From positions 1-25,258 of the IMG/VR virus record IMGVR_UViG_3300006919_000396: a stretch of 25,258 nt of DNA; one strand, written 5' to 3'. Shown one piece after another: positions 1 to 25,258 of this stretch. How positions within the stretch are numbered: position 1 is the first letter of the stretch; every line of letters starts with the position of its first letter. Made by a program: the position numbers and the translations under genes. The notes under the pieces are model-generated. The model was not told the origin of the DNA. It saw only the letters and a program-made list of their open reading frames with translations, and did no database searches. The DNA is from a virus.

Positions 1-246
1 ATTCACGGCGAGGATGAGGAACCGGAGAGCGCCGACGATCATGCAGATCGCGGCCCAGCCGAGTTGACTGTCCCATATCCGCAGGAAGCTCACATAGGAG
101 CCGCCTTCGAACAGGCCCGGATTAACCAGCAGCACATAGCCGAACAGGAACAGGCTGACGGCGTGCTCCCATTCGATCATCCGAGCGACGAACACCGCGC
201 TGAAGTTCGTTCGGAAATGGACCATTACGGTTTTCACGGGGATCAT
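1..246 (-). CDS. Multi-pass phage membrane protein, truncated by the window edge
   Basis: The reading frame stays open through the left edge, so only the first 82 residues are visible. Two hydrophobic stretches are seen, at about residues 29-48 (HAVSLFLFGYVLLVNPGLF region) and 65-82 (AAICMIVGALRFLILAVN). The IEWE motif just before the first segment resembles small membrane proteins of unknown function that I recall from other proteobacterial phages; this is memory, not a search. It is the last visible gene of the lysis end of the minus-strand operon, downstream of the endolysin, so a holin-like or membrane-associated role is possible but unproven. The start at 246 is the first ATG in frame; a second ATG eight codons in (225) is an alternative. 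Neither has a strong ribosome binding site. Confidence 0.6.
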   Translation of the reverse strand, partial: MIPVKTVMVHFRTNFSAVFVARMIEWEHAVSLFLFGYVLLVNPGLFEGGSYVSFLRIWDSQLGWAAICMIVGALRFLILAVN

Positions 247-371
247 CCTGGCGGGGCTCTTGTTATCAACATGCCATTAACCACCGGCCCGCATTGTGTA
301 CGGAGCCGGTGCCCTCTCATCAGGGTTTCGGTCAGCGGGTCGGAGGTGCGCCTACACCGCCGGCCCGCGCT

Positions 372-458
372 TCACATCGGTGCGCTGAAAAGCGCGAGGA
401 CGGAGATCAACACAAGGCCGACCACTGTTCCCCAGAACAGCCACCACAAGACGCTCAC
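372..458 (-). CDS. 28-residue single-pass membrane peptide coupled to the endolysin
   Basis: A GTG start (458-456) overlaps the TGA stop of the endolysin (457-455) in a GTGA arrangement, the classic geometry for translational coupling. The product is 28 residues, almost all hydrophobic: VSVLWWLFWGTVVG, then LVLISVLALFSAPM. It reads as one transmembrane helix with no soluble domain. Its place directly after a muramidase fits a small holin, pinholin or lysis accessory peptide, but no family is recognised. The ORF in this frame extends upstream as a 73-residue frame, but that extension lies entirely inside the endolysin gene and is arginine-rich, the look of a shadow frame. So the short GTG version is preferred. 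Confidence 0.5.
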   Translation of the reverse strand: MSVLWWLFWGTVVGLVLISVLALFSAPM

Positions 459-1234
459 GGCTTCGGCTCGGGCGGCGCTGCGTTGGCCGGTGCAAGGAAC
501 GTCCCGATCAGGCCACCGACCAGCGTCGCCAGCATGTCGATCTGCGTTCCGCTGATCGCGCCATCGGGGATGAACTCGTTCGCGACAGCCCATGTCACCA
601 ACGCGCCGATGAGCGAGCCGAACAGCTTCGAGAAGCGCGCCGGATCAAAGCGAGACTTGGCGACGGTAACCGTAGGCTTCGGAGCGACCGGCGGCTCGAC
701 GCCGACAGGCACGACTTCATCCTTGACCATCGAAAGCGCATTGGCGCGGACGCTTTCAACCCGACGCGACCATCCCTTGCCGAAGAACGGCCACGTGCCG
801 AGACCGCGGAGGAAGTTCATGCGGTCGTCGCACATACGATTGACCGTCACTGCGTCGTCGGCTTCCTCTGCGCTCGCGAGAGTGTTCGGACCGATCTTCC
901 CATCCGCCTTCGCGCCAATCGCTCGCTGGAGCCACCGCGCGCCCCGTGACGGTCCAGAGTTGACCGCACTGTCCATGGCGCAAAGATCCACGCCGCTAGG
1001 CAGCAGGTCGCCCTCCACGACGTTCCAATAGCGCTTGCGGTAAATCTCCCGCGCCTCCTCCTTCGTGAGGTTGCGCACGTCCTCCTTGGTCACCGCCTTG
1101 CCGCGGTAATCGCGGAGGGTGCCGATGGTGATCCCCATATTGGTCGCGCCGCCGGGATCGCGGGCATGATCCACATAGCCGCCTTCGAAAGCGAATATGT
1201 GATCCATCACGGCTTCGAAGTTGGTAGCGGCCAT
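455..1234 (-). CDS. GH108-type endolysin (N-acetylmuramidase) with C-terminal membrane anchor
   Basis: This 259-residue enzyme should cleave the glycan backbone of peptidoglycan at the end of infection. The N-terminal domain (about residues 5-90) has the EGGY motif of glycoside hydrolase family 108, with Glu17 the expected catalytic acid, followed by DPGGATNMGIT and Trp/Tyr-rich IYRKRYW. Residues about 92-170 match the small C-terminal peptidoglycan-binding domain usual in this family (VNSGPSRGARWLQRAIG, DGKIGPNTL). After a proline-rich linker (175-192) come two hydrophobic segments, about 203-221 and 232-250, giving a membrane-anchored or holin-like tail not needed for catalysis. There is no Sec signal peptide. 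The ATG at 1234 follows a GGAG ribosome binding site seven bases upstream. An intrinsic terminator stands immediately upstream. Confidence 0.9.
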   Translation of the reverse strand: MAATNFEAVMDHIFAFEGGYVDHARDPGGATNMGITIGTLRDYRGKAVTKEDVRNLTKEEAREIYRKRYWNVVEGDLLPSGVDLCAMDSAVNSGPSRGARWLQRAIGAKADGKIGPNTLASAEEADDAVTVNRMCDDRMNFLRGLGTWPFFGKGWSRRVESVRANALSMVKDEVVPVGVEPPVAPKPTVTVAKSRFDPARFSKLFGSLIGALVTWAVANEFIPDGAISGTQIDMLATLVGGLIGTFLAPANAAPPEPKP

Positions 1235-1248
1235 GCGATTGCTCCAAA

Positions 1249-1274
1249 GAAAAAGGCGCCCCGGAGAGCGCCTT
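1249..1274 (-). terminator. Intrinsic terminator hairpin upstream of the endolysin
   Basis: On the minus strand, AAGGCGC (1274-1268) pairs with GCGCCTT (1259-1253) and is followed by a run of Ts ending in TTTTTC. It sits after the 71-residue gene and only 15 bases before the endolysin start, with no room for a promoter in between. The T tract and following bases (CCTTTTTCTTTGGAGCA) nearly match the element before the tail tube gene. Confidence 0.75.
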
Positions 1275-1299
1275 GCTGAATTGCTGAGTGTGATGCTGG

Positions 1300-1515
1300 T
1301 TAGGTCCGGCAGTCATCATCGAAAATTTGCGATGACATCCAGTAATCGACAAGCTCGTTCGGCCCGTCCTTCATTGCGACCAAGCCGTATGGCGCCTTGT
1401 CGTCCAGCTCGCAGAACTTGGTGTAGTAGACGGGCTCTGTCGGCACCGCCCGTTCTGCCTCGAACGTGTAGTAGCCGGGGCCGGTGAACCGCTTTGGGCT
1501 GCGACCTTCCATCAT
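1300..1515 (-). CDS. Hypothetical protein, 71 residues
   Basis: No family recognised. The protein is soluble-looking and rich in aromatic residues (GPGYYTFE, VYYTKF, YWMSSQIFDDD). The chosen ATG (1515-1513) overlaps the TGA of the upstream gene (1514-1512) and follows a GAAGGTGG ribosome binding site. The frame could extend to 1587, but that extension overlaps the upstream gene and has no better start signal. It lies between a small twin-arginine-like protein and the endolysin and ends just before an intrinsic terminator, so it is the last gene of its transcription segment. Confidence 0.65.
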   Translation of the reverse strand: MMEGRSPKRFTGPGYYTFEAERAVPTEPVYYTKFCELDDKAPYGLVAMKDGPNELVDYWMSSQIFDDDCRT

Positions 1516-1886
1516 GCCACCTTCGCGTCGAAGAACTTCAGTGCCGCAGTCAGGAGCGACTGATCGAACGGGTCTCTGCCAGTGCATTCGCTTAGGACCG
1601 CTCGTAAAGCCTCGACTGCGCCCCTGTCCGTTGTGATCGCTGGCGGGTTATCGATGATCTGATCGTAGAGGGGCGAATACGTTACGTCGGCGAGCGCGTC
1701 GGACGCATCGTCGTCTTCCGGCGCGTTTGCGTTGAAGTACGTTATCGCCGCCCGATACCGCTGTATAAGGTCCAGCATAGGGTCGTGTACAAGACTTGCG
1801 GATGCTCCTGCCCCCATCGCGATCGCGGTGTAGGCACCAGCGGTATGGCCGAAGAAGCCACGGCGGGTTATATTCCGGTCAGCCAT
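1512..1886 (-). CDS. Small protein with twin-arginine-like N-terminus, 124 residues
   Basis: Residues 5-11 read NITRRGFFG, close to the Tat consensus (S/T)RRxFLK, followed by a short moderately hydrophobic stretch (AGAYTAIAMGAGASASLV) to about residue 33. The rest is acidic and helical without a recognised domain. The pattern suggests export by the Tat system, but the hydrophobic part is short and the substrate role unknown. The start is well supported by AGGAGG eight to nine bases before the ATG. It is the first gene after the hairpin that follows the Rha-type antirepressor and is coupled by ATGA to the next gene. Function in the phage is unknown; a lysogen-expressed or lysis-associated role is equally possible. 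Confidence 0.65.
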   Translation of the reverse strand: MADRNITRRGFFGHTAGAYTAIAMGAGASASLVHDPMLDLIQRYRAAITYFNANAPEDDDASDALADVTYSPLYDQIIDNPPAITTDRGAVEALRAVLSECTGRDPFDQSLLTAALKFFDAKVA

Positions 1887-1922
1887 GACCAGATCCTCCT
1901 GCTTAGGATTGGGTGAGGGTGA

Positions 1923-1956
1923 GGCCCGGCGGGAAGGTGGTAGCTTCCGCCGGGCC
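1923..1956 (-). terminator. Strong GC hairpin between antirepressor and downstream gene
   Basis: GGCCCGGCGGGAAG (1923-1936) pairs with CTTCCGCCGGGCC (1944-1956) with one bulged base and a seven-base loop. It lies just after the stop of the Rha-type gene. In the minus direction no U tract follows; the T-rich side is on the plus strand. It is probably a terminator or attenuator of the non-canonical GC-stem kind, or an mRNA-stabilising stem. Confidence 0.5.
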
Positions 1957-1965
1957 GTTTATTTC

Positions 1966-2703
1966 TCAGGCGGCAGCCGCTACAGGCGGCAAAAGTTTGG
2001 CGAGGACGGTCAGACCTTTCGCAGTCACACGAACCTGAACCGTCTCCTTCTCGCTGCCATCGGCGCGAGTGACGACCGTGATCTTGTGCTCCAGAAGCCC
2101 CGAATTGACCTTCGACTGGTAGCCGAGATCGGTGCTGGTGCCGGCACGCCGGTAAATCCAGTGGTGCTGGCGCATGTAGCTGAACAGGTCCTTCGGACGC
2201 ATCTGCAGGGTCTTCGCCGCATCCGTGATGCAGGTCGAGCCATCCGCCCCTGCGATGCGGTCGAATGCCTGCGCGGTCTCGGCGCCCTCGGCGACCTTCG
2301 CTTCAAGCTCCAGAACGCGTTCCGTGTAGCTGAGAAGCATCCCGCGCATTGCTGCTGGATCGTTCAGAGCGGCGAAGGCGTCCGTCCGCTGCTCCAACTC
2401 CTCCCATCGGTCGATGATCCGAGCGCGCAACTCAATGTTGTAGCCCGAGACGAGGATCAGGCACTCGCGCCGCGGCAACTGGAAGCAGACCAGAGAACGC
2501 CCCGTGTCATCCTTGTACGAGTCCTCGAAAACGCTCGCCTCAATTTTGAGGCCAGTGCACATGGCCCTGATGTCGCGGACCACATTGTCGTGTCGCTTGC
2601 CGGTCAGCTCGGCGATGTCGGTCGAGGACATCGTTTTGATGCCGCCGTCGACAGGTCGCTCTAGCCGGATCGCGGGTAAATGGTTATGTGCTGTGGTGCT
2701 CAT
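1966..2703 (-). CDS. rha: Rha-family phage regulatory protein / antirepressor
   Basis: This 245-residue protein has two parts. Residues about 20-110 match the Rha N-terminal domain (SSTDIAELTGKRHDNVVRDIR, then SLVCFQLPRRECLILVSGYNIELRARIIDRWEELE), a DNA-binding module of phage regulators. Residues about 140-235 match the KilAC/ANT-type C-terminal domain (TDAAKTLQMRPKDLFSYMRQHHWIYRR, then VRVTAKGLTVLAKLL), found in antirepressors. The expected job is to relieve repression of lytic genes, or to modulate host transcription after infection. AAGGA lies six bases before the ATG. The gene shares its strand with the downstream lysis genes. The C-terminal domain order and length are normal for two-domain Rha/Ant fusions. 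Confidence 0.88.
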   Translation of the reverse strand: MSTTAHNHLPAIRLERPVDGGIKTMSSTDIAELTGKRHDNVVRDIRAMCTGLKIEASVFEDSYKDDTGRSLVCFQLPRRECLILVSGYNIELRARIIDRWEELEQRTDAFAALNDPAAMRGMLLSYTERVLELEAKVAEGAETAQAFDRIAGADGSTCITDAAKTLQMRPKDLFSYMRQHHWIYRRAGTSTDLGYQSKVNSGLLEHKITVVTRADGSEKETVQVRVTAKGLTVLAKLLPPVAAAA

Positions 2704-2763
2704 GTCGGTTCCTTCTAAACCGGGGTGAGAACTGGCCGGCGCTCTAACGTCGGTCGGGGAAGT

Positions 2764-2802
2764 GCGACGGGGCCGAGGTTCCTAGGCCGCCTGCCCCGTC
2801 GC
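2764..2802 (-). terminator. Ten-base-pair perfect inverted repeat at the end of the minus-strand RHH gene
   Basis: GCGACGGGGC (2764-2773) and GCCCCGTCGC (2793-2802) are perfectly complementary with a 19-base spacer that holds the stop codon of the RHH gene. No U tract follows. A terminator is the simplest reading; a protein-binding palindrome is possible. Confidence 0.4.
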
Positions 2803-2949
2803 TCTGGTGTCCTGGGCCAAGCGCAGCGCCTGCACCACAAGAGCGTTTTGCGAAACGGCTTCGCGCCGTGATCTCTTTTCAAGCCAGAGTTTCAAATCCG
2901 CCGGAAGGCGGACAATCAATCTCGGCAGTTCGTCGCTGGGGTAAGCCAT
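2782..2949 (-). CDS. Ribbon-helix-helix (Arc-type) DNA-binding protein, 55 residues
   Basis: The core [35 protein letters not shown] is the Arc/MetJ fold: a short beta strand (LIVRLP) that reads DNA as a dimer, then two helices. It is expected to be a small dimeric repressor. The ATG at 2949 follows a good GGAG site. The frame runs upstream to 3024, but that extension ([13 protein letters not shown]) is only the translation of direct repeats in the promoter region, so it is rejected. The gene is divergent from a second RHH gene at 3055, and the shared intergenic region carries a repeated element likely to be an operator. It may regulate the plus-strand cassette, the antirepressor, or both. 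An antitoxin role is less likely because no toxin-like partner is adjacent. Confidence 0.8.
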
Positions 2950-2963
2950 CGTATCTCCATATT

Positions 2964-3001
2964 CCGAGTTGGCATCACTGTCATCTGCCGAGTCGGCATC
3001 A
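2964..3001. promoter_or_regulatory. Direct-repeat operator candidate between divergent RHH genes
   Basis: CCGAGTTGGCATCA (2964-2977) and CCGAGTCGGCATCA (2988-3001) are 14-base direct repeats with 13 identities, spaced 24 bases start to start. The similarity continues weakly beyond them (CTGTCAT versus ATGACAA). RHH proteins bind direct or inverted repeats on such spacing. A further perfect palindrome GCGCTAGCGC lies at 3038-3047. No convincing sigma-70 promoter is seen, though TTGTCA (minus strand, 3008-3003) could be a -35 element. Confidence 0.55.
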
Positions 3002-3054
3002 ATGACAATACGGAAGCATTCCAAGTCGCCACTATCTGCGCTAGCGCTGTGGGC

Positions 3055-3417
3055 ATGTCGAAGAAGCCCTACCCCAGCGAGACCGCCGACCGGTTCATTG
3101 TCCGCCTTCCAGAAGGGATGAGGGACCGCATTCGCGATTCCGCTGACGCGAATGGTCGGTCAATGAATGCCGAGATCATTCGGCGCCTCGAAGTCACATT
3201 CGACATGGAGGAAACTGAGAAGACGCTCCCGTACCGTTTCTCGGAACTGGACGAGAAGATCGATAAGCTCGACAGGCTCCTTGCAATGACACTTGATGCA
3301 ATCTCCTCGCCCGAGTCAGAGGCGGATGTCGCTTTCGCCGTCGAGGAGTTCGAGCGCCGGATGCGTGACAACCTCGCTGCGCATAAGAAGATCGTGAAGC
3401 GGCAGCGAAAGACTTAG
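3055..3417 (+). CDS. Ribbon-helix-helix (Arc-type) regulator with extended C-terminus, 120 residues
   Basis: Residues about 8-50 match the Arc domain of phage repressors: [35 protein letters not shown], with the DNA-reading strand FIVRLP and the helix-turn NGRSMNAEI typical of Arc itself. The remaining 70 residues are charged and helical ([13 protein letters not shown], then [11 protein letters not shown]) and probably form a coiled-coil oligomerisation tail. The ATG at 3055 has no ribosome binding site; a GTG at 3049 is no better, so the mRNA may be leaderless or weakly translated. It is the first plus-strand gene and divergent from the other RHH gene. It probably controls the divergent promoters and perhaps the glycosyltransferase cassette downstream. 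Confidence 0.85.
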
Positions 3418-3464
3418 CCCCTCCCCTCATGCAGGCGCACGAAAGCGCGCCCCTGTGCGGTGCG

Positions 3465-3492
3465 TTGCATGGTGTTTCTCCTGTGGTATGGA
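3465..3492 (+). promoter_or_regulatory. Weak promoter candidate for the plus-strand cassette
   Basis: TTGCAT (3465-3470) and TATGGA (3487-3492) are spaced 16 bases apart and lie 26 bases before the start of the small gene at 3518. Both hexamers deviate from consensus and the match was found by eye, so this is tentative. A promoter in the 3418-3517 gap would let the cassette be expressed in the lysogen, apart from the late operon. Confidence 0.25.
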
Positions 3493-3517
3493 AACTCGAC
3501 TAGAGAGGGCGGATTTT

Positions 3518-3721
3518 ATGCACAGCAGCTACAAGGACCCAGAGCCTTTCGGCCTGCCGCGCGATGAGGATGGATGGACGGTGACGAACCTGTTCGGCCG
3601 CATCGTCTGTTTCAGCGATAAGCACGGGTCAGCCGCCGTGGTGAACGGGCGGGTGACGCAGAGGGCGTCGAAGGCGGAGACGCGGCAGACAGTGGCCGAG
3701 ATCGTATCGCTCGGCGAATGA
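3518..3721 (+). CDS. Hypothetical protein, 67 residues, leading the glycosyltransferase cassette
   Basis: No family recognised. The protein has a pattern of short beta strands (GWTVTNLFGRIVCFSD, HGSAAVVNGRVTQRA) and a short C-terminal helix. The ATG at 3518 has an AGAGAGGG site eight to ten bases upstream, the same kind of site as that before the 5431 gene. An earlier in-frame ATG at 3488 lacks one. Its TGA overlaps the ATG of the membrane glycosyltransferase (ATGA at 3718-3721), so the two are translated together and probably work together, for example as a small regulatory or chaperone subunit. That role is inference only. Confidence 0.65.
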   Translation: MHSSYKDPEPFGLPRDEDGWTVTNLFGRIVCFSDKHGSAAVVNGRVTQRASKAETRQTVAEIVSLGE

Positions 3722-5418
3722 CCCGCACCGATTACTATGCGCTTGGAGCGATCCTGCTCGTCGTTTCAGCACTGCTGCTGGCGGTTCCGGCGATAGCCAT
3801 CACCGGAGACGAGCCGAGGTACATCCTGTTTGCCGCCAGCATCTGGGAATACGGGGCGCTTGTCATGCCGGCAGCCGAATGGGTTCAGCATTCGTCCGCA
3901 TGGCTGGGTTACCAGATGGATGCCCTGCCCGCCTTAGGGGACGGTGCGATCCTCGGTCATCCAATCTACGTCACAGCCCTATTGTCACCGTTTGCGGAGT
4001 TTGGGACGGCGGGGCTTCGCGCGACGGGATTGATCGTCGGGCTGCTGGGTCTAACCGCGCTTTACGTCGCGATGCGGCACGCCGTTGGGCTGGTTCCGGC
4101 GTCGATCGCAACCCTGTGTGCTGGTCTGCTGTTTCCGCTGGTTCCATACCTACACACCTTCTGGGCAGAGGTCTTCATCTTCGCGGGCATCGCTGCGGGC
4201 CTAATGCAGCTACCCCGCGCAGGCGAAAGCAGATTCTCCGATCTCTGGCGCGGAGCCATCATTCTCGTCATCCCGTTCATCCACCTACGCGGTGCGGTGA
4301 TCGGTGCCGCGATATTCCTCGCGTTCTTCCTGCGGGTCTACCATAGCGCCGGGCTCGACTTCAGAAGGCTGGCCCCGTTGGCATTGCTCGCCGCCGCTTT
4401 CGCCCTGCTGCTCATAGGCCTGAACATCTTCGTCTACGGCTCTCCGATCGGCTCCGTGACCACCGCCCGGCCGCCGTCGTTGTTTGAAGTCTACGATGTC
4501 GTGGCGACAAACCTTGTGACCGTGAAGGGCCTCCTGCCATACGCTCCGATCTGGGTCCTCGGCTACGCTGGGCTGATAGCGGGAGCCGTTCGCCGAGAAC
4601 GGCTTGTCGTTGAGTGCAGCGCTTTCGCGATCGTGGCGCTCCTCACATCGATCGGAATCAACCCGGGTGAAGGAGCGCCGGGACGATTCCTCATCGCCTC
4701 CGTCCCCATGCTTGCCATCGGGCTGGCCTACTGGCTTTCGCGCTCAGACAATCGGTGGCAATGGCTACTGACATCCGTGCTTCTGGTGCTGTCCCTGGTG
4801 CACACGGCCGTATTCATCGTGCGCCCAAATCTGCATCTGGAGAACCGGCAGTCAGATGTCGTGTTCCAGCACATATTTGACCGGATCGGCCTGTTCAACT
4901 TCGGCTTGTCCGCTCCGGTCGAAGGGCTCGACACGGGTTTGGGGAGAGCTTTCCTTCTGATCGTTTGCCTGCTGGCTGTTCTAGCAGCAACATCCATCAT
5001 CTACGCTCGGCGACGATTTGCCGTGGCGGGGTTCCTGCTGGCGCTCGGCTTGCTGGAGATGACAAGGGCGAGCGAGATACCCGTTCAACCCACGATCGAG
5101 GGCGGCGTCTTGACCGCAGCGCTCCCGACGACACCTGGGCAAGTCTCGATGATCTTCGGGAAGCCATGGGAGCGCTGGTACGCACCGCCTTATCCGCTGA
5201 TAAACAGCACGACGTCGATCCCCGGAGGGTTTGTCGAGCAGGACACCCGCCCGGCCAACCCGATATTCTCCGAAGCGTGCTTCCGAGGAATTGATACGAT
5301 GACGCTGCAATCCTCCGGCATTGACCTTGCCGCCGCCTCGAAGTTCCGCCTGCGCGCTTTTGAGACGGCTTCGGTGTTGAAACGGTCCTATATCCGATTC
5401 ATGCAGATATGCGACTGA
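3718..5418 (+). CDS. GT-C-type multi-pass membrane glycosyltransferase (putative surface-glycan modification)
   Basis: This 566-residue protein has about ten to twelve hydrophobic segments. The first (residues about 8-28) is followed by ITGDEPRY (about 29-35), the acidic Asp31-Glu32 pair in the first periplasmic loop expected at the active site of GT-C enzymes such as ArnT and PMT relatives. These use lipid-linked sugars on the outer face of the inner membrane. A roughly 110-residue C-terminal soluble region follows the last helix. The gene lies on the opposite strand to the late operon, convergent with the tailspike gene. This is the usual place and orientation for lysogenic-conversion genes that change the O-antigen receptor. 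No GtrA flippase or GtrB bactoprenol transferase accompanies it, so it would have to use host lipid-linked sugars. The specific substrate cannot be read from the sequence. Confidence 0.75.
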   Translation: MTRTDYYALGAILLVVSALLLAVPAIAITGDEPRYILFAASIWEYGALVMPAAEWVQHSSAWLGYQMDALPALGDGAILGHPIYVTALLSPFAEFGTAGLRATGLIVGLLGLTALYVAMRHAVGLVPASIATLCAGLLFPLVPYLHTFWAEVFIFAGIAAGLMQLPRAGESRFSDLWRGAIILVIPFIHLRGAVIGAAIFLAFFLRVYHSAGLDFRRLAPLALLAAAFALLLIGLNIFVYGSPIGSVTTARPPSLFEVYDVVATNLVTVKGLLPYAPIWVLGYAGLIAGAVRRERLVVECSAFAIVALLTSIGINPGEGAPGRFLIASVPMLAIGLAYWLSRSDNRWQWLLTSVLLVLSLVHTAVFIVRPNLHLENRQSDVVFQHIFDRIGLFNFGLSAPVEGLDTGLGRAFLLIVCLLAVLAATSIIYARRRFAVAGFLLALGLLEMTRASEIPVQPTIEGGVLTAALPTTPGQVSMIFGKPWERWYAPPYPLINSTTSIPGGFVEQDTRPANPIFSEACFRGIDTMTLQSSGIDLAAASKFRLRAFETASVLKRSYIRFMQICD

Positions 5419-5430
5419 GAGAGGGCGGCC

Positions 5431-5601
5431 GTGCTTAAGAACATCACGACACAGCAACTGTGGGCCATCGCCGCCGCCCTACTCTTCATCGTGGTGACGA
5501 ACTTTCTCCGAACGCCCGACACGCGCTCGTTTGACGAGATCAACAGGGATATGACCGAAGCCGCGACCTTCAAAAGAAGCGCGGCCTCGGCACTCCATTA
5601 G
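5431..5601 (+). CDS. Small single-pass membrane protein, 56 residues
   Basis: The GTG start at 5431 follows GAGAGAGGGCGG, which matches the site before the gene at 3518, and lies 12 bases after the glycosyltransferase stop. The product has one clear membrane helix (about residues 10-26, LWAIAAALLFIVVTNFL) and a charged C-terminal tail (TRSFDEINRDMTEAATFKRS). Its TAG (5599-5601) overlaps the TAA of the convergent tailspike gene, so the two share bases 5598-5600. No family is recognised. Co-transcription with a membrane glycosyltransferase suggests a partner or regulator in the same membrane complex; a superinfection-exclusion peptide is an alternative. Confidence 0.6.
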   Translation: MLKNITTQQLWAIAAALLFIVVTNFLRTPDTRSFDEINRDMTEAATFKRSAASALH

Positions 5602-7586
5602 ACCGCCTCGTACTCGACCGTCAGTGTGATGGTCTGGCTGTCGCCTGGATAGGCACCAGTAGGACCGTTGATGAAGAACGAGGTTCCGCCCGCGCTGATC
5701 GCCGCCCCCACCATGCCGAGAGAACTGTTGTTCTTCCCGCTGCCGCTGCCGCCGACAGACGCAGTGAACGGCGCGGTGACGGTGATCGCCCCACTGCCAC
5801 CTGTCCCCGTAGTGATGAGCAGCCGGACGGTGGTCCAATTTCCTCGGCGGGTGTAGCTTGCATTGATCGTAGCGCCAGACGGCGCACCGCCAGTTGACGA
5901 GATGGTCGCGGCATACGTTCGCATCTCTGGCGTCTCGATGATACCTCCACCGCCGTAGGCTGTCGGGGCCGTGGTGGCAGGCTTGGAAAGCAGCCGAATG
6001 CGATTGCCGGCCTGTGCAATGAATTCCGTACCCCCGATGGAAAGGCTTTCGGAATTTCCGATCGTCATCAGGTTGCCGGTGCCTTCGAGCCGAACCGCGC
6101 CGACCGTCGACCGGAAACAGATAAGATCGTTGATATGAATGCGCCCGCCGTCGCCGAACATGCGCAGTCCTTCGACGGCTGGTGTCGGAACCTGCCCCGC
6201 ATGAATGAACCTATCGAAGTGCATCGTCGTGTTGTCGGACAGCGTGAGCAGCCCTGTCGTACACCCGTCAGAATAGAATGAACCGGCGCGGAGTAGGTTG
6301 ACACCGCCGCCCGGCATCACGCCACCGCCCGGCAGAGCAACATCAGCTTGTTCGTAAGCTACGAGGCTGGTTCCCATGCCATAGATGAAGATGCGTCCGA
6401 AGTCTGCGTTATCGAAGCGGCCAAGTTTGATCGCTTCCGAGTTCGCATTGACCCATGAAGTCACGTCAGGATCAAACGACCAGAAAGGCCAAAAGTGAAT
6501 TTCATCCCACATACAGGTGTCGTAGACGTTCGTTGCCTCGATACCCTGGACGAGCGGCTGGCCCTTGATGTTATTGAGGGTCACTCGACCCGAGCCGAGC
6601 CCGTTGGCCGTCCCCTTGAGGCGAATTGCGCGAGATGAATTCAGGAACATAACGTCCTCGACGTTCACATCGTAGGCGCCTTGGATGTCAATATCGAAGT
6701 CATGTGCGGCCGGGACGAAGCCGGGTCCAATGGCCGGCTGGGTGCGGCGGAAGTTGACGCCCTTGATGCTGCGGTTTGTCGAGCCACCGCCGTCCGAGAT
6801 GCTTTCGGCGGTGGTGATGAAGCCGACGCCGCCGTGCGTGATGTGGAAGTACGTGAAAGTGCCGTTAAGTTCACGCCCTGCCTGCCCGCTACCAACGATG
6901 TGAGCGCCGGACGGCCAAGTGATGGGGCTGTCGAGCGCGATGGTGTTTGCAGGAAAATGAAGCGGCTTGCCCTCGGCTCCTACGGCTGTAACGGCACTTT
7001 GCACCGTCGCGGCTTCGTCATTCGCGCCGGTCAAATCGACGCCATCCCAATCGCGAATGTCAGCTCGGTCCCACAGCTTGCTCTCTGTCGTGCGAATGGC
7101 TGGTGAGGCAATAGGCGCCTCGAAGACACCCGAAGCGCCGGCATCCCCCGTTGGCTGAAACGACAGCAGAACCGTGTCGCCATCCTCAAACGGGCTGGTC
7201 TCGCTCGCCGCGATATTTGAGCCTGTGATGTTACGATAGCCGGCAGGGCTGGCAACCGAAGACGCCTCAAAGGTTAGCCACTTCGTCGGGTCGCCGACCG
7301 CATAGAGGCGGGCAAAGCCCTTCACCGGGTTCGTGCTGTCATCAAAGGCATCCAGAATGCCGGAAACGTCCACGCCGTTGATGTCGAGCGTGTCCGCGCG
7401 GATTGTTAGCGCCGCGTCTTGCTGGGTGGCAGACAGCCTCAGTTTGCCGTTGCCGGGATCGCTGTCCGTGATCGTGGTGGAGAACACATAGCGGATCGCC
7501 AGTGCGCCCAGATCCACGTCGAGATTGACAGTGCGAGACGCGAAGGAGGGAACCGTCAGCGTGTTGGCTGGGCGGATTTCAAGCAT
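5598..7586 (-). CDS. Tailspike / tail fibre with right-handed beta-helix (pectate-lyase-like)
   Basis: This 662-residue protein is the likely receptor-binding, glycan-degrading tail appendage. Residues 1 to about 150 are a beta-rich attachment region. At about residue 182 begins the block typical of pectate-lyase-superfamily tailspikes (WDGVDLTGANDEAATVQSAV, then LHFPANTIALDSPI and GAHIVGSG). Short beta-helix rungs with many Asn, Gly and Val follow to about residue 560. The last 90 residues are a glycine- and threonine-rich beta domain (WTTVRLLITTGTGGSGAITV) that probably forms the trimeric tip. The ATG at 7586 has GGAG seven to ten bases upstream; the longer frame to 7625 starts inside a terminator and is rejected. 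No catalytic residues can be assigned by eye. Its neighbour on the other strand is a surface-glycan glycosyltransferase. Confidence 0.8.
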   Translation of the reverse strand: MLEIRPANTLTVPSFASRTVNLDVDLGALAIRYVFSTTITDSDPGNGKLRLSATQQDAALTIRADTLDINGVDVSGILDAFDDSTNPVKGFARLYAVGDPTKWLTFEASSVASPAGYRNITGSNIAASETSPFEDGDTVLLSFQPTGDAGASGVFEAPIASPAIRTTESKLWDRADIRDWDGVDLTGANDEAATVQSAVTAVGAEGKPLHFPANTIALDSPITWPSGAHIVGSGQAGRELNGTFTYFHITHGGVGFITTAESISDGGGSTNRSIKGVNFRRTQPAIGPGFVPAAHDFDIDIQGAYDVNVEDVMFLNSSRAIRLKGTANGLGSGRVTLNNIKGQPLVQGIEATNVYDTCMWDEIHFWPFWSFDPDVTSWVNANSEAIKLGRFDNADFGRIFIYGMGTSLVAYEQADVALPGGGVMPGGGVNLLRAGSFYSDGCTTGLLTLSDNTTMHFDRFIHAGQVPTPAVEGLRMFGDGGRIHINDLICFRSTVGAVRLEGTGNLMTIGNSESLSIGGTEFIAQAGNRIRLLSKPATTAPTAYGGGGIIETPEMRTYAATISSTGGAPSGATINASYTRRGNWTTVRLLITTGTGGSGAITVTAPFTASVGGSGSGKNNSSLGMVGAAISAGGTSFFINGPTGAYPGDSQTITLTVEYEAV

Positions 7587-7610
7587 GGTGGGCTCCGGGC
7601 TGCGGATATG

Positions 7611-7632
7611 AAAAAGCCCGCTCAAGGCGGGC
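7611..7632 (-). terminator. Intrinsic terminator between tail gene and tailspike
   Basis: On the minus strand GCCCGC (7632-7627) pairs with GCGGGC (7621-7616) around a five-base loop and is followed directly by TTTTT. It ends the tail tip operon and stands 25 bases before the tailspike start, leaving no obvious room for a promoter. Confidence 0.8.
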
Positions 7633-7658
7633 GGTCAGTCAGCGAGTTGTGGGGAGGC

Positions 7659-8057
7659 TCAGGCGGTGGAGTCGTTCGCAGGGAACACGATGATGTCGCC
7701 GGTCCAGATGATCTTGGAGACCTCGCCGAGCAGCGCGTCGACCCATGTGATGCGGAAGAACTGCTCCCATGTGCCGATCGGCAGGGATGCCTCCACCTGC
7801 GACTGCGGCAGGAAGAACGAGATCAGGCCAAGCGTTGCGTCTTCCTTGCGGATGGTGCTTTCGGCTGACGACAGCAGTTTGAGCAGAACCGAATGATCCA
7901 GCGTCGGCCGCGCGAACAGTTCCAACGTGTAGCTGGTCACGTCGAACGGTAGACCTGCATTGTCCACGAGTTGCGGCAGGGCGTCGTACCAGTCCTCGCC
8001 GTGCCAGACGCGGATGGTCGCGGAGTGCGGACGCTCCGTCACGATGGTGTCGGCCAT
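7659..8057 (-). CDS. Tail tip / baseplate-associated protein, 132 residues
   Basis: The sequence is beta-rich (SATIRVWHGEDWYDALPQLVDNAGLPFDVTSYTLELFARP, then FFRITWVDALLGEVSKIIWTGDIIVF). It resembles the small proteins or N-terminal domains (BppU-like) that connect receptor-binding proteins to the tail tip. This is judged from the strand pattern and position, between the central tail hub and the tailspike, not from a recognised family signature. It is followed by an intrinsic terminator, so it is the last gene of the main tail transcript. A small structural adaptor for the tailspike is the best guess. Confidence 0.55.
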   Translation of the reverse strand: MADTIVTERPHSATIRVWHGEDWYDALPQLVDNAGLPFDVTSYTLELFARPTLDHSVLLKLLSSAESTIRKEDATLGLISFFLPQSQVEASLPIGTWEQFFRITWVDALLGEVSKIIWTGDIIVFPANDSTA

Positions 8058-8066
8058 AATGCCTCG

Positions 8067-9932
8067 CTAGGTGATGGTGATAGGATAGTCCGAGGACCAG
8101 GGGCCGATCGCCTCAACGCCTACGCTCTCGCGGATGCGGACCTGATAGAGGCCGGGCGCCACGGTGCCACTCTCGGCACTGTCGCGCGTGTCGGCGACGG
8201 TCATCGCCGTATAGGTGCCGCTGGCGTCGGGGCGATACTGCACATCATATGCCCGATTGAGCGCCTGACTTGGCGTCCAGTCAGCGCGGATCTTCGGGCC
8301 GGCAATCTGCGAAAGCGTGATGGTCGGAGGCGTCAGGTTGAAGTCTGGCGAGGTGTCGGGCGGGACGGATGTAGAGGTGCCCTCTTCCGCTGTTGTCCAG
8401 TTGTAGGACGCCGCGTTGGCAGAGCGCAGGGATAGACGCACGCCGCTGAAATCCGGCAGAAGCTCTGGGCCGCCCTCGACCCAATATGGGCCGTTGATGT
8501 CCAACTCAGGCCAGTTCAGGGTGATGACGCGCTCGCCGATGACGTTGAGCCCGTTTAGGTTGGTGACGACCTCGCCGACCCAATCGCTGTTCTCGCGCGC
8601 CATGCGGATCTTGGCGAGACGCCGCGCCTGGCTGTGCGACGGGATCTGCACGAAGTCCGCAGGCACCGTTACGAGTTGCCCGGTCGCCGAGATGTCTGCG
8701 ACATCTTGCCAAGGCGTCCCATCGTTCTCGATGTAATCCAGCGCAGGGTCGAGATACTGAAACGACAACTCGTTGAACCGGGACATGGCGTCAGGCGGCG
8801 CGAAGTTGGTTTCGAGAATATGGCCGGCGTCAGCGTCAATCGTGACGGTCGGGGCTTCCCACTTGCCGCCGCGGATAGAGACCTTGCCGTCCTGCGTCGG
8901 GTACAGCCGCGCTTCACAGGCTTCCAGCAGGCGGGCCAGCACGTCCTTGCGTGCCTCTGTCAGTGCGACCGAAGTGGCTACGCGATAGCGGCGCTCAGTG
9001 CCGCCGGCAGCCAGCGCGACCGCCTCATCGCAAAGGTTCGCCATTGCGATGAAAGACGGTAGATCCATCTTCGTGATGGCTCGGTCGTATCCATCCTCGT
9101 GCGTCAGGTAATCGAGAACGACGAGCGCCGCATTGTCGCTCCACTCCCACGTGGCCTTGTTGGGATGGCGGTGCGCGCCGCTACCGCCAGCCACCGTGGA
9201 ATCCTTACGCGGATCGTAGATGCGAGCGCCACGAATGAGCGCTGAGAACTGCGGCTCGCCGGAGGGGTAGTGAGCCTGAAACTCGGTGTCTGGTCCTGAC
9301 TTGCATTGCAGCACGGCATAGGCGGTTCCGCGCAAACGATGCGCCGATGTCCATTCGGAGAATGCGCTATTGAGATAGGCGTCGACCGTCTGGTCATCTG
9401 TGCCGAGATGCGTGGCAACCCGCACAAGAGGATTGCTGCCATTCTCCCACGGCGCCGTCACGACCCAGCCGGAGCCGTCCAGCGTTACGGGCGTGTCCTG
9501 GAGATAGAGTTGCTCTATGCCGTCGACCTGACGGGACGACAGCAAGATGGCCTTGTAGAGCGCCCCGCCCCGGCTTTCGTAGAATGCGAGAGACCCGCCG
9601 ACCTTCACCCGGCCATAGTGCCAGACGCGGGCCGGAACCGCCTGCCGAGACTCCACCTGTCCGTCGCTTGGCTTCGGCTGCTGGGGGCGGTTGAACAGGG
9701 AGGCGACGTAGGAGACACCAAGGCCGAGCGCGATGGTGCCGACTGTCGAGGCGATCGAGCCCAGCACGCCAACGCCGATGATGGCATTGGCGACAGCGAC
9801 ACTCGCACCCGCGTTGAACGCGGCCAGCGCGATCGGCATGAAAATCGGGTCGGCCTTTGCCGGGATCGTGACAAAGGTGAGCGACGCCAGAACCGAGGAA
9901 GCGGCCAGCGCAGCGCGAACGGATCGCAGCAT
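8067..9932 (-). CDS. Central tail tip / host-specificity protein (gpJ-like hub)
   Basis: At 621 residues this is shorter than lambda J but has its layout. Residues about 85-190 carry a hub-like region (RQAVPARVWHYGRVKVGGSLAFYES, then LLSSRQVDGIEQLYLQDTPV). The middle (about 270-480) includes LVVLDYLTHEDGYDRAI and EACEARLYPTQDGKVSIRGGKWE, typical of phage tail proteins of the J/TipJ family. The C-terminus (about 530-621) looks like a fibronectin type III module (PPTITLSQIAGPKIRADWTP, then YDVQYRPD). The N-terminus is odd: LRSVRAALAASSVLASLTFVTIPAKADP reads like a Sec signal peptide, followed by a second hydrophobic Gly/Ala stretch to about residue 80. Such hydrophobic N-termini occur in tail tip proteins that insert in membranes. 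Its ATG directly follows the TGA of the upstream gene. Confidence 0.82.
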   Translation of the reverse strand: MLRSVRAALAASSVLASLTFVTIPAKADPIFMPIALAAFNAGASVAVANAIIGVGVLGSIASTVGTIALGLGVSYVASLFNRPQQPKPSDGQVESRQAVPARVWHYGRVKVGGSLAFYESRGGALYKAILLSSRQVDGIEQLYLQDTPVTLDGSGWVVTAPWENGSNPLVRVATHLGTDDQTVDAYLNSAFSEWTSAHRLRGTAYAVLQCKSGPDTEFQAHYPSGEPQFSALIRGARIYDPRKDSTVAGGSGAHRHPNKATWEWSDNAALVVLDYLTHEDGYDRAITKMDLPSFIAMANLCDEAVALAAGGTERRYRVATSVALTEARKDVLARLLEACEARLYPTQDGKVSIRGGKWEAPTVTIDADAGHILETNFAPPDAMSRFNELSFQYLDPALDYIENDGTPWQDVADISATGQLVTVPADFVQIPSHSQARRLAKIRMARENSDWVGEVVTNLNGLNVIGERVITLNWPELDINGPYWVEGGPELLPDFSGVRLSLRSANAASYNWTTAEEGTSTSVPPDTSPDFNLTPPTITLSQIAGPKIRADWTPSQALNRAYDVQYRPDASGTYTAMTVADTRDSAESGTVAPGLYQVRIRESVGVEAIGPWSSDYPITIT

Positions 9933-10322
9933 TCAAACTCTCCAGGCTGCGAGAATTGGCACCTGCCGGAAGCGCAGACCGCCGGGGCCGATGCAGGCAG
10001 TCCATGCGCCGGTCACGATGGCGCCTAGTTCGCCCTCTGGGGCGTCCACCAGCGCGATATCGCCACGGCGGGCGGCATTGGTGCGACGAATGCCCAGCGG
10101 CGCCACAGCGGACCCTATGAGGGCTTCACGCGAACCATGCTCGGCGATAAGTCGATATGCGCCGGTCTTTGTAGCGTAGCGGGCGCGGTATCGGGCGTGC
10201 GGGTTGACGCCGTGGCGAATGGCGACCCACTCGCCGAGCCATGACAAGCAGTCGGCGCCGTCATCCGCCCATGAAAAAGGCCGCTGTGATGCGGCCTTGA
10301 GGAAGTGCGAGAGGTCGTCCAT
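9933..10322 (-). CDS. DUF6950-type tail protein, possible NlpC/P60-like peptidase relative
   Basis: The 129-residue protein has RPFSWADDGADCLSW (residues 14-28), with Cys25 in a DC motif, then HARYRARYATKTGAYRLI and RRGDIALVD. This is the pattern of small phage proteins annotated as DUF6950. It sits at the position of the NlpC/P60 tail peptidase (gp14) in gene transfer agents and many siphophages, just before the tail tip hub. The DC motif plus the later GD motif suggest descent from an NlpC/P60 cysteine peptidase. No second catalytic His is confidently placed, so activity is uncertain. A strong terminator-like hairpin with a U5 tract lies inside its first codons. Confidence 0.7.
   Translation of the reverse strand: MDDLSHFLKAASQRPFSWADDGADCLSWLGEWVAIRHGVNPHARYRARYATKTGAYRLIAEHGSREALIGSAVAPLGIRRTNAARRGDIALVDAPEGELGAIVTGAWTACIGPGGLRFRQVPILAAWRV
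10274..10298 (-). terminator. Terminator-like hairpin inside a coding region
   Basis: AAGGCCGC (10298-10291) pairs with GCGGCCTT (10284-10277) around a six-base loop, followed by TTTTTC on the minus strand. It lies within codons about 9-17 of the DUF6950-type gene, including conserved residues, so it is not intergenic. It has the same GCGGCCTTTTTC 3' half as the element before the tail tube gene. Confidence 0.5.
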
Positions 10323-10323
10323 T

Positions 10324-10890
10324 TCAGAAGACCGGCCAGGATAGGCGTTTATTCTTCAACGTCGGGATGAACTGGCAACCGAGGTCGCCGGGGAACCGCG
10401 CCTGCTGGTCGCGGTCGGACCAATAGGCGAAGGCGGCAAGATTTCGCGTCGTCCAGATCGTCTCTGCCGTCATGCTGATGGACCGCTGCGACGGGCCTTT
10501 CGCGCCATAGCCGAGCGTGTCCATGATGAGCTGACGCACGACCCATTTGCTGCCGAGCGGCTGCATGGTCTCGACATCGAGGAACAGCCCGTAGATCGTC
10601 ACGTCGCGCCCGCGCACGCTCGCACCTGAGCGAGCCAGCGTCACGAATTCAGGATCGACACCCGACAGCGCGAACGTCACCTTCTCAGCGTCGTCGTTCT
10701 CGCCAAAGCTGATGGACGAGATCGAGCCGAGTTCGCCAGTCCCGAGCCATTCGAAGCCGTCGAGATCGAGGAAGCCGGTTCCGTTCCAGACGCGGCGAAT
10801 GCCTTCGGTAAAGTCGAACTCGACGAGGTTGACGAGATGCACGACCCGTCCGGCCATCGCTGCCTGCTGGAGAGCGGAGAAGTCTGCCAT
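10324..10890 (-). CDS. Tail tip protein, 188 residues (position of GTA gp13/DUF2163)
   Basis: The N-terminus (LQQAAMAGRVVHLVNLVEFDFTEGIRRVWNGTGFLDLDGFEWLGTGELGSI) is characteristic of tail tip proteins in alphaproteobacterial siphophages that load onto the distal tail. The middle (VTFALSGVDPEFVTLARSGASVRGRDVTIYGLFLD) forms a beta domain. Position between a distal-tail-like protein and the DUF6950-type gene matches the baseplate hub slot in gene transfer agents. I assign only a structural role; no catalytic motif is seen. Its ATG overlaps the stop of the upstream gene by one base (TGATG). Confidence 0.65.
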   Translation of the reverse strand: MADFSALQQAAMAGRVVHLVNLVEFDFTEGIRRVWNGTGFLDLDGFEWLGTGELGSISSISFGENDDAEKVTFALSGVDPEFVTLARSGASVRGRDVTIYGLFLDVETMQPLGSKWVVRQLIMDTLGYGAKGPSQRSISMTAETIWTTRNLAAFAYWSDRDQQARFPGDLGCQFIPTLKNKRLSWPVF

Positions 10891-11567
10891 CAGATGACCT
10901 CGGTGAAGTCCATGGACACCATGCCAGTGCGCGCAAGCTGGATGTCCAGAGCGCCGCTGGCATCCTCGACCAATCGCATTTCGCAGGTGGGCCGGGTGAA
11001 GTTGACCGACTGGCCGAGCGTCACCGCATCGCGAAGCGGAGGCTCAATCGAGAATGTCGTCGCATTGATCGCCGCGGTAATGACGTGGAGCCGCCCGGCC
11101 GATGGCGAAAAGTATTGCCCGACCTTGATCGGCTCGCCCTGGCTGATTGTGATCTGGACCGTCGTGGCGCGGCGTGCTGCGGCGGCTGCGAATGTCGCGA
11201 TCACCTCGCTCTCGCTGGGGATCTCCGGGTCAGCGAAGGCGGTACCATCCAGCCGGCGGCGGCGCGTGAAGCCCGGATGGAGAACGCGGCCATAGGCATC
11301 CTTCGGCCAGTTCACCCGCTTGCCGTCGAATGGTGAAACGAGGACAGTGCCGGTGCGGCCACGAAGCGACAGCTTGAACGCGCGCCACGCCAGCACCTGT
11401 GCATTCGTCCGCACATAGATGCCGCCGAGAGACGCACGCCAGCGCCCGGCGCCCGAGCCGACGATCTGCTCCTGCCCATTGGTCGAGACGCCACCCGAAC
11501 GGGAAGCATTCTCGATGTCGAACAGGACGGATGTCGGGATGAGGCCCGCGGGGAACGCTGTCGCCAT
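10890..11567 (-). CDS. Distal tail protein-like, 225 residues (position of GTA gp12)
   Basis: This protein follows the tape measure gene directly, the usual slot of the distal tail protein that crowns the tail tube. The sequence has a beta-rich N-terminal part (FPAGLIPTSVLFDIENASRSGGVSTNGQEQIVG, then RASLGGIYVRTNAQVLAWRAF) and SFDGKRV-like VLVSPFDGKRVNWP. A C-terminal beta domain contains VTIQ-like strands (TTVQITISQGEPIKVGQYFS). No catalytic motif is visible. The assignment rests on order and size as much as on sequence; a DUF2460-type protein is the alternative. Confidence 0.6.
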   Translation of the reverse strand: MATAFPAGLIPTSVLFDIENASRSGGVSTNGQEQIVGSGAGRWRASLGGIYVRTNAQVLAWRAFKLSLRGRTGTVLVSPFDGKRVNWPKDAYGRVLHPGFTRRRRLDGTAFADPEIPSESEVIATFAAAAARRATTVQITISQGEPIKVGQYFSPSAGRLHVITAAINATTFSIEPPLRDAVTLGQSVNFTRPTCEMRLVEDASGALDIQLARTGMVSMDFTEVI

Positions 11568-11568
11568 G

Positions 11569-13590
11569 CTAACCGGTCCTCCGCTGGCGATCTTGCTGGA
11601 GCTGAGGGAACTGCGCCGCCGACTGCTGCATGGCCTGCTGCGATCGAACCTGAGCCCGCTGGTCGGAAATGCTGGTGACGAACGGCGTCAGGTTGCCGGA
11701 CTTGTCGACATCGACGCCGACCGTCACGTGGACACTGGACGCGCCGCCCTTGGCTCCCTTCGGGATGACGACCTCGCCCCGCTGGAGAATTGCCGGAACC
11801 TCGTCGGGCTTGAGCCCTGCGACACCGCCGTTGTGATAGCGCGTCGCTCCTGCGAACACTGCCGGCGATACCGAGCGCCCATGGCCGTAGCCATCGCGTC
11901 CCGCGGTGCCGCCGCTGTGGAGGATGCCGGGGATGATCGACCCGCCGAGCAAACCCTTTCCGCCCCCGAACAGGCCGCCTCCCTTGCCGCCGAACAGGCT
12001 ATCCAGGCCGATATCCAGAAGGCGATCCGCGACACGGCTCAGGGCGTTCTCCAGGGCGTCTGCCGCGCTGGTTCCCGACTTCAGGTCGGAGATCATGCCG
12101 CCGAGGACATCGCGGCTCAGGTCGTTGACCTCTTGCTGCGATGCCTTGAGACGGTCCATCGCCGCCTCTTCCTGCTCGATGGCAGAAACCAGTTCGCCGA
12201 TCTTCGCCTTCTGCTCGTCGGTCGCCGCTGCACCAGCCTTGCGAAGCGCTTCGGAAACCCGGCGCTGCTCGTCCGTCAGGCCGATGACGCTGCGCTCGTG
12301 CTCAAGATCGGCGATCAGTTCCTTGACCGCGTCGGCCTCGCGCTTGGCTGCCGCTGCCGCCTTGTCTCGACCACCAGCGCGACCCTTGCCACCACCGCCG
12401 GCCTTTGCCGGGGCGGCGTAGTCGGACAGCGAGATCGGCACGACCGCCGCTGCCGGGCGAGGCGCGACACGACCGCCGCGCTCAGCCAGCCCCTCACCGG
12501 TGCCGGACGTGATGGCGAATGCGTCTTCGATGCGCTCGTTGCCGCCGCCGAGCTGGGTTCGGATCTGATCCTTGAAATTCTTGGACAGCGCGTCGCGCGA
12601 GATGCGGTTCTGGAACGCCTGCTGGATGCCGGACAGACGTCCGATCTCGCTGGCGAGCTGCGTAATCGTGCCGATCACCGAGACCGCGGCGTTCCCAATG
12701 TCGAGGATGCCGTTGATGACCGGCGAAAAGTCGGTGCTCGCGATCGTGTCCGAGAGGCTTTCGAGAACACCCGCAAGCCGCTCGCTGGCGCCTGAGCCTT
12801 CGTTCAGCTTGCCGGCAGTGTCGGTCAGGACGTTCTGGAGACGGACAAAGCCTTGGCTCACGGTCTGCTCAGCGTTGGCGACCTGCCCCTCGAGGATGCC
12901 GGCACCCGCCTCAAACGCTCGGAAGAACGCTTGGGACGAAACCTCGCCATTGATGATCAGTGTACGAAGGGCAGCGACAGACCCGCCCGCCTCTTTCAAA
13001 CCGGCTGCGGCGGCGCGAGCGATCGTCGGCGCGCCTTCGAGAATGGAGTTGAACTCTTCCGCCCGGACAACGCCGCCACCCAGCGCCTGCGTCAACTGGA
13101 TTAGAGCGCCACGGGCCTCGGCTGCTCCGGTCCCCTGCACACGTAACGCCAACCCGATCTTGTCGGTGAAGTTCAGCATCTCCGCAGTGTTGATGCCGAG
13201 TTCTTTTTGCGCGAGCCCGAGGCGAGAATAGAGGGTTGTCAGCGTCTCCAGCGGAACATAGTTGCGCTGAGCACTGGCGAACAGTTCGTCATAGACCTTT
13301 GTGAGCGCCTCGCCTTCTAGGCCTGTCACCTTGAGCGCGTTCTGGATACGGATGGATGCGTCGATGAGCTGCTGCGCCCCGCGAAGCGTCACGGCCCCGC
13401 CAAACGCCAGAGCGAGGGAACGCCCCATCGCGACCGCCGAGCGGCTGATGCCGGCGTTCATGCTGGCGAAGTTCCGCTCCATCACACTGGTGGAGCGCTT
13501 TGTGTCGCTCTCCAGCTTCTTCAGCGCACGACGGATTTGCGCCGTGTCAGCCGAGATGCTGAGAACGAGATCTTCGACATCACGCGCCAT
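11569..13590 (-). CDS. Tail tape measure protein
   Basis: The 673-residue protein sets tail length and is threaded through the tail tube. Residues about 50-260 match the tape measure domain of lambda-like phages (LFASAQRNYVPLETLTTLYSRLGLAQKELG, then GGGVVRAEEFNSILEGAPTIARAAAAGL). Helical coiled-coil stretches and a Gly/Ala/Lys-rich linker (about 395-415) follow, and the C-terminus contains a glycine-rich GGKGGGLFGGGKGLLGG segment. At roughly 1.5 angstroms per residue the tail would be about 100 nm. The ATG at 13590 has AAGGAG six bases upstream; the GTG at 13596 would be too close to it. It starts just after the frameshifted chaperone gene, the standard order. Confidence 0.93.
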   Translation of the reverse strand: MARDVEDLVLSISADTAQIRRALKKLESDTKRSTSVMERNFASMNAGISRSAVAMGRSLALAFGGAVTLRGAQQLIDASIRIQNALKVTGLEGEALTKVYDELFASAQRNYVPLETLTTLYSRLGLAQKELGINTAEMLNFTDKIGLALRVQGTGAAEARGALIQLTQALGGGVVRAEEFNSILEGAPTIARAAAAGLKEAGGSVAALRTLIINGEVSSQAFFRAFEAGAGILEGQVANAEQTVSQGFVRLQNVLTDTAGKLNEGSGASERLAGVLESLSDTIASTDFSPVINGILDIGNAAVSVIGTITQLASEIGRLSGIQQAFQNRISRDALSKNFKDQIRTQLGGGNERIEDAFAITSGTGEGLAERGGRVAPRPAAAVVPISLSDYAAPAKAGGGGKGRAGGRDKAAAAAKREADAVKELIADLEHERSVIGLTDEQRRVSEALRKAGAAATDEQKAKIGELVSAIEQEEAAMDRLKASQQEVNDLSRDVLGGMISDLKSGTSAADALENALSRVADRLLDIGLDSLFGGKGGGLFGGGKGLLGGSIIPGILHSGGTAGRDGYGHGRSVSPAVFAGATRYHNGGVAGLKPDEVPAILQRGEVVIPKGAKGGASSVHVTVGVDVDKSGNLTPFVTSISDQRAQVRSQQAMQQSAAQFPQLQQDRQRRTG

Positions 13591-13592
13591 GG

Positions 13593-14164
13593 TCACTCCT
13601 TGGTCTGTAGCCAGTCCCAGAGCGCATCGGCTTCCTCTGACGACAGGTCACTGCCGGCATCGGGATTGTTCGCCTGCTGGTAGCCCTCGACGACTGCGAG
13701 GTACTGCCAGATGCTCATGCGGTCGATTTCTTGCGGGGTGAAGCCGAGGACGGCGCCGGTTCCGTAGATGGCAGCGAACCGGAGTTTGCCGTTCGGGAGC
13801 GGCGCTTCCCCCGACCCCGACTTGCTGCCTCTGCTTTTTTTCCGACTTCCTCCTCGGGCGCTCCGATCACGCCCGCGGTTGCGATGTCGAGCGCCAGCTT
13901 CCACGATTCCATCGGGGGCCGGTCCTCGACATATTGCCGGATGAGCTTCAGAGCCTTGGCTGGCTCCAGACCACCACCGATCAGGCCGTAGCGGATGACC
14001 TCGCGAATGTCCTCGATACGCCAGCGGCCTGCCGCCAAACGGTCGAGGATGACATACGGCCCCGCGTCGCAGGATTCCTGAATGTCGCGCCATTCGCCCC
14101 AGCCGAGGCGAAAGGTGTAATCGTCATCGCCGAAGGCCGCGGTGTGCGAACCGTTGCGGCTCAT
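13593..14164 (-). CDS. Tail assembly chaperone, long frameshift product (gpGT-like)
   Basis: The second frame (stop at 13593) has no own start signal but encodes FAAIYGTGAVLGFTPQEIDRMSIWQYLAVVEGYQQ, the pattern of the T domain of tail assembly chaperones. It is joined to the first frame by a -1 slip on a run of seven As (minus strand, 13841-13835) after 110 codons, then reads SRGSKSGSGEAPLP for 80 residues, giving a 190-residue fusion. G-type and GT-type products act together to fold tape measure and recruit tube protein; neither enters the virion. Coordinates span both frames; the joint is at the A run. Confidence 0.85.
13715..14164 (-). CDS. Tail assembly chaperone, short product (gpG-like)
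   Basis: This is the unshifted 149-residue product. Residues about 10-105 (DDDYTFRLGWGEWRDIQESCDAGPYVILDRLAAGRWRIEDIREVIRYGLIGGGLEP) match the tail assembly chaperone of gene transfer agents and related phages, whose job is to chaperone the tape measure. The last 40 residues (RGRGKRRSRTANSGS and on) are low-complexity, as expected for the end of the short form past a frameshift site. The ATG at 14164 overlaps the stop of the tail tube gene by one base. Confidence 0.88.
   Translation of the reverse strand: MSRNGSHTAAFGDDDYTFRLGWGEWRDIQESCDAGPYVILDRLAAGRWRIEDIREVIRYGLIGGGLEPAKALKLIRQYVEDRPPMESWKLALDIATAGVIGAPEEEVGKKAEAASRGRGKRRSRTANSGSLPSTEPAPSSASPRKKSTA
13835..13841 (-). promoter_or_regulatory. 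Slippery heptamer A AAA AAA for programmed -1 frameshift
   Basis: On the minus strand the zero frame reads GTC GGA AAA AAA GCA, so the heptamer has the X XXY YYZ form with all As. A -1 slip continues as AGC AGA GGC AGC in the frame of the T-like domain. The 0-frame and -1-frame codon phases were checked against both ORF ends and agree. It lies between tail tube and tape measure, the conserved position for this event in siphophages. Confidence 0.88.
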
Positions 14165-14601
14165 CAGGTGACGACCCTCGTCATTTCACCATCCGACTGC
14201 ATGGAGACGTTCGCCGTGGCGCGCTGCGCGTTTTCGGCACCCACCTCGAAGCTCTCGACGTGCATCGCGCCAGTCCATGTGATCGTTTTCGTGGGGAATT
14301 CCCATTCGATCTTCACAGAGACGGAATCGACGCTCTCCCATGCGTCCAGCCATGTCTCAACGCTCTCGGACGCCAAGACACCTTCGCCGCCGACAGTCAT
14401 GGAAAGCGAAGCAGCGTCGCGTCCCAACCAGTCCACTTTATCTGGATCATCACAATCCGGAAGTTGAAAATCATTAAGTGCTTTGCTCAACGTAATAGAA
14501 CGCGAAGTAAAACCACACGGAGCTGCGAATACCTCTGGGGATGCACCATCGCCAAGAAGCACTCTTACTTTGCCACCCTTGATAGTTGTTGCCACGGCCA
14601 T
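14164..14601 (-). CDS. Major tail tube protein
   Basis: The 145-residue protein should polymerise into the tail tube. It has the expected size and pattern for the gpV/tail-tube family (TTIKGGKVRVLLGDGASPEVFAAPCGFTSRSITLSKALNDFQLPDCDDPD, then WTGAMHVESFEVGAENAQRATANVSMQSDGEMTRV), with beta strands and one helix region. It sits just upstream of the chaperone and tape measure genes. The ATG at 14601 has GGAG about ten bases upstream. Its first third is unusually AT-rich (about 38 percent GC by my count over 14461-14520), unlike the rest of the gene and its neighbours except the region beyond the adjacent HNH gene. A terminator hairpin precedes it. Confidence 0.82.
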   Translation of the reverse strand: MAVATTIKGGKVRVLLGDGASPEVFAAPCGFTSRSITLSKALNDFQLPDCDDPDKVDWLGRDAASLSMTVGGEGVLASESVETWLDAWESVDSVSVKIEWEFPTKTITWTGAMHVESFEVGAENAQRATANVSMQSDGEMTRVVT

Positions 14602-14617
14602 TTAGAATGCTCCATAG

Positions 14618-14641
14618 AAAAAGGCCGCTCGACGGCGGCCT
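14618..14641 (-). terminator. Intrinsic terminator between HNH gene and tail tube gene
   Basis: On the minus strand AGGCCGC (14641-14635) pairs with GCGGCCT (14628-14622) around a six-base loop, followed by TTTTTC. Just 16 bases separate the T tract from the tail tube ATG, and that space holds the ribosome binding site (TATGGAGCA). It shares a 17-base motif with the element before the endolysin. Confidence 0.75.
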
Positions 14642-14668
14642 GATTGATGAGGTTGTGTTTGTTTGCGG

Positions 14669-15472
14669 TCAGATCAGCAAAGTGCGCTTTGCGCCCTTGC
14701 TGACGTTTTCCCCTGACCACAAAGGCCGGAGATTGGTTAGCGCCCACGCAGCCTTGAAGCCGGGGCACTCAGGGGTGGCGAAATCGAACGACGCGAGTGG
14801 CAAAATGTGATCGATGTGCCATTCGCTCCTGTTCGCCCAAGACATCCCTTTGGCAAACTGGCGTTCCAGGTGAAGCATCAGGTCGTTTAGCGAATATCCC
14901 ACCAGGGTTTCCCAGCGCCTGCCTGACTTACCCGCCTGCATAGAGAGGCGGATTCCGTGCGATATCCTCTTACTGATGTCATACCCAGGGTTTGAAGCGC
15001 GGTGTTCGCGTTCCCACGCATTGACCATGGTCCGTCGATGCTCGGATCGGGAGTAAGCAATCAGTTTTTCTCTATCGCGCGCTCGCTCTTTGGCGCGTCT
15101 GGCGAGGACCTTCTCGCGATTCCTCTCATTATAGCGCCGGACTTTCGCCCTAGCCTTCTCTCGGTTGTTCGCAGCCCATGCGTTCATGCTCTCCTTTCGA
15201 GCGAATGGCTTGCATGGCTCGCAGAATATCTTCCGAGCTTTGGATGGGAAGCTGTCTCCGCATCGTTTGCATATCGACAACCGGGGCGGCTCAGCCGCTT
15301 TGCGCCGGTGATATCTCTCCAACTGGTCTATACGCCGGGCCGCTCGTTTGTACGTGAACTGGCAAGGCTGGCACCGCTTCTGCTTTGACCCGGTTCGGTC
15401 GAAACGCACGCCGCAATCGGCGCAGTCCACTGGCGCAAAGCATCGAGCAACGGTATTCGTCTGATTAGCCAT
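14669..15472 (-). CDS. HNH homing endonuclease with zinc-finger N-terminus
   Basis: This 267-residue protein has two CxxC pairs near the N-terminus (CADC at 21-24 region with CQPC, then CKRC with CEPC), probably zinc-binding. A long Arg/Lys/Glu-rich helix follows (NNREKARAKVRRYNERNREKVLARRAKERARDREK). The C-terminal HNH nuclease is WHIDHILPLASFDFATPECPGFKAAWALTNLRPLWSGENVSKGAK, with the His-Ile-Asp-His pair and the downstream Asn of the fold. It is a free-standing homing enzyme, inserted between two neck/tail genes in the same direction. The ATG at 15472 has GGAGG five bases upstream; the TTG at 15487 lacks one. The low-GC valley around it fits homing. Confidence 0.88.
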   Translation of the reverse strand: MANQTNTVARCFAPVDCADCGVRFDRTGSKQKRCQPCQFTYKRAARRIDQLERYHRRKAAEPPRLSICKRCGDSFPSKARKIFCEPCKPFARKESMNAWAANNREKARAKVRRYNERNREKVLARRAKERARDREKLIAYSRSEHRRTMVNAWEREHRASNPGYDISKRISHGIRLSMQAGKSGRRWETLVGYSLNDLMLHLERQFAKGMSWANRSEWHIDHILPLASFDFATPECPGFKAAWALTNLRPLWSGENVSKGAKRTLLI

Positions 15473-15501
15473 TCTGACCTCCGACAAGGTTGGCTTGGTT
15501 A

Positions 15502-15535
15502 GAAGCCGTCGAGAGGTGAGATGCTCGGCGGCTTC
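15502..15535 (-). repeat. Inverted repeat between tail completion gene and HNH gene
   Basis: GAAGCCGTCGAG (15502-15513) and CTCGGCGGCTTC (15524-15535) pair over 12 positions with one G-T wobble and a ten-base loop. No U tract follows on the minus strand. It may be a terminator or the boundary of the HNH insertion. Confidence 0.4.
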
Positions 15536-15540
15536 GCCTT

Positions 15541-15954
15541 TTATATACTGTCCGGCCGTTCCACGAAAGCTTCGAAAGTTAAAACACCGTGAGATGTTAA
15601 ACCGTCGCTATCGCGGAGAATGCGCGTCTGCCGGTGGCGGAAATAGACAAGGGCGTTGTTCGTCAGGGGTAGGTCGTATTCGTGCAGGGCAGCGCGAACC
15701 GCGTCACTCACTGCCTTGACCTCGGGAAAGCCGACAGCGCGCGACCAGCAGTCGATCTGCAACGAAATGTCGAAGCCGTCGATACAAGTGGCGTCTTCCG
15801 TCAGCTCATCGGTCGGGCCGAAGGTCACATATGGGAACGTCGCCCCGTTCGGCACCTGATCGTAGATGCGTGTGCCGATCAGCGAGGTGACGGCGGCAAC
15901 GGCCTTGAGGCGCGTTACGATGGCACCCTGAAGCTCTAGCGAAGGCGATGTCAT
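15541..15954 (-). CDS. Tail completion / terminator protein (DUF3168-like)
   Basis: The 137-residue sequence starts SLELQGAIVTRLKAVAAVTSLIGTRIYDQVPNGATFPYVTFG and continues TCIDGFDISLQIDCWSRAVGFPEVKAVSDAVRAAL. This is the standard DUF3168 pattern of the protein that ends the tail tube and joins it to the neck. It begins one base after the gp10-like gene stops. Its 3' end (15541-15600, about 42 percent GC by count) is AT-rich next to the HNH gene, unlike its 5' part. Confidence 0.9.
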   Translation of the reverse strand: MTSPSLELQGAIVTRLKAVAAVTSLIGTRIYDQVPNGATFPYVTFGPTDELTEDATCIDGFDISLQIDCWSRAVGFPEVKAVSDAVRAALHEYDLPLTNNALVYFRHRQTRILRDSDGLTSHGVLTFEAFVERPDSI

Positions 15955-16407
15955 CTATCGTTTCCTCGCCTTGCGAACGGCTTTGTTGACGGCGCCCGCG
16001 ACCTTGCGCCGGATGCGCTTCTTGTTGGCGCGGTAGGTCGGGAAGACATGGGGCTGCGCGGCCATCTTGACCGTGCCAAATTCCAGAAAGCGCCAGATGA
16101 ACTCCGCGAAGATGCCGGTGGCGTTCGGGTCTTTGGACGTGCCCACACGGACCTTGCTTCGTCCGGCTGTTCGCCCGCTGAGCTTTGCGCCCTCGATGCT
16201 GGCCCGATATTCGCCAGTCTCGCCAAGGGGCGCGACACGTTCGATCGCAACGGCCAGATCCTGCGCCGCTTCAAGCTGCGCCTCTGCCACTTCCTTTTCC
16301 GTGTCCGGCAGGAGGCGATTGAGCCGCCGATAGAGCGCCGCCCGGCCTTCAATCTTGGCCCTGACCCTCACGCCGCGGTTCCGCTCTCCACGGTCAAATA
16401 AACCCAT
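15955..16407 (-). CDS. HK97 gp10-like head-tail joining protein
   Basis: The 150-residue protein matches the HK97 gp10 family: VRVRAKIEGRAALYRRLNRLLPDTEKEVAEAQLEAAQDLAVAIERVAPLGETGEYRASIEG, then GIFAEFIWRFLEFGTVKMAAQPHVFPTY, with the typical FLEFGT and QPHVFP motifs and a basic C-terminal tail (RANKKRIRRK). It connects head and tail in the neck. The gene overlaps the head-tail adaptor by 40 bases. It is in the usual position between adaptor and DUF3168 protein. Confidence 0.9.
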   Translation of the reverse strand: MGLFDRGERNRGVRVRAKIEGRAALYRRLNRLLPDTEKEVAEAQLEAAQDLAVAIERVAPLGETGEYRASIEGAKLSGRTAGRSKVRVGTSKDPNATGIFAEFIWRFLEFGTVKMAAQPHVFPTYRANKKRIRRKVAGAVNKAVRKARKR

Positions 16408-16718
16408 GCCGGATCGGTGACGCCATCCACCATGTCGATGGCGTAGACCGTGCCCAGGCGCGCGTCCCTCATCCGCCAGCCCGGCTGGATCGACCGCGTC
16501 TGCGACGATGAACGGACATAGACGCCGAGCACATTGCGGCCTTCCAGCCGCGCGGCGATGACCGCCTCGGAGCCGCCGCGATGGCGGAAATCCGCGCGGG
16601 TCTGGAACTGCTCAGCGAAATCGCCGGCCACGGTGTTCCCGTAGCCATCATCGACAGTCGAGCGAGCATCGAAAGCCACCCGATGGAGAAGATCGGGGGC
16701 ACTAGGCGGTTTCGCCAT
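16368..16718 (-). CDS. Head-tail adaptor protein (SPP1 gp16 / phage_H_T_join type)
   Basis: The 116-residue protein reads APDLLHRVAFDARSTVDDGYGNTVAGDFAEQFQTRADFRHRGGSEAVIAARLEGRNVLGVYVRSS, then WRMRDARLGTVYAIDMVDGV and YLTVESG. The GYGN motif, RADF and EAVIAARL are typical of the head-tail joining family that plugs the portal exit. The ATG at 16718 has GAAGG about eight bases upstream; the longer frame to 16760 has no better site. It overlaps the preceding small gene by 17 bases. Confidence 0.87.
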   Translation of the reverse strand: MAKPPSAPDLLHRVAFDARSTVDDGYGNTVAGDFAEQFQTRADFRHRGGSEAVIAARLEGRNVLGVYVRSSSQTRSIQPGWRMRDARLGTVYAIDMVDGVTDPAWVYLTVESGTAA

Positions 16719-16878
16719 CGTCTTTCGCCTTCCTTGGCGCGGCCACGGCCCCGGCTGCAATCGCCGCGTTGATGTGTGCCTGGGGCGCGCTTCCGCTCCA
16801 TCCGGCCTTGTAGGCGACCGTCACCGGCTTGCTCGGGACGCGGTAGTCGAAATCGCGCAGGAATGTCGCTCGGGCCAT
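16702..16878 (-). CDS. Small phage protein, 58 residues
   Basis: The sequence is RATFLRDFDYRVPSKPVTVAYKAGWSGSAPQAHINAAIAAGAVA followed by a basic tail. The start overlaps the stop of the glycosyltransferase-like gene by one base (TGATG). The longer frame to 17052 is arginine-rich and lies within that gene, so it is a shadow. Small proteins with the DFDYRVP...VTVAYKAG pattern occur next to the head-tail adaptor in related phages, in my recollection; the function is unknown. Confidence 0.6.
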   Translation of the reverse strand: MARATFLRDFDYRVPSKPVTVAYKAGWSGSAPQAHINAAIAAGAVAAPRKAKDDGETA

Positions 16879-17492
16879 CAGATCCAGTGCTCCTTCAACC
16901 AACCGACGTTCGGCAATTGATGCGGCTTCCGTTCTCCGTGGAAGTAGACGACCCGCGTGTCGCCAAGCCCGCGCTTCTCTACGTGACCTTTGTAGGACCG
17001 AACCGCGCCGGGGAACTCGTCGTCGATGAACCGATGCGCGAAGCGCCGGCACCAGACCATGTCGTTCTCGCCGCGATGCTGCGATGCCACCTTGCGATGG
17101 CCCGCCGGCACCAGCGCCACCCCGTTGCAGGCGATCTGCGGATGGTAGGGATCGCGGGGAAGCGCGAACCGATCTGCCGTCATGCAGTAGTCAGCGAGCG
17201 CGTCGCAGTTGCCCGTGACGACCGTGTCGAGACCCACAAGGATCATCGGAACCCCCATGCGATAGGGCTCGATGCAGGTCGAATAGTCCGGCACCTTGGC
17301 CTTGATGCGCTTCTGCTCGATGGGCTCGGAGAATGTCCGGTCCTGATCGGTGAAGCACACGAAACGGAAGGGCTGCGACAGGTTGCGGGCAAAGCCGCGG
17401 TAGAGCTTCTCAACCCATTCTTCCGAATAGCAGCGGGAGAAGTTGCGGGAGCCGCTGTTGGCTTCCCAGAACAAGGTCGCGACCGTGAGCAC
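16878..17492 (-). CDS. GT-A-like glycosyltransferase in the neck operon
   Basis: The GTG start (17492-17490) gives 204 residues. It opens with a strand and motif typical of nucleotide-sugar enzymes (VLTVATLFWEANSGS), followed by YRGFARNLSQPFRFVCFTDQ (31-50). VGLDTVVTGNCDAL (86-99) resembles the DxD-bearing strand of family 8-like transferases (LDTVVTG), where LD is the sugar-nucleotide-binding pair. The C-terminus RVVYFHGERKPHQL is common in phage-encoded members. The ORF extends upstream to 17540 but that part overlaps the neighbouring gene. The gene starts on the last base of the upstream stop, so it is coupled. The acceptor is unknown: a virion protein, host glycan, or host sugar pool are all possible. 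Confidence 0.68.
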   Translation of the reverse strand: MLTVATLFWEANSGSRNFSRCYSEEWVEKLYRGFARNLSQPFRFVCFTDQDRTFSEPIEQKRIKAKVPDYSTCIEPYRMGVPMILVGLDTVVTGNCDALADYCMTADRFALPRDPYHPQIACNGVALVPAGHRKVASQHRGENDMVWCRRFAHRFIDDEFPGAVRSYKGHVEKRGLGDTRVVYFHGERKPHQLPNVGWLKEHWI

Positions 17493-17686
17493 TAGTCCGC
17501 GCGAACTTCGCTCGACAGCTTCGTCAGGTAGGCCGCGCACGCCTCGCCGTAGGAGGGTTCGACACCATCCGACTCTTCCCGAAGGAACTCGTTCACGGAC
17601 TGGAACTCACGCTCGAACTCTTCCGGCGTTTCGATGAAGCGCCGCATCCATTCGTTGAAGCATTTCACCATCTGAACGTTGGTCAT
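17492..17686 (-). CDS. Hypothetical phage protein, 64 residues
   Basis: The sequence TNVQMVKCFNEWMRRFIETPEEFEREFQSVNEFLREESDG, then YGEACAAYLTKL is acidic and helical. I recall similar small proteins near phage neck genes but know no function. The ATG at 17686 follows GGAAGG seven bases upstream; the ATG at 17701 has no site. Its TAG shares one base with the GTG of the glycosyltransferase-like gene, so the two are co-translated. Confidence 0.65.
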   Translation of the reverse strand: MTNVQMVKCFNEWMRRFIETPEEFEREFQSVNEFLREESDGVEPSYGEACAAYLTKLSSEVRAD

Positions 17687-17706
17687 TTGGAGGCCTTCCA
17701 TTGAAG

Positions 17707-18231
17707 CTATGCGGCGTACCGCATCCGCTTGCCACGCCGATCAAAGGGGATCGGCACCCATCCGCCACCACGGCGCCACAGGCAGCCATCCGGCACATCG
17801 CGGTCCACGACTGCGCAGGCAGCCACAACGGCGCCCCTACCCACTCGCACGCCCGGCAGGACAACCGCATTCGCTCCGATCGACGCGCCATCCTCGACAA
17901 TCACGCAGAACCGCTCACCAGAGCGCAGGAGCGTGTCGTCGTAACCGGCCATCGAGACTTCCGGCCAGACATCGTTCGCAAAGACCACATTCGGGCCGAC
18001 GAACACGTCATTGCCGATCTGGAACCCCGGCCCCATGACGACGCCGGATGAAATCTTGCAGCGATCACCGAAGACCGCGCCCGAGAGCACAACCCCTGCC
18101 CCGACAGTGCAGTCCTCACCGATCACCGTGCCGCAAACCACCGAAGCGAATTGCCAGACCGTCGTGCGAGCGCCGACAGTGGCGCCCTCGACATGCGCCT
18201 GGGGGTGAATGGCAGCCTGCAAGTCGATCAT
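17707..18231 (-). CDS. Left-handed beta-helix sugar N-acyltransferase (WlbB/FdtC-like)
   Basis: The 174-residue protein is made of hexapeptide repeats ([16 protein letters not shown], then [26 protein letters not shown] and [24 protein letters not shown]), the fold of left-handed beta-helix acyltransferases. The stretch [14 protein letters not shown] (77-90) resembles the fingerprint of 3-amino-sugar N-acetyltransferases such as WlbB and FdtC, which acetylate UDP- or dTDP-linked amino sugars. The ATG at 18231 overlaps the stop of the connector gene (ATGA). The longer frame to 18507 overlaps the connector and is rejected. The C-terminus ([10 protein letters not shown]) is basic. Which sugar it modifies is not readable. 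It is one of three carbohydrate-type genes interspersed among neck genes. Confidence 0.8.
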
Positions 18232-18797
18232 CGGAAGATCCGCCGATTGCTCGCGATCTCGCGAAGGGCCTTTTCCTTCACCGGCTCGCCACCATCGTAG
18301 ATGGCGCGGACCATGGCGGTAATGTTGCGCTGGTCGTTGGCATTCGGCGCCAGTTCCGGGTCGTCGCCCGATCCGCTCGTGCTCGGGTCGTCGTAGCCGG
18401 CGGAAAAGCGCACGCGAACCGGGAACTGCCGGGTCGAAAGCGTCGGGGAACCGAAACTGTCGTTGAACCAGACCTCGGCGCCGTCGTCCGTCTGCCGGAT
18501 GTACCAATCCGCGGCGTCCACCGTCTGCTCGGCATGGGTTGCGTCGAGATACAGGACCGACACGACCTCGCGAACCGGCGAGGCCGGGATGCAGATTGGA
18601 TCATCCCAGCGCTCGCTGCGATATTCGAGATCCGCCGGCAGCATCATGCGCCCGGTGTAATCCTCGTATCGGCGAGTCTCCGACCGGATGTCCCGTGTGA
18701 GCATGTCGTCATCGTCCGCGAAATCGACGCGCAGGTCTGCCTTCACGTCCTCAAGCGGAACAGCGAGCCCGTCTGGTGTCGATAGCCGGATCAGCAT
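18228..18797 (-). CDS. Head-tail connector (HK97 gp6-like)
   Basis: The 189-residue protein has the gp6 pattern: [42 protein letters not shown], then [25 protein letters not shown] and IRVRFSAGY-like [11 protein letters not shown], ending with helical [10 protein letters not shown]. It forms the first ring below the portal. The ATG at 18797 has GGAGG seven bases upstream; the TTG one codon earlier is not needed. It starts 47 bases before the end of the MptE-like frame and is coupled (ATGA) to the acyltransferase downstream. Confidence 0.9.
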
Positions 18798-19398
18798 CAA
18801 GGGCCTCCAGAAGGCTCATCTTCGGATAGTTGACCAGAGCCGAAATCGGGCTGGCGTTGATGACCGTGATGCCCATTGCGGCGATCGTCTCGGCCGCCGC
18901 GTCCATGCAGCGCCGCCAGCGATCAACATTCCGGTCTGTCGGGTTGTTCAGGCCGGCGGCGTGGCGCCCGTGCCAATGAAGGCCGTGGTCAAGCCGCATG
19001 TCGAAGCCCACCAGCACGATCTTCGCCGGATGCATCTGCACAGCGAGGTTCAAGCAGTGGAAACCGGAGTTGCCGGACCATCCGACAGTCCCGGTCTTCA
19101 GCAATTCGAGCCGGTCATCGTGCTTGTTGACCCCAACGGCCTTGATGCTCCAGGGCTTGGCCACCGCTGTCTTGTCGACAGACAGTTTCAGCCCGGTGAA
19201 GTCAGGCACGCCCTGATTGACGCGCCACCATGCGAAATCGCAGGCGTAGAGCGCATCAGCCCACGGCGCGAGGCGCCAGGAGTTGTTGATCGCGATCAGT
19301 CGGCAGCGGTCTTCCGCTTCGTATAGCGGCGCTTTTGCCGCGCTGGGGCCTCCTGCGACGACGACGATCGTTTCGCCTCGCCAGTCGGGCCACCAGTC
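18751..19398 (-). CDS. MptE/DUF115-like Rossmann protein (sugar or nonulosonate-type), start unresolved
   Basis: From about 19398 the frame reads DWWPDWRGETIVVVAGGPSAA, then CRLIAINNSWRLAPWADALYACDFAWW, NSGFHCLNLAVQMHPAKIVLVGFDMRL and GLHWHGRHAAGLNNP. This is the glycine-rich pattern of the MptE-like/DUF115 (MAF_flag10) fold, known in Maf flagellin glycosyltransferases and in phage proteins of unknown role. The stop is at 18751. The frame upstream contains no ATG, GTG or internal TTG; the only legal start is TTG at 19581, which would translate the upstream gene's region in another frame and sits too close to that gene's ribosome binding site. The given 5' limit is where family-like sequence begins. 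Rare start codon, frameshift from the 93-residue gene (a -1 shift) or assembly error remain open. Confidence 0.62.
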   Translation of the reverse strand, partial: DWWPDWRGETIVVVAGGPSAAKAPLYEAEDRCRLIAINNSWRLAPWADALYACDFAWWRVNQGVPDFTGLKLSVDKTAVAKPWSIKAVGVNKHDDRLELLKTGTVGWSGNSGFHCLNLAVQMHPAKIVLVGFDMRLDHGLHWHGRHAAGLNNPTDRNVDRWRRCMDAAAETIAAMGITVINASPISALVNYPKMSLLEALDADPAIDTRRARCSA

Positions 19399-19577
19399 TG
19401 GTCCTCCCGAGGGGTGGCGGCTGCCGTCTTGGCGGCCTCCTTTGTCGATGACTGCACCGGAACGAACAGGCCGCGCTTCACGAGTTGCTGAGCCTGATGA
19501 TCCGCCACGTCGATGATCTGGCCGCGCCGGACCCGACCGTAGCCGCCGAATGCGCCGCGAAGGGCCTTGATCTGCAT
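19296..19577 (-). CDS. Small post-capsid protein, 93 residues
   Basis: The N-terminal half (MQIKALRGAFGGYGRVRRGQ, then DHQAQQLVKRGLFVPV) matches the short phage proteins that often follow the major capsid gene, with a KOW-like beta fold. The C-terminal half is low complexity and basic (KRSSSSQEAPARQKRRYTKRK). The ATG at 19577 has a near-perfect AAGGAGG five bases upstream, the strongest site in the region. It overlaps the MptE-like frame in a -1 relation for about 100 bases of family-like sequence and may be the leader of a frameshift product. Confidence 0.75.
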   Translation of the reverse strand: MQIKALRGAFGGYGRVRRGQIIDVADHQAQQLVKRGLFVPVQSSTKEAAKTAAATPREDQTGGPTGEAKRSSSSQEAPARQKRRYTKRKTAAD

Positions 19578-19599
19578 GCAAACCTCCTTCGGTTCATGA

Positions 19600-19623
19600 G
19601 ACGGGCGACCGAAGCCGCCCGTC
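19600..19623 (-). terminator. UUCG-tetraloop hairpin after the major capsid gene
   Basis: On the minus strand GACGGGCGGC pairs with GTCGCCCGTC around TTCG, a ten-base-pair stem (one G-U) closed by the very stable C(UUCG)G tetraloop. It lies 19 bases after the capsid stop (19642) and 23 bases before the next start. There is no U tract, so an mRNA-stabilising 3' end or processing stem is more likely than full termination. Confidence 0.6.
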
Positions 19624-19641
19624 GTGATGACCCGAACTCGA

Positions 19642-20961
19642 TCAGCCGGAGACGTTGCCGAAGTCGCCGGTAACGAGTGCCCCCGGACGCTTCACGGCGA
19701 GAGCGAGACGCTCTTCCGCACGCACCGTCAGCATGTTCTTGATGAAGTTGTCCCGATCCTCGGACGAGATGAGCACTTCCGCGTCCATCCGGTCGTAGAT
19801 CTTCGCGGCCATGCCGAAGGCGCCGGTGAGGAACTCGTCCTCGTCCATCGCCTGGGTGGCGACGACCGGGCGACCCCAGAGCTGCGGGCCGGCCATCTGG
19901 ATCACGTTGGCGAAGATGTAGCGGCTCTCGCCGTCCTTCGTCAGCTCGATCCGCGCCCAATCGGTCGGGTGCAGCACGATGCCGTCCGCCGGATACTCGG
20001 CCAGCGACGCCTGCAGGAGCGCGAGGCGAAGCGTGTCGATCATCGTCTCGCCGGACACCGAGAACGCCGCCGAGTAGGCGGTCGCGTTCGGCACCAGACC
20101 GGACAGGTGCTCGCCCGTGCCGTCGCCCTTGAGGATTTCGTTCTCCTCAGCGAGCATCAGGCCGTAGCGCAGTTCGCCGTCGATCTCCGACTGGAGCTGC
20201 GCCGCGTCGTCCATCGCCTGACGCGAAATGTGGACCCAATGCGCGATGGTGCGCACCGGAGCGTCCGCACGCTCGTAGGTGTAATTGGACTCGGGCTTCT
20301 GGGCGCCTTCCGAGACGACCGCAGCATTGTTGGTGCGCGCGAGCATCTTGGCGTACTCGACCAGATTGGACGTGGTGCGCCCGGTCTGGAGAAGCTGGCG
20401 AATGGTCATCTGCCGGCGGGGAATGCCGACGATTTCCGTTTCCCGATCCGACCAGATCAGGCTGCCGCTGGAGCCGGTGGCCGACGTGATGGCGTTCTGC
20501 ACGCCGATCTTGACCGTGCCGCGGGCGCCGTTGTTGACGAACGACTTCAGCTCGTCGCTTTCGATGGTCTGCTGGCCGAACGATTTCGGCTTGTCTTCGC
20601 CACCACCGCCACGGAAGCCTGCGAGCTTCTGCTCCAGGTCGTGATTGCGGGTCTCCGCCGCTTCCAGCCGGTTCTCCAGCTTGGTGTGGGCGTCGGTCAG
20701 CTTGGACTGCGCAGTCAGAAGGTCGTCGGCCTTGGACTTCAGTTCGGAAGTCGTGTTGCCGGCGTCTTTACTCTGCTTCAGCGCGTCCTCGGCGGTGCGC
20801 TTCACGTCGTCGCCGACGCGCTTCAGTTCCGACTTCACGTCGGCCAGCAGCTCTTCGAGCTTGCCGGGGTTGGTCTCGTTGCGCACCGAACCGAAAACGC
20901 CGGCAGGACGCGCAGCCATGAGTGCCAGCACGTTCACGTGCGGCATCTTGCGGATGCTCAT
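19642..20961 (-). CDS. Major capsid protein (HK97 fold) with N-terminal delta domain
   Basis: The 439-residue protein forms the head shell. Residues about 30-120 are a charged coiled coil (NPGKLEELLADVKSELKRVGDDVKRTAEDALK, then LTDAHTKLENRLEAAETRNHDLEQKLAG), the scaffolding delta domain removed by the protease. The mature part starts near KSFGQQTIESDELKSFV (about 125-145). It continues with RETEIVGIPRRQMTIRQLL, TYERADAPVRTIAHWVHISRQAMDDA, DGELRYGLMLAEENEILKGDGTGEHLSGL and ILHPTDWARIELTKD, all characteristic of the HK97 family. The ClpP-like protease gene is immediately upstream. Length is normal for the unprocessed form. A separate scaffold gene is not needed and not seen. Confidence 0.95.
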   Translation of the reverse strand: MSIRKMPHVNVLALMAARPAGVFGSVRNETNPGKLEELLADVKSELKRVGDDVKRTAEDALKQSKDAGNTTSELKSKADDLLTAQSKLTDAHTKLENRLEAAETRNHDLEQKLAGFRGGGGEDKPKSFGQQTIESDELKSFVNNGARGTVKIGVQNAITSATGSSGSLIWSDRETEIVGIPRRQMTIRQLLQTGRTTSNLVEYAKMLARTNNAAVVSEGAQKPESNYTYERADAPVRTIAHWVHISRQAMDDAAQLQSEIDGELRYGLMLAEENEILKGDGTGEHLSGLVPNATAYSAAFSVSGETMIDTLRLALLQASLAEYPADGIVLHPTDWARIELTKDGESRYIFANVIQMAGPQLWGRPVVATQAMDEDEFLTGAFGMAAKIYDRMDAEVLISSEDRDNFIKNMLTVRAEERLALAVKRPGALVTGDFGNVSG

Positions 20962-20974
20962 TGATTTTCTCCGA

Positions 20975-21820
20975 TTAAAGGGACTTGAGGCTTTCCAAGA
21001 GGCTTGACACCTCGGTCATGACGGCAGCGTCCTGCATGCCGGATGAGGCAGCGCCAGGCATGCCCCCTTTCAGAGCGGCGACAAGGTCGCGACGCTCCGA
21101 TCTTGAGACGCCTGCCCGTGCGAGCAGCGCGTCGATCTTGTGGGCCGCCGCGGTGGGGCGGGCGGTGCCTTCGTTCTTGGCCGAAGAGGCAACCTCATCC
21201 GACGATAGCAGGCTGTCTGCGAAACCCTTGTCCACCGCGGTCGAGCCGCCGATCCACGTCTCGCGGTCGAGCATGGCCGCCAGTTCGGCGTCCTTGATGC
21301 CCGTGCGCGCCGCGTAAATGTCGACGGCGGCCTGATCGAACGGCTCCAGCCAGTCGGCGACATCGCGCAACTGGTGGCGGTCGCCCATGGAGACCACCCA
21401 GGTGTTATGGATCATCAGGAAGCCGGCGCGGGCGATCTGGATCTCGTCGCCGGCCATCGCGATGACGGATGCGGCAGACGCAGCAATGCCCAGCACCTTC
21501 ACGGTCACCTTCGCCGGGTGCTCGCGCAGCATGTTGTAGATCGCGAGGCCCTCGAAATAGTCACCGCCGGGCGAGTTGATGTTCACGACTACGTCGTTCT
21601 TGCCGATGGCCCTGAGCGCGCCGCCAATCCGCTTTGCGGAGACGCCGTCGCCCCAGAAGTCCTGTCCGATCACGTCGAGAACCGAGATGGTGTTCTCGTC
21701 CTCGATCTCGGCTGCGGCATGCACATCGGGGTTCCACCGATTGAGCGCCGAAGGCATGACCTCGGTGCGCATACCCGGCCGCGCCGAGATTTCCGCGTGT
21801 GGCAGCTTACGCTTGCTCAT
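20975..21820 (-). CDS. ClpP-like prohead maturation protease (S14)
   Basis: This 281-residue serine protease cleaves the capsid delta domain during head maturation. Hallmarks are NINSPGGDYFEGLAIYNML (80-98), GIAASAASVIAMAGDEI (111-127) with catalytic Ser115, and RAGFLMIHNTWV (131-142) with His138; the third member, an Asp, is expected in the region near residues 160-190 but is not fixed by eye. The C-terminus (about 225-281) is Ala-rich and helical and may act as an internal scaffold. It overlaps the portal gene by 14 bases and precedes the capsid gene, the HK97-like order. Confidence 0.94.
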   Translation of the reverse strand: MSKRKLPHAEISARPGMRTEVMPSALNRWNPDVHAAAEIEDENTISVLDVIGQDFWGDGVSAKRIGGALRAIGKNDVVVNINSPGGDYFEGLAIYNMLREHPAKVTVKVLGIAASAASVIAMAGDEIQIARAGFLMIHNTWVVSMGDRHQLRDVADWLEPFDQAAVDIYAARTGIKDAELAAMLDRETWIGGSTAVDKGFADSLLSSDEVASSAKNEGTARPTAAAHKIDALLARAGVSRSERRDLVAALKGGMPGAASSGMQDAAVMTEVSSLLESLKSL

Positions 21821-23135
21821 CGCGTTTCCCTTCGTTTTTGATGCCGAGCCAGGAGAGCATCGCCGCGCGGGCGCTGTTGCCGTCCGTGGCTTCGCCGAGC
21901 TTGTCGAGCGGTGCGAGATTGGTCTGAGCCGTCAGGTCGTCGCCGCCATCCTTGCGCGGCAGGTTCAGTTTCGCGCGGCCTTCGTTGCGGGTCATGAGGC
22001 CGTTCTGGCTCATCGAAGACAGGAAGTTGGCCTTCGCTGTCGAATCCATCTGGAGCAGCGCTTCGCGGTTGAACTCCGCATAGCGGCGCCGGTTGCCGGT
22101 CGGGCGGATGAGCTGCTTCTTGATCCGCGCCTCGATGCGATCTGCGAGCGGGTCGATGCCCAGCGTCAGCCAGGAGATAAGGATCTGCTCCACACCGGAG
22201 CCCCACATCGTCTGGCCCTCGGCCGCATGACCGATGACGATTGGCGGCACACCGAACCAGCGGCAGATTTCCTCGACGCCGAACCGGCGCGTCTCCAGCA
22301 TCTGCGCGTCTTCCGGGTTCAGCGTGATGGGCTGGTATTTCATCCCTGCTTCGAGGGTGAAGATGCCGCCAGCGTTCGCAGAACCCGCCATCGGATCAAC
22401 GATGTTCTTCTTGAGCTGCGCGCGCTGCTCGGGCTTGAGAACCTGATCCACCGTGAGGATGCCGGTCGGGCGAAGACCGTTAGCGAACGTTTTGCTGGCC
22501 GTCTCGTCAGCCGCCATGGCTGCGCCGAGCGAGTTGGCGCCGTAGGCGATCGGCGAAAGCCCCATGTCGAGGTTGGTCAGCCCCTGCCCGAAGCCCTTGA
22601 TGTGGAAAATCTTGTCACGCGGCAGTTCTTCCGTCTTGCCGCGGTCGATCACCCGGAACACCAGTTCGCCACTCGGGCGGCGGAACGGCGTGCAGTGTGT
22701 GCTGGCAATCGGCTGCAGGGACGAAAGGTTGCGACCGGAATAGACGCGCTCGGAATAGGAGTTGCCGTGGGTCAGCAGCCAAGCGACCACGGTCTCCCAA
22801 TATTCGAGCGATGTCTGGTCCTCGTTCGGGCTGTCCGAGATCACGTCGGCGATTGCATCGTCGACCTTCTCCCGGCTGTCATCGCCCTTCTTTTCGTAGA
22901 CCGAGATTGGCATGCACGAGAGCGCCTGTGCCGACAGCTTCACGCATGCCCAGGCGGTCGAAAGCTGTAGCGCGGATTCCATCGTGACGGACTTGCCAGC
23001 GGTGCTCTCGCGTCCGAAGAACTGCGACCACGAAGCGCCGTCGCTCAGCCGAAGACGGCGATCCTTGGCGATCTCGTCCGAGACCGAATTGTAGAGCTTG
23101 AAGGGTGCCGCCAGAACGGTCGCGAGCGCACCCAT
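21807..23135 (-). CDS. Portal protein (HK97 family)
   Basis: The 442-residue protein forms the dodecameric DNA entry ring. It shows the HK97 portal motifs: SAWACVKLSAQALSCMPISVYEKK (about 58-80), ETVVAWLLTHGNSYSERV, RDKIFHIKGFGQGLTNLDMGLSPIAYG, EEICRWFGVPPIVIGHAAEGQ (about 295) and LGIDPLADRIEARI. The ATG overlaps the stop of the large terminase by one base (TGATG). Size is typical. Confidence 0.95.
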   Translation of the reverse strand: MGALATVLAAPFKLYNSVSDEIAKDRRLRLSDGASWSQFFGRESTAGKSVTMESALQLSTAWACVKLSAQALSCMPISVYEKKGDDSREKVDDAIADVISDSPNEDQTSLEYWETVVAWLLTHGNSYSERVYSGRNLSSLQPIASTHCTPFRRPSGELVFRVIDRGKTEELPRDKIFHIKGFGQGLTNLDMGLSPIAYGANSLGAAMAADETASKTFANGLRPTGILTVDQVLKPEQRAQLKKNIVDPMAGSANAGGIFTLEAGMKYQPITLNPEDAQMLETRRFGVEEICRWFGVPPIVIGHAAEGQTMWGSGVEQILISWLTLGIDPLADRIEARIKKQLIRPTGNRRRYAEFNREALLQMDSTAKANFLSSMSQNGLMTRNEGRAKLNLPRKDGGDDLTAQTNLAPLDKLGEATDGNSARAAMLSWLGIKNEGKRDEQA

Positions 23136-24823
23136 CAGGCCACCATCATGACCGGATCGGACAGGAAGTCATCCAGATTGCCGCCCGGCGCCTCGGGGTT
23201 GCGGCTCATCACCGTGACCGCATCGAACAGCGCCATCACCGGGTCGATCTTCGCGTCACCGGCATTCTGCTTCGTGGCCCGGATTGCCGTAGCCGTTGGC
23301 TCGATCTTCAGGTTGCCGACACACCATGCCATGAGCTTGGAGCCGCCATGGCGCAGCGTGCCGTTCGCAAGCTTGCGCTCGGCAGTCTTGATCGCGTTCA
23401 TCATGGCGTAGCCTTGCGGTGCGCCGATCACTCGGCCGTTTTCCGGGGTGATGTCGATCGCGGCCAGCGCCTCGATCAACTCCCCCAGCCCTGCCGGGTC
23501 GACTGCGACTGACGCCAGAAGCCCGCGCTCCTTCACGTCGTCGATGATTTCGATAATCTCGGAGATGTCTGCCAGTTCGTCATCAACGATGGTCAGTTCC
23601 CCGTTTCGCTCGAAGTCCTGCAGCTTGGACGCGATCGACTTGCGCCGCTCCAGCACGCCCTTGTGGCACCACGCATGCGACCAGCAGAGCCAGTCCCGCG
23701 TCGTGCGGTGCCGGCCTACGATCGATAGGCCGAACAAATCATCCAAGCCGCCACCGTCGATGCCGATCACCGCGACTTCCGACTGCTCCAGCAGAACGTC
23801 GAGGGAAAGCGCGGGATCTGCTCGCGATGACCAGAAGTCGGCGCCGGCCCAGCGGTTTGCCCGCAGGTTCATGCCGATCTCGACGTTCAGGTGCTTGGCA
23901 AAAAATGTCTGTGTGCCCTTGCCGCCCTCTTTGGCCTTCGCAAACTCGCGCTTGAGCCAGTCGAGGCGAACAGAGCGCCCAAGGTTCGGGTTGGTGATGT
24001 AGAAGTTCGCCGGGTCCAGATACGCCTCGGCTTCGATCATCTTCTCCGGGAACTCGTAGATCACCGGCAGGAACCGATTGTCCTCAATCTGGCCGTCCCG
24101 CACCTTGCGGGCATAGTCGAGCTTGTCCTTGAACACCCCTGCCGGCGGCTCATCGCTCTGCGTCGACAGGTAGATGATGAAGCCCTCGGGCCGCGACACC
24201 AGACCGCCGGTCGCTTCCTGCAGCATCGTGTCCGCATGCGGGCGCTTGCCGAAGACCCAAAGCTCGTCGATCAGCACCCGGCCGGACTTCTTGCCCGACA
24301 CCGTGTCCGTATCCGCCGCGACAACCTTCAGCGCGGCCTTCGTCACCCGATGCGTGATCGTCCGCAGATGATCCTGAACGTGGAACAGTTCCTCAAGCTC
24401 AGGATCGTTGCGCACCATCGAGGCGGCGGGCTTATAGCTGTTCTGCGCGACCTCGATTGTCGGCGCCAGGATCAGCAGTTCCTCATCCTCGCGCCAGTTG
24501 ATGATCAGCGCCGTCAGCATGATGCCCGCGGCGATCGTCGACTTGGTGTTCTTCTTCGAGATCAGCAGGAAGAACTCGCTGATCAGTTGCTCGCCCGTCT
24601 CCGGGTTGTTCGCCCCGAAGATCGCGGCGACGTAATCGAACACCCACTGGTCGCAGACCTCGCCGAATGTCGGCTTGCCTGGAAGATCCACGACCTTCAG
24701 CGACTTGAAGACCGTAAGCGCGTATTCAGCCTCGCTGGCAAACAGCGGCGCGAACGGGATCAGCCCCTCGCCCGCCGTGATGCGGCGCTCCCAATCCGGA
24801 CAGGCCGTCGACCATGCGGTCAT
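23135..24823 (-). CDS. terL: Terminase large subunit (Terminase_1 family)
   Basis: The 562-residue motor packages DNA into the prohead and cuts it. A Walker A-like SKKNTKST motif lies at residues 89-96 and Walker B VLIDE at 183-187 (Asp186, Glu187). The coupling motif LSTQSDEPPAG is at about 219-229. The C-terminal nuclease begins near GIDGGGLDD (354-362), where Asp356 and Asp361/362 would coordinate metal, with a further Asp in VAVDPAG near residue 455. Overall it matches the Terminase_1 (HK97-like) family. The ATG overlaps the stop of the small terminase (ATGA). Confidence 0.95.
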   Translation of the reverse strand: MTAWSTACPDWERRITAGEGLIPFAPLFASEAEYALTVFKSLKVVDLPGKPTFGEVCDQWVFDYVAAIFGANNPETGEQLISEFFLLISKKNTKSTIAAGIMLTALIINWREDEELLILAPTIEVAQNSYKPAASMVRNDPELEELFHVQDHLRTITHRVTKAALKVVAADTDTVSGKKSGRVLIDELWVFGKRPHADTMLQEATGGLVSRPEGFIIYLSTQSDEPPAGVFKDKLDYARKVRDGQIEDNRFLPVIYEFPEKMIEAEAYLDPANFYITNPNLGRSVRLDWLKREFAKAKEGGKGTQTFFAKHLNVEIGMNLRANRWAGADFWSSRADPALSLDVLLEQSEVAVIGIDGGGLDDLFGLSIVGRHRTTRDWLCWSHAWCHKGVLERRKSIASKLQDFERNGELTIVDDELADISEIIEIIDDVKERGLLASVAVDPAGLGELIEALAAIDITPENGRVIGAPQGYAMMNAIKTAERKLANGTLRHGGSKLMAWCVGNLKIEPTATAIRATKQNAGDAKIDPVMALFDAVTVMSRNPEAPGGNLDDFLSDPVMMVA

Positions 24824-25149
24824 TTCGTGTTGTCGGCCACGAGACGAGGCGGCTGACGCGCGCTGAACTTGCCGGCGACGCTCTCAGCACCCTTCTGGCG
24901 CTGGTCCTTCTTGCCGCCGGCAGCATCGGCCTGCTTCGCATGGACATACGGAGCCGCGGCAATCGCCATCTTGTCCCGGCGGTCCTTATCCGTCTCCGCG
25001 TCGTTCATGACCTTCATCATGTATTCGAGCGGCGTCATGTTCGCCGCCTTTGCCGCAGCCTTCGCATTCTCCACAGGAGCAGGCGCGGCCTCGCCCGGCT
25101 TAGCCTTGCGTGGACGGCCAGCGCCCGGCCTGAAACCGCCGCGTGCCAT
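24820..25149 (-). CDS. terS: Terminase small subunit-like protein
   Basis: The 109-residue protein starts ARGGFRPGAGRPRKAK, the basic GxRPGAGRP motif common at the N-terminus of phage small terminases, followed by an Ala-rich linker and a helical part (MTPLEYMMKVMNDAETDKDRRDKMAIAAAPYVHAK) like the oligomerising domain. It should recognise phage DNA and load it onto the large subunit. AAGGA lies eight bases before the ATG. It overlaps the large terminase gene by four bases. It is the first complete gene of the late operon seen here. Confidence 0.88.
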   Translation of the reverse strand: MARGGFRPGAGRPRKAKPGEAAPAPVENAKAAAKAANMTPLEYMMKVMNDAETDKDRRDKMAIAAAPYVHAKQADAAGGKKDQRQKGAESVAGKFSARQPPRLVADNTK

Positions 25150-25258
25150 GGTGTTTCCTTCGATTGTTCTAATGCGATTTCATGGGCTTGCGAGCCCCGC
25201 GATCGACCGTGCGGAATTCAATCCGTTTTCAAACAGCCAGATAAAATCTCTGCGTGCG

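Follow-up and report, generated by a model that had tools for sequence, protein, structure and literature searches.

Do genes that a phage keeps on the strand opposite to its late genes, next to the tail spike, serve to change the host surface during lysogeny, and if so, do they form a new type of conversion module? The question is raised by IMGVR_UViG_3300006919_000396, a 25,258-bp IMG/VR virus fragment with a siphophage gene set, the whole of which we analysed and refer to as the window (near-identical records: L002 and L009). Its minus-strand late genes encode TerL, portal, ClpP protease, capsid (MCP), tape measure (TMP), tip, spike and a GH108 endolysin. The four plus-strand ORFs proposed by the first-pass annotation – a regulator of 120 aa, sm67 of 67 aa, a membrane protein of 566 aa and sm56 of 56 aa – are borne out by the ORF calls as antisense to the late genes (Table 1); our own gene-finding script, which we used for all gene calls outside annotated records, calls all four, the regulator with a later start. 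The group is indeed convergent with the spike, the stop codons of sm56 and the spike gene overlapping (TTAG, 5598–5601), and it does lie between lysis and tail genes, although Ant, RHHm and two small genes intervene before the endolysin is reached. There is no integrase in the 25,258-bp fragment, while the sister phage L012 has one; Rfam and tRNA scans yielded no matches.

Table 1. Features on either side of, and within, the gap between the tail spike and lysis genes (window coordinates)
Feature	Position	Strand	Basis
GH108 endolysin, lysis side of the region	455..1234	-	PF05838, 9.5e-29
Ant antirepressor, Rha and KilAC domains	1966..2703	-	PF03374, 7e-29; PF09669, 3.5e-19
RHHm, small ribbon-helix-helix-like protein, divergent from RHHp	2782..2964	-	weak PHROG Arc-type matches
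RHHp, Arc/Mnt-type regulator, 120 aa	3055..3417	+	PF03869, 3.9e-16
Putative lysozyme-start remnant, lysis-side border of the slot	3416..3470	-	45 bp identical to L012 15690-15734
sm67, first cassette gene, 67 aa, no hydrophobic segment (soluble)	3518..3721	+	RBS-like GAGAGGG upstream
GT-C-type membrane glycosyltransferase, 566 aa	3718..5418	+	NF047440 match, L179 homologue, Foldseek matches
sm56, last cassette gene, 56 aa, one hydrophobic segment	5431..5601	+	GTG start behind GAGAGGGCGG
Tail spike	5598..7586	-	pectin-lyase-like beta-helix matches in C-terminal part

A single island of four genes, regulator included, is not supported; the genes fall into two modules. Together with the divergent minus-strand RHHm and then Ant, the plus-strand RHHp makes up a set like immI of P22 (mnt, arc, ant). 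A homologous RHHp/RHHm/Ant set without GT-C sits inside the tail region of L155 (Rhodobacter), and a looser version, with a similar divergent RHH pair and Ant but without a glycosyltransferase, is present in L097. Since homologous trios occur without GT-C, and since a lysozyme remnant separates the regulator from sm67, the Arc-type regulator is, judging by gene context, part of the Ant module and separate from the cassette. We also note a 124-aa protein (1512–1886, minus strand) with a twin-arginine-like start (RRGF) that adjoins Ant; in L155 and L137 the small proteins flanking Ant begin in much the same way (NRRNLL, NRRGF), and this protein type is a possible constant partner of the antirepressor.

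The element that separates the two modules (3416–3470) reads M(Q/D)(R/T)(T/S)... on the late strand in both the window and L012. It resembles SPRGRAFTRGHEG at the lysozyme gene starts of L015 (Phage_lysozyme) and L100; the lysozyme that lies beyond the slot in these two phages starts ITTTSPRGRAFTRGHEG, and the element is similar to those first residues. It is best read as the remnant of a lysozyme start. In L012 (15682–15736) the remnant overlaps the start of the GH19 endolysin gene (TGATG), and may for this reason have become a leader peptide coupled to it.

The cassette proper, sm67 / GT-C / sm56, spans 3518–5601 and fills the gap from spike to lysis genes. The sm67 stop codon overlaps the GT-C start (ATGA, 3718–3721), which suggests that the two are translationally coupled, and the ribosome-binding stretch GAGAGGGCGG is common to sm67 and sm56. 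The GC content of the cassette resembles that of the phage. A sigma-70 scan of the region found no promoter-like sites, and terminator matches were at chance level. Searches of Pfam, PHROGs and NCBIfam gave no match for sm67, and no homologue of either small protein was detected. In phages, all three cassette genes were found as identical copies only.

The 566-aa protein contains about 8–12 hydrophobic segments and has no Pfam or PHROG match. Near residue 30 it carries the motif GDEPRY, of which GDE and RY (positions 30–35) are invariant across four homologues; the acidic motif is in the first loop, assumed to be on the periplasmic side. The NCBIfam model NF047440, which describes the LA_3751/LA_3752 family of putative glycosyltransferases, matches GT-C residues 20–363 (8.7e-9) as well as L179 (6.1e-11), yet both matches, at 35–42 bits, are far below the curated cut-off of 200. 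Three chromosomal homologues (L179, L180 and L182) were found among the ~1,180 alphaproteobacterial genomes searched. L179, 35–37% identical over the full length, belongs to a sugar-nucleotide cluster, where it sits 5′ of genes for a nucleotidyltransferase, a dehydratase, DegT and TPP proteins and a GT2 enzyme resembling GtrB; L182 adjoins genes for a GtrB-like GT2, GtrA (PF04138) and PMT_2; and L180 is an isolated gene. The GT2 genes beside these homologues are ArnC/PgfS-like. Sequence searches with GT-C found nothing in the phages, genome_contigs or plasmids sets (in the last case with the L179 homologue also used as query) and only the identical copy in viral_contigs, and the GT-C profile matched no PDB sequence. 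AlphaFold prediction reached a pLDDT of 42 from the single sequence and 44 from a four-sequence alignment, and the model is therefore taken as a class hint only: with the latter, the top four Foldseek matches were ALG12, ALG9 and ArnT (two entries), with probability 0.97–0.99, E 0.009–0.03 and TM 0.26–0.35, and no PDB match reached E 0.001 with this low-confidence model. The GT-C class proposed by the first-pass annotation is thus supported by the GDEPRY motif, by weak ALG12/ALG9/ArnT fold matches of a poor model and by chromosomal homologues beside GtrB-like genes. Its remark that gtrA and gtrB are missing also agrees with our searches: neither the 25-kb record nor a near-identical one contains a GtrA (PF04138) or GT2/GtrB (PF00535) domain, an absence that, the record being a fragment, applies to the 25,258 bp and not to the whole phage.

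The arrangement has close counterparts in classic seroconverting phages. In Salmonella phage epsilon15 the spike gene is followed by the minus-strand polymerase and inhibitor genes (gp22, O-antigen polymerase; gp21, inhibitor) and then by holin and endolysin. As in the window, these conversion genes lie between spike and holin/endolysin, antisense to the late genes and convergent with the spike, and combine a large membrane enzyme with a small membrane protein; the differences are that a polymerase takes the place of GT-C, that the small gene (66 aa, two TM segments) comes first, and that no immI-like module adjoins. Pseudomonas phage D3 has the order tail gene, iap (minus), O-acetylase (plus), wzy-beta (minus), HNH gene, endolysin: here too the tail-to-endolysin gap is occupied, iap and wzy-beta are antisense to the late genes, and iap, like sm56, is a gene for a tiny one-TM protein next to a tail gene. 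D3 differs in swapping a polymerase in combination with an inhibitor, in an extra same-strand acetylase and in being without GT-C. Its unit makes the host resistant to superinfection (PMC4815439). In Salmonella phage P22, gtrC-gtrB-gtrA directly follow the spike gene and are convergent with it, and mnt and arc-ant are beside the spike as well. P22 GtrC is a serotype-specific membrane glycosyltransferase (PMC3688519), and the GtrABC proteins block adsorption (PMC10883804). However, P22 has gtrA and gtrB, none of which are in our record, its cassette is bordered by attP/int instead of lysis genes, and its immI flanks the other end of the spike gene than the immI-like set of the window does.

The nearest annotated relative is the Nostoc phage Nsp-JY10 (L015, PP395642), which in the same slot and on the same strand as the cassette encodes a Wzy-like protein of 443 aa and a 45-aa one-TM protein; it differs in that the enzyme belongs to another family, both genes are annotated as hypothetical and the lysozyme gene comes directly next. 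The recorded host of this phage is Nostoc, while most relatives of the tip protein are found in Alphaproteobacteria; the phage may for this reason really infect a bacterium that lives in association with the cyanobacterium. sm56 is placed as the 45-aa gene of Nsp-JY10 and D3 iap are, and comparison by eye revealed no sequence similarity between it and either product. We considered and rejected a general rule of enzyme plus peptide, as small TM genes like sm56 are clear only in Nsp-JY10, D3 and epsilon15, with a weaker candidate in L040.

Taken as a whole, the window fits the D3/epsilon15 layout, with a predicted surface-glycan enzyme on the opposite strand between the last tail gene and the lysis genes, and with the Ant module added on the lysis side; GT-C has the position of P22 gtrC beside the spike and is probably of the GtrC class. 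The layout is therefore not new – D3 and epsilon15 keep proven seroconversion genes in this gap and P22 gtrC directly follows the spike – and the suggestion of a new type of conversion module is not supported, its location, orientation and logic being already known from these three phages.

How common is such an arrangement among relatives? Defining the gap as running from the tip gene to the first lysin-like gene, and collecting tip-protein relatives from viral contigs and bacterial genomes, we obtained, after removal of duplicates, 78 distinct gaps (362 kb), mostly of alphaproteobacterial phages; 658 kb upstream of the tip gene served as the comparison set. Opposite-strand genes of at least 200 aa number 35 in the gaps (26 gaps have them) versus one upstream of the tip (binomial p 4e-15), and opposite-strand ORFs of this length with at least four TM segments number 11 versus none (binomial p 1e-5), both tests treating the loci as independent, without tree correction. 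Surface-glycan enzymes are found or predicted in 18/78 gaps: the window, L123 and L128 (both with multi-TM proteins without a Pfam match), and 15 gaps in which Pfam recognises opposite-strand enzymes of surface polysaccharides (L015, with a Wzy_C match below cut-off, L031, L039, L040, L041, L046, L047, L057, L066, L100, L107, L115, L120, L161 and L164). The multi-TM gene of L128 adjoins GT2, DUF2304 and EamA genes. Among the relatives with slot genes, L100 (Rhizobium rhizophilum), L107 (Devosia soli) and L128 (Mesorhizobium) come from cultured bacteria. L149 has an AT3 gene, but the contig ends before any lysin. The Pfam matches of gap genes comprise AT3 acyltransferases, GT1/2/4/8, Wzy_C, Wzz, pyruvyl transferase, polysialyltransferase, Stealth, an ABC-2 exporter and a sulfatase-fold transferase; other gaps contain methyltransferases, an AAA_15 gene, HNH, P63C or genes of no assigned function.

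Several individual gaps deserve mention. That of L161 (15627–19856, minus) contains a larger conversion set of GT2, pyruvyl transferase and AT3 acyltransferase genes; L040 (14631–16283, minus) encodes a sulfatase-fold membrane protein, possibly an EptA-like LPS phosphoethanolamine transferase; and L048 (14776–16407, minus) encodes an AAA_15/AAA_21 ATPase, possibly a defence gene. In Rhizobium phage 16-3 (L016, 12457–12891) the immX genes (immXl and immXu) are in the gap after a spike-like gene, and since they sit there, the spike/lysis gap may host other superinfection functions too.

The first-pass annotation had suggested a survey of whether spike and GT-C covary across phages. L012 has a tip 79% identical to that of the window and a spike with an 84% identical N-terminal anchor and an unrelated C-terminus; it lacks the regulator/Ant genes as well as the cassette, their place being taken by a same-strand gene of 376 aa and a GH19-type endolysin gene. 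Among the pairs of phages listed with tips at least 88% identical, the spikes usually agree over the N-terminus (~190 residues) and usually differ over the C-terminus, and it is rare for opposite-strand genes to be shared. Spike and opposite-strand genes are thus both swapped between the close relatives listed, but not in lockstep: L043 and L063 have spikes that are 98% identical and opposite-strand genes that differ. This pair rules out strict covariation and makes the link between spike and cassette a loose one.

We consider it likely, from sequence context and by analogy with the classic phages, that the sm67 / GT-C / sm56 cassette serves lysogenic conversion, with GT-C as an orphan GtrC-like enzyme using a lipid-linked sugar of the host. 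The surface-glycan role originally proposed is, by this analogy, well supported by the gap context in relatives and the D3/epsilon15 seroconversion genes, but has lost the attributes of a self-regulated island and of a new module type. In our model, the phage would be a temperate siphophage of an alphaproteobacterium, and the cassette, because it is read against the late genes, could be on in the lysogen while these are silent. GT-C, in the inner membrane, would draw on a sugar linked to polyprenyl phosphate and, facing the periplasm, transfer it to the polysaccharide recognised by the spike, so that phages of the same type would adsorb badly to lysogens. Host proteins of the GtrB/GtrA type would make the carrier-bound sugar and flip it across the membrane, a host supply that we assume because the record is without donor-making genes.

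More speculatively, sm56 could act like D3 Iap in damping a competing host enzyme, sm67 could be a coupled leader or an assembly factor, and read-through from the promoter of the Arc-type regulator could drive the cassette in lysogens, as RHHp precedes it in the same orientation and no strong terminator separates the two. In P22, sieA is downstream of mnt in the same orientation (PMC10883804), which makes it conceivable that transcripts begun at a Mnt-like promoter in the window run on into an exclusion gene. The full combination – a lone GT-C supplied with host lipid-linked sugar, sm56 blocking a competing host transferase and read-through from a Mnt-like regulator – would mean that side-branch glycosyltransferases can follow the replace-and-inhibit logic that D3 applies to polymerases, and we regard it as doubtful.

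The same chemistry could also serve the lysogen itself, altering the host surface to its benefit (stress, grazing, plant or biofilm life) with superinfection exclusion being incidental. While this would sit well with gap genes for enzymes not obviously directed at one receptor (methyltransferases, Wzz, ABC exporter), and with one spike accompanied by two different gap-gene sets (L043, L063), the gap directly adjoins the spike gene, the spike C-terminus and the gap genes differ together in the comparison with L012 and in most of the close pairs listed, and the D3 gap genes give superinfection resistance (PMC4815439); we consider incidental exclusion unlikely.

The scattered homologues of GT-C, rare in bacterial chromosomes, and the recombination scar at the slot border would be expected if a host gene had simply been captured at a recombination hot spot and had little or no function for the phage. 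Intact frames, apparent translational coupling, phage-like GC content, the tight fit of the convergent stops and the repeated filling of the gap with one functional class make such a passenger very unlikely. Least of all do we expect the enzyme to glycosylate a phage or host protein, or to act on a lipid, in place of a surface polysaccharide: although some GT-C enzymes (PMT, OST, ArnT) glycosylate proteins or lipid A, and the low-confidence model weakly resembles ArnT and OST, the closest homologue, L179, is accompanied by nucleotidyltransferase, dehydratase, DegT and TPP genes, as for a polysaccharide deoxysugar, and the relatives in the gap are polysaccharide enzymes.

With lysogenic conversion by a GtrC-like enzyme as the preferred reading, the phage conversion repertoire would gain a glycosyltransferase family without a matching Pfam model. 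The spike/lysis gap of two classic seroconverting phages is a hot spot for enzymes of polysaccharide metabolism in a large phage group that has received little study, its hosts being mostly Alphaproteobacteria from soil or associated with plants, and for which we found little conversion work in the literature; as far as our literature searches went, it is the breadth of gap genes in alphaproteobacterial phages that is new, and not their location. The gap also offers a simple rule for finding conversion genes.

Follow-up and report, generated by a model that had tools for sequence, protein, structure and literature searches.

Two carbohydrate-enzyme modules in the head operon of a phage, one of them probably expressed by programmed −1 frameshifting

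Introduction

Glycosylated virions are known from the mycobacteriophages Che8, Corndog and Myrna (Freeman et al., 2023, as cited in PMC11256854 and PMC12363180). These phages encode glycosyltransferases, as does the virus described here; sugar is carried by their capsid and tail-tube proteins. The putative glycosyltransferase genes of mycobacteriophage Maravista (cluster F1) lie near the 3′ end of the genome and not in the head block (PMC11256854), and the accessible portions of these sources describe neither a paired acetyltransferase nor a frameshift.

Two bacterial flagellin systems are also close. The central pfam01973 domain of a crystallised Maf flagellin transferase is similar to CstII, and CMP-Neu5Ac and CMP-Kdo are the donors used by a clostridial Maf (PMC11339370). 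Caulobacter FlmG has a separate targeting domain, a TPR domain through which the transferase domain reaches flagellin (PMC7591256). Phages, for their part, use −1 frameshifting to produce a longer, minor version of a protein from a late structural operon, as in the tail-assembly chaperone G-GT and in Ig-like capsid extensions (PMC5009743, accessible portions).

Here we analyse a 25,258-base IMG/VR virus record (the window; the rest of the genome lies beyond it). Its head operon encodes a GT42/DUF115-like transferase domain (ST), a hexapeptide sugar acetyltransferase (AcT) and a GT8-like glycosyltransferase (GT), together with a HeH/DUF7302-like small protein (HeH). Both enzyme families, ST and GT, are also represented by orf6.5/orf7 of phage D3, TVGG_00049-50 of virus S20 and pmgO/pmgQ of P1. 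D3 and S20 share with the window both the slot after the capsid gene and the HeH-ST overlap, but there the genes are annotated as separate and ST is truncated after its GPS motif. P1 pmgO differs in having its own ATG and lying outside the capsid region; surveys by CRISPRi and by deletion found pmgO (ST family) and pmgQ (GT family) to be dispensable (PMC10695390). We found no published description of an HeH-ST frameshift or an AcT-GT head cassette in the open-access literature.

Results

Gene content and order. All genes of the locus are on the minus strand, in the order TerL, portal, protease, capsid, HeH, ST, connector, AcT, 69-aa ORF, GT, 58-aa ORF and head-completion gene. The major capsid protein (19642–20961) is assigned as HK97-type from its ORF and the conserved gene order. 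HeH (19296–19577) matches phrog_2616 (E 1.5e-11) and DUF7302 (E 6e-4) and is kept in relatives. ST (18751–19413; phrog_4603, E 1e-50) is followed by the head-tail connector Ad1 (18228–18800; TIGR02215, E 1e-12, above cut-off; phrog_442), AcT (17707–18231; PF00132, E 9e-23; phrog_5353) and the 69-aa ORF (17492–17701; phrog_32159, E 9e-13). GT (16878–17492; phrog_1962, E 7e-47) has a GTG start. The 58-aa ORF (16702–16878; phrog_29233, E 1e-6) and the head completion/closure protein Hc1 (16368–16718; PF05521, E 2e-11) complete the block. The PHROG labels, given by homology, suggest an ‘alpha-2,3-sialyltransferase’ for phrog_4603 and a ‘glycosyltransferase’ for phrog_1962.

An earlier sequence-only reading had placed three carbohydrate-type genes between the major capsid and head-tail adaptor genes, with the connector between the first two and with coupling by short overlaps. 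Family scans recover these genes in that order, with HeH and the 69- and 58-aa ORFs as additional genes absent from that reading. From ST downstream the genes are packed with small overlaps or gaps: ST and the connector overlap by 50 nt, the connector and AcT have ATGA in common, and a single base is common to the 69-aa ORF and GT and again to GT and the 58-aa ORF. The order MCP-HeH-ST-Ad1-AcT-GT is kept in relatives, so the clustering is not due to chance. At the DNA level, the phage collection returned only short pieces of related sequence.

Beyond the tail genes, on the opposite strand, the window encodes a 566-aa hydrophobic protein, probably with multiple membrane spans (3718–5418, plus strand). 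It had no PDB, PHROG or significant Pfam match; its sequence would be compatible with a GT-C-type membrane glycosyltransferase.

The HeH-ST overlap. The sequence-only reading put the start of ST at 19398. The only ATG, GTG or TTG available to the ST frame upstream of the GGPS motif is a TTG at 19581, which abuts the Shine-Dalgarno ribosome-binding site of HeH, so this start does not hold. ST overlaps HeH by more than 100 nt and occupies its −1 frame. For comparison we assembled 113 distinct ST loci with a GPS motif and called ST start-less if no ATG, GTG or TTG lay within 130 nt. By this definition ST was start-less at 42 loci and had a start at 71; the loci were fetched by similarity, so neither these nor the following counts represent independent events. 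An overlapping ORF placing ST in the −1 frame was present at 38 of the 42 start-less loci compared with 7 of the 71 others, whereas overlap in the remaining frame occurred at 7 loci in each group.

The start-less overlapping loci share a candidate slip motif. Of the 38, 30 have CCCT in the ST phase and a single one has it out of phase (the invariance of CCCT in our alignment A6 is by construction). The longer form CCCTTY was found in 21 of the 38, always in phase, and CCCTTT in 15. Read in the HeH frame the motif is C_CCU_UUY, a heptamer for simultaneous slippage when its last base allows. The window has a weak form, CCCTCGG (C_CCU_CGG, 19407–19413), which permits re-pairing of the P-site tRNA only. 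D3, left out of the start-less set on account of an in-frame GTG, has CCCAAAG in phase. Several loci have ST-frame stop codons just 5′ of the motif, which means that the shift cannot occur further upstream; in virus S20 a stop directly precedes the motif, and none follows until WWP.

The pattern of substitution changes at the same place. We took the motif as the anchor and compared 40 pairs of start-less loci. From 25 to 168 nt upstream, 42–57% of mismatches fall at HeH-frame third positions. From the motif onward, 42–67% fall at ST-frame third positions (a sparse last bin excepted) and the HeH-frame share drops to 11–33%. A different selection of pairs gave the same picture; since the pairs are related, the periodicity is to be read as a pattern and not as a p-value. 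The coding frame thus changes at the slip motif, and the 0-frame tail beyond it shows no sign of constraint of its own.

We looked for accessory signals with little return. The HeH-ST overlaps gave no consensus RNA structure that might stimulate slippage, and Shine-Dalgarno-like sequences upstream of the motif occur at uneven distances with no fixed spacing. Some phage frameshift sites have no stimulatory element, according to the accessible portions of PMC5009743. Among the ST loci examined, none carried HeH and ST as an in-frame fusion gene that dispenses with the frameshift.

Taken together, the start-less overlap, the in-phase motif and the frame switch at the motif argue that ST is very probably made as an HeH-ST fusion by programmed −1 frameshifting. 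We hold it highly probable that the fusion protein is made in the family as a whole and, a step less firmly, likely that the window copy makes it. Two readings dispense with a frameshift: separate translation of ST, beginning at a non-AUG codon, and an overlap that is a sequencing or assembly error. The weak slip site of the window and a possible ATC start at 19449 lend them some weight for the window copy. Yet no near-cognate codon is common to the loci, and in S20 the stop directly before the motif stands in the way. Error is hard to reconcile with the identical sequence of other contigs of the same virus and with the same HeH/ST relation in 38 divergent loci, and neither version predicts the switch in substitution periodicity. 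We regard both as improbable.

A fusion would also account for public annotations that lack the N-terminal motif. ST is annotated from past the GPS motif in virus S20 (L002, 6455–6925) and in phage D3 orf7 (L003, 5160–5618), apparently because the frameshifted N-terminus went unrecognised.

ST family and fold. ST was first read as an MptE/DUF115-like protein. Besides its phrog_4603 match, it matches PF01973 (MptE-like) at only E 0.001, below that family's cut-off. No PDB entry was matched by sequence. The nearest fold to the AlphaFold2 model (AF2, pLDDT 95) is CstII of family GT42, with a TM-score of 0.59 and a modest E of 1.6e-3, and there were further weak matches to other sialyltransferases. 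A pterin kinase assignment (MptE/DUF115) was considered and rejected: thiamine pyrophosphokinase was also matched (TM 0.42), with CstII the better of the two. The suggested likeness to Maf flagellin enzymes fits this fold match, as the closest structural relative of ST is the one that the Maf pfam01973 domain resembles. By analogy with CstII and Maf, ST may use CMP-linked donors. At least 575 IMG/VR stretches encode an ST relative, at odds with the earlier view that such a system is not usual for siphophages.

AcT and GT. Both remaining enzyme assignments of the sequence-only reading are confirmed by the matches. AcT is a hexapeptide protein of the WxcM/WlbB/FdtC type; its nearest PDB entry is the WxcM-like 4mzu (E 3e-28), and alignment with the WxcM-like structures 4mzu, 7s43 and 3mqg shows that the (A/C)ND motif is kept. 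GT has a GT8, glycogenin-like fold (E 7e-8 on the AF2 model, pLDDT 96; profile match E 3e-9), consistent with the GT-A-like transferase first proposed. It keeps HGxxKP and has GLD at the DxD site; GLD is invariant in its subfamily, whereas most wider relatives have DLD. All three proteins, ST, AcT and GT, look like carbohydrate enzymes with conserved motifs.

The AcT-GT pair in the head block. We scanned outward from GT, taking as usable the 60 distinct loci with at least 900 nt upstream. AcT was present in all 60 and lay within 600 nt upstream in 57. Loci fetched with ST, which span 15 distinct AcT-GT lineages including the window, agree: wherever GT exceeds 45% identity, AcT closely precedes it, with a gap of at most about 260 nt. 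AcT and GT are therefore a near-obligate pair. ST is independent of it, being present in only 24 of the 49 pair loci with 3 kb upstream in the GT-seeded scan. The three genes had been read as one trio, which we reject; ST belongs with HeH, through the probable −1 frameshift. Genes carried independently at random positions were named beforehand as evidence against a joint function. Independent carriage is indeed seen, but the positions are not random.

Many pair loci that lack ST fall in two further settings: between portal and scaffold/capsid in Gp13-like phages, and between capsid and adaptor in SU10-like phages. Recognised head genes lie near 63 of 92 distinct GTs (HK97-type 30, SU10-type 14, Gp13-like 19); the other 29 are unclassed by head type, many being short or having unrecognised neighbours. 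Mapping head type on the GT tree takes 11 changes, compared with a mean of 27.7 and a minimum of 21 after shuffling. GT follows head type, yet has crossed between head types. In one host family it was found in 3 of 299 genomes, with prophage-like surroundings in at least two.

Longer clusters occupy the same slots in many relatives, with GT9, GT8-like, GT2 and GT-D transferases as well as methyltransferases, FkbM and TylF among them. In virus S20 sugar-type genes form a block between capsid and head closure. Four loci (L052, L054, L099 and L135) have large sugar-gene clusters between the terminase/protease genes and the portal. These sit before the portal and not after the capsid, so the head-block slot varies.

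Two neighbouring proteins deserve mention. In 38 loci (cluster 2; L131:1757-2623 and others) an ST that has its own ATG stands behind an adjoining gene for a collagen-like protein (PF01391); the C-terminal repeat of this protein resembles, by eye, a carbohydrate-binding module, and the protein is a possible candidate for a head fibre and glycan acceptor. In SU10-type phages a TPR protein (L218:4045-5478) lies directly upstream of AcT-GT. Its domain plan recalls FlmG (TPR plus transferase), and no family was identified for its C-terminal half.

Discussion

We propose that the head operon holds two carbohydrate-enzyme modules that would add sugar to a protein of the head or neck, or else to some molecule present during head building. 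In the first, a fraction of the ribosomes translating HeH would slip one base back at C_CCU and enter ST, so that the ST catalytic domain would be made only when attached to the HeH domain. The HeH domain probably targets ST as the TPR domain does in FlmG, a role suggested by analogy only. Compared with Maf and FlmG, no flagellin is involved here, and the proposed targeting domain is HeH, added by frameshift. In the second module, GT would transfer one sugar residue and AcT would acetylate that sugar or its activated donor. We put the probability of this explanation as a whole at roughly 0.5.

That ST is seemingly made only by slippage points to an unrecognised phage route of decorating the particle with sugar. 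A more specific version couples decoration to assembly: the slip beside the capsid gene would let a small share of HeH deliver the GT42-like transferase to heads as they grow. An acetylated sugar would be added by AcT-GT, a separate and mobile cassette, with both modules keeping to the head block and the cassette having crossed unrelated capsid lineages. This version is tentative, and we think it somewhat more likely to be wrong than right.

The acceptor may be a virion protein. This is our leading view, and we would give it about even odds. Particle modification fits the head-block position across lineages, the coupling to head genes, the sporadic occurrence in hosts and the dispensability in P1, where nonessential ST- and GT-family members are as expected for decoration. 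HK97-type, Gp13-like and SU10-type capsids are unrelated, which makes a common capsid acceptor unlikely unless the enzymes have re-specialised.

The main rival is modification of the host surface, with LPS or capsule precursors altered late in infection or in the lysogen so as to change the receptor and block superinfection. Sugar-modifying morons of temperate phages commonly act on the host surface, LPS synthesis includes hexapeptide acetyltransferases and GT8 enzymes, and the opposite strand of the window encodes the unrelated 566-aa putative membrane protein. However, the enzymes are cytoplasmic and lie in the head operon with no adjoining flippase or polyprenyl-phosphate transferase. Reading the ORFs of the window and scanning selected genes revealed no gtr serotype-conversion set (flippase, bactoprenol glucosyltransferase, membrane GT). 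That the AcT-GT pair recurs among the head genes of phages whose capsids belong to three unrelated families is easier to square with a virion substrate than with a host-surface moron, and a surface role leaves the HeH fusion unexplained. We consider this rival unlikely. Glycosylation of modified bases in the phage genome, a known process in phages that would suit a packaging-linked position, is very unlikely, as neither the 25-kb window nor the slot clusters hold a base hydroxylase or precursor enzyme and the substrates of the nearest structures are proteins and glycans.

As virion glycosylation is already known from mycobacteriophages, what would be new is a cassette in the head slot and an enzyme made by frameshifting, not glycosylated phages as such. 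If two-module decoration is correct, the mycobacteriophage cases greatly understate how common glycosylated virions are among phages, and the head block is a genetic address from which such glycosylation can be predicted. The HeH-ST frameshift, if real, would be the first case found in the open-access literature of phage recoding that attaches an enzyme to a head-operon protein. It differs from G-GT and Ig-like recoding in adding an enzyme and in having HeH as its base gene; the accessible portions of PMC5009743, PMC3711429 and PMC10885494 do not describe recoding of this kind. Our reading predicts a peptide that spans the HeH-ST junction and a shifted mass for a virion protein.

Two further features of the window lie among the tail genes, both on the minus strand. 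An HNH/endonuclease VII-like gene (14669–15487; phrog_1035) between the tail terminator and the major tail protein is probably a free-standing homing-type endonuclease; a related gene occupies a comparable position in the relatives L069 and L048. Two overlapping ORFs upstream of the tape measure (14164–13715 and 14093–13593, together 13593–14164) look like the classical tail-assembly-chaperone frameshift pair.
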